A stretch of 64,000 nucleotides of DNA from Planctomycetota bacterium (GTDB lineage Bacteria; Planctomycetota; MHYJ01; JACQXL01): assembly GCA_016235865.1 (NCBI GenBank), contig JACRIK010000018.1, positions 1 to 64,000 on the forward strand, in the 5' to 3' direction. Position 1 is the stretch's first letter. Each line of letters begins with the position of its first letter. The notes below the pieces were generated by a model. That model was not told where the DNA came from, ran no database searches, and worked only from the letters and a program-made list of their open reading frames with translations. This document shows positions 1 to 64,000 of this stretch, piece after piece. A program made the position numbers and the translations under genes.

Positions 1-59
1 GGGGGGGGCGGGGTTTGGGGGTGGGGGGGATAGGGTCTGTTGTTGTAACGTCCTAATTT
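1..59. repeat. G-rich window edge
   Basis: The first 30 bases are almost pure G with single C/T/A interruptions, followed by unique sequence leading to the first gene. Its composition resembles the G-rich strand of the 22-bp array near 55.2 kb. It may be the last, degenerate piece of another array lying outside the window, but too little is visible to show a period. Confidence 0.3.
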
Positions 60-74
60 TTAAGGGGATATAAT

Positions 75-881
75 ATGAGTCAAATTGAATTTAATGCCAG
101 AATCATCGCTCCATATTTTGCAGAGATTCCACCGGAGATTGATGAAAAATGGTGTAGCAAATCCAAAAAAGCGGCTCCCAAGGCATACAAGAGTATCAAA
201 AAGGCCATCAAAACCAAGAAGGATTTTGACGAGAAGATAGGCAATCCCACCAAGAAGACGATTGCTTCTTTTATTGACCCGAAATTTGTTTCCCGGACCG
301 GACATACCTACGGGAATATAATGGATGATGTCCGGCAGAGCATGAAGAGCGCAGGAAAAGAGTATCTCCGGGGCGTAAAGGATGGTTTTGAGACCGGTCG
401 ATATGAAGAGTCCGTGGAACTCAGCCGGAAGAGATATGCCCAAAAGTGGTGCGAATATCTCGGGCCGCTCAAGGGCTATAAGGCCGGCAATATTTTGGGG
501 CTAGCAACTATGGCCATAATGGCCCTGGCCGGTGATAATGACCTGGTTAATTATCTCAGGGCGCGCGGTGTCAACGTTCAAGGTCAACCGTTGGTTATAA
601 CCACCCCGGAGCGGATTAACGAGTTTAAGAATATTTTAACCAAACGGATTGTCGGTTGGGGCAGCGAAATAATCAAACTGGGTTGTGAAGCGCAGGATAT
701 CAAACGACTCAGTGAGAAGTTAAACCAATTAGTCAACGACTATCGCCGTCCTGAGATTGCGCCTTTCACTTCAGGCGGGCCTTCTCATATTGATTTTATA
801 ATAGCGCAAATCACCGACTCCACCCAACCAGGAGGAATGTGGAAATCACTGGGATTGGATATTCAAGTAACAATGGAATAA
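75..881 (+). CDS. Hypothetical protein, 268 aa
   Basis: I do not recognise this protein. The start has an AAGGGGA ribosome-binding site about 8 bases upstream. It has no signal peptide or membrane segment, so it is probably cytoplasmic. The N-terminal 60 residues are rich in Lys and the rest is mixed alpha/beta in character. There are few cysteines and no catalytic motif that I can see. It stands alone: the window edge lies 5' and 380 bases of repeat-bearing spacer lie 3'. Codon use looks like the neighbouring genes, and the unbroken frame plus the ribosome-binding site argue that it is a real gene. Confidence 0.7.
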   Translation: MSQIEFNARIIAPYFAEIPPEIDEKWCSKSKKAAPKAYKSIKKAIKTKKDFDEKIGNPTKKTIASFIDPKFVSRTGHTYGNIMDDVRQSMKSAGKEYLRGVKDGFETGRYEESVELSRKRYAQKWCEYLGPLKGYKAGNILGLATMAIMALAGDNDLVNYLRARGVNVQGQPLVITTPERINEFKNILTKRIVGWGSEIIKLGCEAQDIKRLSEKLNQLVNDYRRPEIAPFTSGGPSHIDFIIAQITDSTQPGGMWKSLGLDIQVTME

Positions 882-950
882 TAAATTCAGATAATCTGAG
901 AAATCTGTGCAATCTGTGGTTTATTTTTTTCCCAGCGTTTCTGCCATGAC

Positions 951-1002
951 CCCGCTAAAGCGGGATAACTCGCAGTAAATCATTCTTCAAACTGCGAGTA
1001 AC
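951..1002 (+). repeat. Two-hairpin element, copy 1
   Basis: A short hairpin (CCCGCT/AGCGGG, 951-964) is followed by ATA and a second hairpin with 9-bp arms ACTCGCAGT (968-976) and ACTGCGAGT (991-999). The arrangement matches seven other copies in the window. Here it lies in the spacer after the first gene and is not next to a ribosome-binding site. Confidence 0.75.
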
Positions 1003-1045
1003 CTGCCTTAACGGCACATTATGTTTCCGAGCGGATTAACCTGCC

Positions 1046-1110
1046 CCCGATGTTCGCTCCGCTCATCGGGATAAGAGACAGTATGTCACTGGGTGACTAC
1101 TGTCTCTAAC
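1046..1110 (+). repeat. Two-hairpin element, copy 2
   Basis: The CCCGATG/CATCGGG hairpin (1046-1070) is followed by a long hairpin with arms AGAGACAGTA (1074-1083) and TACTGTCTCT (1098-1107). An inner GTCAC/GTGAC pairing extends its stem. It is in tandem with copy 1 and just upstream of the promoter at 1130. Confidence 0.75.
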
Positions 1111-1129
1111 AGAATTTTGTTAATTCTTC

Positions 1130-1158
1130 TTGACCACGCACATAAATAATGCTATATT
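1130..1158 (+). promoter_or_regulatory. Sigma-70 promoter for the lipoprotein gene
   Basis: TTGACC (1130-1135), a 17-base spacer and TATATT (1153-1158) make a good sigma-70 promoter giving a leader of about 95 bases. A second possible -10, TATAAT at 1249-1254, lies 7 bases before the start codon but lacks a convincing -35. Confidence 0.55.
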
Positions 1159-1261
1159 ATTATATAATAGTTTAACCGAACCTTTGGTCGCACCGGCTGA
1201 TTTGGGTAGATGTTTTATATGCGGAGTAAACTTTTTATCGGTTAGGGGTATAATAGCGTAT

Positions 1262-2080
1262 ATGCAAAAAATCAGGTCTTTACTATATATAATACTTTTT
1301 CTGGCGGCGGCGTGGTTGAGCGGATGTTCGGCGCCGAAACTGACCGACGCCCTGGCCACCGACCAGGAAAATATCCAGCGCATCAAGGCGATGAATCTCC
1401 TGGAGCATTCCGTGGTCCTGGCCCCGATCGAGTCGCTCATCGCCAGGCAGAAGGTTACCAATGAAGAGACCGAACAACTGGTGGAGATTGACACCAAAGA
1501 GCTGTCCGCTAAATTGGTCGAGACCTTCCGGGCCAATAATGTTTTTAAGAAGATGGAAAAGATGGCGCCTAAGGACAATCGCGCCCAGCCCGTCGGAGAT
1601 GGGCTGGTTCAGCCCCCAGCGGGGGCTGGACACGGTTCCCAGAAGGCGTTGATAAAAGAGGCCCGGGCCAAGAAGGCCACGCTCCTGATGAGGGTGACGC
1701 TGGAAAAGGCGCGGGTCTATTCGCTGGGCAATAATGATTCGGCCCTGGGCAATACGGCCATGTGGCTGACCCTGGGGATTCCGTCGCTCTGGGGCGCGGA
1801 TATCAATTACGGCGTGGAGATTACGGCCCGGGTGTCATTCCTGGACGTGGCCTCGTCACCGGATTTCGCCACGGTGTTGCATTCATTCGAATATGTTTTC
1901 AAGGAAGAGGGCGGCCTGAGCTATCTGGAGCGTTCCGGCAGCCTGGCGGTCCTGGCTATTCCGCCCCAATATTGCCCGGATGACCTGGATAAGGTCAGTG
2001 AGACCGTCCTGCCTTTAGCCCAGGAACAGTTCCTGCTGAAATTAGCCGAGCAGACCAAGAAAGAACTCGGTCCCAAATAA
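1262..2080 (+). CDS. Lipoprotein of unknown function, 272 aa
   Basis: I start this at the ATG at 1262 because the next residues form a clear lipoprotein signal (basic MQKIR, hydrophobic stretch, lipobox LSGC with Cys 22). An in-frame start further upstream would add 44 residues that spoil the signal. The mature protein should be anchored in the inner or outer membrane, facing the periplasm or outside. I recognise no family. An insert at roughly residues 109-122, rich in Gly and Pro, is encoded by two adjacent palindromes (1585-1628) and looks like a short repeat that landed in frame. The sigma-54 activator gene follows after 96 bases. Confidence 0.75.
   Translation: MQKIRSLLYIILFLAAAWLSGCSAPKLTDALATDQENIQRIKAMNLLEHSVVLAPIESLIARQKVTNEETEQLVEIDTKELSAKLVETFRANNVFKKMEKMAPKDNRAQPVGDGLVQPPAGAGHGSQKALIKEARAKKATLLMRVTLEKARVYSLGNNDSALGNTAMWLTLGIPSLWGADINYGVEITARVSFLDVASSPDFATVLHSFEYVFKEEGGLSYLERSGSLAVLAIPPQYCPDDLDKVSETVLPLAQEQFLLKLAEQTKKELGPK
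1585..1628. repeat. In-frame palindromic insert
   Basis: Two head-to-tail palindromes, CCAGCCC/GGGCTGG and CAGCCCCC/GGGGGCTG, lie wholly inside the lipoprotein gene and keep its frame. They encode a Gly/Pro-rich loop. Confidence 0.65.
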
Positions 2081-2176
2081 GTTGATAAGCAGATAAGGAT
2101 AAAAGGTTGATAAAGACTTATTTCTTATCAACTTATAAACTTGTCAACAAAAGTTTGAGACCCAGCAAAGACATTT

Positions 2177-3196
2177 ATGAATCCGGACGTATTGTCGATT
2201 GAGGGCAGGGCGGCAGGCCGAACCCGGGCCCCCGGCAAGGGCAGGAATAACGTCTGGTATATCGTTTACCAGAGCCGGGTGATGCAGCAGGTGATGGACA
2301 TGGCCGATAAGGTCGCCCAGTCCGACTCGCCGGTGATGATTCTGGGCGAGACCGGGACGGGCAAGGAGCTGATTGCCCGGTACATCCACCTGAACAGCCG
2401 GCGCAAGCGATATGAGTTCCTGGACGTTAATTGCGCCAGTATTTCGCAGTCGCTCCTGGAGAACGAGCTTTTCGGGCACGAGAAGGGCAGTTTCACCGGC
2501 GCCGATGAGCAGCGTCGGGGATTATTCGAACTGGCCCACCGGGGCACGCTGTTCATGGATGAAATCGGCGAGATGTCCGTGACCACGCAGTCCAACCTGC
2601 TCCGGGTCCTGGAGACCGGGGCCTTCCGCCGGATCGGCGGTGAAACCACGCTCAAGACGGACGTCCGGCTCATCACCGCCACCAATAAGGACCTGGAGAG
2701 CCGCATCGCGGAAAAGACGTTTCGGGACGATTTGTATTACCGCCTGAATACGATAGTTATTACCCTGCCGCCTTTGAGGAAGCGCAAGGATGATATCTGG
2801 TTCCTGGCCGAGCATTTCCTGTCGGTGAGCAACAAGCAGCAAGGGCTAAAGAAGCATTTTGCGCCCGACGTGCAGCCGATATTCGAAAGATACCACTGGT
2901 CCGGCAACGTGCGCGAGCTGAAAAACACCGTGGAGCGGATGGTCCTGTTGAGCGAAGAGGACGAGATCAAACTCTCCGATATGTTCCCGGACAAGCTTTT
3001 CATGCAGGCCAAAACGGGCGAGTCGTCCCTGCTTCCGCTGGAAGAGGTGGAAAAGCGGTATGTCCTCAAGGTCCTTTCGTATACCAGGGGCAACCGGCGG
3101 GAGGCGGCCGGACTCCTAAAAATAAGCGAGCCGACCCTCTACCGCAAAATTAAGGAGTATAATATTAAGACCGAGAACGAAGGTAAACCCCGGTAG
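2177..3196 (+). CDS. Receiver-less sigma-54 activator (AAA+ and Fis-type HTH)
   Basis: This 339-residue protein is a bacterial enhancer-binding protein that should remodel sigma-54 RNA polymerase. After a short N-terminus comes the AAA+ domain: Walker A GETGTGKE, the sigma-54 contact loop GSFTGA (a variant of GAFTGA), Walker B LFMDEIGE and the arginine-finger region FRDDLYYRLN. The C-terminus carries a Fis-type helix-turn-helix (NRREAAGLLKISEPTLYRKI). It has no receiver or sensor domain, so its activity is probably set by level or by a partner protein. No clear ribosome-binding site precedes the ATG. A sigma-54 promoter and paired upstream sites lie directly downstream, in front of the giant lipoprotein gene, which is therefore its likely target. 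Confidence 0.93.
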   Translation: MNPDVLSIEGRAAGRTRAPGKGRNNVWYIVYQSRVMQQVMDMADKVAQSDSPVMILGETGTGKELIARYIHLNSRRKRYEFLDVNCASISQSLLENELFGHEKGSFTGADEQRRGLFELAHRGTLFMDEIGEMSVTTQSNLLRVLETGAFRRIGGETTLKTDVRLITATNKDLESRIAEKTFRDDLYYRLNTIVITLPPLRKRKDDIWFLAEHFLSVSNKQQGLKKHFAPDVQPIFERYHWSGNVRELKNTVERMVLLSEEDEIKLSDMFPDKLFMQAKTGESSLLPLEEVEKRYVLKVLSYTRGNRREAAGLLKISEPTLYRKIKEYNIKTENEGKPR

Positions 3197-3230
3197 GAAT
3201 GCCATTTTTACGGATAAATAACCCAGGTAG

Positions 3231-3272
3231 GGCGTCTATCAAAATTTAATAGGCGTCTATCAAAGTGATAGA
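3231..3272 (+). promoter_or_regulatory. Paired upstream activator site (candidate)
   Basis: GGCGTCTATCAAA occurs at 3231 and again at 3252, exactly 21 bp apart (two helical turns). The second copy continues into a perfect palindrome, TCTATCA-AAG-TGATAGA (3256-3272). The pair lies about 120-160 bp before the -24 box of the sigma-54 promoter, the usual distance for an enhancer. Confidence 0.6.
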
Positions 3273-3388
3273 TAATTATTGATTGATAATTAACTGCCGG
3301 GCGGGGCATAATAAAATTGACGGCTTAAAACCATTGTAATACCTAATATGCGGGGCAGGCAGCCGGAATTATAATTTATTATTGCATT

Positions 3389-3405
3389 TTGGCACGATAT
3401 TTGCT
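3389..3405 (+). promoter_or_regulatory. Sigma-54 promoter of the giant lipoprotein gene
   Basis: TTGGCACG, four bases, then TTGCT gives the GG-N10-GC spacing of a consensus -24/-12 promoter. Transcription would begin near 3417, and the start codon at 3472 has a good ribosome-binding site (AAGGAG). Confidence 0.85.
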
Positions 3406-3471
3406 ATAATAAGTATATTAATAGAGGGGTATTTTATCCCCAGAACCAAATCTAAAACAAGGAGTTCTATT

Positions 3472-6400
3472 ATGCGACAGAATGGATTGAAGATTTTCGG
3501 GGTGGATTTGAGACGGTGGCATTTATATTTTATTGTTCCATTGGTGTGTCTGATGATAGCCGGTTGCGCGGCCGGGTTGTTGCTGGTCGGCACGGCCATG
3601 AGCGGTTCGTCCGGCGGAGGCACCAGTTCCGGTTCGTCGGCCCAGAGGCGGGTGACGGGCCTGGTTTTTTCCCAGGGGTCTGAGAATGTGATAGCGCCGT
3701 TGGGCGGCGCTTCGGTCATGGCCGAATGGGGCTCGACCCGGAGCATTTTAGGGGCTTTCACCAAGGCCGTGACCATGAGCGCCTCGACCACGACCAACTC
3801 GGACGGCTCTTACGAACTGGACGGGATTGACGACGGCGCGAACGTGGTGATTACCATCGAGAAGGACGGGCATACCACCCAGATTCATAACGTCAATACG
3901 GCGGGAAGCAGTCCCAGCATCAAAGGGACGCTGGCCCCCAAGAACCAGAACAAGAAGACCGTTTTTTCGTCCACGGATAATGATATCAATACGGATGAAG
4001 ACGTGAACGAAAAAGGCGAACCAATCGCCCGGTGCCACGTGGTGATTAGCGCGGGCGCCGTAACCGGCGATACCGAGGTGGAATTGACCCCGTATTATTC
4101 GCTGGATAACCTGCCCCAGCCGCTGCCGGCCGGGTATATCGGGCTGGCCGGGGCTGATTTCAGCGCCGCATCAACCGTTGTTTTTGCCACAAACAAGGAT
4201 GTCAAACCCTATCTGGTCCTGCCGTCAACCGTGCGCGCCTCGGAATTGAACGTGATAAATATCAAACTGATGGAGTTGATAGAGGTCAGCGGCGTCAAGC
4301 AATGGTTGGTATCCAAGAATGCCATTAACCAGGACCGGGCCTGTGAATATTACACATCAGGTCCTTATGAGGGAATGTTGGGCCCGGATGACGGCGTGAT
4401 TGATGATAACCAGGCGAAACTTAAAGGCATCCGGCCGTTCTGTTTCGTTTATTCGACCACCCAGTTGGCCACGATTAACGGCACGGTGAAGAACACCACC
4501 GGCACGGCGATTGCCGGGGCCATGGTCTTCGGCGGCGGTTCGTCGGATACCACTAATTCGTTAGGCAAATATTCCCTGAACAATGTAATAGCCCTGAGCG
4601 CCAGTTCGGACACCCTGATAATGGTTAATGCCATAGCGCCGAATTATCAGCTGGCCTCGGCCGTGGCGTCTGTCCGGGCCAACAGCACCACCAATAATGT
4701 CAATATCACGCTGGAGACCCTGGAAGAGGTGGCCATATTAGGCGGCTCGGTCAAGGATGCATCTACTATTTCACCTATCGCCGGGGCCAAGGTGGTCTGC
4801 ACCAGCCAGCCGTATATCGCGGCTTTTACCTATGATAACCGGGGCACCACGACCGACTTGATGGATGACACGCTGTCGGTCACGCCGCCGGCCAATCTCC
4901 GTAATTATCGCTGGAATCTGACATCGCCCAGCGGCGTAAGATACCAGTCAGCATCCCAGATTAATAACTGGGTTATTTTGAGCAATCTTTTCTCCGAATC
5001 CGGGTTTGATTCCCTGGGTTCATACCGGGTGGACCTGGGTATTACCCTGTCTGACGACCGGGTGGTTACGGCCACCGGCGGATTCATGTTAAAGATAGTA
5101 TCTTTGAGCGTTATTATTACGGATATCAGGTTGCCGGTTTCGATGGACCCGTCGATTACCATGGAGGCATACAGCAATACGGTGGGTAATTACCGAATGA
5201 TCGGGGTGCCGACCGGCGTGGAATTAAAACTCCAGGCCAGCAAGACCGGCTATCAGTCATCAGGCATCCGGACCATATCAGCCCTGACCAAAGGAGCGAC
5301 AGCCGTGGAGAATTTCACACTGAATGCCGGGTCAGCCGCGGTGGCATCCATTTGGATAACGCCGGCGCCTTCGGTGAGCTTGCAGACCGGCCAGACCGTG
5401 CTGTTTTCCGGGGTGGCTAAGGATGACGCGGATAATACTATTTCGCCCACGCCGGTTTTTACCTGGATTTCGTCAAACCCGGCGATTGCCTCGATTAACA
5501 GCTCCTCCGGCCTGGCCAGCGCCCTGGGTTCGGGCTCGGTGACCATCGAGGCCTCGACCGGCGCCGTGACCAGCAATGCCGTGACGGTGACTGTGGGCGG
5601 CGTGCCGGCCGCGCCCAGCGATTTTACGGCCGTGGCCGCTTCATCCTCGCAAATCGATTTGGCCTGGCAGGATAACTCGGCCAACGAAGACGACTTTAGA
5701 ATAGAGCGTTCCACCAACGGGATTACCTATGCGCTGATTTCCACCCAATATCCGGATGTGGAATCATATAGTGATACCGGATTATCATCCAGTACTCAGT
5801 ATTACTACCGGGTTTATTCACGTAATGTCAATGGCGATTCAGCCAAGGCCAGCGCCTCGGCTACCACCCCGGGCACTCCGGTGCCGAACGGGCCTTCAGC
5901 ACTGATAGTGACGCCGGTAGATGCCAATACCATCGATTTGGAATGGACCGACAATTCTAATAATGAAACATTATTCCAGATACGCCGTTCGCCGGACGGG
6001 GACACATATAACGTTATCGCAACGGTCGGCGCTAATACAACCAGTTATCAGAATATCGGGTTGACGCCCAATTCAAACTATTATTACCGGGTCTATGCCC
6101 GCAATGATTCTGGTAATTCCACGACCTATGCCTCAGGTGACACCTGGACGCCGGATACCATACCGACAGCGCCGAGCGGCCTGGTTGCCTCAAACACTTC
6201 GTCCTCGCAGATAAATCTGACCTGGACCGACGCGTCAAATAATGAAAGCGGGTTTAAGATAGAACGTTCGCCCAACGGCGTGGATACCTGGACCGAGATT
6301 TATACCACCACAATCAATGCGACTTCTTATCCGAATACCGGGCTGGTTTATAACACCACCTATTATTACCGCATCCGGGCATACAACACGGCCGGAGATT

Positions 6401-9400
6401 CTAATTACAGCAATATTGCGTTTGCCACAACCAGCCAGCAGGCGCCTGATGCGCCGACCGGGGCGACCATCACGGTCCTGTCCGACACCTCTATCAAAAT
6501 TGACTGGACCGATGCCTCAGATAATGAAGATAGCTTCAAGGTCCAGATATCCACGGACGGAACAACCTACACGCTCAAGACCACGACCGCGGCTAATGCC
6601 ACGGTATTTACCGATACCGGCCTGACGGCTTTGACGACCTATTGGTATCGGGTTTATGCGTATAACACGGCCGGCAGTTCCGGCTATTCCAACGTGGTTT
6701 CGGATACGACCAATGCGCCGCCCATACCTGATGACCCGACTAATCTGGTTACTACCACAGTTACTTCTTCATCTATCGGACTGCAATGGACTGATAATTC
6801 CAATAATGAGACCGGTTTTAAGCTGGACCGTTCTCCGGACGGCGTGAGCAACTGGGTGACCTTGACCACCACCGCCGGAAATGTTATCGCTTTTTCCGAT
6901 ACGGCGCTGACGCCAGCCACTACGTTCTACTATCGGGTCTATGCCTATAATTTGGGCGGTGATTCCGGTTATGCTTCCGTGACAGCGGCCACATTCGCCG
7001 TACCGGATAACCTGGCTTTTTCGGTTCAGCCCGTTAACACGGCAGCCGGTGCGACCTTTCCTGCGGTCCAGGTGACTGTCAGAGACGCGTCTAATAATCC
7101 ATTAGCATTAGATGGCATACCCATTACGTTTACTATTAATAAAGGCACGTTAAACGGCACCTTAAGCAAGAATACCGTAGCCGGAGTGGCTACTTTCAGC
7201 GATTTGAATATGACTTTAGCCGATACCGGTTATGCCATTACGGCTTCTTCAGGCGGGCTGACCCCGGCCGCCTCTAACGCATTTAACATTACATTTGCGG
7301 CGGCTAATAACTTAACCTGGGTAACCAGTCCCGCCAATTCCGTGGCGGGATCAACCATGGCTGCGTTTACGGTCCGGGTCAGGGACGCCTATGCCAACAA
7401 TGTCCAGGGCACGACCGTATCAGTGACTACCACTAATTCTGCGCTGGCGGTTTATCAAGGCGGCACAGCGGTGGCGGATTATGCCACAGCCGGCAGCGGC
7501 GCCGATGGCCTGGCGACATTCTCCACCATTAGTATGACTGCGGCCGGGACCGGATATGTATTCCGGGCATCAAGCGGCGCTCTGGCTACGGTTGACTCCG
7601 GCGCATTTAATATCACGCCGGACGCGGCGGATAATCTGGCTTTTGTGCAGCAACCAACCACTACATCGGCCGGCGCCACCATGTCACCGGTGACGGTCCG
7701 GGTTAAAGACGTATATGATAACCTTATTTCCGGCCAGGCGGTTTCTATCACCACCACGGACGGCACGTTGATAAATGGCACGCTCACCCAGAACAGTGAT
7801 ATAAATGGTATCGCCACCTTTACGCCATTGAGCATGACCGCACCCGGCACCGGATATGTTTTGAGCGCGACTTCCGGTGCGTTAGTGGTTACTTCAGATG
7901 CATTTAACATTTCAGGAGCGGCGGCAAATTTGGCCTTTGTCCAGCAGCCGGCTAATACAATGGCCGGAGCTACGATGTCCTCAATTACGGTTTTAGTAAG
8001 GGATCAGTTTAACGATCCGCAACCAGGCATAACAATTTCCTTGACCACCACCAACGGTACGCTTATAAATGGAACGCTTTCTAAGGATAGCGATATCAAT
8101 GGCGTTGCCACCTTTGATGATTTAAGTATTACTTTGGCGGCCAATAACTATGCCTTGAGCGCCTCGGCTCTGACCTACACCGTTGCCGCCATAGTTTCCA
8201 CTTCATTTAATATCACACCGGCCTCGGCTAATAGTTTAACCTTTTTCACGCAACCGGCGAATACCGTGGCCGGAGTAACTATGTCCATAGTTCGAGTTCG
8301 GGTTTGGGACCAGTATGCCAATGTGGTTCCATCCGTGGCCGTATCGCTGACTACCACCACCCAGTTGAATGGCACCGCAACGATTACCAGCAACGCTATC
8401 GGAATAGCCGCATTTAATGATTTATATATAACCACCACCGGGACATATCAATTATCAGCCCGGGCCGGCGCCGTTGGCCCGACCAGCTCAAATAATTTTG
8501 ATATTACGCCGGGCGCGGTAATGACCGTGGCGGTTTCCGGAGATACTCCGATTACCTCCGGTATAGAATCCTCATCGTATACTGCGGTATCCAGGGATGC
8601 TTATAATAATAATGTTTCGGATACTTACGCCTGGACAAAGGCCAACGGCACAGGTACAGCCACTCTCAGCGTAGATAAGCTGACCGGCGTCCTGTCCGGG
8701 ACCGTCACCATCACGGCCACCTCTGATGCTGCGCCGGCTAAATCCGGCGGAAAAACAGTCACCGTAAATCCGGGAGCGCCCAGTAGTCTGACCTTCGTCC
8801 AACAGCCGACTACGGCCACTGTGAGCGTGGCCATCACTCCGGCCATTACAGTCCGGGTTAAGGATGTCAATAACAATCTTTTATCAGGCGTTTCTGTTTC
8901 CGTCACCACCACAGGTGGCACGGCTTTAAGCGGTACGCTTACCCGGAGCAGTGATTCCGGCGGTATTGCGACCTTTAATGATTTAAGCATCGCGTCCGAA
9001 GGCAATTATTCCTTATACGCCACCACGGGCCTGATTACCACGACCTCAGCTTCATTTAATATTATGCCGACCCTGCCCAACGTACCGTCCGGTCTGACGG
9101 CCACGGCGATTTCGCCTACCGCCATAACCATTACCTGGACAGATACATCAAATAATGAGAGCGGGTTCAAGATAGAGCGTTTCATCTCAGGCAGTTATCA
9201 GGAGATTGCCACCACTACGGCTAATACAGCGGTTTATACCAATAACGGCTTGTCAGGTAACACGCTTTACTATTATAAAGTCCGGGCCTACAATGTGACC
9301 GGCAACTCCGATTACAGCAATGTGGCTTCAGCCCAGACTCCGATTGCGCCGCCAACGGCGCCGAGCGGACTGATTACCACCTCGGTCACGGCTTCGGTCA

Positions 9401-12400
9401 TATCATTGCAGTGGAACGACAACTCCTCCAATGAGGATAATTTTAAATTGGAAAGGTCTGATGACAACGGAGCCACGTATACGGTTACTTATACTATTTC
9501 CGCCAATACCACGGTTTATACCAATACCGGTCTGTCTGAAAACACCACCTACTGGTACCGGGTGTTAGCCATTAACGGTGGCGGCAGTTCGGGTTATTCC
9601 AATGCCAAGAGCGCCACCACGTTGTTGCCTTTGCCGACCGCGCCGAGCACCATGACCGCTACCGCGGCCTCGTCATCGCAAATCAATCTGGCCTGGCAGG
9701 ATAACTCGTCTAACGAGACCGGATTCAAGGTAGAGCGCTCGCCTAACGGTTCGACCGGCTGGGGTGTGATTCTGACCCCGACCGCCAACAGCACGTCCAT
9801 ATCCAATACCGGTCTGTCGGCATCAACCACGTATTATTACCGGATTTTGGCCTATAATGCCACGGGGAACTCAGGTTATTCCAATAACGCCTCGGCCACC
9901 ACCTTTGAGGTGCCGCCGGTGACGCCGACCAACCTGACCATATCCGCAACCGCCTATAATTCCGTGGTCCTGACCTGGACCGATACGGCCAATAATGAGA
10001 CCGGATTTAAATTAGAACGTAAACCCGGAGGAGGTTCATATAGCCAGATTGCCACGCCTACGGCCAATGCCACGGCTTACACGGACAACAGCGTATCGCC
10101 GAATACCACCTATTATTATAAAATCCGGGCCTATAACACTGCCGGTAATTCCGGCTACAGCAACGAGGCATCAACCACCACGCCGCTGCCGCCGATACCT
10201 AATGCGCCGACCGGATTGGTTACAAATACGATAACCTCGGTATCTATCGGGATGCAGTGGACGGATAATTCCACTACCGAGGATGGGTTCAAGGTAGAAC
10301 GCGCTTCAGCCCCGGGCGGGCCGTGGTTCTATCTGGACCAGGTTTCAACCAATATTACGGCATATAACAACACCGGTTTGGGTTCAGGCCTGACCTACTA
10401 TTATCGGGTCTATGCATATAACACCGGCGGCAGTTCCGGTTATTCCAATGTGATATCAGGCACCACGCCGATTATCGCGCCCAATGCGCCGACCGGGTTG
10501 GTTACCACCACGGTAACTTCATCAGCCATCGGACTGCAGTGGACGGATAATTCCCTGGATGAGAATTCATTCAAGGTTGAACGCTCAATTAAAATGATGA
10601 ACTGGGTGGCCGGCTCGCCGAGTACCGTGCCTGAAGCCAGGGTATATTTTGCCATGGCGTATGATTCGGTCCGCAAGAAGACCGTGCTTTTCGGAGGGCA
10701 AAACAGCATCGGTAATCCTATTAATGATACCTGGGAATGGGACGGGACAAACTGGACCCAGCGCACGCCGGTTTCATCGCCTTCGGCAAGGATGTCTCAT
10801 ATGATGGTATATGATTCGTTCCGGCAGAAGACGGTCTTATTCGGAGGTCTAAACGGCCCCACCCTTAATGATACCTGGGAATGGGACGGGACGAACTGGA
10901 CCCAGCGCTCACCCGGGACCAGCCCATCAACCCGGCGTAATTCAGGCATGGCCTATGATTCGGTCCGTCAGAAGACGGTTCTGTTCGGAGGTTTTACCGA
11001 TGGCGGGCCTAACAACGAGACCTGGGAATGGAATGGAACGACCTGGACCCAGAGTTCGCCTGCTTCATATCCTTCTATGAGGTATCTTCATACGATGTGT
11101 TATGATTCGGTCAGCCAGAAGACGGTTCTGTTCGGCGGTATTACCGGGGGGTATGATGACCAAACTTGGGAATGGGATGGGACGACCTGGACCCAGCGCT
11201 GGCCGGGTTCGTCACCATCAGCACGATTTGCTCATACGATGGTGTATGATTCGGCCCGTAACCAGACGGTTCTGTTCGGAGGTTATGACAGTTATGGACC
11301 TAACAGCGAGACCTGGGAATGGGATGGGGCATCGGGGATTTGGACTCCGGTTTACGGTGGCGTACCAACAGCGCGATATTCTCATGCGATGGCATATGAT
11401 TCCGGCCGGCAAAAGGCAGTTATGTTCGGAGGAAATACCGGCGTTTACATGAACGATACCTGGGAATGGTCTGAATGGGAGGCGATTGCCGAGGTGGGCG
11501 CCAATGTTACCACGTTGAGTAATTCCCCATTGCCGGCCAGCACGACATATTGGTATCGGGTCTATGCTTATAACACGGCCGGGCCGTCCGGAATGTCCAA
11601 TGTCATATCAGCCACCACCCTGCCGCCCCCGCCTCCGGCGGGGCCGACCGGTTTGATTGCCTCGGCGCAGGCCATTGATAAGATACAGTTGAACTGGAAC
11701 GACAATTCCGGCGATGAAGACGGTTTCAGGATTTACCGTTCCACCAACGGAATTACTTACAGCCAAATTGTTACGCTGACGCTTAACACGACCGTGTACC
11801 AGGATATGCCGGTATCGTCCTCGGTAGTTTACTATTACCGGGTCACGGCGTACAGTGCATACAGTGGTTACGGAGATTCTTCTGCGGCTGAGACAACCGG
11901 ATTTATTTCTACCCAGCCGGATGCGATGATCAGATTGAGCAGTGAAAGTGATGCGTTGTATACGTCTAATAATGTTTATGAATCCACTCCGGTGTCCCAG
12001 ACCAAGGGGCAGACCGCGGAAAGTTACAAGCTGGTATCCTACTATATCAGGGTGCAGAATGACGGTAATCTTTCCGATTCATTCAAGATAACCGGCTCCG
12101 GCAGTTCCGGGAATTGGACCGTGACATATTATGACGTGACTTACGGCGAAGCGGGGCCTAATATTACTTTTGATATGACCTGGATTTTTGGACCCGGATA
12201 CGTGCCTTCTATAGCCGCCGGAGGTTATATCACCATCCGGATGGAGGTCAGCCAGTCATACGCCCAAACCGGTTCGTATTATGATGCGGTGGTCAGGGTT
12301 GCTTCCCAGAGCGACCCGGCTAGGGTAGATACGGTCAAGGCTAGGACCGAGGCCATTCCAGCTTATTACAGCATCTCAGGCAGCGTCAGTTACACCGGGA

Positions 12401-15400
12401 CCAAGACCGGCCGGATTTACCTGGGATTGAATTGGTTCAGCTACGGCGGTGAGCCGGGCAGCGGGACCAGTATCCCGGCGGTCGGGGCATTTACTATCCG
12501 GGGTGTTCAGTCAGGCGATTATAGCGTTTATGCCTGGATGGATACTCTGTCTTCCGGAAACAGTAACGCCGGCAATCCTAACGGTGCTACCGGTTTGGTC
12601 AGCGTGACTTCAACCAATGTTACGGGGGTAAATATAGTTTTATCTGACCCGGTCACGCCCACCCCGACGGTACCCGATTATGTTCAGGTTTTCCCGTCAG
12701 ATAGTTCAGGGCTGGCTTTCTATGATACGCCCAAAGATGGAAATGGCAAGGAGATTGCCAGTTCCTATCGCGTATATTGGCATACCAGTCCGACGGTCAG
12801 TAAATCTATTTATCTGGGCTACAAAACAATTCCGGCTAATCAGGATGACGCGGCGTTTATTACGGGTTTGACTAATGGATGGACGTATTATTTTGTGATA
12901 ACCGCATTAGTCGGGACGAATGAAAGCGCGGAATCGGCTGCATCAGCCGGGCTTATCGGTCCGGCCGCAGGCAGTTATAATGTGTCGGGCACGGTCTTTT
13001 ATCCGGGCGTGACGCCGACCGGTCCGCTTTATGTGGGTGTTTATAATGATGCCGGCGCGATTACTTATACCCGCATTGCTTCGCCGGCTGTTTCTTCCCA
13101 GACCTATAGTTTCGCCGGCGTAGCCAACGGTACTTATATGCTCTGGGCGTCGTTGGATATGAATAATAACGGGTTAATGGATGCCGGCGATTGCAAGGAT
13201 ACCGAAGGAGGAACTTTCGTTACGGTCAATAACGCCAACCTGACCGACCAGAACAAGACACTGCCGACCGGATACGGTACCGGTAAAGTGGAAACCGAGC
13301 ATCGTAAAATAGGCACCGAGGAAACCTACAGTCTTAATATCAAAGTCGCCAGCGGGAGAAAGCTGGTGGTGGCCTGTTCAATTACTTCAGGTCCGGGTAT
13401 TACCGCGGTGCTGGATATTGATAAGCGAGACCGGGAGTTCAGACGTAATATTGAGCGCGGCTTAAACCGGCCGATTACCTCGGATAATTATGCTCTTAAT
13501 GTGACATATTCAGACGCGACTACCGAGACCCTGAACGCTCCGGTGACCGCGGTATTGGATTGTTTTGCCCAGAATCTTTCGCCGACCACCATCACCGGCG
13601 GGCATGTGGTGCCGACCTTCACTTGGGCTGCTCCGGCCTCGCCGCCGGCTTCATATTCATATTATTTATGGGTGAATGAGCAAAACGGGGGAGACCTCTG
13701 GAGGTATCCGGATAAATCAGATATGCCCAGTTCGCAACTGGCGGTTCTGTATAATACTGACAGCCGGGCGTCCCAGCCTAACCTGGATATTGGGTCGGTT
13801 TATTATTGGTATGTGCTGGTCAGTGATTCAAACCGCAACAAGGCGTCGCAGGGGGTAAGTTACAGCCCGACCTATTTCGACCGCCAGGCCGATGCGCTGA
13901 TTGGATTGAGCAGCGAGGCGATTACTTCATACCTGACCGATAATCTTTACGAATCCAATCCGGTTACTCAGACTAAATACCAGGATGCGTTGAAGGGCCA
14001 GGTAGTTTCATATGTAATCAGGGTTCAGAACGAAGGCGCCAGCGCTGAGTCATTGATAATTACCGGGACGGCCGGCAACTCCAGCTGGATTGTCAAATAT
14101 TTCGACGGAGCGACAGATGTTACGGCTAATGTCACCGGCGCCGGATATACCACGCCTGTTATTGCTTCATGCGGTTACCGGGACATACGCCTGGAGGTTA
14201 ATTCCACAGCCACCGCGACGGTTGGGTCCACGATAAATGTATTTGTGACAGCTAAGTCGTGGAACGACCCGAGTAAAAAGGATATGGTTAAGGCGACTAC
14301 TACCCGGGTTAACAGTTATGCCGGATTAGGCAACGACGGGTCACTGAATGTGACAGGTTTATTCTATATAGATTCCCAGACCAACGGTTATAACGGCCGG
14401 AGTCAGCCGGATGGCTGGAGTTCCAGGGTTTCTTCATTGACTCCTAACAGCGCCGATCTATATAGCACGCCGGCAGCCGGGACGTTCTATCCCAATGACG
14501 AATTTATTCTTATTTCTGTAAAAGGCGCTCCGTCAACCAATGTCGGCAACTATGAATTCCTGCGGGTTTACTCGGTTTCGGGCAGTACGGTTTATTTTAC
14601 CTGTAATAAAACCAAATACTACGGAGACACTGCGGGTTCTGACGCCAATGCCGGAAGCAACCAGTATGTCTTCCTGCAAAGAGTGCCCAATTATTCCAGC
14701 GTTCTGGTAAACTGGAATTCTGAGTTGACCTGTAACGACTGGTATGGAAGCGGTGGCGGCGTCCTGGCTTTCCGCGCCAGTTCAACGGTTTATGTTGGTA
14801 CCAGCGGTAAGTCTGATTATACTAACCGGACGGCCTATATCCGGTCCAGAGGTTTTTCAGGCGGTTCCGGCAGTAGCTACTCAGGTAATTCGGCATCGGG
14901 TGATGCATATAACATATTAAGCACATATTCTTCCGGCGGTTATGCTTATAACGGAGCGGCTCAAAATGGTCTTACCACGCCTAACCCGGGCGGCGGCGGA
15001 GGCGGCGCCGGAGATACCAATGATACTACCTTACGTACAGGATCTTTAGGCACGACCGGCGCGGCCGGCGGCGGTGGCGGAGCTGCCTACGGCGGAACGT
15101 CCGCTACCAAAGGCGGCGGCGGAGGCGGAGGAGGTTATTGTACTGTCGGCACTAATGGACTGGGGTATACAATGGGCACGGGTGCTTCCGGATCAACCGG
15201 TGGTACCGGCGGTAATAGTTTTAGCAGCTCAACGCAAAATAATGCCGGTGGCGGTGGCGGCGGCGGTTCATTTAACAGCCCATCAAGTTTAAACAGCAGG
15301 GCATTTTTCGGTGCCGGCGGCGGTGCCGGCGGCGCAACCTGGGCATCAACCGGCGGTTCTTACGGTGGAACCAACGGCGGTAAAGGTGGCGGTTTTATCT

Positions 15401-15750
15401 ATATCGGGGCTGCTTATATTTACGTATATTATAATGTCTACAGTACTTACTATGATTACGGATATATTACGGTCAATGGCGAAAACGGGAAGAATGTTTC
15501 ATACTCCGGTAATTCCTTGCCGGGCGGCGGCGGTGGTGGAGCCGGAGGTTCGATAATTACCCGTTCTTCAGTACTTTATATTGGGCATACCATGGGTGTT
15601 ACTTGTTATGCCGGCGCCGGTAGTGTTGGCGGATCAGGTTATGGCGGAGGTGCCGGCGGCTGGGGCGGAATTTATTACCAATATAGCAGTCTGACAGGTA
15701 ATTCTCCAGCGCCTAATACGTATAGCCCAGGAACTGCGCCATCAGAATAG
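3472..15750 (+). CDS. Giant multidomain surface lipoprotein (fn3, invasin-like, Kelch, Gly-rich)
   Basis: The start at 3472 has an AAGGAG site and gives a lipoprotein signal (IAGC); the 4092-residue product should be surface or periplasmic. Order of regions: Ser/Gly linker; carboxypeptidase-regulatory-like beta modules; a Big2-like module (about 640-710); five fibronectin III repeats (about 712-1176); six Big1/invasin-like repeats opening with variants of NLAFVQQP plus one Big2-like unit (about 1177-1865); six more fibronectin III repeats, the last split by six Kelch repeats (VLFGG, WEWDGTNW; about 2373-2669); another fibronectin III repeat; two related modules rich in beta structure; and an extreme Gly-rich tail (about 3797-4077). 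No sortase or type 9 signal is seen. A sigma-54 promoter precedes it and a strong terminator follows. Adhesion or matrix binding is likely but inferred. Confidence 0.9.
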   Translation: MRQNGLKIFGVDLRRWHLYFIVPLVCLMIAGCAAGLLLVGTAMSGSSGGGTSSGSSAQRRVTGLVFSQGSENVIAPLGGASVMAEWGSTRSILGAFTKAVTMSASTTTNSDGSYELDGIDDGANVVITIEKDGHTTQIHNVNTAGSSPSIKGTLAPKNQNKKTVFSSTDNDINTDEDVNEKGEPIARCHVVISAGAVTGDTEVELTPYYSLDNLPQPLPAGYIGLAGADFSAASTVVFATNKDVKPYLVLPSTVRASELNVINIKLMELIEVSGVKQWLVSKNAINQDRACEYYTSGPYEGMLGPDDGVIDDNQAKLKGIRPFCFVYSTTQLATINGTVKNTTGTAIAGAMVFGGGSSDTTNSLGKYSLNNVIALSASSDTLIMVNAIAPNYQLASAVASVRANSTTNNVNITLETLEEVAILGGSVKDASTISPIAGAKVVCTSQPYIAAFTYDNRGTTTDLMDDTLSVTPPANLRNYRWNLTSPSGVRYQSASQINNWVILSNLFSESGFDSLGSYRVDLGITLSDDRVVTATGGFMLKIVSLSVIITDIRLPVSMDPSITMEAYSNTVGNYRMIGVPTGVELKLQASKTGYQSSGIRTISALTKGATAVENFTLNAGSAAVASIWITPAPSVSLQTGQTVLFSGVAKDDADNTISPTPVFTWISSNPAIASINSSSGLASALGSGSVTIEASTGAVTSNAVTVTVGGVPAAPSDFTAVAASSSQIDLAWQDNSANEDDFRIERSTNGITYALISTQYPDVESYSDTGLSSSTQYYYRVYSRNVNGDSAKASASATTPGTPVPNGPSALIVTPVDANTIDLEWTDNSNNETLFQIRRSPDGDTYNVIATVGANTTSYQNIGLTPNSNYYYRVYARNDSGNSTTYASGDTWTPDTIPTAPSGLVASNTSSSQINLTWTDASNNESGFKIERSPNGVDTWTEIYTTTINATSYPNTGLVYNTTYYYRIRAYNTAGDSNYSNIAFATTSQQAPDAPTGATITVLSDTSIKIDWTDASDNEDSFKVQISTDGTTYTLKTTTAANATVFTDTGLTALTTYWYRVYAYNTAGSSGYSNVVSDTTNAPPIPDDPTNLVTTTVTSSSIGLQWTDNSNNETGFKLDRSPDGVSNWVTLTTTAGNVIAFSDTALTPATTFYYRVYAYNLGGDSGYASVTAATFAVPDNLAFSVQPVNTAAGATFPAVQVTVRDASNNPLALDGIPITFTINKGTLNGTLSKNTVAGVATFSDLNMTLADTGYAITASSGGLTPAASNAFNITFAAANNLTWVTSPANSVAGSTMAAFTVRVRDAYANNVQGTTVSVTTTNSALAVYQGGTAVADYATAGSGADGLATFSTISMTAAGTGYVFRASSGALATVDSGAFNITPDAADNLAFVQQPTTTSAGATMSPVTVRVKDVYDNLISGQAVSITTTDGTLINGTLTQNSDINGIATFTPLSMTAPGTGYVLSATSGALVVTSDAFNISGAAANLAFVQQPANTMAGATMSSITVLVRDQFNDPQPGITISLTTTNGTLINGTLSKDSDINGVATFDDLSITLAANNYALSASALTYTVAAIVSTSFNITPASANSLTFFTQPANTVAGVTMSIVRVRVWDQYANVVPSVAVSLTTTTQLNGTATITSNAIGIAAFNDLYITTTGTYQLSARAGAVGPTSSNNFDITPGAVMTVAVSGDTPITSGIESSSYTAVSRDAYNNNVSDTYAWTKANGTGTATLSVDKLTGVLSGTVTITATSDAAPAKSGGKTVTVNPGAPSSLTFVQQPTTATVSVAITPAITVRVKDVNNNLLSGVSVSVTTTGGTALSGTLTRSSDSGGIATFNDLSIASEGNYSLYATTGLITTTSASFNIMPTLPNVPSGLTATAISPTAITITWTDTSNNESGFKIERFISGSYQEIATTTANTAVYTNNGLSGNTLYYYKVRAYNVTGNSDYSNVASAQTPIAPPTAPSGLITTSVTASVISLQWNDNSSNEDNFKLERSDDNGATYTVTYTISANTTVYTNTGLSENTTYWYRVLAINGGGSSGYSNAKSATTLLPLPTAPSTMTATAASSSQINLAWQDNSSNETGFKVERSPNGSTGWGVILTPTANSTSISNTGLSASTTYYYRILAYNATGNSGYSNNASATTFEVPPVTPTNLTISATAYNSVVLTWTDTANNETGFKLERKPGGGSYSQIATPTANATAYTDNSVSPNTTYYYKIRAYNTAGNSGYSNEASTTTPLPPIPNAPTGLVTNTITSVSIGMQWTDNSTTEDGFKVERASAPGGPWFYLDQVSTNITAYNNTGLGSGLTYYYRVYAYNTGGSSGYSNVISGTTPIIAPNAPTGLVTTTVTSSAIGLQWTDNSLDENSFKVERSIKMMNWVAGSPSTVPEARVYFAMAYDSVRKKTVLFGGQNSIGNPINDTWEWDGTNWTQRTPVSSPSARMSHMMVYDSFRQKTVLFGGLNGPTLNDTWEWDGTNWTQRSPGTSPSTRRNSGMAYDSVRQKTVLFGGFTDGGPNNETWEWNGTTWTQSSPASYPSMRYLHTMCYDSVSQKTVLFGGITGGYDDQTWEWDGTTWTQRWPGSSPSARFAHTMVYDSARNQTVLFGGYDSYGPNSETWEWDGASGIWTPVYGGVPTARYSHAMAYDSGRQKAVMFGGNTGVYMNDTWEWSEWEAIAEVGANVTTLSNSPLPASTTYWYRVYAYNTAGPSGMSNVISATTLPPPPPAGPTGLIASAQAIDKIQLNWNDNSGDEDGFRIYRSTNGITYSQIVTLTLNTTVYQDMPVSSSVVYYYRVTAYSAYSGYGDSSAAETTGFISTQPDAMIRLSSESDALYTSNNVYESTPVSQTKGQTAESYKLVSYYIRVQNDGNLSDSFKITGSGSSGNWTVTYYDVTYGEAGPNITFDMTWIFGPGYVPSIAAGGYITIRMEVSQSYAQTGSYYDAVVRVASQSDPARVDTVKARTEAIPAYYSISGSVSYTGTKTGRIYLGLNWFSYGGEPGSGTSIPAVGAFTIRGVQSGDYSVYAWMDTLSSGNSNAGNPNGATGLVSVTSTNVTGVNIVLSDPVTPTPTVPDYVQVFPSDSSGLAFYDTPKDGNGKEIASSYRVYWHTSPTVSKSIYLGYKTIPANQDDAAFITGLTNGWTYYFVITALVGTNESAESAASAGLIGPAAGSYNVSGTVFYPGVTPTGPLYVGVYNDAGAITYTRIASPAVSSQTYSFAGVANGTYMLWASLDMNNNGLMDAGDCKDTEGGTFVTVNNANLTDQNKTLPTGYGTGKVETEHRKIGTEETYSLNIKVASGRKLVVACSITSGPGITAVLDIDKRDREFRRNIERGLNRPITSDNYALNVTYSDATTETLNAPVTAVLDCFAQNLSPTTITGGHVVPTFTWAAPASPPASYSYYLWVNEQNGGDLWRYPDKSDMPSSQLAVLYNTDSRASQPNLDIGSVYYWYVLVSDSNRNKASQGVSYSPTYFDRQADALIGLSSEAITSYLTDNLYESNPVTQTKYQDALKGQVVSYVIRVQNEGASAESLIITGTAGNSSWIVKYFDGATDVTANVTGAGYTTPVIASCGYRDIRLEVNSTATATVGSTINVFVTAKSWNDPSKKDMVKATTTRVNSYAGLGNDGSLNVTGLFYIDSQTNGYNGRSQPDGWSSRVSSLTPNSADLYSTPAAGTFYPNDEFILISVKGAPSTNVGNYEFLRVYSVSGSTVYFTCNKTKYYGDTAGSDANAGSNQYVFLQRVPNYSSVLVNWNSELTCNDWYGSGGGVLAFRASSTVYVGTSGKSDYTNRTAYIRSRGFSGGSGSSYSGNSASGDAYNILSTYSSGGYAYNGAAQNGLTTPNPGGGGGGAGDTNDTTLRTGSLGTTGAAGGGGGAAYGGTSATKGGGGGGGGYCTVGTNGLGYTMGTGASGSTGGTGGNSFSSSTQNNAGGGGGGGSFNSPSSLNSRAFFGAGGGAGGATWASTGGSYGGTNGGKGGGFIYIGAAYIYVYYNVYSTYYDYGYITVNGENGKNVSYSGNSLPGGGGGGAGGSIITRSSVLYIGHTMGVTCYAGAGSVGGSGYGGGAGGWGGIYYQYSSLTGNSPAPNTYSPGTAPSE

Positions 15751-15767
15751 GTATTGTTAAGCGTGAT

Positions 15768-15812
15768 AAACCCCGTTCCCCGATTAACATCGGGGGCGGG
15801 GTTATTTTTTTT
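15768..15812 (+). terminator. Intrinsic terminator
   Basis: AACCCCG and CCCCGAT pair with ATCGGGG and CGGGGTT around a TAAC loop, followed directly by a run of eight T. It ends the giant lipoprotein transcript. The inner CCCCGAT/ATCGGGG hairpin resembles the first hairpin of the two-hairpin elements. Confidence 0.92.
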
Positions 15813-15845
15813 CATAAATAGCGCATACCTAACAGAATCTAATAG

Positions 15846-15873
15846 TTGACTTGCCTGAAAAATGAATTACAAT
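15846..15873 (+). promoter_or_regulatory. Sigma-70 promoter very close to a start codon
   Basis: TTGACT (15846-15851), a 16-base spacer and TACAAT (15868-15873) lie 11 bases before the ATG at 15885. Transcripts would have a leader of only a few bases. No ribosome-binding site is visible. Confidence 0.6.
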
Positions 15874-15884
15874 GCTACGCTGAT

Positions 15885-17129
15885 ATGGTTTTACTGAAAA
15901 TCACTCTTGTTTTTATATTGATAGTTTTGTTGCTTAGGTTAAAAACCCCATTTAGTATTTCTATCCTTCTGGCCGGCCTGATATTAGGCCTGGGATTTAA
16001 TCTAGGGGTTTCTGATATCGGCCGGACCGCCTGGGCAGCTCTTCAGGAGCCGGAGACCATTTCTCTGGCTTTGATTGTCGGAATAATATTGGTCCTCTCC
16101 GAGTTGCTTCAGGTATCAGGCCAGATGACCGAGTTAGGCCAGGTGATAATCAAGACCTTCGGGTTACATCGCTGGACCTATACGATTTTACCGGCTATTA
16201 TCGGGTTACTGCCCATGCCCGGTGGGGCATTGTTTACCGCGCCGATGATGGACGGGGTCAGCGAAACCAACATACCGGCCCATAAGAAAACCCTGATTAA
16301 TTATTGGTTCCGGCACATCTGGGAATACGCCTGGCCTCTGTATCCGGGCCTGGTTTTGGCCGCCGGTTTAGCCCGGGTTAATCTTAACACCCTTTCCCTG
16401 ATACAGTCGCCGTTTACCGTGATTTCTGCCCTGATTGGCGCCGCGCTCATTCTGCCCGGCATAAGAATATCGGATGAACACGTTCATAAGGGTTCTTTTA
16501 GGGATTTCGCCCGAATGGTCTATCTGATTTCTCCGATAATTGTTATTATCTTGCTGTTTGTCGTGTTTCATCTGAATATGCTTATCTGCATTTCAACCGG
16601 CCTGGCCGTGGCCATTCTGAATGTCCTCATCAGCCGGAAGTTAAAGATAACCGCCATACTCAAGGTTGTTTTTGTCAAGTTATCGGTTTATCAGATGATA
16701 TTTGTGGTCATCAGCGTGCTGATTTTTACCGGGATAATGCGCTCCAGCACCCTGATAGTCGAACTCAGCCGTTTCTTCACCGGCGGGATAGACGGCAATA
16801 TTCCTTTTGTCTATATGACCGTAGCCATAATACTCCTGCCTTTTATCGTCGGATTACTGACCGGCTTAACCGTGGGATTTGTCGGCATAACATTCCCCCT
16901 GATATTTTCCACCATTGTGCCGAACGGGATAGATGTCATGCCGATGGCAATGCTGGCTTATATTTCCGGGGTAAGCGGCGTGATGCTCTCGCCGGTGCAT
17001 CTGTGTCTGGTCCTGACCAACCAATATTACAATTCCGAGTTTTCCAAGGTATATAAAACCCTGATTCCGGTTTCTTTGTCCGTGTTGTTATTGGCCGTGT
17101 CCGGATTTTTATTATACGCCATATTGTAA
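15885..17129 (+). CDS. DUF401-family integral membrane protein (putative permease)
   Basis: This 414-residue protein is almost entirely hydrophobic with roughly ten to twelve membrane spans. The motif PMPGGALFTAPMMDG and the overall pattern match the DUF401 family of uncharacterised transporters related to anion or gluconate-type permeases. The ATG at 15885 begins directly with the first membrane segment. A TTG at 15846 in the same frame would place the -35 box inside the gene, so I reject it. The gene is convergent with xerD, with a single base between the stop codons. The substrate is unknown. Confidence 0.8.
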   Translation: MVLLKITLVFILIVLLLRLKTPFSISILLAGLILGLGFNLGVSDIGRTAWAALQEPETISLALIVGIILVLSELLQVSGQMTELGQVIIKTFGLHRWTYTILPAIIGLLPMPGGALFTAPMMDGVSETNIPAHKKTLINYWFRHIWEYAWPLYPGLVLAAGLARVNLNTLSLIQSPFTVISALIGAALILPGIRISDEHVHKGSFRDFARMVYLISPIIVIILLFVVFHLNMLICISTGLAVAILNVLISRKLKITAILKVVFVKLSVYQMIFVVISVLIFTGIMRSSTLIVELSRFFTGGIDGNIPFVYMTVAIILLPFIVGLLTGLTVGFVGITFPLIFSTIVPNGIDVMPMAMLAYISGVSGVMLSPVHLCLVLTNQYYNSEFSKVYKTLIPVSLSVLLLAVSGFLLYAIL

Positions 17130-17130
17130 A

Positions 17131-18099
17131 TCATCCGATTTTTGATTTACGGGCTCTGGGATGGGCCTGGTTATACACCTCTTTAAGCCGGTTGGTGGTG
17201 ATGTGGGTGTAAATCTGGGTGGTGGAGATGCTCTTGTGGCCGAGTAATTCCTGGACGCTTCTTAAGTCCGCGCCATGGTCCAACAGGTGGGTGGCAAAGG
17301 TATGCCTGAAGGTATGGGGCGAGATTTTCTTGTTGGTCAATCCGGTGCCTATCCGGTAACGGGTAATTTCATTACGCACGCTCCGATCCGTCAGTCCCTC
17401 TCCGAAGCGATTAAGAAACAGATATGAATTCTGTTCCGGCTTTTGCTTGGCCGATATTTTATTATTAATTACATAGGCTTCTTTTTCCCGGGCAGTCAGA
17501 TAGTTTTCTATCGCCTTCATGGCAAAACTGCCGATAGGGACTATCCGCTCCTTCCGGCCCTTGCCTAAAATATGGGCGACTGACGAATTGAAATCTATAT
17601 CCTTTATTTTGAGTTGTGCCAGCTCGGAAACACGCAACCCGCAACTGTAGAGCAGCTCCAGGATGGCCGCATCCCTTAAGGCGACCATTCGGCCTTCATT
17701 GGGGCGGAACTTCGGTGTCTGGATGGCCGGCTGATGGACCATGTTTTTCACCTCTGACTCGGTCATAAAGTCAGGCAGTTTCTTATTTATCCGCGGCGAG
17801 CGTATCAGGACGATGGGATTGTTTGCAATGAGCCGTTTCTGGGCCAGGAACTTAAAGAATGATTTTAGCGTTGCCACCTTACGGGCCAGAGATGTTTTTT
17901 GATAATTCTTGTCTTTCAGATGTACCAGATAGGAGCGGATGACCAGATTGGTTACACCGGGAAAATCCATTGACGGGTATTGCGATTTCAAGAAATTGCT
18001 GAATTGAGCTAAATCATTGCTGTAAGAGCGAACAGTTTCCGGAGAATAATCCCGGGCCGATGATAAATAATCAATAAACTGCTTGATATAATCAGGCAT
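17131..18099 (-). CDS. xerD: Tyrosine recombinase XerC/XerD
   Basis: The 322-residue protein has the two-domain plan of Xer recombinases, which resolve chromosome dimers at dif with FtsK. The N-terminal SAM-like core-binding domain (residues 1-90) is followed by the catalytic domain. The active-site residues are visible: Arg in CGLRVSELAQLK, His and Arg in HTFRHTFATH, His in LLGHKS and Tyr in TQIYTH. Length and motifs fit XerC or XerD rather than a phage integrase, and no phage or integron context is present. I choose XerD by general resemblance, but XerC or a single-recombinase XerH-type role cannot be excluded. Confidence 0.88.
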   Translation of the reverse strand: MPDYIKQFIDYLSSARDYSPETVRSYSNDLAQFSNFLKSQYPSMDFPGVTNLVIRSYLVHLKDKNYQKTSLARKVATLKSFFKFLAQKRLIANNPIVLIRSPRINKKLPDFMTESEVKNMVHQPAIQTPKFRPNEGRMVALRDAAILELLYSCGLRVSELAQLKIKDIDFNSSVAHILGKGRKERIVPIGSFAMKAIENYLTAREKEAYVINNKISAKQKPEQNSYLFLNRFGEGLTDRSVRNEITRYRIGTGLTNKKISPHTFRHTFATHLLDHGADLRSVQELLGHKSISTTQIYTHITTNRLKEVYNQAHPRARKSKIG

Positions 18100-18246
18100 A
18101 ACTATTCTATCGGTAAAACACGGGGGATGCTTTAGATACTTAGATAAAACTATTGACCCCGCCCATGATTTTATTTATTATATTATTCAGCGCATAGAAA
18201 TTATGCGGTTGACTGTTAGCTTCACACGATAAATTTATGTGCTGGG

Positions 18247-18275
18247 TTGACAATCATCAGGCCTGATATTATTAT
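18247..18275 (+). promoter_or_regulatory. Sigma-70 promoter, probably leaderless
   Basis: TTGACA (18247-18252), a 17-base spacer and TATTAT (18270-18275) end only 5 bases before the ATG at 18281. Normal start-site spacing would put +1 on or next to the start codon, so the FG-GAP mRNA is probably leaderless. Confidence 0.7.
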
Positions 18276-18280
18276 TCGTT

Positions 18281-19882
18281 ATGAGAAAATTAATAATCTG
18301 GACATTTACGGCGGTTATAATCCAGTTTTTACCTGGCTTTAATATTTACGCGCAGGAATCAGCGCTTAGATTCAGCCGTCAGAGTATAGAAATATCAGGG
18401 GAATTGGATAATCTTATCCTTAGGGATATCAATAACGATAAATTGCAGGAGCTTATATTCCAGCAGGGGCATAATTTGTTGATATATAAGCTGTTAACGA
18501 CGGTATCAGGCACGGGTTTCACCCGGGATGCCGTTTGTCAATTGCCCCAAGACGCCTGTATTTATGACATAGTTGAGGCGAGTTCCCAAGCCAATATAAT
18601 TTATATTAACAGTAAAGGAATTAATGTAGCCGGCATGTATAGTTTAACCGGTGGCGCCGAAGCGCCAGGGCGCCCTGATGGCGCTCACCAGGCGGCGCCG
18701 GCACTGAATTTCCCCTGCCGGACTGTTTTTAGGGACGAAGGGTTTCCCGGCCCGCTTCAGAAAAAAATACTGTTTAATTTGGATGGCGATAATCGCATGG
18801 TGATTGTTCCCGACAACAATAAATTTCGTATGGTTTGCTACGATAATATTTTATCCAAAGCGATTACCCGGACCGATGAGGTGCCGGTTGATATGGTATC
18901 GCGGATATATAACAGCACCGGCATCTTTGAGCCTTTGGCGACAGAAGTATCCTTCCCGGTATTCGTATTCGCCGATATAAATAACGACAAGAGCAATGAT
19001 TTTATTACCCTGAGGCAGAACAATATTTACGGTTTTACCTGCGACAAGGAAAAGCAGGGCGTTTTTTCATTTAAGCCGATTGGCAACCTGTTAACCATTC
19101 CCGATGGCGCCGCCAGCCAGGAAATTGATTTTGGCTATACCTTATCCCCGATTGTCAGCGATATAAACAAGGACGGTTGCGCGGACATTATCTTCAGCGA
19201 TGACCGCGAAGGAACGGTTTATGTTTATTTAAATCAGTTCAATACCACAAAGGCATTCTTCGCCAAAACGCCGACCCAGATCATCAGGACGAATAACTGG
19301 ATTATCGAGCATAACCTGATTGATTTGAACGGCGATTCATTGGAGGATTTGGTTTTGGTCCAGATGAATAAATTGGGAGTCATGGGCGGGTTGCAGGCCA
19401 TCCTGGCAAAAACGCTGGAATGGGAGATAGTGGTGTATTTAGCTCGTTCGGCAAAAGACGCCTCGGCGGATGTTTATCCCAAAAGCCCTGATTATGTCCG
19501 TTCAATAAAACTGCCGTTTTCATTCTCGCATTCCGGGTCGCTTTCTTCAGGCCGGTTTCTTCCGAAGATACAAACCCCGTATATCTGGAGTTTAGCCGGC
19601 GATTTTAACGGTGATAAAATGCGTGATTTATTAATCTCCGGGACAGAATCGCAGATTGAGATGTATGCGGGAAGCGGGTCGCAGATATTTGACAAGGCCG
19701 TCTCGGCATCTTTGAATCTGCCTTCTATTACTCAGGGTTATAAGCTTATGGGAATGCCTTACGGCGCCCCGGTGATTGCCGATATCAATAACGACGGCCG
19801 CTCGGATATTATTGTTCCGCTTATCCGCCAAGATTCGGGCGGGCTGGTGTCTCATTCCTACGAAATTCTATTATCAAACTAA
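18281..19882 (+). CDS. Secreted FG-GAP/VCBS repeat protein
   Basis: The 533-residue protein starts with a cleavable signal peptide (about residues 1-25, ending near YAQE). At least seven Asp-rich calcium-type loops follow, with the pattern D-[ILF]-N-x-D (for example DINNDKLQEL, DLNGDSLEDL, DFNGDKMRDL and DINNDGRSDI). They are spaced as in FG-GAP/VCBS beta-propellers. It is likely a periplasmic or surface protein with a single propeller; the ligand is unknown. A Gly/Ala-rich stretch near residues 124-142 is encoded by a GC-rich nested palindrome (18655-18704). No ribosome-binding site precedes the ATG. Confidence 0.83.
   Translation: MRKLIIWTFTAVIIQFLPGFNIYAQESALRFSRQSIEISGELDNLILRDINNDKLQELIFQQGHNLLIYKLLTTVSGTGFTRDAVCQLPQDACIYDIVEASSQANIIYINSKGINVAGMYSLTGGAEAPGRPDGAHQAAPALNFPCRTVFRDEGFPGPLQKKILFNLDGDNRMVIVPDNNKFRMVCYDNILSKAITRTDEVPVDMVSRIYNSTGIFEPLATEVSFPVFVFADINNDKSNDFITLRQNNIYGFTCDKEKQGVFSFKPIGNLLTIPDGAASQEIDFGYTLSPIVSDINKDGCADIIFSDDREGTVYVYLNQFNTTKAFFAKTPTQIIRTNNWIIEHNLIDLNGDSLEDLVLVQMNKLGVMGGLQAILAKTLEWEIVVYLARSAKDASADVYPKSPDYVRSIKLPFSFSHSGSLSSGRFLPKIQTPYIWSLAGDFNGDKMRDLLISGTESQIEMYAGSGSQIFDKAVSASLNLPSITQGYKLMGMPYGAPVIADINNDGRSDIIVPLIRQDSGGLVSHSYEILLSN
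18655..18704. repeat. In-frame GC-rich palindromic insert
   Basis: GGCGCC boxes flank a nested palindrome in which GCGCCA pairs with TGGCGC around AGGGCGCCCT. The segment is much more GC-rich than the surrounding gene and adds about 18 residues without breaking the frame. Confidence 0.6.
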
Positions 19883-19980
19883 ATATTATTATTTTATTGA
19901 CTTTATACGGTATTGTTTGATATATAATAAGTTATATTAATTATCATTTTGGGAAAATCAGTGTTTAAGGAGGAAAATAA

Positions 19981-20259
19981 ATGCAAAGGAAGGAAATCGC
20001 CGAAGCCATAGCCAAAAAAATTAAGGTAACTGATTTATTGGCAAAACAGATTGTCAAGGAGGTTTTCAGCGTCGTTATCGATACGGTGGCCAAAGAAGGT
20101 CGCCTGGAACTCCGTAATTTCGGGGTGTTCAGCATTAAGGAACGCAAGCCCCGTAAGGCGCGCAATCCTAAAACCGGCGCTGAAGTTCTGCTGCCCGCCC
20201 GCAAGGTAATGGTTTTTAAGCCCGGCTATAATGTTAAGAAGAAAATATCGCGCAGTTAA
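19981..20259 (+). CDS. hup: HU/IHF-family DNA-binding protein
   Basis: The product of 92 residues is the usual size for the family. It has the N-terminal helical dimerisation region, the LRNFGVFSIKERKPRKARNP segment leading into the DNA-binding arms, and the VMVFKPG strand typical of HU and IHF. It bends DNA as a dimer in the nucleoid. A strong AAGGAGG site precedes the ATG. The upstream region is AT-rich with a TTGACT box and a TATAAT box, though their spacing (20) is long. IHF is a required cofactor at many sigma-54 promoters, which may matter here, but HU and IHF cannot be separated by eye. Confidence 0.93.
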   Translation: MQRKEIAEAIAKKIKVTDLLAKQIVKEVFSVVIDTVAKEGRLELRNFGVFSIKERKPRKARNPKTGAEVLLPARKVMVFKPGYNVKKKISRS

Positions 20260-20283
20260 GAATATTATATCAGGAGATTATAT

Positions 20284-21099
20284 ATGAGAAATATTATCTG
20301 GTTGTTGGCCGTCACAATGATTATCGGATTGATTTGCCCGTCAGTAAGCGATGCCGAGTCGTTTATTAAATTGAAAGGGCTGGGTTGGGATAGTACCCTT
20401 AACGGTAAAATCAGGGCCGACAAAGACCTGATGACCGGTTCCAGCATTGATTTTAAGGATACTCTGGGTATTAAAGATTCGGTGATTGTTCCGGAGGTTG
20501 AGGGAAAGATTGGTTTCCTAGGAACCAGCCGGTGGATTATATCCGGCAGCACGGCAAGTTACGAAGGGGAAAAGGTGATTTCTAATAACCTGTCGTTTGC
20601 CGGAAAGACATTCTTAGCCAGCGAAACGCTCAAGACCCAGTTGGATGTCAGTATGATATCCGCGATGTATGAGTTTGCGCCGATTCCCGAAGGCGTTACG
20701 GCTGCGGTGACTTCAACTGAACCGGAAATGGGGCTCCTGCTTGGACTGAAATATTTCCACACCGAAGCCCAGATTACCTCAGATTCAACCGGCGCGGTTA
20801 AAAAAGAAACCTTCGGATTGCCCATCCCGGTTGTTGGATTGCGGGTTCAGGGGAGAATTGCCGAGAATATTCAATTGGAATCAGCCGGAACCTGGATGAA
20901 AATCAGGTCATCAACCACGGATATTACCATGTCCTGGTCTGATTTATACGGCGAACTCAAGTTCAGTTTTGTGCCCAAGATGCCTTTTGGATTCGGCTAT
21001 AAATTAAATAAACTCGGTATTGACGCTGATATCGGACAGCCTTTCTTTTCCCGGTTTGAATTTAAGGGCTGGTATTTAATGGCATCGCTTGAATTATAA
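20284..21099 (+). CDS. Putative outer-membrane beta-barrel protein
   Basis: This 271-residue protein has a signal peptide (cleavage near SDAES) followed by alternating polar and hydrophobic strands. It ends FKGWYLMASLEL, a terminal strand of the outer-membrane kind. It starts 24 bases after the HU gene with a CAGGAGA site, so the two may be cotranscribed. No specific family is recognised; a small porin-like or OmpA-like barrel is the best guess. Confidence 0.65.
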   Translation: MRNIIWLLAVTMIIGLICPSVSDAESFIKLKGLGWDSTLNGKIRADKDLMTGSSIDFKDTLGIKDSVIVPEVEGKIGFLGTSRWIISGSTASYEGEKVISNNLSFAGKTFLASETLKTQLDVSMISAMYEFAPIPEGVTAAVTSTEPEMGLLLGLKYFHTEAQITSDSTGAVKKETFGLPIPVVGLRVQGRIAENIQLESAGTWMKIRSSTTDITMSWSDLYGELKFSFVPKMPFGFGYKLNKLGIDADIGQPFFSRFEFKGWYLMASLEL

Positions 21100-21129
21100 A
21101 TTTTCTTAGATACCCTGCTGATCTATAGC

Positions 21130-22053
21130 GTGAAATATTTTCATTCCATAGCCATAATCGCCAGCGCTGTTTTCTGCTGTTATTCGACCGCTTATTCCCA
21201 GGTTCTTATCAGCGAGAAATCATCGGCCTTTTCGGACTCGGATTATAAGATTTCCATCAGCGAGTGGGTTACCCGGGGCGATTTCCGGATGCACGGCGGC
21301 CCGCCCAGCGCGGATAACATCTGGGAATTAACCCATCCGGTTGACGGCGGGATGACCCAGCTCCAGTTTTCCTATACCGAAAAGAAGAATTCGCCGTATA
21401 CGATGAACATTTCACTGGGCGGCGGTAATATCAGGCAGGGCACCATCCGGGATACGGACTGGGACGCGGCCGGCGTGGTCAGCGACCTTTCTTACTCCAC
21501 CAGCAACGGCGAAACCCTTAATTTCTCCTTTACCACTGATTACCTGATCACGGATATCAAAGAACCATACGAATTTTATCTGACCTTCGGATATAATTAT
21601 CTGGATATCTCGGCCGATTATCGCAACGCGGTTATAGCCATAGATACTTACGTCCCGACTAGTACCCTGGTGATAATGAAATGGCAGGTCTACGATCTGC
21701 TTTATCAGGGGCTGGAAATAGGTGTTAAAGGCAAATCGGAGGTATTGGCCGATTTATTGTTAACCGGCTCATTAAGTTATGCGCCGTTTACTATGGCGGA
21801 ATATAAGGGCACCCGATACCCCGGAACCGGCTTTGACCAGAAAGAACATATTATTGCTTACGGCAGCACTTTGAATTATGAGATTAAATTAAGTTACGAC
21901 CTGTCAAACCAATTGATTATTGACGGCGGTTACAGATATAGCGCCTACCGGACCGAAGGCAAAGACCAGCCGGACAGCGCCTGGTCCGGTTCCTGGGAAA
22001 ATTTGGATGCCGATTTCAAGGGATTCTTCTTCGGGTCAACCCTTAAGTTCTGA
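21130..22053 (+). CDS. Putative outer-membrane protein
   Basis: The 307-residue protein starts with GTG, which is favoured because a clear signal peptide follows directly (MKYFHSIAII, cleavage near AYSQ). The body is rich in amphipathic beta strands with many Tyr, and the C-terminus FFFGSTLKF ends in Phe preceded by alternating residues, the usual barrel-assembly signal. It lies 30 bases after another barrel-like gene, so these probably form one unit. It ends 8 bases from the convergent SemiSWEET gene. No substrate can be assigned. Confidence 0.68.
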   Translation: MKYFHSIAIIASAVFCCYSTAYSQVLISEKSSAFSDSDYKISISEWVTRGDFRMHGGPPSADNIWELTHPVDGGMTQLQFSYTEKKNSPYTMNISLGGGNIRQGTIRDTDWDAAGVVSDLSYSTSNGETLNFSFTTDYLITDIKEPYEFYLTFGYNYLDISADYRNAVIAIDTYVPTSTLVIMKWQVYDLLYQGLEIGVKGKSEVLADLLLTGSLSYAPFTMAEYKGTRYPGTGFDQKEHIIAYGSTLNYEIKLSYDLSNQLIIDGGYRYSAYRTEGKDQPDSAWSGSWENLDADFKGFFFGSTLKF

Positions 22054-22061
22054 CGCGTCGG

Positions 22062-22313
22062 TTACCCGTATTTCAGCTTCAGCGCCAGCAGTGAAATCAC
22101 CAGCCCCAGAATCACGGCATTGGCAATGATGATGGGCTTGTCTTTTAATCGTATCCCGTAGGCAAACCAGAGTGAACCGCCGCTGATCATCAGCGCCAGC
22201 ATCAAGAACGATAAATCCTGGGTTTTTTGGCTGGAAAAACTCTTTATTACCTGGGGCAGCAAAGCGCCGGTGCTTAATGTGCCGGCGATAATTCCGTGCA
22301 GGGTTAAATTCAT
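22062..22313 (-). CDS. SemiSWEET / PQ-loop transporter
   Basis: The protein has 83 residues, three predicted membrane helices and the family's LPQ motif in the first helix (GALLPQVIKSF), followed by the conserved T-x-D-L-S segment (KTQDLS). SemiSWEETs dimerise to move sugars across the inner membrane. A TAGGAGA site precedes the ATG. It lies 9 bases after the acyl-CoA dehydrogenase stop in the same direction and is probably cotranscribed. Confidence 0.85.
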   Translation of the reverse strand: MNLTLHGIIAGTLSTGALLPQVIKSFSSQKTQDLSFLMLALMISGGSLWFAYGIRLKDKPIIIANAVILGLVISLLALKLKYG

Positions 22314-22322
22314 TTTTGTCTC

Positions 22323-23462
22323 CTATATTAAAAAGCGGCTGATGACCAGATGTTGGACCTCCGAAGTCCCTTCGTAGATTTCGGTCACCTTGGAATCCCG
22401 GAACAGCCGCTCGATGGCAAAATCCTTGGTATAGCCCATGCCGCCGTGAATCTGCAGCGATTCCTTGGTGGCCCGGTTGACCACGCCCGAGGCAAAGAGT
22501 TTTGCCATAGACGCCTCTTTGACATAGGGCACGCCCTGATCGCGCATCAGGGCGGTCTGGTAGGCCAGCAGCCGGGCCGCCTCTATCTCGGTGGCCATCT
22601 CGGCTAATTTCCATTTGACCGCCTGGAACTCGTTGAGGAATTTGCCGAACTGTTTGCGTTCCTTGGCGTATTTGACGGCCATATCCAGGGCGGACTGGGC
22701 AATGCCGACCGATTGGATGGCAATCCCGATCCGGCCGCAGTTTAACGCATCCATGGCAATCTCGAATCCCTTGTTTTCCTGGCCCAGCAGGTTGGCCTTG
22801 GGCACGACGGCGTCTTCTAAAGCGATTTCACACATCGGCGCGCCGCGCACGCCCATCTTTTCCTCTCTTTTTCCGCGGGTGACCCCTTTAAACCCCGGCT
22901 CAACCAGAAATGCGCTGATGCCTTTATTGTTGACTGCCTGGGAATCAGTTCGGGCGAACAGCACGATTACACCGGCAATCGGGCCGGAGGTGACGAATTC
23001 CTTGACGCCGTTCAGAATATAGTTTTTACCGTCAAACCGGGCGTGGGCCTTGATGGAAGCCGCATCGCTGCCCGCATCCGGCTCGGTCAGGGAATAGGCT
23101 CCGATGATTTGGCCGGCGGCTAATTTAGGCAGGTATTTCTGCTTCTGTTCTTCAGTGCCGTATTTATTGATGGCGTTGCAGGCCAGCGAATTATGGACCG
23201 ACAGTGTCACGCTGGTTGAGGCGCAGGCCCGGCTGATTTGTTCTAACACCAGCATCAGGGAAAAGGTGTCCAGCCCGGCCCCGCCGTATTTCTCCGGCAC
23301 CATGATGCCCCAGAAACCCATCTCGGCCAGTTTGGCGATAATCGCATCCGGTATTTTTTCTTCCTTGTCAATGGTCCCGGAAATCGGCGCCAGGACCTTG
23401 TCCGCAAAATCACCGGCTGTATCCTTCAACAGTTGCTGCTCTTCACTCAGATTGTAAATCAT
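22323..23462 (-). CDS. Acyl-CoA dehydrogenase
   Basis: The 379-residue flavoenzyme introduces the alpha-beta double bond into acyl-CoA using FAD and passes electrons to ETF. Visible marks are the N-terminal helical domain, the AYSLTEPDAGSDAAS segment in the middle domain, MGVRGAPMCEI, and the C-terminal IHGGMGYTKDFAIERLFRDS with catalytic-base Glu in YEGTSEVQ. It resembles short-chain or butyryl-CoA dehydrogenases. It lies downstream of a 3-hydroxybutyryl-CoA dehydrogenase on the same strand, pointing to butyrate-type or short-chain beta-oxidation chemistry. The chain-length preference is inferred. Confidence 0.93.
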   Translation of the reverse strand: MIYNLSEEQQLLKDTAGDFADKVLAPISGTIDKEEKIPDAIIAKLAEMGFWGIMVPEKYGGAGLDTFSLMLVLEQISRACASTSVTLSVHNSLACNAINKYGTEEQKQKYLPKLAAGQIIGAYSLTEPDAGSDAASIKAHARFDGKNYILNGVKEFVTSGPIAGVIVLFARTDSQAVNNKGISAFLVEPGFKGVTRGKREEKMGVRGAPMCEIALEDAVVPKANLLGQENKGFEIAMDALNCGRIGIAIQSVGIAQSALDMAVKYAKERKQFGKFLNEFQAVKWKLAEMATEIEAARLLAYQTALMRDQGVPYVKEASMAKLFASGVVNRATKESLQIHGGMGYTKDFAIERLFRDSKVTEIYEGTSEVQHLVISRFLI

Positions 23463-23547
23463 ATTATTGGCCTACATTATACATAAACTTTTCTAAAATT
23501 TAGCCTTACACATAAATTATATGTGGGGTCATAAGAGCAATCTAGCA

Positions 23548-23602
23548 CATAATCTCTACTTTGGGACGCCCAGGTTTGAGGTTATGTGCTGGGCTACTTT
23601 AT
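23548..23602. repeat. Long intergenic hairpin
   Basis: AGCACATAATCTC and GAGGTTATGTGCT pair over 13 positions with one mismatch, around a 27-base loop. It lies between the two beta-oxidation genes. The 12-mer TTATGTGCTGGG from its right arm also occurs at about 18235, ahead of the FG-GAP promoter. It may be processing, attenuation or mobile-repeat sequence. Confidence 0.5.
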
Positions 23603-23665
23603 GTTATAAACACGGATATCTAAGACGCTCTGTTGTTGTTTTGAGCATCGTATAAATAATCAGGA

Positions 23666-24517
23666 TTATTGGTATTCGTAGAATCCTTTCTTGGCCTTGC
23701 GGCCCAGATGTCCGGCCGCCACCATCTTCTTCAACAGCGGGCAGGGCCGGTATTTCGTGTCGCCCAGTCCGGTGTGCAGGACCTCCAGGATGGCCAGGCA
23801 GACATCCAAGCCGATTAAATCCGCCAGTGCCAGCGGTCCCATCGGATGGTTCATGCCCAGTTTCATTACTTCATCAATGGCTTCCTTGGTGGCTACGCCT
23901 TCCATCAGCGTATAAATCGCCTCGTTTATCATGGGCAGCAGGATGCGGTTGGCTACGAATCCGGGCGCGTCATTGACCTCAACCGGCGTCTTGCCCAGTT
24001 TCTTACACAGGTCGTTGACCGCGTCAATCGTGGCTTGGCTGGTCACCAGTCCCTTGACCACCTCGACCAGTTTCATCAGGGGCACCGGATTCATAAAGTG
24101 CATGCCGATAACCTGGGTGGGCCGCTTGGTCACGGCGGCCAGTTCGGTGATGGAAATAGACGAGGTATTGCTGGCCAGAATCACATCCGGCACGGTGATG
24201 GCATCCAGTTCTTTGAACAGATTCTTCTTGGTAGTTAAATCCTCGATAATGACTTCGACTATGAAATTGGAATCCTTGAGGTCTTTGACTGCCAGCGAGG
24301 TCTTGATGCGCTTGAATGCTTCATCGGCCTGGTCCTTGGGCAGGACGGACTTCTGGACCATCTTATCCAGGTTCTTGCGGATATTGGCCATGCCCCGGTC
24401 CACGAAATCCTGCTTGATATCCACCATGGTCACATCAAATCCGGATTGAGCGAATACCTGGGCAATCCCGTTGCCCATGGTGCCTGCGCCGATGACGCCA
24501 ACCTTGCTTATAGTCAT
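23666..24517 (-). CDS. hbd: 3-hydroxybutyryl-CoA dehydrogenase
   Basis: The 283-residue enzyme oxidises or reduces 3-hydroxyacyl-CoA with NAD(H). The start at 24517 follows a GGAAAGGAA site and places the Rossmann motif [11 protein letters not shown] at the N-terminus. An in-frame ATG at 24610 would add 31 residues of a different character and overlap glyQ. The conserved [19 protein letters not shown] and [16 protein letters not shown] segments are all present. With the acyl-CoA dehydrogenase downstream it forms a two-gene set for short-chain acyl-CoA metabolism. Confidence 0.95.
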
Positions 24518-24563
24518 ATGTTTTCCTTTCCGTTTATCTGCCTGTCCAAAATAACCAAATATC

Positions 24564-24591
24564 TTGCAATAATATTTACCATCAATATAAT
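24564..24591 (+). promoter_or_regulatory. Sigma-70 promoter of glyQ, probably leaderless
   Basis: TTGCAA (24564-24569), a 16-base spacer and a perfect TATAAT (24586-24591) lie 7 bases before the glyQ ATG. The expected start site falls on the start codon, and there is no ribosome-binding site. Confidence 0.75.
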
Positions 24592-24598
24592 ATATCCC

Positions 24599-25465
24599 AT
24601 GACCTTTCAAGAAATAATACTTAAATTAGAGCGCTACTGGGCCAAATACGGATGCGCGATGGTCCAGCCTTATGATATTGAAAAGGGCGCCGGCACATCC
24701 AATCCGGCTACATTCCTTAAGGCGCTCGGACCCGAACCCTGGAAGGCCGCCTATGTTGAGCCGTCACGCAGGCCGACCGACGGCCGGTATGGCGATAATC
24801 CCAACCGCCTCCAGCATTATTACCAGTATCAGGTGATTATCAAGCCGGCGCCGGCTGATGCCCAGGCAATATATCTCAAAAGCCTGGCCGAATTGGGAAT
24901 TAATCTCAAGAAACACGATGTCCGGTTCGTCGAGGACGACTGGGAATCGCCTTCCCTGGGCGCCACCGGCCTGGGCTGGGAGGTCTGGATTGACGGAATG
25001 GAAATCACCCAGTTCACCTATTTCCAGAAGGTCGGCACCATTGAACTGGAGAAGGTGGCGCTGGAATTGACCTACGGCCTGGAACGCATTGCCATGTTCA
25101 TCCAGAAAAAGGATAATGTCTATGACTTGGAATGGGTCAAGGGCGTGACCTACGGCAATATCCATCACGAAGACGAGGTCCAATTCTCCAAATATAACTT
25201 TGAGGTGGCCGATACCCAGATGCAGACCCAGTTATTTGATATGTACGAGAAAGAGGCCAAGGCATTGGTGGAAAAGGGATTGGTCCTGCCGGCCTATGAC
25301 TATGTCCTGAAATGTTCGCACACCTTTAATATCCTGGACGCCCGGCGGGCCATCGCGGTCAGCCAGCGTCAGCATTACATCGGACGCATACGCCAAATAG
25401 CCCGGGCCTGCGCCATCGGTTATCTTAATATGCGCAAGGAAATGGGTTACCCCTTGATGAAGTAG
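24599..25465 (+). CDS. glyQ: Glycyl-tRNA synthetase alpha subunit
   Basis: This is the catalytic subunit of the alpha2-beta2 bacterial glycyl-tRNA synthetase, which charges tRNA-Gly. The 288 residues match the family from the first residue ([19 protein letters not shown]) through [18 protein letters not shown] to [11 protein letters not shown] near the end. The start at 24599 is chosen from this alignment and from the promoter directly before it. The usual partner glyS is not beside it: the next gene, sppA, runs in the opposite direction. glyS must be elsewhere in the genome. Confidence 0.97.
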
Positions 25466-25490
25466 ACAGTAGTCAGTATTCGGTAGACAG

Positions 25491-26462
25491 TTATTTACCA
25501 ATCATCTCCGGAGTCCATAAATACATAAACTGGCTGCTGTTGGTCTTCAGGACCAGCTCGGCTAAGTAGGTCAATTCCAGCGAGGGCGTCGGGCCCATGA
25601 ACATATTATCAAACAGCCCGCTGCTTTTCTGGTACCTGATGACCTTGGCGGATTTGAGATGCGCCAGGTCCAGCGTCTTGTTATAGGCGTCGCTCATATA
25701 GCCGACCGAATCCACCAGTTTGGATTTAAGCGCTTCCTGTCCGGTCAGAATCCGGCCGTCCGCAATGGTCTTGATTTCATCCCGGCTCAGCGAGCTCTTG
25801 CGCGCCTCAGCCACGATATCCAGGAACCGGTTATACATCTCGTCGATGATTTTCTGCATATATTCCTTTTCCTCGGCCGTCATTTTGCGGAAGGGCGAGC
25901 CGGTGTCCTTGGCCTTGCCGGATTTTATTACGGCCGTCTCCACCCCGATCTTGCCCATCAGGTCTTCCAAAGCGAAGAACATGGAAATTACCCCGATACT
26001 CCCGGTGATGCTGGTCGGATGGGCCATGACATAATCCGCGCTGCAGGAGATATAATAACCGCCCGAGGCGGCCGTGTCCTGCATCAGGGCGAGCACCGGC
26101 TTGTCCGGGTGTTTCTGCTTGAATTCCTTGATGGTCCGGTAGATGATGTCGCTGGCCGTCACGCCGCCGCCCGGTGAATTTATCACCAGGATAACCGCCT
26201 TGATGTGGATGTCGTCGTCAGCCAGTTTCAATAATTCCTGTATTTTATCCGGGGTGCAGGCGTTTTTGGATGCCAGCAGGGACGAGGTTTCCTGGGTCAT
26301 GATTACGCCCTGAATAGGTAAAATAAGAATCTTGTCAGAGCTGGATTCGTCGCCGGTCACGAACTGTTCCTCCCATTTCTTTTCCAAGTCCAGCGAGGGC
26401 AGGAAGATGCATCCGCTGACCATTATCAATGCGATTGACAGCAACAATAGTTTTTTTATCAT
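25491..26462 (-). CDS. sppA: Signal peptide peptidase SppA, 36K type, lipoprotein form
   Basis: SppA degrades leftover signal peptides in the membrane as an oligomeric serine/lysine protease. The 323-residue length is that of the short (36K) form. Core motifs are visible: INSPGGGVTASD, then DTAASGGYYISCSADYV with the catalytic Ser in ASGGYY, and TGSIGVI. The candidate general-base Lys lies in the SGKAKD region. The N-terminus is a lipoprotein-type signal (VSGC), so the protein may be lipid-anchored rather than having a plain membrane helix. A two-hairpin element ends directly at its AAGGAG ribosome-binding site. Confidence 0.93.
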   Translation of the reverse strand: MIKKLLLLSIALIMVSGCIFLPSLDLEKKWEEQFVTGDESSSDKILILPIQGVIMTQETSSLLASKNACTPDKIQELLKLADDDIHIKAVILVINSPGGGVTASDIIYRTIKEFKQKHPDKPVLALMQDTAASGGYYISCSADYVMAHPTSITGSIGVISMFFALEDLMGKIGVETAVIKSGKAKDTGSPFRKMTAEEKEYMQKIIDEMYNRFLDIVAEARKSSLSRDEIKTIADGRILTGQEALKSKLVDSVGYMSDAYNKTLDLAHLKSAKVIRYQKSSGLFDNMFMGPTPSLELTYLAELVLKTNSSQFMYLWTPEMIGK

Positions 26463-26476
26463 AATCGGTTCTCCTT

Positions 26477-26537
26477 ACTGGCTGTTAGTCCCAATAGGGC
26501 TTTACAGCCAGTTACCCCGATAGTATTTATCGGGGTT
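26477..26537 (-). repeat. Two-hairpin element ahead of sppA
   Basis: Read on the sppA strand: a CCCCGAT/ATCGGGG hairpin, then a hairpin with 9-bp arms (plus-strand positions 26477-26485 and 26504-26512). An inner GCCC/GGGAC pairing extends it. The last arm runs straight into the AAGGAG of sppA. Confidence 0.8.
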
Positions 26538-26594
26538 ACTTATAAAATTTCTACCATATAAATGGAAATAGTCAATAAGAAATAGTATAAATGC

Positions 26595-26660
26595 AACCAC
26601 AGATTTCGCAGATTACACAGATGTTATTATAATCAATGAAATCTGTGTAATCTGTGGTTT
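26595..26660. repeat. Inverted ACAGATT-type repeat
   Basis: Two near-complementary arms built of the common AACCACAGATT / AATCTGTGGTT motif lie directly ahead of the gatB start codon. Single arms of the same repeat occur near 890, 28130 and 59865. It replaces any recognisable ribosome-binding site for gatB. Confidence 0.7.
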
Positions 26661-26671
26661 CTTTTTGATTT

Positions 26672-28123
26672 ATGGACTACGAAATAGTTATCGGCCTGGA
26701 GGTGCACACCCAGTTAAAGACGGACAGCAAACTCTTTTGCGGGTGCGCTACGGTATTTGGAGCCGAGCCCAACAGCCAGACCTGCCCGGTCTGTTTAGGC
26801 CTGCCCGGGGTCCTGCCGGTAATGAATAAAAAGGCCTTTGAATACGCCATTAAGGTGGGACTGGCCCTTAACTGCGCCATTGCTCCGACCACTAAGTTCG
26901 ACCGCAAGAACTATTTCTATCCGGACCTGCCCAAGAACTACCAGATTTCACAATACGATATCCCGATTGCCCAGCATGGTTGGCTGGAGACAAAGGATAA
27001 GAAAATCGGTATTACCCGGGTGCATCTGGAAGAGGACTCCGGTAAGCTGGTGCATCCGGAAGATACAAATGCGGAATGCGGAACGCGGAATGCGAAATTA
27101 GATTACAGCTTAGTGGATTTGAATCGCGCCGGCGTGCCGCTGGCGGAAATCGTCTCTAATCCGGAAATTACCTCGCCGGATGAGGCATATCAATACCTGA
27201 TTGCGCTAAAATCTATTCTGATTTATCTGGGCGTCTCGGACTGCGATATGGAAAAGGGCTCTCTGCGTTGCGATGCCAATATCTCCCTGCGTAAAAAAGG
27301 GGAGACCAAATTAGGCACCAAGACCGAAATCAAGAACCTTAATTCATTCAAGTCCGTGGTCAAGGCGTTGGAGTTTGAAGCCAACCGCCAGGCCTGGCTG
27401 TTAAAGGAAGGCCAGGCCGTGTCAGGCGAGACCCGGCTCTGGGATGAAGAGGCGGCCGAGACCCGGTCCATGCGCTCCAAGGAGGAAATCCAGGACTACC
27501 GCTATTTCCCTGAGCCGGACCTGATGCCCTTTACCATTTCTCCGGACTGGCTAAAATCAATAAAGGATTCCCTGCCTGAATTGCCGGTCCAGCGCAAAGA
27601 ACGGTTCGTCAAGCAATACCAGCTGTCCGAATATGATGCCGGGGTGCTGTTGCAGGATAAGGCGCTGGCTGACTATTTCGAGTCCTGCGTGAAATTGTAT
27701 AATAACCCCAAGGGTATCGGCAACTGGATATTAAGCGAGGTGCTCAGGTATCTCAATGACACCAAAAAGGAGATTCAGGAGTTAACCGTGATGCCTCAAG
27801 GGTTGGTGGAACTGGTGAAACTGTTTGATGATAAGAAGATAACCTCGACTGCGGCCAAGGAGGTCTGGTCCGAGATGCTCAAGGGTAATCTATCCGCATT
27901 GGATATTGTTAATCAAAAGGGCTTGGCGCAAATCAGCGATGACTCGGTTATTGAGGGTTATGTCAAAGATGTCATATCAAAGAACGAGAAGATTGTGGGT
28001 GACTACAAAGGCGGCAAGAAGAACGCCTTGGAATCGCTTCTGGGCCAGGTTATGAGGGCATCCAAAGGCAAGGCCCAGCCGGATAAGGTGCGAATGCTCC
28101 TCCAGAAGCATCTGAGTTCATAG
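26672..28123 (+). CDS. gatB: Aspartyl/glutamyl-tRNA amidotransferase subunit B
   Basis: GatB binds misacylated Glu-tRNA-Gln or Asp-tRNA-Asn and transfers ammonia from GatA. The 483-residue length and motifs are standard: [12 protein letters not shown] at the start, [59 protein letters not shown] and a C-terminal YqeY-like domain. One oddity is at residues 133-142, where a run of 7-bp repeats (27069-27096) inserts about nine residues (NAECGTRNA) into a loop before LDYS. gatA and gatC are not adjacent. The ATG follows an inverted dispersed repeat and has no visible ribosome-binding site. Confidence 0.96.
27069..27096. repeat. Heptamer repeat inside gatB
   Basis: Four consecutive 7-bp units (ATGCGGA, ATGCGGA, ACGCGGA, ATGCGAA) total 28 bp. 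Together with the surrounding codons they keep the gatB frame open. Confidence 0.75.
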
Positions 28124-28162
28124 GGTTTATCTGTGTCTATCTGTGTTAATCTGTGGTTGCAG

Positions 28163-29032
28163 TTACAACTGCATCTGTCTCAATTGTTTATCCGGCACGC
28201 GAAATCCGGACCAGTGCACGTATTCCTCTCTGGGCAGTTTTTGGTATTGCTCGAAGCTGATGGTTAGGATGAATCCGCCCTTGACCGGCACCTTACGATA
28301 ATGCACCTCGGCAAAGAACCGGTCGTCTTTGGGAATGGCCTTTAAACTGCGCAGGGTTTTATAGTCGTGATAAGCCTGGCGGCTGCCCACCAGGCCGTCA
28401 TAGGCGCTGTCCGTGACATAATAGACCTCGTTCTTCTTGCGGTATTTGTCCAGCACCTGTTCAGAAAAGAAGATGCCGTGGATGCCGTCAGGAGCGTATC
28501 TGAATTTCCGGTTGAGCATATAGCGGGCCAGCTCGGTCTTGATAAGACGCCAGACCCCGGCAATCTTGGTGGCCGGAAGTTTGCCGTCCTTGATTAATCG
28601 GTAGATGGTTCGGCGGTTGACGCCTAATATCTTGGATGCCTCGCTTAAGTTCAATACGCCACCCTCAAAATTCATTCCTAATACATGGGATGGTACCTCG
28701 CGTCCCCGGGTCAGAAATTTCCGGACATCATTCCTGGCGAATCTCCATTGGCCGCCTGATTTTGTGGTTGGTATTTTGTTGGACTTGATCAATCGGTATA
28801 TAGTAAACCGGCTTAGACCCAAATATTCACAGACCTCATTCAGGGTCATCAGGTCTGGTTTAATTACAGATTGGGCAGGGGATTTGCAGGTAAGTAATCT
28901 ATCCAAGTCGTGTTGCTCAAAGCGCCACTGGCCGGCCAATCGCCTGGCCGGCAGCTTGCCGGACTTGATTAAGCGGTAAACCGTAATGACAGAGACACCG
29001 AAATATTTACAGACGTCTTTTACATTCAACAT
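28163..29032 (-). CDS. Protein with three tandem excisionase-type HTH domains
   Basis: The start at 29032 (MLNVKDVCKYFG) aligns with the first domain; the frame stays open further upstream but overlaps the next gene. The 289-residue product holds three copies of the excisionase/MerR-like DNA-binding domain. Each has the pattern x-L-x-[DE]-[VA]-[CS]-[KE]-x-[LF]-G-V-[SN]-x-x-T-[IV]-Y-R-L-I-K, at about residues 1-48, 63-112 and 127-173. A C-terminal region of about 110 residues (KYRKKNEVYYVTDSAYDG and onward) matches nothing I know. One such domain is normally enough, so three suggest binding to spaced repeated sites. It is probably cotranscribed with the HTH gene just upstream and lies about 1 kb from a 22-bp repeat array. 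Confidence 0.8.
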   Translation of the reverse strand: MLNVKDVCKYFGVSVITVYRLIKSGKLPARRLAGQWRFEQHDLDRLLTCKSPAQSVIKPDLMTLNEVCEYLGLSRFTIYRLIKSNKIPTTKSGGQWRFARNDVRKFLTRGREVPSHVLGMNFEGGVLNLSEASKILGVNRRTIYRLIKDGKLPATKIAGVWRLIKTELARYMLNRKFRYAPDGIHGIFFSEQVLDKYRKKNEVYYVTDSAYDGLVGSRQAYHDYKTLRSLKAIPKDDRFFAEVHYRKVPVKGGFILTISFEQYQKLPREEYVHWSGFRVPDKQLRQMQL

Positions 29033-29036
29033 AAGA

Positions 29037-29495
29037 TTAAGGGCGGTCCGGGCCGCTGGCCCATAATTCCTTATTAATAATCTGCCTGATTCGTTCGGCT
29101 GAAATCGTAATCTGCCACTGATCGCGCACCCAGTTGGCCGTCTTGTGATAACTCCAGGTGGGCACATATTTCTTGCTCCGCATCGCGGCCAGATAGTTGC
29201 CGGTTTTTAATATCTGGTTAATCTGCTCAGGCGTTAATTTGGCGGGCTTGGCTGGTTCGGACAGTCCGTCCAGTCCTTTTTTCCGATACCGCCTGAGCCA
29301 GGTATAAACCGAACGGCTGGAGCAGTTCAATTGCTCGGCAATCTGTTTGATGGTCCGGAAATGATGGGATAACCATACGGCTTGGCCGCGGAGTTTTGCC
29401 CGGAGATTTCCCTTGAGCGCCATCCGATTCATAAAAAAGGTCAGGCGGGCGCACTCGGCCTGTTCCAGGCGGATAAAAATAGGTGGTTTAGGCAT
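29037..29495 (-). CDS. Helix-turn-helix protein resembling an IS630 transposase N-terminus
   Basis: The 152-residue protein starts at MPKPPIFIRL and contains a homeodomain-like/winged-helix pair: HHFRTIKQIAEQLNCSSRSV, then the KKGLDGLSEPAKPAKLTPEQ linker. These features begin many IS630-type transposases. The DDE catalytic domain is absent, and the frame ends 4 bases before the start of the three-HTH gene. It is either a transposase remnant kept as a DNA-binding protein or a real regulator. Its 5' flank is a dispersed inverted repeat (29510-29590), and an in-frame upstream start would be encoded by that repeat, so I exclude it. Confidence 0.65.
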   Translation of the reverse strand: MPKPPIFIRLEQAECARLTFFMNRMALKGNLRAKLRGQAVWLSHHFRTIKQIAEQLNCSSRSVYTWLRRYRKKGLDGLSEPAKPAKLTPEQINQILKTGNYLAAMRSKKYVPTWSYHKTANWVRDQWQITISAERIRQIINKELWASGPDRP

Positions 29496-29509
29496 ATAAA
29501 TAATAAATT

Positions 29510-29590
29510 GGATTGCTTCGTCGCTTCGTAGCCAGGATCCTCGCAATGACCATATGAACTATTGTCATTGCGAGCGTTAGCGAAGCAATC
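29510..29590. repeat. Dispersed inverted repeat (GATTGCTTCG ... CGAAGCAATC type)
   Basis: The left arm GATTGCTTCGTCGCTTCG through TCGCAATGAC and the right arm GTCATTGCGAGCGTTAGCG through AAGCAATC are inverted copies separated by about 14 bases. This is a well-known repeat type in many environmental bacterial genomes. It lies upstream of the HTH gene. Confidence 0.8.
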
Positions 29591-29927
29591 TCTATTAAAC
29601 TTAGAAATTCCATACGACAAGTCAATCTTGCCTGATTCAGCAAATCAATATTTCCACATTCGCAAGTCTATCTTTCCACTTATACCAAAAAATACAGTTT
29701 ATTTGGCCATATTTGCCCAATATAACGAGTATTTGGCCCGGTATTCAATGAAAAACAGGGGTAACCAGGCCGCAAAACAGGCCAATTCTTACCTGCCTGC
29801 CGGCAGGCGAGCCATCTGAATCATCTTATATATTAGCAAATATATCAAAACATATCAAGGAATGTAGCAAGATATTGCAAACTATGACACCTTATGTCAC
29901 TGACTGGTATCCCCACCCCTACCCAGG
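29591..29927. other. Gene-free spacer before array 1
   Basis: There is no convincing gene. It holds an AT-rich stretch, repeated TTTGGCC-type words, and a perfect 14-bp palindrome GCCTGCCGGCAGGC (about 29794-29807) of a widespread dispersed kind. An open frame at 29562-29819 begins inside the dispersed repeat and looks fortuitous. Confidence 0.6.
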
Positions 29928-30323
29928 GTGTAGATAACCCATATCCTGGGTGTAGATTACTCATATCCTGGGTGTAGATTATCCATATTCCGGGTGTAGA
30001 TTATCCATATCCCAGGTGCAGATAACCCATATCCCGGGTGCAGATTACTCATATCCGGAGTGCAGATTACTCATGCCCGGAGTGTAGATTACTCATATCC
30101 CGGGTGTAGATTACTCATATCCCGGGTGTAGATTATCCATATCCCGGGTGTAGATTATCTATATCCCGGGTACAGATTACTCATACCCGGAGTGCAGATT
30201 ACTCATATCCCGGGTGTAGATTATCCATATCCCGGGTGCAGATTACCCATATCCGGAGTGAAGATTACCCATACCCGGGGTGAAGATTATTCATACCCGG
30301 AGTATAGATAACTCTTACCCCTG
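29928..30323. repeat. Array 1: eighteen 22-bp tandem units
   Basis: Eighteen units follow one another with no insertion or deletion until one extra base at the end of the last. The consensus is GTGTAGATTA, two pyrimidines, then CATATCCCGG; units differ at up to about seven positions. Each junction recreates CCCGGG or a close relative. The array lies between the HTH gene pair and the TonB receptor, contains no gene, and begins and ends in degenerate half-units. Confidence 0.93.
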
Positions 30324-30409
30324 GTTAAGGACAGACAGGGGGGTATCTAGGAAAAAACGCAGCGGAGTGACCTGGCATCATTTGAATTAACGCGGAATTA
30401 TCCTGGAAT

Positions 30410-32536
30410 TCAAAATGACCCGCCGATTGATATTATCACATTCCGGCCCGGCTCATTATTACCCGAACCGTGGGTCCGGTAGTCGCGGTTACCGAGATTT
30501 TCTATTGCCACGGAGAGTCGGAATATCCGGCTCAAGTTGACGCCGCCCCTGATGTTATAGATGCTGTATCCCGGCGTGCCGTCCGGCGGGATTCGCTGTG
30601 TATTGAGTTTGTCCAGAGGCGAGAGCCGGTCCTGACGGTCGGCCATCTTGGTTTCCAGTTCTGACCACCATTTGCCGGCCGCATCAGTTCTGCGGATACC
30701 GAAAATAGCCAGGGTTGGTGGAATCATTGTCATTGGTTGTCGTGATTTAACGCCGGGCGAGGTATAGGTATCCACCTGGCCTCGCTGCGAACTCGCGCCG
30801 CCAAAGACAGACCAGATATTATCAAACCGGTAGTTCACCTTGAATTCCAGCCCGTAGATATTCCCATCGCCCACATTTGACTTCTGCACCTCGTTTAATC
30901 CGGTGATGGTTACGCCGGTCGGATAGCGGACAATCATATCGTTAATTATAGTATAGAAAAAGGCGCCTTGGGCGCTGAATTTATCGGTCTCTGTTTTAGA
31001 GCCGGTTTCAATAGAGAGAAAGTTCTCCGGTTTTAGGTTGGGCGATGGCGTTTCTATTTCATTGGACAGGGCAATGTCCAGCCGCGTTAGGTCGGAGAGG
31101 TTCGGCGACCGGAAGCCCTGCGAGATGCCGCCGAAGATATTCCACTTCTCAGTCGGCATATAGGATAACCGCAGATTACCGGACAGATTGCTCCATCGGT
31201 CGGAGATGGCTATGGTGGTGGGTGTGACAATCGTTGGGTCTTTGACCTTATCCGCATCAACGATGGCTTGTGTATAGCGAAGGCCGGCAGTAAGATTCAA
31301 TGATGGTTTTAGCGGATATTCATTCTGGATGTATAGGCCGGCTAAATCGTAGGTCGCGTCATCGGCCACCGGACCCTGAATCTCAATGCTTTCCAGTGCG
31401 CCGCTGGCCAGGTATTTGCGCAAGAATGAATCCACATTATCGCGGTAGAATTCAGCGCCGTAAACCAGATGGCCTAATGAAGTCGCCCGTTCCATCTGTG
31501 CCGAAAGACCCAGGGTGTTGACGTCAAAGCCGGAACGTTCCATCTTGTTATTGCTTCTCTTGCGGAATAACTGCTCGTCCTGGCTGTGGTAGGAGAGGGA
31601 AAACTTTGCCTTATCGCCCAGCCAACCGGCATCGTCTTTATAGTATTGTAAGTAGGTCAGGCGGCGCTGGTGGTTATACGAGCGTTCCTTGTCTGTGCCG
31701 ATGGTGGTATCCTGCCAGGAGATGCCAAAGGTAGTGGCGTGCGTTCTCCAGACATCGGGCTGGTTGACTCGGCTGTGGGCCAGGAAGAGTTTGTCCTGCT
31801 TGTTGATGAGATATTCCGCTTTGAGGTCGTAGTCCATTTCCTGGTAGCCGGTCTTGGGCTGTGTGCCGGTATGCGCACCGCCTTGTAAATCGTTGAAGTC
31901 CTTGTCCGAAGCGCCGGCCAGCATCCTAATGGATGGGCTGAAAGCGCCGCTGATTTCAGCCCGGGCAACACTTGATGTGTCCGCCGTGGCATAACGTTCA
32001 GAGGCGCGATACGAGAATCCTTTTTCCTGTTCTGGAGAAATGGTGATGACATTGACCGTCCCGCCGATAGCATCGCTGCCGTAAAGCGCCGAGGCCGGTC
32101 CTTTGACCACCTCTAATCGTCCGATAGTGAATGAATCAACCGTATTCCAATATTCATTAGGCCCGTCCCGGAATACGGAGTTGTTCAGCCGGATGCCGTC
32201 TATCAGGAGCAGGTTGCGGAAACCGGTAAAGCCGCGAATAAACGGCGAGCCCTGGCCCTGGGAGGTCTTCTGGACTGTCACCGACGGGTCGGATGAGAAT
32301 ATCTCCGGCATACTCCGGCTGAATTTTCTGTTTTGGATATCATCAGCTGTAATGACCTCGGTGATATAAGCCGTTTCAAACGGCTTCGCATCGGTGCGCG
32401 AGGCGGTGACGATGATTTCGTCGGGCTTTGTTTGGGCTGTATCGGCGCTTATTAACACTCCAACGCCCCATAATCCCAGAGCCATAACCAGCCATTTATT
32501 CTTTATCAAGCCGGCAACCTTTCTATAACCTGACAT
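30410..32536 (-). CDS. TonB-dependent outer-membrane receptor
   Basis: The 708-residue protein has a signal peptide, a TonB-box-like segment (DEIIVTASRT) and the plug domain (FIRGFTGFRNLLLIDGIRLN, then VKGPASALYGSDAIGGTVN). A 22-strand barrel ending in the terminal Phe of IISIGGSF completes it. Such receptors import iron chelates, cobalamin, metals or glycans using TonB energy. The barrel resembles siderophore or vitamin receptors in general form, but the ligand cannot be read from sequence. No cobalamin riboswitch is visible upstream. The gene is divergent from amrB, sharing a 96-base spacer. Confidence 0.93.
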   Translation of the reverse strand: MSGYRKVAGLIKNKWLVMALGLWGVGVLISADTAQTKPDEIIVTASRTDAKPFETAYITEVITADDIQNRKFSRSMPEIFSSDPSVTVQKTSQGQGSPFIRGFTGFRNLLLIDGIRLNNSVFRDGPNEYWNTVDSFTIGRLEVVKGPASALYGSDAIGGTVNVITISPEQEKGFSYRASERYATADTSSVARAEISGAFSPSIRMLAGASDKDFNDLQGGAHTGTQPKTGYQEMDYDLKAEYLINKQDKLFLAHSRVNQPDVWRTHATTFGISWQDTTIGTDKERSYNHQRRLTYLQYYKDDAGWLGDKAKFSLSYHSQDEQLFRKRSNNKMERSGFDVNTLGLSAQMERATSLGHLVYGAEFYRDNVDSFLRKYLASGALESIEIQGPVADDATYDLAGLYIQNEYPLKPSLNLTAGLRYTQAIVDADKVKDPTIVTPTTIAISDRWSNLSGNLRLSYMPTEKWNIFGGISQGFRSPNLSDLTRLDIALSNEIETPSPNLKPENFLSIETGSKTETDKFSAQGAFFYTIINDMIVRYPTGVTITGLNEVQKSNVGDGNIYGLEFKVNYRFDNIWSVFGGASSQRGQVDTYTSPGVKSRQPMTMIPPTLAIFGIRRTDAAGKWWSELETKMADRQDRLSPLDKLNTQRIPPDGTPGYSIYNIRGGVNLSRIFRLSVAIENLGNRDYRTHGSGNNEPGRNVIISIGGSF

Positions 32537-32595
32537 ATATAAACGAATAAAAGGGCGTTGCGGCTCATTTTATTTTGGATTTTTTGCGGTCTGGA

Positions 32596-32624
32596 TTGAC
32601 AAACTGCTGAACCGATACTATAAT
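32596..32624 (+). promoter_or_regulatory. Consensus sigma-70 promoter of amrB, probably leaderless
   Basis: TTGACA (32596-32601), a 17-base spacer and TATAAT (32619-32624) form a perfect consensus promoter, 8 bases before the amrB ATG. The transcript start should fall at or within a base or two of the start codon. Confidence 0.82.
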
Positions 32625-32632
32625 AAATATCC

Positions 32633-34231
32633 ATGAAACACAGTTTGCTGGGCCTGGCTATTTTTATCTGCGTGGTGGGCTGCGGACCGGATAGTCAAAC
32701 ACCAAATTCCAATAACCAAACACCAAACAACAAAGACCAAGCATCAATAACTAATAATCAAATACCAGATACAAAACACCAAACATCAAATTCAGAGGAG
32801 CAAGTTATGAACATTCGTGAATCAGTCCTGGCCGGCAGTTGGTATCCGGCTAATCCCGACACCCTGCGCAAGGAGATTGCCAGGTATTTTGATGCCGTGA
32901 AACTACCCAAAGGCGTTGACCAGAAGCAGGATGTTGTTGGCCTGGTGGTGCCGCATGCCGGGCATCAGTATTCCGGTCCCTGCGCTGCCTATGGTTATTC
33001 CTTACTCAAAGGCAAGATATATAAACGGGTTATCATTATGGGTCCGAGCCATCGGGTCGGATTCAACGGGGTCTCGGTTTCCCAGGCCACGCATTATGAA
33101 ACGCCGCTGGGCAAAGTCCCGGTGGACCGACAGGCCTGCGATAAACTCCTGCAGAGAATTAATCTTTTCAGTTACCAGGCCGCGGCTGACAAGAACGAGC
33201 ATTCGGTGGAGATTCAACTGCCGTTCCTGCAGACCGTGCTGGCGGATGGCTATAAGATTGTGCCTTTGGTGGTCGGTGATGTGGACGATTTTCAGGCCGT
33301 GGCGTCCATCATCAAGGAGGTCGTGGATGACCAGACACTGGTCATTGCCAGTTCGGACTTCACGCACTACGGCGAGGATTTCGGCTATGTGCCTTTCACG
33401 GACAGCATCAAGGCCAATCTCAAGAAACTGGACAACGGCGCCATTGAGCAAATCGTGAAACTCTCTCCGGACGGATTTGAGAAGTATATCAGGTCCACCG
33501 GAGCCACGGTCTGCGGTTATAAGCCGATTGCCTTATTGCTGAATATCTTAGGTGGAGAAAATAAAGTAACATTGCTGGACTATTATACATCGGGTGATTT
33601 GTCCGGCGACTATGCCCACTGCGTTAGTTATGCCTGTATCGCATTCAGCAAGAACGCATCAGCTCAACAGGCCGGGGATGATTTGGATAAGTCAGAACAG
33701 GCCGCCCTGCTCAAACTGGCCCGGCAGACCCTGAAGGTCTATTTGAATGACAAAAAGACGCCTAAATTTAACGAGAAGGAATTGACGGCCCGGCTAAAGG
33801 AGAAGCGGGGCATATTTGTCACCTTAAAGAACCGCGGTGAATTGCGGGGCTGTATCGGCCGCATATTTGACCCGGAACCGCTTTATCAGGAAGCGATAGA
33901 GTATACGGTGCATTCGACCCAGGATTCCCGTTTTTACTATAATCCGGTTACGGCCAAGGAGGAACCGGATATTGACATAGAGATTTCGGTCCTGTCGCCG
34001 ATGAAAAAGGTAGCCAGTTATAAGGATATCGTGGTTGGTAGGCACGGGGTTTATCTGATGAAGGACGGTTGTAATGCGGTATTCCTGCCCCAGGTGGCGC
34101 CGGAACAGGGTTGGACCCGGGATGAGATGCTTAATCAGCTGTCGATGAAGGCTGGACTGGACAAGGACGCCTGGCGTCAGGACGCGGAGTTTATGGTCTT
34201 TACCGCACAGGTGTTTGGGGAGAAAGAGTAA
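32633..34231 (+). CDS. amrB: AmmeMemoRadiSam system protein B-A fusion, lipoprotein
   Basis: The 532-residue protein joins two domains usually encoded separately. After a lipoprotein signal (VVGC) and a 35-residue Gln/Asn-rich linker comes the MEMO1-like domain (about 60-345; VVPHAGHQYSGP, MGPSHRVGF, NEHSVEIQLPFLQ, SSDFTHYG). The AMMECR1 domain follows (about 355-525; the hallmark LRGCIG). MEMO1-type domains carry the metal-binding His residues of extradiol dioxygenases. The three-part AmmeMemoRadiSam set is known by conserved association, but its reaction is not established. The radical SAM partner follows after 35 bases. The linker is encoded by a low-complexity repeat of CCAAA/CAAAC words. 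The lipobox places the protein outside the cytoplasm. Confidence 0.93.
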   Translation: MKHSLLGLAIFICVVGCGPDSQTPNSNNQTPNNKDQASITNNQIPDTKHQTSNSEEQVMNIRESVLAGSWYPANPDTLRKEIARYFDAVKLPKGVDQKQDVVGLVVPHAGHQYSGPCAAYGYSLLKGKIYKRVIIMGPSHRVGFNGVSVSQATHYETPLGKVPVDRQACDKLLQRINLFSYQAAADKNEHSVEIQLPFLQTVLADGYKIVPLVVGDVDDFQAVASIIKEVVDDQTLVIASSDFTHYGEDFGYVPFTDSIKANLKKLDNGAIEQIVKLSPDGFEKYIRSTGATVCGYKPIALLLNILGGENKVTLLDYYTSGDLSGDYAHCVSYACIAFSKNASAQQAGDDLDKSEQAALLKLARQTLKVYLNDKKTPKFNEKELTARLKEKRGIFVTLKNRGELRGCIGRIFDPEPLYQEAIEYTVHSTQDSRFYYNPVTAKEEPDIDIEISVLSPMKKVASYKDIVVGRHGVYLMKDGCNAVFLPQVAPEQGWTRDEMLNQLSMKAGLDKDAWRQDAEFMVFTAQVFGEKE

Positions 34232-34268
34232 AAAGCGTAGAGCGTATAGCGTGGAGCGTAGAGCGTAT
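34231..34268. repeat. Heptamer repeat spanning a gene start
   Basis: Five 7-bp units (AGCGTAG, AGCGTAT, AGCGTGG, AGCGTAG, AGCGTAT) fill the gap between the two amr genes. The last supplies the AT of the ATG of the radical SAM gene, and the middle unit supplies a GGAG that may act as its ribosome-binding site. Confidence 0.85.
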
Positions 34269-35376
34269 GGACAGAAGACAATTCCTGAAATCAGCCGCCG
34301 GCTGCGCCGCGATATCGCTTCTGGCGCAGAACAGAACACTTTCTGCCGAGCCGGCCAAGGACACACGCAAGGAGGTAGCATACTACAAGAAACTTGATGA
34401 CGGAGTAGTGGAGTGCCTCATCTGCCCGAAAAAGTGCAAGGTGCTGAATCAGGGACGGGGCATCTGCGGCAATAAACTCAATGACGACGGAGTTTATTAT
34501 AGTTTGGTCTATTCCAAACCCTGCACCATTAACATTGACCCGATAGAGAAAAAGCCGCTGTTCCATTTTCTGCCCGGCAGCCAGGCCTATTCGTTATCCA
34601 CGGCCGGGTGTAATTTCGGATGCAGTTTCTGCCAGAACTGGCAGATTTCACAATCCAAGCCCGAGCAGATGGATAATTATAATCTTACGCCGAAAGAAAT
34701 TGTCGAGCAGGCGAAGAAGAATGAAGCCAAGGTGATTGCCTTTACCTACGGCGAGCCGGTTGTCTATTACGAATATATGTATGACATTGCCAAACTGGCT
34801 CGTGAGCAGAAGATGCACAGCGTGATGATTTCCAACGGCTACATCAACGAAGAGCCGCTGCGCGAACTTTGCAAACATCTCAGCGCGGTCAAGATAGACC
34901 TCAAGGCATTCACTGACGACTTTTACCGGAAATACTGCAACGGCTCTCTTCAGCCGGTCTTAGATACGCTCCTGACCCTGAAGAGGATTGGCATCTGGTT
35001 TGAGGTGGTGGTCCTGATAATCCCGACCCTGAATGACAGCGCCAAAGAGATTAAACAGATGTGTGAATGGATAAAGAATAACTTAGGCGACAACGTGCCG
35101 GTGCATTTCTCCAGATTCCATCCGGAATATAAACTCAAGAACCTGCCGGTCACGCCGGTACAGACGATGGAAGACGCCCATCAAATTGCCAAAGAGGCCG
35201 GTTTGAGGTTCGTATATCTGGGAAATATTGCAAATCATCCGGCTGAATCCACCTATTGCCTGGCCTGCCAAAAGCCGATAATAAAGCGGGTGGGCTTCCG
35301 GATAGCGGAAACCCTGATAAAGCAGGGCAAATGCCCGTTTTGTTCGGCCCTGATACCCGGGGTCTGGGCCGGGTGA
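34267..35376 (+). CDS. amrS: AmmeMemoRadiSam system radical SAM enzyme with Tat signal
   Basis: The 369-residue protein has the radical SAM cluster motif CNFGCSFC in STAGCNFGCSFCQNW and other conserved cysteines (CLICPKKCKV and RGICGN). It ends with a C-terminal Cys-rich patch (CLACQKP, CPFCSALIPG). The N-terminus is a twin-arginine signal (DRRQFLKSAAG followed by a hydrophobic stretch), so it appears to be exported folded with its cluster. That matches the lipoprotein signal on the upstream partner, so the whole pair may work outside the cytoplasm. The reaction and substrate are not known. The start codon lies in a heptamer repeat. Confidence 0.93.
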   Translation: MDRRQFLKSAAGCAAISLLAQNRTLSAEPAKDTRKEVAYYKKLDDGVVECLICPKKCKVLNQGRGICGNKLNDDGVYYSLVYSKPCTINIDPIEKKPLFHFLPGSQAYSLSTAGCNFGCSFCQNWQISQSKPEQMDNYNLTPKEIVEQAKKNEAKVIAFTYGEPVVYYEYMYDIAKLAREQKMHSVMISNGYINEEPLRELCKHLSAVKIDLKAFTDDFYRKYCNGSLQPVLDTLLTLKRIGIWFEVVVLIIPTLNDSAKEIKQMCEWIKNNLGDNVPVHFSRFHPEYKLKNLPVTPVQTMEDAHQIAKEAGLRFVYLGNIANHPAESTYCLACQKPIIKRVGFRIAETLIKQGKCPFCSALIPGVWAG

Positions 35377-35403
35377 ATATTTGATAAATTTATCATATTT
35401 TTC

Positions 35404-35431
35404 TTGATTTTTATTTAATAGTTGGTATACT
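35404..35431 (+). promoter_or_regulatory. Sigma-70 promoter
   Basis: TTGATT (35404-35409), a 16-base spacer and TATACT (35426-35431) lie upstream of a good AAGGAG site for the gene at 35468. An AT-rich palindrome TGATAAATTTATCA followed by TATTTTTC just before it may end the amr transcript. Confidence 0.6.
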
Positions 35432-35467
35432 ACCTATATATAGCAAAACCAAGGAGAGTAGTACTAT

Positions 35468-36538
35468 ATGAAAAACATATTATACGGGTTGATTATAGTA
35501 GGATTCCTTGCGGCCATCGCCGGTATTTTCCTGGTATTTACCGAGCGCAATAAGGCCATAGATTCCAGAATGGCAGCCGAAGACCAGAAAGATATAGCCC
35601 TTGAGGCCAAGAAAAAGGCGGATAGCGAGAAGGCCGACGCCCTGAAGGCCAGAGAAGCATCCGAAGTCCAGGCCAAGCAAGCCAGAGAACAGGCCGACAA
35701 GGCCATATCGGATTCAGCCCAGGCCATGACCAGAGTCAAGTCCGCCGACGATGAAAAAGACAAGGCGTTAAAGGAAAAACAGGAAGCTGAAAAGACCCGG
35801 GAGGAGGCGCTGTCGGCCAAGGCATTGGCCGAGAAAGCCAAGCAGGATGCCGAATCCAAAGAGGGCGAAGCCGAGGCGCGCGCCAAAGCGGAAATCTCAG
35901 CCCGGGAAATCGCCGACCAGAATCTTGAAAAAGAAATCAGCGCCCGCAAGGCGCTGGAAGACGATGTATACGTGATTAGAGAAGTTGCGGAATCATCCAA
36001 GAAGATTGCCGTATTTTGTTCTGATGTGGTCTCCAAAATATTTATACCTTTAGACAGCGGCGACAAGCAATACCTCAAGGCCTGCGAATCCTGGCGCGAT
36101 GCCAAGGATACCAACCAGAAAAGAAGCTCGCTGGCCTATTTCTCCAAGTCAAAGGATAATTATGTGTCCGCGCTTTCCAGCGTCAGCAAGATGGATAACG
36201 TGACCAAGGAAACCGAACGGGTCAAGGAACTGCTCAAACGGGCCATCCAGGACAGCATTGACAGCATGGATACCATGATAAACCTTCTCAAGAGATTATT
36301 GCAGGAAGGCGACGCGGTGCCTTTTGAGGACCGGACCAAGAGCAGTGATCGGGCGATTGCCAAGAAACTCTCAGCAGACAACACCATCGTGGAATGCTGC
36401 ACCCTGATATTAAGCATGATGGAGGTTCATAAAGTGGCTTTTACTCCAAGCATGAAGGCCAGAATCGAAGGCGTCAAGAAGGAAATCGAAAAGCGGCTCA
36501 AGCCAGATGAAGAGAGCGCGCTCAGCCCGGATAGATAA
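35468..36538 (+). CDS. Membrane-anchored coiled-coil protein
   Basis: An N-terminal signal anchor (residues 4-27) is followed by about 135 residues of charged, Ala/Lys/Glu-rich coiled coil. A helical C-terminal domain of about 190 residues is not recognised. The coiled coil resembles TolA-like or other cell-envelope spacers, with the body in the periplasm. The ribosome-binding site is strong (AAGGAG, 12 bases upstream). It stands alone between the amr pair and the secretin cluster. Its function is unknown. Confidence 0.7.
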   Translation: MKNILYGLIIVGFLAAIAGIFLVFTERNKAIDSRMAAEDQKDIALEAKKKADSEKADALKAREASEVQAKQAREQADKAISDSAQAMTRVKSADDEKDKALKEKQEAEKTREEALSAKALAEKAKQDAESKEGEAEARAKAEISAREIADQNLEKEISARKALEDDVYVIREVAESSKKIAVFCSDVVSKIFIPLDSGDKQYLKACESWRDAKDTNQKRSSLAYFSKSKDNYVSALSSVSKMDNVTKETERVKELLKRAIQDSIDSMDTMINLLKRLLQEGDAVPFEDRTKSSDRAIAKKLSADNTIVECCTLILSMMEVHKVAFTPSMKARIEGVKKEIEKRLKPDEESALSPDR

Positions 36539-36624
36539 AACCGCCGGTTACTAAATCATATCGGATAACAATCACTGTAGTTGTTTAATCCATTATTATA
36601 TCTGCTATATTGCGAAAGTTTATT

Positions 36625-36770
36625 TCAGTTGATGCGTTTCTTATGCCATTCCTACCCTTGCTTTCGCAGGGGTAAACTTGTTCCCGTGAAAACGGGGAGT
36701 GGGAATCCAGAAGCAAAATATCGGATTCGCTATCGCGGTCTCTGTGAGTTCGTGCTTACGCAGAAATGAC
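36625..36770. repeat. Dispersed intergenic repeat cluster
   Basis: The spacer 36539-36813 holds no gene. It contains a CCCGTGAAAACGGGG hairpin, CTTTCGCAGGGG, and a TCTCTGTGAGTTCGTGCTTAC segment leading to GCAGAAATGACG. All are typical of a dispersed repeat, partly inverted. A 62-residue open frame through it is fortuitous. Confidence 0.55.
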
Positions 36771-36813
36771 GTGTTAGTTAATAATCTACAGACTAAGGAT
36801 TGACAGTACCGCG

Positions 36814-37542
36814 CTACGCCGGGTGAATCCAGACCACCGGATAAATCGCCAGAACATCTTTGCGGGCAATCATTATCGGTTCATAGTCGGCATTGTACGG
36901 TCGGAAGATAAACTTTTCTTCCGGGAGCGAATCCATCTTGTTCAGTTCTATAATCCAGGCCCGATAATTCTGCAGGACCGCCAATACGATATCGCCGATC
37001 CGGGGTTTGATTTGGGTGTCTACTATAAAGGCACTGCCGGCCAGGCAGGGCGGGAACAATGAATTGTCTTCCAGTTTTACGGCAATTCTGATGGGCGGTT
37101 CTCCCAGCGCCGGCTCAACCAGCGGCCCGCACAGGAATTCCATTTCTTTTTCTTTCTGGGCCCATAAGAGCGACTGGTTAAAAAACGGGTCTATTTTGCT
37201 GCCGGAGATTATCCGGAAAACCGGTATTTTGACCAGGGGCGCCTGAGGCGGTTCTGCGGGCGGCGGCGGGGCAGGCATCGGGGCCTTTTCCAAAGCGGCC
37301 GGAGCGGTATCATTGGGATGGATATCATGGAGTTCATCCAGCAGGTTGTTTATCGGGATATCCAATACCGACGAGATAATCCGTATCTTTTCGTCGTCGA
37401 TATTTGATTGGTACCGGCCGTTAAGCAGGTCGACCAGGTAATTATAATTTATCTGGAGTTTATCGGCCAGGGCTTTCTTGGGAATGCCTTTGGCGGCCCG
37501 GAGCTTTTCAATTACCTGCCAGGGGGATAAGGGTTTTTCCAT
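36814..37542 (-). CDS. XRE-family regulator with S24/LexA-like C-terminus
   Basis: The start at 37542 (MEKPLSPWQVI) precedes an N-terminal XRE helix-turn-helix (IPKKALADKLQINYNYLVDL). A Pro-rich linker leads to a C-terminal S24-like fold with SLFPPCLAGSAFIVD and RIGDIVLAV, the form of LexA and cI. The S of NSLFPP aligns with the catalytic serine. At the position where a lysine is expected I see IIELNK, so self-cleavage is doubtful. It is divergent from the secretin operon and is its likely regulator. The shared 171-base spacer is very AT-rich with several TATATT and TATTAT boxes. Confidence 0.75.
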   Translation of the reverse strand: MEKPLSPWQVIEKLRAAKGIPKKALADKLQINYNYLVDLLNGRYQSNIDDEKIRIISSVLDIPINNLLDELHDIHPNDTAPAALEKAPMPAPPPPAEPPQAPLVKIPVFRIISGSKIDPFFNQSLLWAQKEKEMEFLCGPLVEPALGEPPIRIAVKLEDNSLFPPCLAGSAFIVDTQIKPRIGDIVLAVLQNYRAWIIELNKMDSLPEEKFIFRPYNADYEPIMIARKDVLAIYPVVWIHPA

Positions 37543-37713
37543 ACTATATAAGCAATTACGGTAAGACACGGGAATATTAAGATTTATATCAAGAAAAGTC
37601 CAGGAAAATCCGATATTTATATATAAAGTGACTTGTTTTTTAGCGGAATATGGGTATATTATATAAGGGTGTATTATATCCGGGCGTTATTATCAGTAAC
37701 ATATTATAGATAA

Positions 37714-38616
37714 ATGAGTTACTATAAAATATTGGGTTTGGAAACCGAGCCGTTTTCCACCAGTCCTGACCCGCTGTTCTTCTACGAATCGCGCGGCCAT
37801 AAGCTGGCCCTGACCAATCTGGTGATCGAATTGAGATTGCGCCGGGGATTGAGCGTAATTCTGGGCGATATCGGGACCGGCAAGACGACCCTGAGCCGCA
37901 AATTAATCCAGGCGCTGTCATTGCGGGAAGGATTTATTTTCCATATTGTCCTGGACCCGACTTATGAAGACGAAAGGGCTTTCCTGGCTTCCCTGGCCCG
38001 GACCTTCGGCATCGCCAAGCCGCTGGGCGTGGAAACCCCGGATGATGCCCGGAAAGACCCGGTTAACGTGAGCGAGTTGAAGGAGGCCATACAGAATTTC
38101 CTGTTCCACAAAGGAGTGGATGAAAACAAGACGGTCGTTCTGATTATTGACGAAGCCCAGAAACTTTCCGAGACCTCGCTGGAGGTGCTGAGGATTCTGC
38201 TGAACTATGAGACCAATATCGCCAAACTGCTTCAGGTGGTCCTGCTCGGGCAATTGGAATTACATTCCAAGGTTATTAATATCGCCAATCTGATAGACCG
38301 GGTGAGTTTTAAGTATACCCTTAATCCGCTGGACCAGGATGAGGTGGGCGAGATGATAAATTACCGGCTGACCCAGGCCGGCTACCGGATAAATAAGAGC
38401 TTGTTCACCGAGGACGCGGTCAAGGAAATATACCGGTGCACCCGCGGTTATCCGCGCAAGGTATCGTTGTTATGCCACAAGGCGCTAAAGAGTATTGTCA
38501 TGAACGGTAAAATGGTGGTCGATAACAGAGTTGTTAAAGAAATCGTTGACGAGGAGGCGAAGAACGGATGGCACTTAGCAGACAGGACAACATCACCCCA
38601 GAAGAACACCTTCTGA
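37714..38616 (+). CDS. ExeA-like AAA ATPase
   Basis: The 300-residue ATPase has Walker A GDIGTGKTTLSRKL, Walker B VVLIIDEAQKLS and a typical ExeA/MshM start (MSYYKILGLETEPFSTSPDP). In type II secretion, ExeA helps place the secretin in the peptidoglycan layer. Here the gene begins a four-gene operon containing a GspC-like protein and a secretin, which fits that role. It lacks the C-terminal peptidoglycan-binding domain of full ExeA, as do the shorter MshM-like members. Its 3' end overlaps the next gene by 49 bases. Confidence 0.85.
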   Translation: MSYYKILGLETEPFSTSPDPLFFYESRGHKLALTNLVIELRLRRGLSVILGDIGTGKTTLSRKLIQALSLREGFIFHIVLDPTYEDERAFLASLARTFGIAKPLGVETPDDARKDPVNVSELKEAIQNFLFHKGVDENKTVVLIIDEAQKLSETSLEVLRILLNYETNIAKLLQVVLLGQLELHSKVINIANLIDRVSFKYTLNPLDQDEVGEMINYRLTQAGYRINKSLFTEDAVKEIYRCTRGYPRKVSLLCHKALKSIVMNGKMVVDNRVVKEIVDEEAKNGWHLADRTTSPQKNTF

Positions 38617-39311
38617 GACTGATTGAGAAGCCGGCCGGCCTGGAGGAGACGCCGTCTCCGAATGATGGACTGACGATCGTGCTGGGGAAAAAGAAAAGGT
38701 TAGGTCCCCGGGTCGTTATCAACGGGATTATTTTATTCCTGGCGGCTTTTGTTGGGTTTGGCAAACAGATATCGCTCAAGACCGTCAATCGTTTATGCCT
38801 GGTCGTAATCACGGTGCTTTTGGGTTACGCGGTCTGGAGCGTGGTCTCGGCCGATACGTCGGTAATAGAGGAGCCCAATATTAGAAATCCGAGGCCGGAT
38901 GATATAACTGAACAACCTGATATCAGCGAATATTATAGCGAACTGGATAAACGGGATATCTTTATGGATATGTATAAACCGCCGGTAATAGAGACGGTCA
39001 GGACGCCGGCTTTCGTTCCGACCGGGACGCAATCGACGAGCGCAGAGCCGAAACCGGCCATAGCCGATGTGTTGAAGAATCTTAAACTCATCGGAGTCAT
39101 CTGGGAGCCGCAATCTGCTGCCAGCGGCTTGGCCCTGATTGATAACGGGAGCGATGTCCTGTGCCTGGCAAAAGGCGATACCTTCAGGATTAATGTCGAG
39201 CAGGCCGGTAATATGAAGAATGTCAATATAGAAATCAAGGAGATTTCCAAGGATAAGGTCACTTTGCGGCATGAAAACGAGGATGGGATATTAATGCTGA
39301 CGGACAAATAA
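38568..39311 (+). CDS. GspC-like secretion protein
   Basis: The 247-residue protein is cytoplasmic for about 45 residues, has hydrophobic segments near 46-62 and 70-90, and ends in a periplasmic part. The last 80 residues (LKLIGVIWEPQSAASGLALI, CLAKGDTFRI, KEISKDKVTLRH) match the homology-region fold of GspC and PilP. This fold docks onto the N0 domain of the secretin encoded next. A strong GAGGAGG site lies inside the end of the ATPase gene. GspC is favoured over PilP because of the membrane anchor and the ExeA-like neighbour. Confidence 0.72.
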   Translation: MALSRQDNITPEEHLLRLIEKPAGLEETPSPNDGLTIVLGKKKRLGPRVVINGIILFLAAFVGFGKQISLKTVNRLCLVVITVLLGYAVWSVVSADTSVIEEPNIRNPRPDDITEQPDISEYYSELDKRDIFMDMYKPPVIETVRTPAFVPTGTQSTSAEPKPAIADVLKNLKLIGVIWEPQSAASGLALIDNGSDVLCLAKGDTFRINVEQAGNMKNVNIEIKEISKDKVTLRHENEDGILMLTDK

Positions 39312-39322
39312 AAGGCGGTATT

Positions 39323-40957
39323 ATGAGAAATTATTTATTGTTGACGGTCTTGTTCCTGATGGCGGCGTTGATTTGCGGCGCCCAGGAACCGGCGCCCAAT
39401 ACAGCGCCGGCTGAGAAAGAACCTGTTTCAGCGCCAGCCGTTACCGAAGAGAAACCTATTACTCCGACTGAACAGGCCCCGCTGACACTGGAACAGATTC
39501 TGGCTAAACCTGTTTCCGCCAACCTTAAGAACGCCGAGGTCCGCGATTTATTGCGTTTGTTCGCCAGAAAAGGGTCGCTTAATATCGTGGCGACAAAATC
39601 AGTGAGCGGACAGCTGACCTTCCTTCTGGAGAACGTGACCATCGGCGACGCCCTGGAGATCGTCCTGATTACCAACGGACTGGCTAAGGAGATAAAGGGA
39701 AAAGATATTATCAACATTATGACCGAGGCCGAATACCAGGCGCTCTACGGCAAACCGTATAACTCGAGATTGGTGGTCAAGACATATCAACTGCAGAATG
39801 TTCTGCCCAGCCGGGTAGCGACTTTCCTGGAAAATATCCAGTCTAGGAATGTCAGTTCCAAGATTCTGCCTGATAACGGCACCAGAACGATGGTTATCAT
39901 CGAGGTGCAGGATAAAATCAAGGAGATGGAAGAACTTATCAAGCAATTGGATGTTCCTCCTGAAACGCTGACCTTTGAATTAAGCAACGCCGGTGTAGAT
40001 GAGATTAACCCGCTGATTACGGCCTTGCTTACCCCTAATTACGGCGATATCAAGGTGGATAAGAGAACCAAGCGTTTTATCGTTACCGACCATCCGTCAG
40101 TCCTGGAGAAAATCACTAACCTAGTCCACGAATTTGACGGCAAGACCAAACAGGTCCTGATTGAAGCCAAGATGGTGCAGATTCAGCTTACCGATGAGTT
40201 TAATATGGGGGTTAAGTGGGACCAGGTATTCTCCGGATTTTCTAAATTCAAGGACTTTAAGTTTGAGGGCAATTTCCCGGTTGTGGCTGATGCGGCAAAA
40301 AAGATAAATTTGACCAGCACGGTCGGCACCTTCCCGCAGGGGAACTATAAATACGTGCTCCAGGCGTTACAAAGCTTTGGCAATAATAAACTTATTTCAG
40401 CGCCGAGATTATTGACCCTTTCTGACAAGAAAGCGAAATTTCATGTTGGGAATACGATACAATATTACACTACCGTGGTGGGTTCGGCCGCAGCCGGCAC
40501 CACGGCGGGAACTTCGGAGACCAAGGAGTATGTTGAAGAAGGCGTGAAATTGGAATTAACCCCTTCCATCAATAAGGACGGATATATTATCATGGAAATC
40601 ATACCTGATATTACCAAGGTGCTCGAGTGGAGAATTACCGGGCAGGGCAACCCCTACCCGGCGATTATACAAAAAGCAACCAGCACCGCCAACGTAATGG
40701 TTAAAGACGGCGTGACCATAGTTATTGCCGGCATTATTAAAGATGAAAAGGAAACGTCTTATGCCGGGGTTCCGATAGTCTCGCAGCTCCCTATTATCGG
40801 CAAGCTGCTTTCTTCCAAAAGAGAATACCTGGTTAAAAGCGAGACCATAATCTTTCTTACCCCGCATATTATTACCGGTGATGCCGACAGTTCAATCAAA
40901 ACTAAACAATATGAGTTTGATACGAAAGAGCCGAAAGAACTGAAACCCGTAAGATAA
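39323..40957 (+). CDS. Secretin (GspD/PilQ type)
   Basis: The 544-residue protein has a signal peptide (cleavage near ICGAQE), a Pro/Glu-rich linker and an N0/STN domain (AEVRDLLRLFARKGSLNIV). N1-type domains follow (RLVVKTYQLQNVLPSRVATF), then the secretin channel (ISAPRLLTLSDKKAKFHVG, GVTIVIAGIIKDEKE, PIIGKLLSSKRE, ETIIFLTPHII). It should form the outer-membrane channel of a secretion or pilus machine. Only ATPase A, C and D equivalents are here; E, F, G and the pseudopilins must be elsewhere or absent. The start is 11 bases after the GspC-like gene. Confidence 0.93.
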   Translation: MRNYLLLTVLFLMAALICGAQEPAPNTAPAEKEPVSAPAVTEEKPITPTEQAPLTLEQILAKPVSANLKNAEVRDLLRLFARKGSLNIVATKSVSGQLTFLLENVTIGDALEIVLITNGLAKEIKGKDIINIMTEAEYQALYGKPYNSRLVVKTYQLQNVLPSRVATFLENIQSRNVSSKILPDNGTRTMVIIEVQDKIKEMEELIKQLDVPPETLTFELSNAGVDEINPLITALLTPNYGDIKVDKRTKRFIVTDHPSVLEKITNLVHEFDGKTKQVLIEAKMVQIQLTDEFNMGVKWDQVFSGFSKFKDFKFEGNFPVVADAAKKINLTSTVGTFPQGNYKYVLQALQSFGNNKLISAPRLLTLSDKKAKFHVGNTIQYYTTVVGSAAAGTTAGTSETKEYVEEGVKLELTPSINKDGYIIMEIIPDITKVLEWRITGQGNPYPAIIQKATSTANVMVKDGVTIVIAGIIKDEKETSYAGVPIVSQLPIIGKLLSSKREYLVKSETIIFLTPHIITGDADSSIKTKQYEFDTKEPKELKPVR

Positions 40958-40963
40958 AATCAT

Positions 40964-41023
40964 CCCGGCAAATACTGCCGGGATAACTCGCTGTAACGAT
41001 TACTAATCGCTAACAGCGAGTAA
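40964..41023 (+). repeat. Two-hairpin element ahead of the giant coiled-coil gene
   Basis: CCCGGCA/TGCCGGG hairpin (40964-40982), then ATA and a hairpin with arms ACTCGCTGT and ACAGCGAGT, extended by inner CGAT/ATCG pairing. It ends directly at the TAGGAGG ribosome-binding site of the gene at 41037. Confidence 0.85.
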
Positions 41024-41036
41024 TAGGAGGTTTGAT

Positions 41037-44000
41037 ATGGAGACATTAAGGAAATTCATTGCCATGGTTTTCTTTGTTTATGTTATTTTGGTAACGGTAG
41101 CCTGCTTATGGCTGGGGTTGTCCAGGTCGTCTTTACTCGTGGATGTAAAGAAGGCGCAGCTTGATTTGGAACAGGTGAAAGAGAAATATGATTCGGACAA
41201 GAAAAATTCATTAAACGATAATACGCGTATCGCGGAGCAGCTAGTCACTTTCCAGAAAGAAAGAGATGCCGCCAAGGCAGAATACCAGAACGCCCTCAGC
41301 CGTACGGAACGGCTTATTACAGAGAGCGATGCGGCGAAGAAAAAATTGGAAGCCACCAGAACGGAACTTGCCAAGACCAGAAACGAAAAGGCAGTTTTGG
41401 AGACTGAGCGGCAGGCTACCGTAGAACCATTAATCAGGCAGGCGCAGAATGAAGCCAGGGTTTCATACGAAAAGGAGAAGCTGAAGATTACCAGGGAACT
41501 TGATGATGTCAGGGAGTTTCTCCGAAAGGTCCAGTCTGAGCGCGATAGCGTCACCACCGAATACCAAAAAAACAAGTCGGAAAACAGTTTGCTCCGCGAC
41601 GAGAAGGCAGCGCTGGAAAAGAAGGTTTCTACCTATGACAAACAGCTGCGCAACGAGACGCAGGAGAAGAATAAATTAAAGGAAGAGTCCGGCGACCTCA
41701 GGGAAGCCAATAACAACTATTCCAAGGAAAATGCCGGTCTGATTTTAACAAATGCCAAGCTCCAACAGCAATCCAAGGAAACGGCCAAGGAATTATCGTT
41801 GCTTAAGACGCTCCTGGCGGATTCCAAGGAGCAGGTTGCGAAACTAAACCGGGAAAGAGACGGACTTGATGTCCAGTTTAATGCCGAGAAGTCCGAAAAG
41901 GGCAAGTATTATGACGAGAGCAAAAAATACCGCGAGTTGAGCGATAAACTAGCCAAAGAGCTTTCGGCCGAGAAAGACACCGCCCGGAAGCTCTCCGAAG
42001 AGTTAAAAACCGAAAAGATGGAAAAAACAGGCCGGATTAATGAGCTTGCCAAGCTCTCGGACGACCTTAAGTCTCGGAATAAAATCCTTGCCGAGGACCT
42101 GCGCAAGACGACCACAGAGAAAGAAGATGTTCTGATAAAGTGGAAGTCGGCCGATGATAAAATCGTGCTTATGGAAAAAGATATCAGGCGTCTGGAGGAT
42201 GGTAAGAAATCCCTGGAGGCCAAATATGAATCAAGAGACAAGGAATTCCAGAAGACCGAATCGGAATACCAGAAAACCCAGAGGAGCCTGGCTAAATTAG
42301 AGCAGGAATATACGGCTGTTTCAGAAACGCTGCGGACCAGTAGGGAATCAGAGGCCAGAATAAAAGAGCAATTAGCCGGCGCCCAAAAGTCCTCGCGTGA
42401 AATAGAGGCGCGCTTGAGAACTGAGATAGGCAAGAATGAAGACCAGGTTACTGCGCTGGCCAGCCAGAATACAGGACTGCAGGATTCGCTGACCAAAACA
42501 AAGTCCGACCTGCAGTCAGCCGCAAACAGCCTGAAATCAGAACAGGCGGAAAAATATAAGTATTACGAAGAGTACAAGATGCAGATGGCCAAAAACACGG
42601 AATTGCAGAGGCAGGTTGAGAATGCTAATCTGAAAATACAATCTTCGGATGAGGAGAAGAAGCTCTCCGCGGAACGGCTTAAGGAATCACAGGTACAGGC
42701 CGATATTCTGCGCAAGGAGAATACTAATCTCAAGACCCAGTCAATCGCATTGGACACCCAAATAACCCAGTTTAAGACCCAGCTGGATATTGCTTCGAGG
42801 CAGCTGGCTGATAAGGAGACTACGCTTTCGGCCAAAATAGCGGAATTGAGCAAATCTCTTGCGCAGGTAACGGATGAAAAGGAAAAGATTAGGGTGGAAA
42901 AGGCCGGTATTGAAGAGGCGAGGGTCAGGATTGACAAGGACTATCGGGCGGTTTCAGAAACGCTTAGGGCCTATGATGCGGAAGTAAGCAAAATAAGGCA
43001 GGTTAATGCCGACATCCAGAATAAGCTTGCCAAGAGCGAAGAGTTGAGGGGTAAAACGGAAAGGGAATTAGCAACGCTTGCAGAAACACTAAAAGCTACT
43101 CAGGAATCCGAGCGTAAATCTCAGGAACATTTGGTTGCTCTTAAATCAGATACGGTTGCGCTCAACAGCAAACTTGCCAAGAGCGAAGAGTCGAGAAGTA
43201 AGCTGGAAAAAGAATCGGCGGCTATTGCCGATGCCCTTAAGATGTCACAGGAAGCGGAACGTAAATCAAAAGAGCAGTCAGCCGTAATTCAGAAATCATA
43301 CCAGGAAGCAGAGGCACGAACCAAAGAGCAAATAGTTAAGAGCGACGAGCAAATTACAGCGCTTAATAATACGGCCAAGAAATTGGGCGCGGAAAGGGAA
43401 TCGCAGGATAAGCAGCTTAGGGATCTTAATGAACAATTAGGGCTTTTGGCTAAGGAGAACAAGGGCCAGAAGGAGCAATTAGCTAAGCTTGACAAGGATA
43501 TTAAAGCTAAAGCCGGCGAACTCGCTTCTTTGCAAGGCGCGTTAAGCGAGGAAAAGGCAAAGTCCCTGGATGACAAGGTAAAGCACGAGGAAAATCAGGC
43601 GAAGAATGAGGAGCATATTAACACGCTAAAATCAGACGTTTCAAATCTTACTGCCAACAACAAGAAATTAAATAAGCAGGCGGAATCGCAGGACAAGCAG
43701 CTGAGAGACCGGGATGAGCAGGTAATGATGCTTTCCAAGGACAATAAGGATTACAAGGAGAGAAACGGGTCATTAGAAAAGCAATTGTCTAAGGTGGAAG
43801 TCGAGGCCAGGACCAAAATAACTGAGCTCAATGACAAGTTGCGTTCGGCCACATCGGAGCGCGACGATACCCTCAGTCGTTTGAGGTTTACCATGGATAA
43901 GGTTAGTTCCCTGGAAAAGGATATTAAGCGTTATGATGATACCAATAAGTCATTGGAAGCGAAATATGAATCCCGGGACAAAGATTACCGGTCCGTTGAA

Positions 44001-45179
44001 ATTGAGAGGCAGAAGGTCACTGTAGATTTAAAGAATGCCAATGACAGGATTACCCTGCTTCAGAAGGACAAGGAAGATGTAATAATATCTCTTAAGAACG
44101 CAGAATCGCAGATAGCCAAGACAAAAGAGTTGTCAGCCAGGAGCGAGGAAGAGCTGCGTTCGCTGCAGAAGACGCTTAAAGACGTGGAGGCGCAGAATGG
44201 GAGTACGGTTGCCAATCTTCATTCGCAAGTAGTAACTCTTAAAGAACAGGTGGGCGACCTGTCCAAGTCGCTTAAGGTTGCCGTAGATGAGCGCGAAAAG
44301 GTAAAAGAGGAGAAGAGCAAGAACGAATTAAGTTTGACGGTTGTAACCAAGGATAATAATTCCTTGAAGGATAAGAATGACCAGCTGCTCAAAGACTTCT
44401 CGGCACTCCAGAGCAAAATCAAGGTGCAGGAATACGAGCTTAACGAGGCGCTTAAGAAGGAGCGGGAATCATACCAGCAGGCCCTGAGCGACCTGAATAC
44501 CACCCGGGAAACCTTAAGAGGCGCCCAATGGCAGGTTTCTGAATTACAGACCAAGAACGCCACGCTGGATAAATCTGTTGCCTCACTGCAGAATCAGTTA
44601 AAGAGCCAGGAATCCGATATGCAGGCGACCATCAAGCAGGAACGGGATATGAAAAGTAATTACCTGTCAAGGTTAGAAGACGCGGAAGGCAAGATAAACA
44701 ACTATATGAAGGTGGAAATAGACCTCAGGCAGAAGAATTCCACCCTGGAAAAAGAGATGGCGGGCATTAAGGTTACCATGAACGAGAAGATTGCCGAGGC
44801 GATGAAACAGAAAGAGACGGATTATCTCAACCGTTTACGGGAAGCCAATGAACGGGTTAAGGCGATGGAAGATACCCTCACGCGGGAGAGGTCGTCTTTT
44901 TACGCCAAACTGGCTGAATACGCCACGACCAGCCGGCTATTTGACGATGCCATAGAGTATTATGAGAAGGCCTTGGTGCTCGCGCCCAAGAATGCCACGT
45001 ACTATTACAATATGGGTATAATATATGATGAAAACATAGATAATGCTTCCAAGGCAATCTTCTGCTATTCTAAATATTTGGAATTAGCGCCGGATGCGGT
45101 TGACCATGAGAAGGTCAAGAAGTGGATTGAAAATCTGCAGAAACGCCTTAAGGGTTCTAAAGATAGCTTTATAAAATAG
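41037..45179 (+). CDS. 1380-residue coiled-coil protein with C-terminal TPR
   Basis: A single N-terminal membrane helix (about 7-27) anchors about 1250 residues of nearly unbroken coiled coil rich in Lys, Glu, Asp, Gln and Ser. A short TPR region at about 1300-1370 follows (FDDAIEYYEKALVLAPKNAT, SKAIFCYSKYLELAPD). A coil this long could span more than 100 nm, so it may bridge the periplasm or organise the secretin machine. It follows the secretin gene after 79 bases with no terminator, so cotranscription is likely. Internal segments repeat loosely (LAKSEE, SAVSETLR-like), suggesting growth by duplication. I know of no matching family. Confidence 0.75.
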   Translation: METLRKFIAMVFFVYVILVTVACLWLGLSRSSLLVDVKKAQLDLEQVKEKYDSDKKNSLNDNTRIAEQLVTFQKERDAAKAEYQNALSRTERLITESDAAKKKLEATRTELAKTRNEKAVLETERQATVEPLIRQAQNEARVSYEKEKLKITRELDDVREFLRKVQSERDSVTTEYQKNKSENSLLRDEKAALEKKVSTYDKQLRNETQEKNKLKEESGDLREANNNYSKENAGLILTNAKLQQQSKETAKELSLLKTLLADSKEQVAKLNRERDGLDVQFNAEKSEKGKYYDESKKYRELSDKLAKELSAEKDTARKLSEELKTEKMEKTGRINELAKLSDDLKSRNKILAEDLRKTTTEKEDVLIKWKSADDKIVLMEKDIRRLEDGKKSLEAKYESRDKEFQKTESEYQKTQRSLAKLEQEYTAVSETLRTSRESEARIKEQLAGAQKSSREIEARLRTEIGKNEDQVTALASQNTGLQDSLTKTKSDLQSAANSLKSEQAEKYKYYEEYKMQMAKNTELQRQVENANLKIQSSDEEKKLSAERLKESQVQADILRKENTNLKTQSIALDTQITQFKTQLDIASRQLADKETTLSAKIAELSKSLAQVTDEKEKIRVEKAGIEEARVRIDKDYRAVSETLRAYDAEVSKIRQVNADIQNKLAKSEELRGKTERELATLAETLKATQESERKSQEHLVALKSDTVALNSKLAKSEESRSKLEKESAAIADALKMSQEAERKSKEQSAVIQKSYQEAEARTKEQIVKSDEQITALNNTAKKLGAERESQDKQLRDLNEQLGLLAKENKGQKEQLAKLDKDIKAKAGELASLQGALSEEKAKSLDDKVKHEENQAKNEEHINTLKSDVSNLTANNKKLNKQAESQDKQLRDRDEQVMMLSKDNKDYKERNGSLEKQLSKVEVEARTKITELNDKLRSATSERDDTLSRLRFTMDKVSSLEKDIKRYDDTNKSLEAKYESRDKDYRSVEIERQKVTVDLKNANDRITLLQKDKEDVIISLKNAESQIAKTKELSARSEEELRSLQKTLKDVEAQNGSTVANLHSQVVTLKEQVGDLSKSLKVAVDEREKVKEEKSKNELSLTVVTKDNNSLKDKNDQLLKDFSALQSKIKVQEYELNEALKKERESYQQALSDLNTTRETLRGAQWQVSELQTKNATLDKSVASLQNQLKSQESDMQATIKQERDMKSNYLSRLEDAEGKINNYMKVEIDLRQKNSTLEKEMAGIKVTMNEKIAEAMKQKETDYLNRLREANERVKAMEDTLTRERSSFYAKLAEYATTSRLFDDAIEYYEKALVLAPKNATYYYNMGIIYDENIDNASKAIFCYSKYLELAPDAVDHEKVKKWIENLQKRLKGSKDSFIK

Positions 45180-45409
45180 GACTATAACGCGCCTTTTTAT
45201 TAAAGACGTTAATAAAACGTTGTAATGGGTCTTTAGCAAGGTGGAAAGGCGAAATCCTGCGATCTTTCTTTCTTCCGGGTTCCCATATCTGCCAGGGATA
45301 ACGGTATTGGCATGCTTCTCCGGTGACACTCCTGCTTAGTTTATTGTAGTTTTGCTTTAAGGAATTAAGAATTCTCACTTTATAAACAATTTAAACAGAT
45401 TAAGCAGCA
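45180..45409. other. Gene-poor spacer
   Basis: No supported gene. A 69-residue minus-strand frame (45169-45378, GTG start, many basic residues) has no ribosome-binding site and may be a decayed fragment. I see no terminator directly after the coiled-coil gene. Confidence 0.4.
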
Positions 45410-45545
45410 TATAATAATGCCTGTCGGGGTAACCCAAGACAGGAGAGCTTTAGATGGGGAGCGCTGGAGGGAAATAGGTTTATTGATTAATCGGCCGAGA
45501 TATTCGGTCCGGAAGACAGTAGTGGCTGCGCTCCCCATTTTTAAC
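45410..45545 (+). ncRNA. Candidate structured small RNA
   Basis: A TATAAT (45410-45415) without a clear -35 is followed at the expected start by a hairpin CTGTC/GACAG with an inner GGG-GTAA-CCC GNRA-type loop (45421-45443). Then comes an 11-bp perfect stem, ATGGGGAGCGC (45454-45464) with GCGCTCCCCAT (45528-45538), closed on a 63-base interior. That interior contains another hairpin, GGCCGA/TCGGTC. A T-run follows. It lies in a 444-base gap between convergent genes. A GTCCGGAAG stretch recalls signal recognition particle RNA, but the flanking conserved bases do not fit. Confidence 0.4.
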
Positions 45546-45582
45546 ATAATTATTTAACCTTTATTTTATGCGGTTGCTTTTT

Positions 45583-45652
45583 ACTCGCTGTTAATACCGC
45601 TATAAGCGGGATGTTACAGTGAGTTATCCCGCCGCGGTCTTGCCAAGGCGGG
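45583..45652 (-). repeat. Two-hairpin element at a gene 3' end
   Basis: Read on the minus strand: a CCCGCC/GGCGGG hairpin inside the last codons of the response regulator gene, then ATAA and a hairpin with arms ACTCACTGT and ACAGCGAGT, extended by an inner CCGCT/AGCGG stem. The TAA of the element is the stop codon of the gene. Confidence 0.8.
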
Positions 45653-46463
45653 ACGCCTTGCGTTCCTGCATTGCCTTGAGTTTGGCCGTCATTTTGGCCG
45701 TTTCGGCATCCAGTTTTTCTTCCATATACTCGTTAAAAGCGCACTGACCGCAACGATAAACATTAGAGCAGAGCCGGTAGGTCACCTGGCCGGCCAGCGT
45801 ATAACGGCAGGCCCGTTCCGGACCGGGTTTTTCCAGCATCTTCTTGATGGCGTCCATCATCATTGGTCGGTTACCCACCTGCGCGCCCTTGTCCATTAAG
45901 CCCTGGGCAAATTCGCAACTGTCACAGCGGAAATTGTTACTGCAGACCCGGTAAGAAACCACCCCGGCCTTGGACCAGATGCACTGCTTTTCCGTTTTGG
46001 CCTTGGGTTTTTCCTTGACCTCAACTTCCGCTTCAGGCGTGGTAGTGGTTGTTTCCGGCTTGGTCGGTGGTTCTAAAACCGGCGTTCCAACCGAGCCGCT
46101 TTTCTGATAAACATCCTCAATGGCCTTTTCCAGTTTATCCAGAGTAAAGGGCTTGAGCAGGTAATCGCTGGCGCCGGACTTCATCGCATCGACTGCGCTC
46201 TCGGCCGTACCGTAGGCCGTAATGATAATCACCAGAATCTGCGGTGAGGTCTGTTTCATCCGTCTCATTACCTCCATACCGTCCATTCCAGGCATCTTCA
46301 GGTCAACCACGGCCGTATCAAATCTGGCCTCCTTGACGCGGCTGATGGCCTCTTCGCCGTTACAGGCGCACTCAACATCATAGTTATCGCCCTTGAGCCA
46401 TTCGGAAACGCTATCGCGGACAATTGCCTCGTCATCAACTAACAGAACTCTTGGTCTTTTCAT
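45624..46463 (-). CDS. Response regulator with Cys-rich output region
   Basis: Residues 1-120 form a CheY-like receiver (phospho-acceptor Asp54 in VVDLKMP, acidic pair Asp10-Asp11, Thr in IITAYGT, Lys in LLKPF). After a Thr/Glu/Lys-rich linker (about 130-160) come two copies of a C-x12-C-x5-C-x2-C module, each with an S/TYR-[VL]-C-S-N core. There is no DNA-binding domain, so the output is probably a protein contact or a metal/Fe-S centre. The same module occurs in two proteins of the upstream operon, linking this regulator to them. It has its own sigma-54 promoter. The last residues and stop codon are encoded by an inserted repeat. Confidence 0.85.
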   Translation of the reverse strand: MKRPRVLLVDDEAIVRDSVSEWLKGDNYDVECACNGEEAISRVKEARFDTAVVDLKMPGMDGMEVMRRMKQTSPQILVIIITAYGTAESAVDAMKSGASDYLLKPFTLDKLEKAIEDVYQKSGSVGTPVLEPPTKPETTTTTPEAEVEVKEKPKAKTEKQCIWSKAGVVSYRVCSNNFRCDSCEFAQGLMDKGAQVGNRPMMMDAIKKMLEKPGPERACRYTLAGQVTYRLCSNVYRCGQCAFNEYMEEKLDAETAKMTAKLKAMQERKASRLGKTAAG

Positions 46464-46477
46464 AAATCACCTCTCTT

Positions 46478-46543
46478 AGAGCCAGTTGGAGGTCCACTAA
46501 GGTGAAACGATTTACTGGCTCTTAGACCCGACCTACCGTCGGG
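46478..46543 (-). repeat. Two-hairpin element ahead of the Cys-rich response regulator
   Basis: On the gene strand: CCCGAC/GTCGGG hairpin, TCTAAG linkage and a hairpin with 9-bp arms (plus positions 46478-46486 and 46514-46522). It ends directly at the AGAGGTG ribosome-binding site. It lies in the leader of the sigma-54 transcript. Confidence 0.85.
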
Positions 46544-46577
46544 CTTATCTTATTTTTCATTGCCCACCTATCATATA

Positions 46578-46593
46578 TGCAAATACTGTGCCA
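46578..46593 (-). promoter_or_regulatory. Sigma-54 promoter for the Cys-rich response regulator
   Basis: On the minus strand the sequence reads TGGCACAGTATTTGCA, with exact GG-N10-GC spacing. Transcription would start near 46567 and give a leader of about 100 bases containing a two-hairpin element. Confidence 0.82.
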
Positions 46594-46724
46594 GTCAGGC
46601 ACAGGTTACACATATTAATAAGACAGTTTAGCATAACTATCTAAATAATAATATGATAGGATAATATATTTTTATATAACCCTTCTTCTCATTATGTAAT
46701 TAGCGGTGAAAAGGCGTGGTAATC

Positions 46725-46763
46725 GTCCTAAAATAGGACACCAGCTGTCCGATTTTAGGACAG
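46725..46763. promoter_or_regulatory. Paired palindromic activator site (candidate)
   Basis: GTCC and GGAC half-sites alternate exactly every 11 bp (46726, 46737, 46748, 46759). They form two palindromes 22 bp apart: GTCCTAAAATAGGAC and GTCCGATTTTAGGAC. The pair lies about 160-195 bp upstream of the sigma-54 start site at 46567, a normal enhancer position for an NtrC-type regulator. Confidence 0.65.
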
Positions 46764-46813
46764 CTATCAGAAAGGAAAAGTGTTTTGAAAATGCCTGATT
46801 GAGAACAGATACT

Positions 46814-48175
46814 CTACTTTTTTGTTATTTGGTATTCCTTGAGTTTATTATGGAGGGTAGAGCGGGAGATACCCAAGGTCTTGGCAGTTCGGGTGTAGTT
46901 CCATTTGTTTTCATCTAAAACTTTAATTATTTGCTTCTTTTCCGCATCTTTCAACGATGTTTTATCTGAATTGGCGGATGGTGGCGGTTCGCATATCCTA
47001 CGGTCTTTTAATAGCGGTGGCAGATGTTCCGGTTTGACTATATCATTGCGGCATAAGACCACGCTATATTCTATGGCGTTTTCCAGTTCCCGGACATTAC
47101 CGGTCCAGGTGTGCTTCATAAAGTAGTCCATTACCTCAGGCGAGAAATCTCTGATATTTTTATTGTTCTCGGTATTGAACTTCTTGAGGAAGTAGCGGGC
47201 CAGAATCGGGATATCATCCGGCCTTTCCCTGAGGGGCGGGACATAGACCGGCACGACATTTAGGCGGTAGAACAGGTCTTCCCTAAAAGTGCCTTCCTCA
47301 ACCCGCTTCTTGAGGTCGCGATTGGTCGAGGTGACCACCCGGACATCCACTTTGACTATCTCGTTACCGCCCACGCGGTTGAGTTCCTTTTCCTGCAGGA
47401 CGCGCAAGAGATGGACCTGGACATTAGGCGAGATGTCGCCGATTTCATCCAGGAAAATCGTGCCGCCATGGGCCAGTTCAAACTTGCCCTTTTTCTGGGC
47501 AATGGCGCCGGTGAACGAGCCCTTTTCGTGGCCGAAGAGTTCGCTTTCCAGGAGGCTCTCGGGCAGCGCCGCGCAGTTAAGCGAGACGAACGGCCCTTTA
47601 TGGCGCAAACTCTCGGCATGCACGGCCCGGGCCACCAGTTCTTTGCCGGTGCCGGTCTCGCCCAGAATCAGGACCGTGGCATTGCTCTTGGCTACGGTTT
47701 TAATCAGTTCAAACACCGCCTGCATCTTTGGGCTCTTTCCGACCAGTTCTTCAAACTGATATTTTCGGGATAATTCCTTCTTGAGGGCAATATTTTCCCT
47801 GACCACGTTTTTATGAGCCATTATATTGTTAATAATAACCTCCACCCGTTCCGGGCAGAATGGTTTTTCCAGGTAGTCATAGGCGCCGGCCTTGATGGCA
47901 TCTATGGCCGAGGCAATGGTGCCGTAGGCGGTCATGATAATCACGGACAGATCGGGATTGATTTCCTGCGCCTGCTTCATCAGCTGCATACCGTCCATAC
48001 CGGGCATCTTCAGGTCAGCCAGCATAATATCAATATCCGCGTCCTTGATGATATTCAGCGCCTGGGGTCCGTCTGCCGCAGTCAGTGACTCGTAACCGGT
48101 ATCAGTCAGCCACTCGGCCAGCGAATTACGGATTACTTCTTCATCGTCTACTACAAGTATCTTATACTTTTCCAT
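46814..48175 (-). CDS. NtrC-family sigma-54 response regulator (first copy)
   Basis: The 453-residue protein has a receiver (Asp54 in LADLKMP), an AAA+ domain (Walker A GETGTGKE, contact loop GSFTGA, Walker B TIFLDEIGD) and a Fis-type HTH at the end (NYTRTAKTLGISRSTLHNKL). Phosphorylation by the kinase encoded 6 bases upstream should trigger oligomerisation and activation of sigma-54 promoters. Likely targets are the two -24/-12 promoters at 46578 and 54888, making this an autoregulated locus. It is paralogous to the regulator at 58490. Confidence 0.95.
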   Translation of the reverse strand: MEKYKILVVDDEEVIRNSLAEWLTDTGYESLTAADGPQALNIIKDADIDIMLADLKMPGMDGMQLMKQAQEINPDLSVIIMTAYGTIASAIDAIKAGAYDYLEKPFCPERVEVIINNIMAHKNVVRENIALKKELSRKYQFEELVGKSPKMQAVFELIKTVAKSNATVLILGETGTGKELVARAVHAESLRHKGPFVSLNCAALPESLLESELFGHEKGSFTGAIAQKKGKFELAHGGTIFLDEIGDISPNVQVHLLRVLQEKELNRVGGNEIVKVDVRVVTSTNRDLKKRVEEGTFREDLFYRLNVVPVYVPPLRERPDDIPILARYFLKKFNTENNKNIRDFSPEVMDYFMKHTWTGNVRELENAIEYSVVLCRNDIVKPEHLPPLLKDRRICEPPPSANSDKTSLKDAEKKQIIKVLDENKWNYTRTAKTLGISRSTLHNKLKEYQITKK

Positions 48176-48181
48176 AATTGG

Positions 48182-50104
48182 TTATTGTTTTTCTTTCAGC
48201 CAGACCGTAAAGGTCGTGCCTTTGCCGTATTCGCTTTCTACTTTAATATCGCCGTCGTGGCGCTGAATGATACCGTAGCAGACGGCCAGGCCCAGTCCGA
48301 TGCCCACGCCTTTTTCCTTGGTGGTAAAGAAGGGCGTAAATAGTTTCTTGAGATTCTCCGGCGTAATGCCGCTTCCGGTATCCTGGAATCGCACGCCGAT
48401 AAAGTTTTTCTGCTTATCGCTGACCGTACTGATGGTCAGCGTGCCGCCTTTGGTCATGGCGTGAATCGCATTCAGGATGATATTAGTAAATACCTGCTGG
48501 AGTTGATCCGGGTCGGCTGCTATTTGAGGGATACTGCTGTATTGTTTGACTATCTTGACATTACTTAGTTCGGCCTGGTGGGTCAGCATAATCAGGGCAT
48601 TATCTATGGATTTGGCCAGGTCAATCGGTCTGATAGACGGCCGGCTCTGGCGCGAGAATTCCAGCAGACTCTTGATAATCCGGGTGCAGCGCTCGGTCTC
48701 CTTTTCCATCGTGGATAGTTTCTTTTCCAGCTCCTCAGGCGGGATGGCCTTGCCGGCCCGAATATTCTTGAGCATCAACTGGGCATAGGTCAGGACGCCG
48801 CTTAATGGGTTATTAATCTCGTGGGCTACGCCGGCCGCCATCTGGCCTAAGGACGACATCTTTTCCATTTGAATCAGCGCGGCCTGGGTCTCGGCCTTGA
48901 GTTTCTCGTCCCGTTCCTTGATGGCCTCAATCATCACGTTAAAGGTCTTGCTTAATTCGCCTATCTCGTCTCTGGATTCCACCTCGACCTCCTGGTTGAA
49001 GTCGCCGCCGGCAATCTTACCGGCCGCGTTGACCAGATGCCGGATGGGACTGGTGATGCTGGCGGAAAGGAGATAACCGATAAGCAGGGCTACCAACACG
49101 CCGATGACAGTAATGCTGATAAAGAGCCAGAGCGTCTCGTTCTTGATATCCACGAACTTCGCTTCAAGTATGCCGACATACAAGATGCCGATAATCCGGC
49201 CTTCAATATCCTTAATCGGCTCATAAGCCGTGAAATACCAATCCGTAACCACAAAGGCTCGTTCAATCCAGGGTTGGCCTTTAACCAGGACCTGCTCGCC
49301 GACATCAGCCGCAATCCGGGTGCCGATGGCCCGTTCGCCTGCCTTAGTCTTGACATTGGTGGAGATTCTCAAATCGTCCTGGAAGATGGTGGCCGTGCCG
49401 ATATCTTTGCCTTTATAGGTCTGTCCCTCAAAAACGATATCCTTTATCTTGTCCACAATCTTATAATTGCGGTTAATCATTACGCCGCCGTACAGGACGC
49501 CCAGAAGATTGCCGTTATTATCCATTACCGGCGAAGCGGATTTGATGGCCATTCCCGATGTCTCTTCGGTCTTGTCAGTCGGCTTGGCGTGCGGGGTCTG
49601 GATAAATTTGAAATACGCCTGTTGTGCCAATTCAGGCGAGCACTTGAGCATTTCCGCTTTTGATACTATCTCGGTGCCGCTAAAGGTGTCCTTTTCGGTC
49701 AATGCCTTCCTGACAATAGCCGACCAGGTCTGGTCATCGCCGACCAGAGAGGCGTTTCTGGGCCTAGCCACGACTCTGCCCTGGGCATCAAGCAGGGTCA
49801 GGAAATCCAGCGACTCCCTGGCCCGGACCGTGGCAATCTCGGAGTTAAGGGTAGGATAATCCTTTTTGATCAGGGCGTCCTTGATATAGAAACGCTCGGC
49901 CGTCAGGCGGACGATGGTTCGGACGTTGTTGACCTCGCCCTGGTATATCTCGCGGGCCGAGTTCAGGTCGGTCCGGACCTTATCCTGCGCCTGGGTGATA
50001 ATGCCTTTGCCGATGAGATGAATCCCGACCACCGTGGCAATCGAACCGATTATTACCACCACGATGACAAAACTGATAATGAGTTTGTTCCGCAGTAGTT
50101 TCAT
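48182..50104 (-). CDS. Cache-domain sensor histidine kinase (first copy)
   Basis: The 640-residue membrane kinase has TM1 (about 8-30), a periplasmic Cache-type sensor of about 290 residues, TM2 (about 327-350) and HAMP. The HisKA motif AAGVAHEINNPLSG supplies the phosphorylated His. The catalytic domain shows NIILNAIHAM, DTGSGI and GIGLGLAVCYG. Cache domains bind small metabolites such as organic acids; the ligand is unknown. It pairs with the NtrC-type regulator just downstream. The sensor half is nearly identical to that of the kinase at 60517, whereas the kinase halves differ more. Confidence 0.95.
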   Translation of the reverse strand: MKLLRNKLIISFVIVVVIIGSIATVVGIHLIGKGIITQAQDKVRTDLNSAREIYQGEVNNVRTIVRLTAERFYIKDALIKKDYPTLNSEIATVRARESLDFLTLLDAQGRVVARPRNASLVGDDQTWSAIVRKALTEKDTFSGTEIVSKAEMLKCSPELAQQAYFKFIQTPHAKPTDKTEETSGMAIKSASPVMDNNGNLLGVLYGGVMINRNYKIVDKIKDIVFEGQTYKGKDIGTATIFQDDLRISTNVKTKAGERAIGTRIAADVGEQVLVKGQPWIERAFVVTDWYFTAYEPIKDIEGRIIGILYVGILEAKFVDIKNETLWLFISITVIGVLVALLIGYLLSASITSPIRHLVNAAGKIAGGDFNQEVEVESRDEIGELSKTFNVMIEAIKERDEKLKAETQAALIQMEKMSSLGQMAAGVAHEINNPLSGVLTYAQLMLKNIRAGKAIPPEELEKKLSTMEKETERCTRIIKSLLEFSRQSRPSIRPIDLAKSIDNALIMLTHQAELSNVKIVKQYSSIPQIAADPDQLQQVFTNIILNAIHAMTKGGTLTISTVSDKQKNFIGVRFQDTGSGITPENLKKLFTPFFTTKEKGVGIGLGLAVCYGIIQRHDGDIKVESEYGKGTTFTVWLKEKQ

Positions 50105-50162
50105 ATGGCATTAGCGTAGCAAGAAAGAAAGGGAGCATCAAGAAAATAATTAACCACGAAGA

Positions 50163-50246
50163 ACAACCCCCTTTATATTCCCCCTTTGTTAAGGGGGAGC
50201 ACGGAGCGACAGCGGAGTCCCGCCCCAGCGGGAAGGGGGTTTTTTC
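50163..50246. repeat. Composite palindrome of dispersed-repeat type
   Basis: An AACCCCCTT outer arm encloses CCCCCTTTGTTAAGGGGG and a CCCGCC/CCAGCGGG hairpin, ending AAGGGGGTT. The first part matches the palindrome found in frame in the Cys-rich gene at 54530. It lies between the NuoG-like and kinase genes and could weaken transcription into the kinase. Confidence 0.65.
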
Positions 50247-50263
50247 CTTTTATATCTTTATCT

Positions 50264-51541
50264 CTAACGGGGCTTAAAGAACTCGCCGGTGATATTAGCC
50301 CACTCCGCATCCTTGATGAGTGAGGGAATATTGCCCACCAGATTGCCCGCGCCGTCGGTCATGGTGATGCCCAGTTCCTTATTCAGCCGCTGGTGGAGCT
50401 TTTCCGAATGCTCTTTCATCACCCTGGTGGCCTTGAGCGGCGAGATGAGTTTATCAATCGCCTCATCGCGGTTATCGGCCTTGACCGTGAACAGCCAGCC
50501 CTGTTGGTAGGGGTCCTGGGCGGTCAGCGACGGCACTGACCTGGTCAGCGGATTGGTCTCCACCACCGAACCGGCAAAGGGCAGATACATGGCCAGCCGG
50601 CGGTTGCCGATACTTAATTCCCAGACCGGCTTGTCCTGTTGGAATGATTTATCAGACGATACCCCATCCACCCGGCCCAGGAACTTGGCAGTGAAATCAT
50701 CCACGCCGACCCGGAACTTACCGTTCAGCGGCTTGACCCAGATATGGCCGTTGGTGTAGTAGCGATTGGGGATAATCTGGAATTGGTCAACCTGGATGGT
50801 ATGCTGTTTGGCGGCCGGCCTGGCTACGAATGCCGGATGCACGCCTAGTGTATCCTCAAGACGCTGGTCCACCTCGCATTTCTGGCACTGGAAGGCATTG
50901 GAACATATCTTATGCGAGATTAGTCCCATTAGTGAGTAACGGCATTCCCTATCGCCGGACGAGATATAAAGCGCCCAGCGCTTGCGCGCCTCGGTTTCCA
51001 TCTGGATGGCGCCGGTCGGGCAGACATAGGTGCAGGCCCCGCAACCCAGGCACTCCTCAGGCGCTTCCTTGAATGCCGCCTCTATCTTCTTGGAGGTGCC
51101 GCGGCTGGCGAATCCGATGGCATGGGCGCCCAGGATTTCGCTGCAGACCCGGATGCACAGGCCGCACAGGATGCACTTCTCGTTCTTTAACTTGAATCTT
51201 GGTTTGGTAATCTTATAATCTTTGGCCATTTCCTGCAGGACCTTGGATTCAGGCGAACGGGCCAAAAGCAGTTCCACCAGCAGTTTGCGGTTCTGTTCCA
51301 CCCGTTTGCTGTGGGTCTGGACCTCGATGCCCTCTGCCACCGGATACAGGCAGGAGACGACCAGTTTGGTCTTGCCCTTCTGCGTTACCTCAACCTGGCA
51401 GAGCCGGCAGGAGCCGTAGCCGGTCAGGTCCTTGTGATAGCACAGGGTCGGCACATCCACCCCGGCCTTGCGGATGGCGTCCAGAACCGTCTTGCCTTTT
51501 TCTATTTGGACCTGGTCACCATTAATCTTTAGATTCAACAT
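50264..51541 (-). CDS. NuoG-like iron-sulfur protein fused to a GcvH-like domain
   Basis: Order in 425 residues: a [2Fe-2S] ferredoxin domain (Cys residues in CYHKDLTGYGSCRLCQVEV and VVSCLYPV); two [4Fe-4S] motifs (CILCGLCIRVC, CLGCGACTYVCP); one C-x12-C-x5-C-x2-C module (about 195-225); and a glycine cleavage H-protein-like domain (about 255-375; GHIWVKPLNGKFRVGVDDF, then GSVVETN and DPYQQGWL). The lipoyl-lysine site of true GcvH is replaced by ELSIGNRR, so lipoylation is not expected there. No molybdopterin or H-cluster domain is present, so it is not itself a formate dehydrogenase or hydrogenase. It probably passes electrons between NuoF and an unknown acceptor. Confidence 0.87.
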   Translation of the reverse strand: MLNLKINGDQVQIEKGKTVLDAIRKAGVDVPTLCYHKDLTGYGSCRLCQVEVTQKGKTKLVVSCLYPVAEGIEVQTHSKRVEQNRKLLVELLLARSPESKVLQEMAKDYKITKPRFKLKNEKCILCGLCIRVCSEILGAHAIGFASRGTSKKIEAAFKEAPEECLGCGACTYVCPTGAIQMETEARKRWALYISSGDRECRYSLMGLISHKICSNAFQCQKCEVDQRLEDTLGVHPAFVARPAAKQHTIQVDQFQIIPNRYYTNGHIWVKPLNGKFRVGVDDFTAKFLGRVDGVSSDKSFQQDKPVWELSIGNRRLAMYLPFAGSVVETNPLTRSVPSLTAQDPYQQGWLFTVKADNRDEAIDKLISPLKATRVMKEHSEKLHQRLNKELGITMTDGAGNLVGNIPSLIKDAEWANITGEFFKPR

Positions 51542-51559
51542 ATACTCTCCTCTTTATTC

Positions 51560-51616
51560 ACCACAAAGAGCACAAAGTTCACAAAGAATTCTTTGTGTTC
51601 TTAGTGTCCTTTGTGG
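51560..51616. repeat. Inverted CACAAAG-type repeat
   Basis: CCACAAAGAGCACAAAG and CTTTGTG...CCTTTGTGG arms are near-complementary around AAGAATTCTT. The repeat fills the gap between the NuoF and NuoG-like genes. Confidence 0.7.
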
Positions 51617-51622
51617 TTGCAT

Positions 51623-53542
51623 TTAAGCGTTTACTAATTCTTTCTCCACCGACGGATGCCGGCCCGGTATAATACTTATCGAGTCAAACTTGCAGGTATC
51701 CATACACACCCCACACTTGATGCACTTGAACTGGTCAATCTTATGCGGCACCTTTTTAGCGCCGGTGATGGCCTCAGCCGGGCAGGGTTTGATGCACGCG
51801 CCGCAGGCCTTGCAGGCCTTCTCGTCAATGGTGTAGTGGATTAATTCCTTGCACACCCCGGACGGGCATTTCTTGTCTTTAATATGGGCCTCGTATTCAT
51901 CGCGGAAATATTTCAGCGTGGTCAGGACCGGATTCGGCGAGGTGGCGCCCAGCTGGCATAGGGACGAATCCTTGACCGTGGCGGCCAGTTCCTCGAGGAG
52001 TTCGATATCGCCATCCTTGCCCCGGCCGTCGCAGATGTCTTTCAGGATTTCATGCATCCGGGTGATGCCTTCCCGGCAGGGTACGCACTTGCCGCAGGAT
52101 TCCTCGCTTAAGAAATTGAGGAAATACTGGGCCACGTCCACCATACAACTGTTCTCGTCCATCACAATCATACCGCCCGAGCCCATCATCGAGCCGGCCG
52201 CGGTCAGCCGGTCGTAATCCACCGGCAGGTCCAGCATCTTATCAGGGATACAGCCGCCGGACGGCCCGCCGGTCTGGACGGCCTTGAATTTCTTATTGCC
52301 CCTGATTCCGCCGCCGATGCCAAAGACGATTTCCCTGAGAGAAATACCCATCGGCACTTCCACCAGTCCGGTGTTATTGACCTTGCCGACCAGCGAAAAT
52401 ATCTTGGTGCCCTTGCTCCCGCCCCAGGGATTGGCAGTCACATCTCCGGTGCCGATTTTGGTAAACCAATCCACGCCTTTATTGATAATCAGCGGGACAT
52501 TGGCCCAGGTCTCGACGTTATTCAGGCAGGACGGCCGGTTATAAAGCCCGTGTTCCACCATATGGATGTATTTGGCGCGCGGCTCGCCGATCTTGCCTTC
52601 TAATGACGCCATCAGGGCTGACGATTCGCCGCAGACAAAGGCGCCGCCGCCCCGGTTGATGTTCATCACGAAATTAAATCCGCTGCCCAGGATGTTCTTG
52701 CCCAGCAGGCCGCTCTCCTCGGCCTGTTTCAGGGCATTGGCAAATAGTTCCACGGCCAGGGGATACTCGTCGCGGATATAAATGTATCCGACATTAGAGC
52801 CGATGGCATAGGCCGCGATAATCATTCCTTCGATGACCGAATGGGGATTGCCTTCCAGGAGCGAGCGGTTGGCGTATGCGCCCGGGTCGCCTTCATCGGC
52901 ATTGCAAATAACGTATTTCAGGTCGCCCTGCGCCTTGCGGCAGGATTCCCACTTGACGCCGGCCGGGAAACCGCCGCCGCCCCGGCCGCGCAGGCCGGAT
53001 TTCTTTATCATATCAATAATCGCATCCGGCTTCATGGTGCTTAATGACTTGGCCAGGGCCGAGTAGCCGCCGATGGAGATGTAATCCTCAATCTTAGTCG
53101 GGTCTATCTTGGTATTCTCGCCGAAGATGATGCGGGTCTGTTTGCTGTAGAAGGGCACGTCGTGTTCGTAGGTGACCTTATTGCCGGTGGTCGGGTCAAC
53201 ATAGAGCAGGCGTTCAATCACCTTCTTGTTCTTGACGGTCTCATTGAGGATTTCCGTGATATCCTCGGGCTTGACGCTGGTATAAAGGATGCCCTCGGGC
53301 TGGATGACTACCAGCGGCCCCTTTTCGCAGAACCCGTGGCAGCCGGTCACGCGCAGGGACACGGTATTGGCCAGTCCGGTGGATTTCAGCTGCTCGGCGA
53401 TGGTAGTGGCAACCAATCTGGAGCCGGTGGCATTACAGCCGGTCCCGCCGCAGAGCACGATAACCTTAGAATTGGGATTCCGGGCCTTGACCAGTGTGTC
53501 CTGCCAGGTCTTGAATTCGGGTACGCTATTTAATCGTTTCAT
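51623..53542 (-). CDS. nuoF: NuoF/HydB-type NADH-binding flavoprotein
   Basis: The 639-residue protein is the NADH-oxidising subunit of complex I-like and bifurcating enzymes. Domains: a thioredoxin-like [2Fe-2S] region (CGGTGCNATGS and TGCHGFCEKGP); the FMN/NADH site (GLRGRGGGGFPAGVKW, CNADEGDPGAYANRSLLEG); an SLBB region; the N3 cluster (SCGKCVPCREG); and two C-terminal [4Fe-4S] motifs (CKACGACIKPCP, CIKCGVCMDTC). The extra terminal domains are those of HydB/HndC and NADP-reducing hydrogenase beta subunits rather than respiratory NuoF. No hydrogenase large subunit is in the window, so its partner may be the HdrA-GltD protein or a distant gene. An AAAGGAG site precedes the ATG. Confidence 0.95.
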   Translation of the reverse strand: MKRLNSVPEFKTWQDTLVKARNPNSKVIVLCGGTGCNATGSRLVATTIAEQLKSTGLANTVSLRVTGCHGFCEKGPLVVIQPEGILYTSVKPEDITEILNETVKNKKVIERLLYVDPTTGNKVTYEHDVPFYSKQTRIIFGENTKIDPTKIEDYISIGGYSALAKSLSTMKPDAIIDMIKKSGLRGRGGGGFPAGVKWESCRKAQGDLKYVICNADEGDPGAYANRSLLEGNPHSVIEGMIIAAYAIGSNVGYIYIRDEYPLAVELFANALKQAEESGLLGKNILGSGFNFVMNINRGGGAFVCGESSALMASLEGKIGEPRAKYIHMVEHGLYNRPSCLNNVETWANVPLIINKGVDWFTKIGTGDVTANPWGGSKGTKIFSLVGKVNNTGLVEVPMGISLREIVFGIGGGIRGNKKFKAVQTGGPSGGCIPDKMLDLPVDYDRLTAAGSMMGSGGMIVMDENSCMVDVAQYFLNFLSEESCGKCVPCREGITRMHEILKDICDGRGKDGDIELLEELAATVKDSSLCQLGATSPNPVLTTLKYFRDEYEAHIKDKKCPSGVCKELIHYTIDEKACKACGACIKPCPAEAITGAKKVPHKIDQFKCIKCGVCMDTCKFDSISIIPGRHPSVEKELVNA

Positions 53543-53565
53543 TATTATCTCCTTTAATCAATGTT

Positions 53566-53646
53566 ACAAGGGGTTACAAGAAGTTGCTTGAAGTTACAAG
53601 AGGTTGCTTAACCTCATGTAACCTTCTGTAACCTCGTGTAACCTTT
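53566..53646. repeat. GTTACAAG-type repeat
   Basis: GTTACAAG words occur three times and are then answered by their complement in TGTAACCT words. Together they form an imperfect inverted repeat that fills the gap between NuoE and NuoF. Confidence 0.65.
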
Positions 53647-54122
53647 TATTTGTACTGCTTCAGTATTCCTTCTATCTTCTTGGGTGTTAATTGCCCGTGG
53701 TATTCGCCGTTGATGACGATGACCGGACCGAGCGCGCAGGCGCCCAGGCAATTGACGCCCTGGAGGGAATATTTCAGGTCGGTGGTGGTATCCGGGGCCT
53801 TGATGCCCAGCCGTCTCTCGATTTCCTCTAAGATGCGTTTGCCGCCCCGGACATGGCAGGCCGTGCCCAGGCAGACGCTGATGGTATACTTGCCGCGCGG
53901 CTTGAGGGTAAATGCCCGGTAGAAGGTAGCCACACTATAGACCCGGTTCAGGGGCACGTCCAGGCGCAGGGCAATGTGCTTCAGTGCCTCCTTGGGCAGG
54001 TAATTCAGTTCCTTCTGGGTGTCCTGCAAAATCCCGATAAGGGCCGATTCCTCGTAGAGATGTTTCTCGATGATCTCGTCTACCTTGGCAATTGTCGGTG
54101 ATTCCGTAGTTACAACGGGCAT
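53646..54122 (-). CDS. nuoE: NuoE-type [2Fe-2S] subunit
   Basis: The 158-residue protein has the helical N-terminus and thioredoxin-like fold of NuoE, with four Cys ligands in CLGTACHVRGG and NCLGACALGPV. It docks with NuoF and carries a side [2Fe-2S] centre thought to take part in electron storage or bifurcation. LNYLPKEALKHIALRLDVP and VYSVATFYRAFTLKPRG are family signatures. A two-hairpin element ends at its AAAGGAG ribosome-binding site. Confidence 0.95.
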   Translation of the reverse strand: MPVVTTESPTIAKVDEIIEKHLYEESALIGILQDTQKELNYLPKEALKHIALRLDVPLNRVYSVATFYRAFTLKPRGKYTISVCLGTACHVRGGKRILEEIERRLGIKAPDTTTDLKYSLQGVNCLGACALGPVIVINGEYHGQLTPKKIEGILKQYK

Positions 54123-54138
54123 AATAACTCCTTTTCTT

Positions 54139-54195
54139 AGAGCCAGTTAGAACGCAGTGAGTTACTGGCTCTTAGATCCCGCAGAATTGCGGGAC
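54139..54195 (-). repeat. Two-hairpin element ahead of nuoE
   Basis: On the gene strand: CCCGCA/TGCGGG hairpin (plus 54178-54193), GATCTAAG linkage and a hairpin with 9-bp arms at 54139-54147 and 54164-54172. It leads straight into AAAAGGAG of nuoE. Confidence 0.85.
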
Positions 54196-54204
54196 TACAT
54201 TATC

Positions 54205-54768
54205 TTACTTCTTTGCTTCCTCCAAGCAGTTTTCAATAATATTGGTTCTTAGTTCCTTGTATTTGTCACACTTCCAGCACTGGTAATCCACGTTGCACGG
54301 TTCCAGGAGAATCTTGCCGGTGACCGTGTATTTGCACTTGCGCAGATGGGCCGGCAGGGTCTTGAGTTTCTCTATCTGGCCGGCTACCTGGGGTTGCTCA
54401 ACGTATTTACCGTCCTTTTCTATGAGCATCTGTTCGAACTGGCAACTCTGGCAGTCGTAGTTACGGGTGCACAGGCGGTAGGAGACGGTCTCCTGCCTGA
54501 GCCAGACGCAGTATTTCTGGTCCTTAGATTCCCCCTTATCAAAGGGGGATGAAGGGGGTTGTAATTCTTTGGCTACAGAACAGGTGGCGCAGGTTGCCGG
54601 CTGGGCCTTTTTATGGCGCTTGCCGGTCACGTCCTTAAAGACCGGGCAGGAACCGTTGTCCGTAAAGCACGGGCTGACCAGTTGGGAGGACGAGGCCGGA
54701 ATCATCTTCTTCATCGGATAGGCCTTGCAATAGCGCATCACCACTTCTTCTAAATATGGGCACGGCAT
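54205..54768 (-). CDS. Cys-rich protein leading the electron-transfer operon
   Basis: The 187-residue soluble protein has about nineteen cysteines. The N-terminal third has a CPYLEEVVMRYC start and spaced Cys pairs (CFTDNGSCPVF, CATCSV). The rest holds two C-x12-C-x5-C-x2-C modules, one with SYRLCTRNYDCQSC and a more divergent one with CNVDYQCWKC. A 12-residue insert (about 69-80, PPSSPFDKGE) is encoded by a dispersed palindrome. It is probably a metal or Fe-S protein that interacts with the NuoG-like subunit and the Cys-rich regulator, which carry the same module. It is the first gene after the sigma-54 promoter at 54888. Confidence 0.8.
   Translation of the reverse strand: MPCPYLEEVVMRYCKAYPMKKMIPASSSQLVSPCFTDNGSCPVFKDVTGKRHKKAQPATCATCSVAKELQPPSSPFDKGESKDQKYCVWLRQETVSYRLCTRNYDCQSCQFEQMLIEKDGKYVEQPQVAGQIEKLKTLPAHLRKCKYTVTGKILLEPCNVDYQCWKCDKYKELRTNIIENCLEEAKK
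54530..54563. repeat. Dispersed palindrome in frame in the Cys-rich gene
   Basis: TCCCCCTTATCAAAGGGGGA followed by GAAGGGGGTT matches the sequence at 50163-50195. It is a widespread dispersed-repeat type whose translation PPSSPFDKG is found inside many bacterial proteins. Confidence 0.8.
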
Positions 54769-54784
54769 AAAATTAACCTCTCTT

Positions 54785-54853
54785 AGTCGCTGTTAGACCG
54801 AAGGTCGTTACAGCGACTTAGATCCCGATGATGGCGCTAAGCCATCCATCGGG
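54785..54853 (-). repeat. Two-hairpin element ahead of the Cys-rich gene
   Basis: On the gene strand: a CCCGATG...CATCGGG hairpin extended by TGGC/GCCA, GATCTAAG linkage, then a hairpin with arms at 54785-54793 and 54810-54818 and an inner GACC/GGTC stem. It ends at the AGAGG ribosome-binding site. It lies inside the leader of the sigma-54 transcript. Confidence 0.87.
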
Positions 54854-54887
54854 ACATTGTTTAAGCCACAGTGTCTTCTTAACTATA

Positions 54888-54903
54888 AGCAATTCCCGTG
54901 CCA
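54888..54903 (-). promoter_or_regulatory. Sigma-54 promoter of the electron-transfer operon
   Basis: On the minus strand the sequence reads TGGCACGGGAATTGCT with exact GG-N10-GC spacing. Transcription should start near 54877 and run through the Cys-rich gene, nuoE, nuoF, the NuoG-like gene and possibly the kinase and regulator. Confidence 0.87.
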
Positions 54904-55023
54904 TAATCCCTATTCTCAGTCAAAAATCTGAGGCAAACTGCGATAACCTATTGAAAGATAAGGCAATAAACGAATATGTAATTGTTACTAATTTCACAGA
55001 TGGCTTGTAACTGCTATTCACAA

Positions 55024-55130
55024 AGTGTATAGAAACTCAACACTTCTACTGTATATTTTACGCAATAGGTTGGATTATAAGGAGATAGGGTATAGTTGTA
55101 AAACTCTACATAGTGTAGAGAAATTCAACA
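55024..55130. promoter_or_regulatory. Repeated upstream site of the electron-transfer operon (candidate)
   Basis: AGTGTATAGAAACTCAACA (55024-55042) recurs as AGTGTAGAGAAATTCAACA (55112-55130), 17 of 19 identical, exactly 88 bp apart. They lie about 150 and 240 bp upstream of the sigma-54 start site. The rest of the spacer 54904-55164 holds no gene. Confidence 0.45.
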
Positions 55131-55164
55131 GTTTTGCAGAAATGTGGGGGGATATAGGGCTTCC

Positions 55165-56132
55165 CTATGGGGGGTGGTGGGCACCTCTATGGGGGGAGTA
55201 GGGCTCCCCTATGGGGGATGGTGGGCACCCCTATGCGGGGAGTAGGGCTCCCCTACACGGGGAGTAGGACACCTCTATGGGGGGTGTTGGACTCCCCTAT
55301 GGGAGGTGCTGGACACCTCTATGGGGGGTGTTGGACTCCCCTATGGGAGGTGCTGGACACCTCTATGGGGGGTGTTGGACTCCTCTACACGATGAGTGGG
55401 ATTCCCCTATACGGGGGGTGGGGCTTCTCTATACGGGGAGTAGGGCTCCCCTGTACGGGGAGTTGGGCTCCTCTATACGGGGAGTAGGACTCCTCTATGG
55501 GGGGTGTTGGACTCCTCTATGCGGGGAGTAGGACTCCCCTATGGGGGGTGCTGGACTCCTCTATGAGGGGAGCCGTAGAGTTAGTATAGGGGTATGGGTG
55601 TAGGGTATATACCTATAGGGTGTAGGGTACCCCCCTATAGGGGCTATAGTAATATGGTAGTAGGACTAGGGTATACCTCTATAGGGACTAGGGTATGCCT
55701 ATAGTGGGACTAGGGTATGCCTATAGTGGGAGTAGGGTATGCCTATAGTGGGAGTAGGGTATACCTCTAGTGGGAGTAGGGTATGCCTATAGTAGGTCTA
55801 GGGTATGCCTATAGTGGGAGTAGGGTATGCCTCTAGTAGGTATGGGGTATGCCTCTAGTAGGTATAGGGTATTACTCTAGTAGGTATGGGGTATGCCTAT
55901 AGTGGGTATAGAGTATGCCCCTATAGGGACTATAGTATGCCTATAGTAGGTATAGGGTATGCCTCTAGTAGGTATAGGGTATTACTCTAGTAGGTATGGG
56001 GTATTCCTCTAGTAGGTATAGGGTATTACTCTAGTAGGTATGGGGTATGCCTCTAGTAGGTATAGGGTATTATCCTAGAGGGTATAGGGTATGCCCCCAT
56101 AGGGTGTAGGGTATATATCTATAGGGTATAGG
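55165..56132. repeat. Array 2: forty-four 22-bp tandem units
   Basis: 968 bases divide into 44 units of exactly 22 bp with no insertion or deletion. The first 18 units (55165-55560) follow CTATGGGGGG, TGTTGGACTC, C. Two transitional units span 55561-55604. The last 24 units (55605-56132) follow GTATGCCTATAGT, then GGGAGTAGG. Both families share a CCTATRGGG core in the same phase. The plus strand is strongly G-rich with many GGG-GGGGGG runs. No gene is present; a 106-codon open frame is a by-product of the repeat. Confidence 0.95.
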
Positions 56133-56184
56133 GGGGGTATCTAATTAAGTATGGGGTTTCCTGATTCCTGTGATTTCCTGTAGA

Positions 56185-57861
56185 CTATTTGCCCTCCTTG
56201 ACTTTCTGGATTTCCTCCTCCGACACGCCGAGGGCTTTTAGGGCTTGTTCGGAGTAATCACGAAAGGTTTTATATTCATGCTTAAGGTACTTCTTTATCT
56301 CAGGAATAGATTCCTTGTCACCTAAAATTCCAAGCGCCCTGATAGCTTCTGCTAACACAGCAACATCTTTATCATTAAGCAGTTCTTTTATCTTCGGGAT
56401 GGATTCTTTGTCGCCTAAATTGGCTAGGGCTTTAATGGCCAGACTACGGATTCCCATGGCTTTATCATTAAGTAATTTCCGTAACGTGGGTATGGATTCT
56501 TTATCGTTTAATTTGCCGAGCATTAAATATGTTTTATACCGTTTATCAGTATAATCCGGATTAAGTTCAACTGCCTTGTCATAGGCCGTAAGGGCTTCTT
56601 CATAGTTGCCTAAGAAAAACAGGATATCACCTTTTGTACCCCACGCTGTCCCATCTTTGGGGTCAAGTTCGATGGCTTTATCCACTACCTTGAGCGCTTC
56701 TTTATATCTACCGGATTCGTGCAAGATAGCAGCCTTAGTAAGCCAGGCAATTTTAAATTTAGGGTCAAGTTCAATGGCTTTATCGCAGGCTTTAAGGGCT
56801 TCTTCATATTTGCCCAAAGAAACTAAGACAGCGCCTTTTATACTCCACACCGTTTCATCTTTGTGGTCAAGTTCAATGGCTTTATTCAATGCCTTGAGCG
56901 CCTCTTCATAACGGCCTAAGGAAAACAGCATACGGCCTTTGTTGCTCCACGCTGTCGCATATTTAGGGTCAAGTTCGACGGCTTTATCCAATGCCTTGAG
57001 CGCCTCTTCATGTCTGCCCAAATTACCCAAGGTCGCGCCTTTATTACTCCATGTGTCAGATTCATTCGGATTTAGTTCGATTGCCTTATCATAGGCCTTA
57101 AGGGCTTCTTTATGTATATCCAAGCAAGCTAAGGCATCTCCTTTATTACTCCACGTTGTCGCATTTTTGGGGTCAAGTTCTATGGATTTATCGCTGGCTT
57201 TAAGGGCTTCTTCGTATCTACCCAAATTATTCAAGGCATATCCTTTGTTACTCCACGCTGCCGCATCTTTAGGGTCAAGTTCAATGGCTTTATCACAGGC
57301 CTTATTCGCCTCTTCATATTTACCCAATTTACCTAAGGTCGCGCCTTTATTACTCCACGTTGTTGCATCTTTGGTGTCGAGTTCTATGGCTTTATCAAAT
57401 ACCTTAAGAGCTTCTTCATATCTATTTAAGAAAAGCAAAGCAGCGCCTTTTACATCCCACGCATCAGCATTTTTGGAGTCAAGTTCTAGAGATTTATCGC
57501 TGGCTTTAAGGGCTTCTTCATATCTGGTCAAGTTGCCTAATGCAGCGCCTTTATTGCGCCAGGCCTTGGCGTTATTCGGGTCAAGCGCGATAGATTTCTC
57601 GGTTGATGCCAATGATTCTTCAAAACGTCTTAGCTTGCCCAGGGCGTGTCCTTTATAATACCAGGCCAGGGTTGATTGAGGGGCAATCTCTATGGCTTTT
57701 TCAGAGGCGGTCAGTGCCTCGACAAATTTACCTGCATCACATAATCTGGACGCCTCATCGCACCATATTTTAATGTCCTTGTTAGCCGAATCTATTGGCG
57801 TGGCGCTGCACCCGATTACGATAGTAATGATGATGCAGAGGAGAATGATTACCTTTTTCAT
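56185..57861 (-). CDS. TPR and HEAT-repeat lipoprotein
   Basis: The start at 57861 gives a lipoprotein signal (MKKVIILL ... VIGC), so I prefer it to an ATG 87 bases upstream. The 558-residue product has about twelve tetratricopeptide repeats of 34 residues with the repeated core RYEEALKA-DKAIELDPK (about 35-430). It ends with three PBS-lyase-type HEAT repeats (DKESIPTLRKLL, DKESIPKIKELL, DKESIPEIKKYL). TPR and HEAT repeats are protein-binding scaffolds, so a membrane-tethered assembly role is likely. The repeats are very similar to each other, indicating recent expansion. It begins 13 bases after the GNAT-like gene. Confidence 0.9.
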   Translation of the reverse strand: MKKVIILLCIIITIVIGCSATPIDSANKDIKIWCDEASRLCDAGKFVEALTASEKAIEIAPQSTLAWYYKGHALGKLRRFEESLASTEKSIALDPNNAKAWRNKGAALGNLTRYEEALKASDKSLELDSKNADAWDVKGAALLFLNRYEEALKVFDKAIELDTKDATTWSNKGATLGKLGKYEEANKACDKAIELDPKDAAAWSNKGYALNNLGRYEEALKASDKSIELDPKNATTWSNKGDALACLDIHKEALKAYDKAIELNPNESDTWSNKGATLGNLGRHEEALKALDKAVELDPKYATAWSNKGRMLFSLGRYEEALKALNKAIELDHKDETVWSIKGAVLVSLGKYEEALKACDKAIELDPKFKIAWLTKAAILHESGRYKEALKVVDKAIELDPKDGTAWGTKGDILFFLGNYEEALTAYDKAVELNPDYTDKRYKTYLMLGKLNDKESIPTLRKLLNDKAMGIRSLAIKALANLGDKESIPKIKELLNDKDVAVLAEAIRALGILGDKESIPEIKKYLKHEYKTFRDYSEQALKALGVSEEEIQKVKEGK

Positions 57862-57874
57862 ATCTACATCATTT

Positions 57875-58321
57875 TTATAATGATTTAACCACCAGATATT
57901 GGTTTGTCTTGCACCTTTCGCCGGGATTGTCAATAGGCACGGTGGCAAAGCCGAGTTTTTGCATTACCTGCAAGGCGCCTTTTTGATTGTAACCTATCTG
58001 TCCCCGGACGTGCTTACAACCTTTTGCCTTCAGATACCGGAGCGTGTTCTTAATCAGCGTCGGGCCTGATTTGGTGTCATGGCCGACACGGAATGCCAAA
58101 CCCTCTATGAAAGCAATCCGGTTGTTCTTTAGCGGTCCAATGGCCATGGGACCGATATCCATAGCCATAGCCGCATTGATGCGCGCGCCTGAATCTACCG
58201 CACAGATAAAATGGTAATCGCCTTTATCCGTCTTGTCGGCCCGCCACTTCATCACGTCGGGAAATAGCTTCTGGACTTGCGGCCAGATTTTGTGGTTCTC
58301 GCTGATATTTATGACCTTCAT
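57875..58321 (-). CDS. Probable GNAT-family N-acetyltransferase
   Basis: The 148-residue protein has the size and order of a GNAT domain: an N-terminal helix, a strand carrying FICAVDSGARINAAMAMDIG, and a VGHDTKSGPTLIKNTLRYL segment where the acetyl-CoA loop should be. QKGALQVMQKLGFATVPID matches the conserved Gly-A-L-x-x-x-x-K-L-G-F. The pyrophosphate loop is not a perfect Q/RxxGxG/A, so the call is by overall form. An AGGAGG site precedes the ATG. The substrate is unknown. Confidence 0.7.
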   Translation of the reverse strand: MKVINISENHKIWPQVQKLFPDVMKWRADKTDKGDYHFICAVDSGARINAAMAMDIGPMAIGPLKNNRIAFIEGLAFRVGHDTKSGPTLIKNTLRYLKAKGCKHVRGQIGYNQKGALQVMQKLGFATVPIDNPGERCKTNQYLVVKSL

Positions 58322-58446
58322 TTTTCTGCCCTCCTTTTTACTAGAATCCAGTAAAGATTATGCCTGATTATACTCAAGCAAATAGATTTGTCAATACTTT
58401 TTTCGCTAATTATGGTTTTCTGCCAATTGATTAAACGGATTTAACA

Positions 58447-58489
58447 CACCCCTAAATCCCCTCTTGATAGAGGGGAGTAAAAGGGATAT
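58447..58489. repeat. Dispersed CACCCCTAAATCCCC palindrome
   Basis: CACCCCTAAATCCCCTC and its partial complement GAGGGGAGTAAAAGGG enclose a TTGATA loop just after the stop codon of the NtrC gene. It belongs to the same broad repeat type as those at 50163 and 54530. It could act as a transcript end, although no T-run follows on the gene strand. Confidence 0.6.
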
Positions 58490-59845
58490 TTACTTCTGCT
58501 CCAGATTATATTTCTTTATCTTGCTGTAGAGCGTGGCCCGGTCGATGTTCAGGATGCCGGCCACCTTCTGGATGTTCCACTGGTGCTTCTTCAGGACCCG
58601 GAGGATGTATTCCTTTTCCACCTCGTCCAGCGGTTTGTCCTCAGCCACATAGGCGCAGGGGAACGCGCCCTGGGCCCGGAACGCGGGCGGCAGGCTTTCC
58701 ATCGTGACGACATTGGTCTTTTCTATGGTCACCGCATGCTCTATGGCGTGCTCCAGTTCCCGGACATTGCCGGGCCAGTTGTGCTCCAGCAGGACCTTGA
58801 GCGCGTCCTCGGAGAGCCGCTGAATCTTCTTGCTGTTTTCTATATTATACTTGTGCAGGAAGTGCTCGCACAGGAGCGGGATATCCTCCCGGCGCTCCTG
58901 CAAGGGCGGTATATTAATAGTAATCACATTGAGCCGGTAGAACAGGTCCTGCCTGAATTTGCCTTCCTGCATCAGTTTGTTCAGGTCTTTGTTGGTGGCG
59001 GCAATGATTCGGACGTCCACCTTAATCGTTTCCTGTCCGCCTACCCGGGTGAATTCGCGCTCCTGCAGGACGCGCAGCAGGTCGGCCTGGGTCTTGGGGT
59101 CAATGTCGCCGATTTCGTCCAGGAAGATGGTGCCGTTGTCAGCCAGTTCAAACTTGCCCTTTTTCTGGGCGATGGCGCCGGTGAACGCGCCCTTTTCGTG
59201 GCCGAAGAGTTCGCTTTCCAGCAGGGATTCGGTCAGTGCCGCGCAGGAGACGGCCACGAACGGCTTTTCATTGCGCGGGCTGAGCTGGTGGATGGCCCGG
59301 GCCACCAGTTCCTTGCCGGTGCCGCTGGCGCCCCGGAGCAGGACGGTGGATTTGGTCGGCCCGACCGTCTTGACCAGTTCAAAGACCTCCTGGATTTTCG
59401 GGCTCTTGCCGATGATGTCCTGGAAGGTGTAGCGCTTGGTCAGTTCCCGGCGCAGGAACAGGTTTTCGTCCAGGAGTTTCTGGTGCTCGATAATCTTCTG
59501 GATGACCAGGTTAATCTCGTCCGGGTCAAAGGGCTTGGTGATGTAGTCGTATGCGCCGGCCTTCATGGCCTGGATGGCTGTGTCCACCGTGGCATAGGCG
59601 GTGATGATGATGACCACGGCCGCGGGCTGGACCTGGCGGGCCTCTTTGAGGATTTCCAGGCCGTTGGTGTCCGGCAGTTTCAGGTCCACCAGCATGATGT
59701 TCCATTGGGCCGAGCGGATTTTCTCCACGCCCCTGGCGCCGTTCTCGGCCGTCTCCACGTAGAACCCGAATTTCTGGAGCCAGTCCGAGAGCGACTCGCG
59801 CACGATTTCTTCGTCGTCAATGACTAAAATACGGAAGTTATCCAT
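58490..59845 (-). CDS. NtrC-family sigma-54 response regulator (second copy)
   Basis: The 451-residue protein has a receiver (Asp54 in LVDLKLP), an AAA+ domain (Walker A-like GASGTGKE with Ser-Gly in place of Glu-Thr, contact loop GAFTGA, Walker B TIFLDEIGD) and a Fis-type HTH (NIQKVAGILNIDRATLYSKI). It is a paralog of the regulator at 46814, though the HTH recognition helices differ, so they should read different sites. The cognate kinase is probably the one at 60517, separated from it by the archaemetzincin gene. Confidence 0.95.
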   Translation of the reverse strand: MDNFRILVIDDEEIVRESLSDWLQKFGFYVETAENGARGVEKIRSAQWNIMLVDLKLPDTNGLEILKEARQVQPAAVVIIITAYATVDTAIQAMKAGAYDYITKPFDPDEINLVIQKIIEHQKLLDENLFLRRELTKRYTFQDIIGKSPKIQEVFELVKTVGPTKSTVLLRGASGTGKELVARAIHQLSPRNEKPFVAVSCAALTESLLESELFGHEKGAFTGAIAQKKGKFELADNGTIFLDEIGDIDPKTQADLLRVLQEREFTRVGGQETIKVDVRIIAATNKDLNKLMQEGKFRQDLFYRLNVITINIPPLQERREDIPLLCEHFLHKYNIENSKKIQRLSEDALKVLLEHNWPGNVRELEHAIEHAVTIEKTNVVTMESLPPAFRAQGAFPCAYVAEDKPLDEVEKEYILRVLKKHQWNIQKVAGILNIDRATLYSKIKKYNLEQK

Positions 59846-59888
59846 AAATCAACTCCTTTTAACCACAGATTACACAGATATACACAGA

Positions 59889-60437
59889 TTATTGGGATTT
59901 TACAATAAAATCATGACAACTAGGACAGAAGGAGCAGTCCTTGCTGTCCACTTCTATTATATTATTGGCAAAGCGCATGACGCAGGCCGGTTCAGGACAG
60001 TGTTTCAGTCCGAAGGTATGGCCCAGTTCGTGGACCGCCTCTTTCAGAGCCCTGAGTTTATAGAGTTCTTCGTCCGGGGATTCGTCATTGGCATCGGGTT
60101 TCAGGCGGGCCAGAGAGATTAATCCGGCCCGGCCGTCCAGTTGCGCCTCGCCGAAGATATAGGTGAATATCGGGATAAACAGGTCAACCTCGGTAACGCC
60201 CATGATTTTGTTCTCATCTGCCGGAGCAGATTCCAGGATGGCCTTGAGTATCTCTGAGGAAAGGCACTGTTGGCGCTGGTCATCGTAACTCTGGGGCGGA
60301 ACCGGGATGGATGGCAGGGGCTTTACCATCTTGTTGAATATTAAGGGCAGTTCGTCGGTCAGGTATTTAATCATCTTTTCGTCCACTTCTCCAACAGGTC
60401 TGATATAAATATTTTCCACATTAATAATACTTACCAC
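59889..60437 (-). CDS. amzA: Archaemetzincin-family metalloprotease
   Basis: The 182-residue protein has the zinc-binding signature HELGHTFGLKHC, the following CVMRFAN (the Met-turn equivalent) and a C-terminal four-Cys centre completed by CSFCPSC. These are the defining marks of archaemetzincins (archaelysins), small zinc proteases of unknown substrate found in archaea and scattered bacteria. The GTG start at 60437 lies in a dispersed CTTAGTGCC-type repeat, so a start a few codons later is possible. No signal peptide is seen. Its place between a kinase and its regulator is unusual. Confidence 0.9.
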   Translation of the reverse strand: MVSIINVENIYIRPVGEVDEKMIKYLTDELPLIFNKMVKPLPSIPVPPQSYDDQRQQCLSSEILKAILESAPADENKIMGVTEVDLFIPIFTYIFGEAQLDGRAGLISLARLKPDANDESPDEELYKLRALKEAVHELGHTFGLKHCPEPACVMRFANNIIEVDSKDCSFCPSCHDFIVKSQ

Positions 60438-60541
60438 TAAGGCACTAAGACACCAAGAAGAAGAGATGATAGATGGAAGAATAAAGATGAAAGAGGATAA
60501 CTAAAACTATCATCTCTTACCTCTCATCTTTCATCTTTCCT
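60424..60541. repeat. Dispersed repeats between kinase and archaemetzincin
   Basis: CCACTAAGGCACTAAGACACC is followed by AGAAGAGATGATAG with its inverted copy in CTATCATCTCTT, and by repeated ATCTTTCATC words. The tail overlaps the 3' end of the kinase gene. Confidence 0.6.
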
Positions 60542-62484
60542 TGCGCATCGTGGTTATCCACCTTGGGCAAGACGGCCTGGACCGGCAGTTTTACGGTAAA
60601 GGTCGTGCCCACGCCGACTGTACTGTCCACGTCCACCGTGCCTTTGAGACGGGTGATAATGCCATAGGCCACCGAGAGCCCCAGTCCGGTGCCTTTCTGC
60701 TTGGTGGTAAAGAACGGTTCAAAGATGCGGGGCAGGGCATCAGGCGCAATCCCAGAGCCGTTGTCCTGAATCTTGACCTCAATTAGGTTATGGGTGGCCA
60801 GGTGCCGGGTGCTCAGGAAGAGCCGGCCCTGGGCGGTCATGGCCTCGCAGGCATTGAGGATGATGTTCATAAAGACCTGCTGGAGTTGGGAGAAGTCAGC
60901 CACGGTCCGGGGCAGGGGATTGAGGTTCTTCTCAACCTTGATATCCAGCATAATAATCTGGTGCTCTAGGAAGGACAGGGCCTCGTTCAATATCTGGTTG
61001 ATATCAATCAGTTGCGGCCGGCTCTCGGTCTGCTTGGCGAAGTTGAGGAGATTGCGGACTACCTCGCTGCACCGGATGGTCTCGCGTTCCATCAGCGACA
61101 GGTATTTGGGGAAACTGCCTTCAGGCACGCCCAGGTCTGAGATTTCCTTGCTGATGAGTTTGACATAGGTGCGCAGTCCGGCCAGGGGATTATTTATTTC
61201 GTGCGCCACGCCGGCGGCTATCTGACCGATCATGGCCAGCCGCTCGGAGCGGACCACCACCTGCTGGGTGTGGGCCTTGAGTTTGTCGTCCCGCTCCTTG
61301 ATGGATGAAATCATAAAGTTGAAGGCATTGCCCAGTTCGCCGATTTCGTCCTTGGACCGGACGGTCACTTCCTGGTTAAAGTCGCCCTTGGCCAGTTGAT
61401 GGGCCGCATTAGCCAGGTAGCGAACCGGCTGGGTGATGCTGTTGGCCAGAAAATATGATGTAATTAGCGCCACGATAATGCCAAGGATAGTGATACTCAC
61501 CAGCCACCAGATGGCCCGGTTTTCCATATCCATAAACTTCGCCTCAAGTATGCCGACATACAATATGCCGACAATCCGGCCTTCAATATCCTTGATGGGC
61601 TCGTAGGCCGTGAAATACCAGTCCTTGACCACGAAGGCGCGTTCAATCCAGGGTTGGCCCTTGGCCAGGACCTGCTCGCCCACATCAGCGGCAATGCGCG
61701 TGCCGACCGCCCGTTCGCCTTCCCTGGTGGTGACGTTGGTGGAAATCCTCAGGTCGCCCTGGAAGATAGTGGCCGTGCCGATATCCTTGCCTTTATAAAC
61801 CTCTTTCTCAAACACGGTTTCCTTGACCTTGTCCACTATTTTATAATTGCGGTTGAGCAGATTTCCGCCGTAGAGGACGCCCAGGAGATTGCCGTTGGAG
61901 TCAACCACCGGCGAGGCGGCCTTGATGGTCATTCCGAAGGTCTGCTCGGTCTGGTCAGTCGGCTTGGCGTGCGGGGTGGGGACAATCTTAAAATAGGCCT
62001 GAGCGGCCAGTTCAGCGGAGCACTTGAGCATCTCTTCCTTCGGGACGATTTCGGTGCCGGCGAATGTGTCCTTCTCGGCCAATGCCTTGCGGACCAGCGC
62101 GGACCAGGTCTGGTCATCGCCGATAAGCGCGGGGTTTTTGGGCCGGATAATCACCCTGCCCTGGGCATCCAGCAGGGTCAGGAAGTCAAGCGATTCCCTG
62201 GCCCGGACCGCGGCAATCTCGGAATTAAGGCGCTGGTAATCCTTCCGGATAAGGGCATCCTTGACATAGAATCTTTCGGCGGTTAGGCGGACGATGGTCT
62301 TGATATTGCCGACCTCGTTCTGGTAGATTTCGCGGGCCGAATTCAGGTCGGTTCGGACCTTATCCTGGGCCTGTTTGATGATGCCCTCGCCGATAAGGTG
62401 CACGCCGATGACGGTGGCAATGGCGCCGGTGAGAATCACCACAATCACGAAACTGATAATGACCTTGCTTCTTAATGAATTCAT
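60517..62484 (-). CDS. Cache-domain sensor histidine kinase (second copy)
   Basis: The 655-residue membrane kinase has TM1 (about 8-30), a periplasmic Cache-type sensor (about 35-320), TM2 (about 328-350), HAMP, HisKA with AAGVAHEINNPLAG, and a catalytic domain with NIILNACEAM, DNGSGI and GTGLGLSVAYG. Residues 1-400 are closely similar to the kinase at 48182, including long identical stretches around RARESLDFLTLLDAQGRV and KGQPWIERAFVV. The C-terminal half is clearly different. It is divergent from the HdrA-GltD gene across a 266-base spacer holding two CRP/FNR-like sites. Confidence 0.95.
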   Translation of the reverse strand: MNSLRSKVIISFVIVVILTGAIATVIGVHLIGEGIIKQAQDKVRTDLNSAREIYQNEVGNIKTIVRLTAERFYVKDALIRKDYQRLNSEIAAVRARESLDFLTLLDAQGRVIIRPKNPALIGDDQTWSALVRKALAEKDTFAGTEIVPKEEMLKCSAELAAQAYFKIVPTPHAKPTDQTEQTFGMTIKAASPVVDSNGNLLGVLYGGNLLNRNYKIVDKVKETVFEKEVYKGKDIGTATIFQGDLRISTNVTTREGERAVGTRIAADVGEQVLAKGQPWIERAFVVKDWYFTAYEPIKDIEGRIVGILYVGILEAKFMDMENRAIWWLVSITILGIIVALITSYFLANSITQPVRYLANAAHQLAKGDFNQEVTVRSKDEIGELGNAFNFMISSIKERDDKLKAHTQQVVVRSERLAMIGQIAAGVAHEINNPLAGLRTYVKLISKEISDLGVPEGSFPKYLSLMERETIRCSEVVRNLLNFAKQTESRPQLIDINQILNEALSFLEHQIIMLDIKVEKNLNPLPRTVADFSQLQQVFMNIILNACEAMTAQGRLFLSTRHLATHNLIEVKIQDNGSGIAPDALPRIFEPFFTTKQKGTGLGLSVAYGIITRLKGTVDVDSTVGVGTTFTVKLPVQAVLPKVDNHDAQGKMKDER

Positions 62485-62576
62485 AATAGCACCACTACTT
62501 TAGGTATATAATAACTTAATTATGGGCCTTATTCAAGTAATATTAGACTAATTTGACATAAAAATGGTAATTTTAC

Positions 62577-62604
62577 TTGACATATTATATTATTTTAGTA
62601 AGAT
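62577..62604 (+). promoter_or_regulatory. Sigma-70 promoter of the HdrA-GltD gene
   Basis: TTGACA (62577-62582), a 16-base spacer and TAAGAT (62599-62604) give a start near 62611 and a leader of about 140 bases. Confidence 0.65.
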
Positions 62605-62609
62605 AGTGA

Positions 62610-62673
62610 TTGTGATAACCATCACAAGCTGACTTGAAGGCATGACAATGTCATGTAGTGATTATTATCACAA
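62610..62673. promoter_or_regulatory. Two CRP/FNR-type operators
   Basis: TTGTGAT-AACC-ATCACAA (62610-62627) is a perfect 7-4-7 palindrome, and TAGTGAT-TATT-ATCACAA (62656-62673) is a near copy 46 bp further on. Both have the half-site form bound by CRP/FNR-family regulators. A third palindrome, CATGAC-AAT-GTCATG (62641-62655), lies between them. The first site sits on the predicted start site, which suggests repression of that promoter. Confidence 0.68.
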
Positions 62674-62674
62674 A

Positions 62675-62720
62675 CCTGTCTGCACGATATGAACAAAATA
62701 ACTGCTATACAGCAGACAGG
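62675..62720 (+). promoter_or_regulatory. Leader hairpin
   Basis: CCTGTCTGC (62675-62683) pairs perfectly with GCAGACAGG (62712-62720) around a 28-base loop, 30 bases before the start codon. No T-run follows at once, so it is more likely a stability or regulatory structure than a terminator. Confidence 0.5.
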
Positions 62721-62750
62721 TCTTAATAACCTTTTTATAGAGCAATAATT

Positions 62751-64000
62751 ATGAGCGAGAATAAGAAAAAGATAGGTTCTGTGGTTGTGGTGGGCGGCGG
62801 CGTGGGTGGAATGCAGGCATCCCTGGACTTAGCCGAGTCCGGATACAAGGTCCATCTGATAGAGCAGGAGCCGTGTATCGGCGGGACCATGGCCCAACTG
62901 GACAAGACATTCCCGACCAATGACTGCGCCATGTGCACCTTGGCGCCGCGTCTGGTCGATACCGGCAGCCATCTTAATATAGACCGAATCACCGACGCCG
63001 AGGTGGAGAAGATAGAAGGCGAGCCAGGCAATTTCAAGGTGACCATCAATAAGAAGGCCCGTTATATTGATTTGGATAAATGCACGGGCTGTAGTTTGTG
63101 CGTGGAGAAATGCCCGGTCAAGGTGGACAGCGAGTTTGACACCGATTTAATCAAGCGCAACGCCATATACCGGCGCTATCCCCAGGCCGTGCCGGGCGCG
63201 TTTTCCATAGACAAGGAAGGCGTCAGCCCTTGCCGGTTTGCCTGTCCGGCCAATGTCAATGCCCACGCCTACGTAGTCCTGATTGCCCAGGGCCGGTATG
63301 CCGAGGCGCTGGAGGTAGAGCGGCGCGACAATCCATTCCCGTCAATCTGCGGACGCATCTGTCCGCACCCTTGTGAATTCGAATGCACCCGTAATGAACT
63401 GGACGAGCCGGTTTCTATCGCGGTCCTGAAACGGTTCCTGGCTGACTGGGAAGCGGCGCATCCGGACCAGAAACCGCCGGTTCCGCAGATTACACAGAAA
63501 GATGAACGGGTGGCAATTATCGGTGCCGGACCGGCCGGACTGATGGCGGCCCGGGAACTGCGGCTCAGGGGATACCAGGTGACGATGTTTGAGTCACTGC
63601 CCGAGGCCGGCGGAATGCTCAGATACGGCATACCTTCATATCGCCTGCCCAAGGAGGTAATCAAGCAGGAGGTCCAGAATGCGGTGCTTGATTTGGGCGT
63701 GGAATTAAAGACCAATGTTGCATTGGGAAAAGACGTGACCATAGATAGTTTGAAGAAACAAGGTTTCAAGGCAATCTTTATCGCCATCGGCGCCTGGCAG
63801 GGTTTGAAACTCAATATCCCGGGCGAGAATGATTTCTCAGGTGTGATAGACGCGGTTAGTTTATTGAGGAATCTTAATTTAGATAAACCCGATAATATCA
63901 AGGGCAAAAGAGTGGCGGTCATCGGCGGCGGCAATGTGGCGATGGATGCGGCGCGCAGCGCCTGGCGTCTGGGCGCATCCGAGGTCAATATCGTTTATCG
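62751..64000 (+). CDS. HdrA-like / GltD-like flavoprotein fusion (partial, runs off the window)
   Basis: The frame is open from the ATG at 62751 to the window end (416 codons). The first part is HdrA-like: FAD motif VVVVGGGVGGMQA, the family's TNDCAMCTLAPRLV and a [4Fe-4S] site CTGCSLCVEKCP. From about residue 165 it becomes GltD/glutamate-synthase-small-subunit-like: CRFACPANVNAHAY, CGRICPHPCEFECTR, then a second dinucleotide fold (AIIGAGPAGLMAA) and a third (VAVIGGGNVAMDAA). Such fusions act in flavin-based electron transfer with Hdr, Nuo or ferredoxin partners. The NuoEFG-like operon 8 kb away is a plausible partner. The linker around PQITQK is encoded by the dispersed CAGATTACACAG word. 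Confidence 0.92.
   Translation, partial: MSENKKKIGSVVVVGGGVGGMQASLDLAESGYKVHLIEQEPCIGGTMAQLDKTFPTNDCAMCTLAPRLVDTGSHLNIDRITDAEVEKIEGEPGNFKVTINKKARYIDLDKCTGCSLCVEKCPVKVDSEFDTDLIKRNAIYRRYPQAVPGAFSIDKEGVSPCRFACPANVNAHAYVVLIAQGRYAEALEVERRDNPFPSICGRICPHPCEFECTRNELDEPVSIAVLKRFLADWEAAHPDQKPPVPQITQKDERVAIIGAGPAGLMAARELRLRGYQVTMFESLPEAGGMLRYGIPSYRLPKEVIKQEVQNAVLDLGVELKTNVALGKDVTIDSLKKQGFKAIFIAIGAWQGLKLNIPGENDFSGVIDAVSLLRNLNLDKPDNIKGKRVAVIGGGNVAMDAARSAWRLGASEVNIVY

Follow-up and report, generated by a model that had tools for sequence, protein, structure and literature searches.

The window, that is, the whole stretch of 64,000 nucleotides analysed here, belongs to a 2.67-Mb Planctomycetota MAG and carries a long tandem array between a NuoE/NuoF-like operon and a gene for a TPR/HEAT-repeat protein, as well as a second array some distance away. 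The features concerned are the following:

29895–29925, minus strand: C-rich doublet TATCCCCACCCCTACCC adjoining the second array, the G-tract doublet seen beside most 22-bp arrays
29915–30325, plus strand: second array of the window, 22-bp unit ACCCATATCCCGGGTGTAGATT, 18.7 units in fixed phase
54205–54768, minus strand: gene for a 187-aa protein without Pfam family, at the head of the NuoE/NuoF-like operon; about 380 bp lie between its start codon and the array
54889–54903, minus strand: sigma54-like −24/−12 box TGGCACGGGAATTGC (consensus match only), 120 bp before the 187-aa ORF
55147–55572, plus strand: array A, about 19 units of 22 bp, consensus GGGGGGTGTTGGACTCCTCTAT, 83% mean identity, single fixed phase
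55573–55594, no strand: degenerate A/B junction, from fixed-phase segmentation
55595–56133, plus strand: array B, about 24 units of 22 bp, consensus TGGGTATAGGGTATGCCTCTAG, 82% mean identity, single fixed phase
56128–56157, plus strand: conserved end of element B, GGGGGGTATCTAATTAAGTATGGGG, where homology to the copy on contig C35 ends
56185–57948, minus strand: gene for the TPR/HEAT-repeat protein, stop codon 52 bp from the array

Cut at every 22 bp, positions 55165–56132 fall into 44 in-register units, with an identity of 0.764 at lag 22 and 0.775 at lag 44 as compared to 0.14–0.35 at lags that are not multiples, and TRF reported period 22 over 55165–55570 and 55667–56133, which confirms the 44 units in one phase described by the sequence-only reading of this DNA. 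The two sequence families distinguished in that reading were also rightly recognised: relatives of array A were found at C21:164846–165213 and C30:22993, and those of array B at C35:26378–26811 and C18:100245–100622. Since A and B have separate relatives elsewhere, the array of 44 units consists of two adjacent elements, and their common register is weaker across the junction than inside either of them, because there the evidence for it is the constant 22-bp cut together with a shared TATG. The unit of the second array is unrelated to that of the array at 55165 and has its own relatives at C12:111912, C21:27712, C21:48600, C2:1 and C33:110988; GGGGGGTATCTA also follows the array at 29915.

The sigma54-like box, a consensus match only, lies between the array and the 187-aa and NuoEF genes, 244 bp from the array; genes for sigma54 activators are encoded near the window array. 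The nearest named relative of NuoF is 80% identical and comes from a MAG labelled 'Planctomycetota bacterium'. Among 59 relatives, the 187-aa protein is conserved at high score in two genomes only (G002 and G004), and the contig of G002 ends 200 bp upstream of its gene. Beside the second array, HTH genes lie at 28163–29546; their products are a protein in which an excisionase-like HTH occurs three times and an HTH fragment of the IS481/IS630 type, and a distant homologue of the latter adjoins a 22-bp array in G003 (L198:10463–10735). The window also holds members of a REP-like palindromic family (54118–54196, 54770–54831 and 26471–26534), of which there are 45 in the sampled 1.07 Mb, randomly spaced and without arrays; many such short families occur in the genome.

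Census of arrays in the genome

The tandem-repeat search was carried beyond the window to 1.07 Mb of the genome (about 40%), taken in stretches that comprised contigs C3 (596 kb) and C18 (132 kb) whole, C21 to 190 kb and smaller samples besides. Once multiples had been resolved, it returned 52 arrays, all with periods of 21 or 22 bp (42 of 22 bp and 10 of 21 bp). TRF clusters with a score of at least 100 numbered 38 at period 22 and eight at period 21, with none at 17–20 or 23–29, and scanning C3, C18 and C21 one lag at a time produced about 40 matches at lags 21 and 22 as compared to one at eleven other lags pooled. In a control set of 80 NuoF neighbourhoods of other taxa (1.16 Mb), period 21 was represented by four clusters and period 22 by one, and the other periods of 17–26 bp by only two clusters, one of 18 and one of 26. 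Since the samples outside C3, C18 and C21 were picked partly by array matches, the density was taken from C3 alone, where 28 arrays extrapolate to about 125 per genome. Contigs C2 (1–317) and C3 (1–350) start inside 22-bp arrays, which indicates that the arrays break the assembly.

Apart from dispersed families, unit sequences are mostly unrelated from locus to locus, and the preference across arrays is confined to a weak GGGTA/TATGGG, so that no single protein site is visible. The arrays run head to tail without the unique spacers of a CRISPR, and the single conserved site next to a rep gene that characterises iterons was not found either: units are unrelated between loci and no flanking gene recurs. 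An Rfam search of the window gave no match, and neither BOX homology nor a stable stem-loop was found. Coding repeats were discarded as a candidate, as 22 bp is not a multiple of three and 50 of the 52 arrays are free of overlap with predicted ORFs (gene calls being our own, ORF-based, with some genes missed).

Composite elements and their copies

The arrays are cores of dispersed intergenic elements in which a conserved side, bearing a G-tract doublet in most 22-bp elements, is followed by a tandem core of 4–25 units and another conserved side. In five aligned pairs, family copies have unique flanks in common, their ends are sharp, and they occupy unrelated loci in either orientation; four of the pairs are:

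C3:61182 and C3:441067: 384 bp, 88% identity
C3:199042 and C3:341564: 441 bp, 91% identity
C18:74928 and C3:536779: 384 bp, 87% identity
C1:201768 and C21:96032 (21-bp class): 600 bp, 82% identity

No clear terminal inverted repeats or obvious target-site duplications were seen in the aligned pairs, and neither a transposase nor a recurrent neighbour gene was seen beside the arrays; the genome has two Y1 transposases, neither of them near a known array. Of the 52 arrays, 33 have a G-tract doublet, e.g., GGGGGGAGGGGGTAGTATACCCC, no more than 200 bp away, which corresponds to 33/104 flank windows as compared to 21/1159 control intergenic windows (OR 25, p 1e-24). Within 120 bp it accompanies 29 of the 42 arrays of 22 bp and only one of the ten of 21 bp, and the two periods may therefore represent two classes. 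A 42-bp repeat (2 × 21) with CCCCCTGG...CAGGGGG palindromes was observed at a gene 3′ end (C21:141795–141958), at a place where the C21 lattice described below has no node.

Register and turnover of units

Fitting a single phase to the 52 arrays (692 units, 15.6 kb) left only 142 bp of the TRF ranges out of phase, while unit identity to the consensus ranged from 0.63 to 0.96. As TRF could favour regular arrays, indels were counted independently in aligned element copies: for every mismatch there were 0.018 gap openings in arrays (21/1199), as compared to 0.178 in the flanking parts of these elements (39/219) and 0.154 in the genome's other dispersed repeats (341/2221). Array indels are thus about ten-fold rarer per mismatch (Fisher p 6e-17 as compared to flanks and 2e-37 as compared to other repeats), where array mismatches are partly non-independent because units are copied, which is equally true of indels; many of the gaps in array alignments occur in compensating pairs.

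Array centres are more homogeneous than edges (0.83 versus 0.74), units two apart resemble each other more than neighbours do, giving a 44-bp higher-order pattern, and in one pair of copies the core differs by exactly 88 bp, i.e., four units. Taken together, these observations indicate turnover by whole units with the register kept, so that the continual unit-by-unit turnover suggested earlier is indeed seen. Of the other earlier suggestion, that exact 22-bp phasing reflects selection on a helical spacing of two turns for a protein binding every unit, the constraint on spacing is borne out by the ten-fold deficit of indels and the restriction to 21 and 22 bp. Phased A+T bending at 11 bp was considered as well; the A+T signal at the second (11-bp) harmonic of the units showed no excess (z 0.9), which leaves selection for bend strength without support.

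Gene context

Among gaps of 150–1500 bp, those bearing arrays (n = 27) comprise 18 co-directional, nine convergent and no divergent ones, as compared to 137, 25 and 41, respectively, for array-free gaps. Convergent gaps are therefore enriched (OR 3.6, p 0.008) and divergent ones avoided (0/27, p 0.006). The proposed link of the window array to the electron-transfer operon is not supported, as the class recurs about every 25 kb and 52 bp separate the array from the TPR gene's stop codon.

Chromosomal spacing

With arrays less than 3 kb apart merged and random intergenic gaps as the null, distances between neighbouring array places were 23.7, 20.9, 22.2, 25.2, 23.3, 45.5 and 16.9 kb on C21 and 25.2, 19.8 and 25.3 kb on C18, and more variable on C3 (3.6 to 49.5 kb). 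The coefficient of variation (CV) of the gaps on the three contigs was 0.419 as compared to 0.785 ± 0.114 under the null (P < 1/5000), and each of the three was significant alone (per-contig P 0.0013, 0.024 and 0.018). The result was robust to the use of 22-bp arrays only, of arrays of at least eight units, of other merging distances and of other nulls, whereas other dispersed repeat families on the same contigs were randomly spaced (CV 0.87 versus 0.88 for the family of 45 members). Even spacing was first noticed and then tested on these same contigs, and the sole independent data are 16 gaps on contigs not taken whole, where array places were located by similarity; the smallest of these gaps is 14.3 kb (P 0.005). 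Most nodes are at least about 12–15 kb apart, which results in a roughly even lattice of 20–30 kb. A hard-core exclusion of about 12–15 kb reproduces the observed CV, so that the evenness speaks to a lower limit on the spacing and not to an upper one, and even spacing can also arise by exclusion at insertion.

Arrays in related genomes

Arrays of 21 or 22 bp were also found in two relatives, G003 of the same family and G005 of the same order, and in a Brocadiia genome, in strict phase rather than with the ragged periods that would have spoken against a maintained register; the G doublet is less consistent in the arrays of relatives, and a conserved pair of flanks was found for none of the arrays of G003 or G005. 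A 21-bp family with a GAACGGTTC core occurs in two genera, at L196:14339–14733 in G003 and C30:42171–42420 in the genome studied here, with 85–90% DNA identity and no synteny between genomes whose proteins are 55–75% identical. Judged from sequence comparison, this excess over protein identity at non-syntenic places points to horizontal spread or strong constraint. Four further 21-bp arrays come from Stahlbacteria and one unplaced bacterium (L024:3292–3443, L053:5658–5750 and 7714–7800, L055:1130–1326); they are phase-locked, and to the eye their units look palindromic, unlike most of those described here.

Discussion

Unit length stays locked at 21 or 22 bp through all the diversity of unit sequences, a sign that the spacing as such may be important, possibly in folding the chromosome. 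The arrays are best read as belonging to BOX-like composite elements that lie between genes and are constrained both in helical register and in their spacing along the chromosome, plausibly for nucleoid architecture. Given the locked period, the protection from indels, the cassette organisation, the avoidance of divergent gaps and the spacing, we tentatively place first, at somewhat less than even confidence, the reading that the arrays form the node set of non-coding composite elements with an architectural or topological role. The stricter version, a lattice of about 125 architectural elements, one per 20–30 kb, recognised by two-turn periodicity and not by sequence, we regard as rather unlikely. 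The selected trait would be a DNA surface or shape recurring on the same helical face every two turns, either as the target of an architectural protein or through an effect on DNA topology, for instance as a supercoil domain or loop anchor, a plectoneme-pinning site or a topoisomerase landing pad; copies may have been seeded by cassette duplication or transposition and kept where they space the chromosome. Such a role is physically plausible: convergent genes, between which the arrays are enriched, accumulate supercoils. Bare DNA sequence can position plectonemes (PMC6301789). Counting against the role are the missing excess of 11-bp A+T signal and the want of a unit sequence common to the arrays.

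An architectural role is only slightly favoured over a mobile BOX-like element with insertion exclusion, and the two are compatible. The elements would then be non-autonomous, of the BOX/MITE type, with cores made of recombinase or host-factor sites and no host function needed, a plausible account that likewise stays below even confidence; their spacing would follow from insertion preference and exclusion near an existing copy, like transposon target immunity, which we hold possible to the same degree. Consistent with mobility are the sharp-ended copies with conserved flanks at unrelated loci in both orientations (380–600 bp, 82–91% identical), the families with several members each, the non-syntenic 21-bp family in another genus, the convergent-gene enrichment, which the arrays share with pneumococcal BOX, RUP and IS elements (PMC3049150), and the hard-core distance of 12–15 kb that accounts for the spacing. 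Speaking against it, no transposase or recurrent gene was seen beside the arrays, and no obvious target-site duplication or clear terminal inverted repeat in the aligned pairs. Exclusion, moreover, would have to act across unrelated unit families although the genome's other dispersed repeats show none, and mobility leaves the locked period unexplained.

Neutral minisatellites, originating in chance duplications, grown by slippage and unequal exchange and owing their phase to the scarcity of bacterial indels and to whole-unit exchange, would account for the homogeneous centres, the 44-bp pattern and the change in copy number by whole units. This explanation is nevertheless improbable, as it does not predict a period of 21 or 22 bp only in unrelated sequences, a ten-fold deficit of indels relative to DNA of equal divergence within these elements, even spacing or the avoidance of divergent gaps.

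Even less probable are elements of RNA or DNA structure, i.e., hairpins, intrinsic terminators or G-quadruplexes. The G-tract doublets beside the arrays and canonical G4 bases about ten-fold denser in flanks than in other intergenic DNA would fit them, but a G4 motif is present in only four of the 52 arrays, so that G-quadruplex arrays were rejected, the enrichment being that of flanks and mostly not of arrays. Dyads in the units, convincing by eye, were not enriched in consensus units as compared to shuffled ones (Stouffer z 0.9–1.4), and outward intrinsic terminators at element ends, at 6/104 as compared to a background of 3%, were not enriched either. The G-richness noted in the sequence-only reading is not general, GC skew being evenly of both signs over the arrays, and the G-quadruplex suggested there is not supported, as neither window array has a canonical G4. 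That the array regulates locally, through activator sites serving a sigma54 promoter of the NuoEF operon, can be given hardly any credence despite the box and the activator genes nearby: more than 50 further loci have arrays of this class but no such operon, divergent gaps, which bear promoters, are avoided, and A and B are copied elsewhere.

If the register and even spacing of the preferred architectural reading are functional, DNA would mark chromosomal domains by helical periodicity and not by a motif, a mode of marking that is, to our knowledge, undescribed in bacteria; copies with unrelated units would then be a natural experiment in which only length, register and spacing are conserved. 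If the elements are mobile, they would be unusual in that copies are mutually exclusive over about 12–15 kb. Either way, the arrays of this clade are register-locked markers that break assemblies and are worth recognising.

A literature search on 22-bp, planctomycete or helical-period arrays found nothing, which does not prove their absence from other papers. Direct repeats about two turns apart for protein binding on the same face are known from iterons and from the transposase-site ends of Tn7 and Mu (22-bp direct sites); there, a few sites sharing one sequence sit at a single origin or end, whereas the elements described here contain dozens of units of locus-specific sequence. REP/BIME and matS-like repeats are dispersed intergenic sites 3′ of genes, some of them tied to gyrase or nucleoid proteins, and matS sites are spaced at tens of kb. 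These are single conserved motifs, in contrast to register-locked arrays of varied sequence. Borg tandem repeats (PMC9879509) resemble the arrays in being genome-wide and head to tail with little shared sequence and in placing contig ends in arrays, but their units are perfect, A-rich and come in many lengths, and about half of them fall in ORFs, whereas the present arrays (A 24.6%) diverge up to 37%, have periods of 21 or 22 bp only and are intergenic, and hence are not of the Borg type. Eukaryotic transposons with internal tandem repeats such as Tetris (PMC4079207) are likewise mobile cassettes with a satellite core, but have foldback/TIR ends, which were not found here, and a unit length untied to helical turns. 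BOX of Streptococcus pneumoniae, boxA-(boxB)n-boxC (PMC3049150), is also dispersed, intergenic and non-coding, and its two ends are fixed while the tandem core between them varies. The elements of the present genome share with it the fixed modules around a variable core and the intergenic location with convergent excess, and differ from it by 4–25 core units of 21 or 22 bp instead of a few boxB, no enriched hairpins, many unrelated unit families, strict helical register and even chromosomal spacing.
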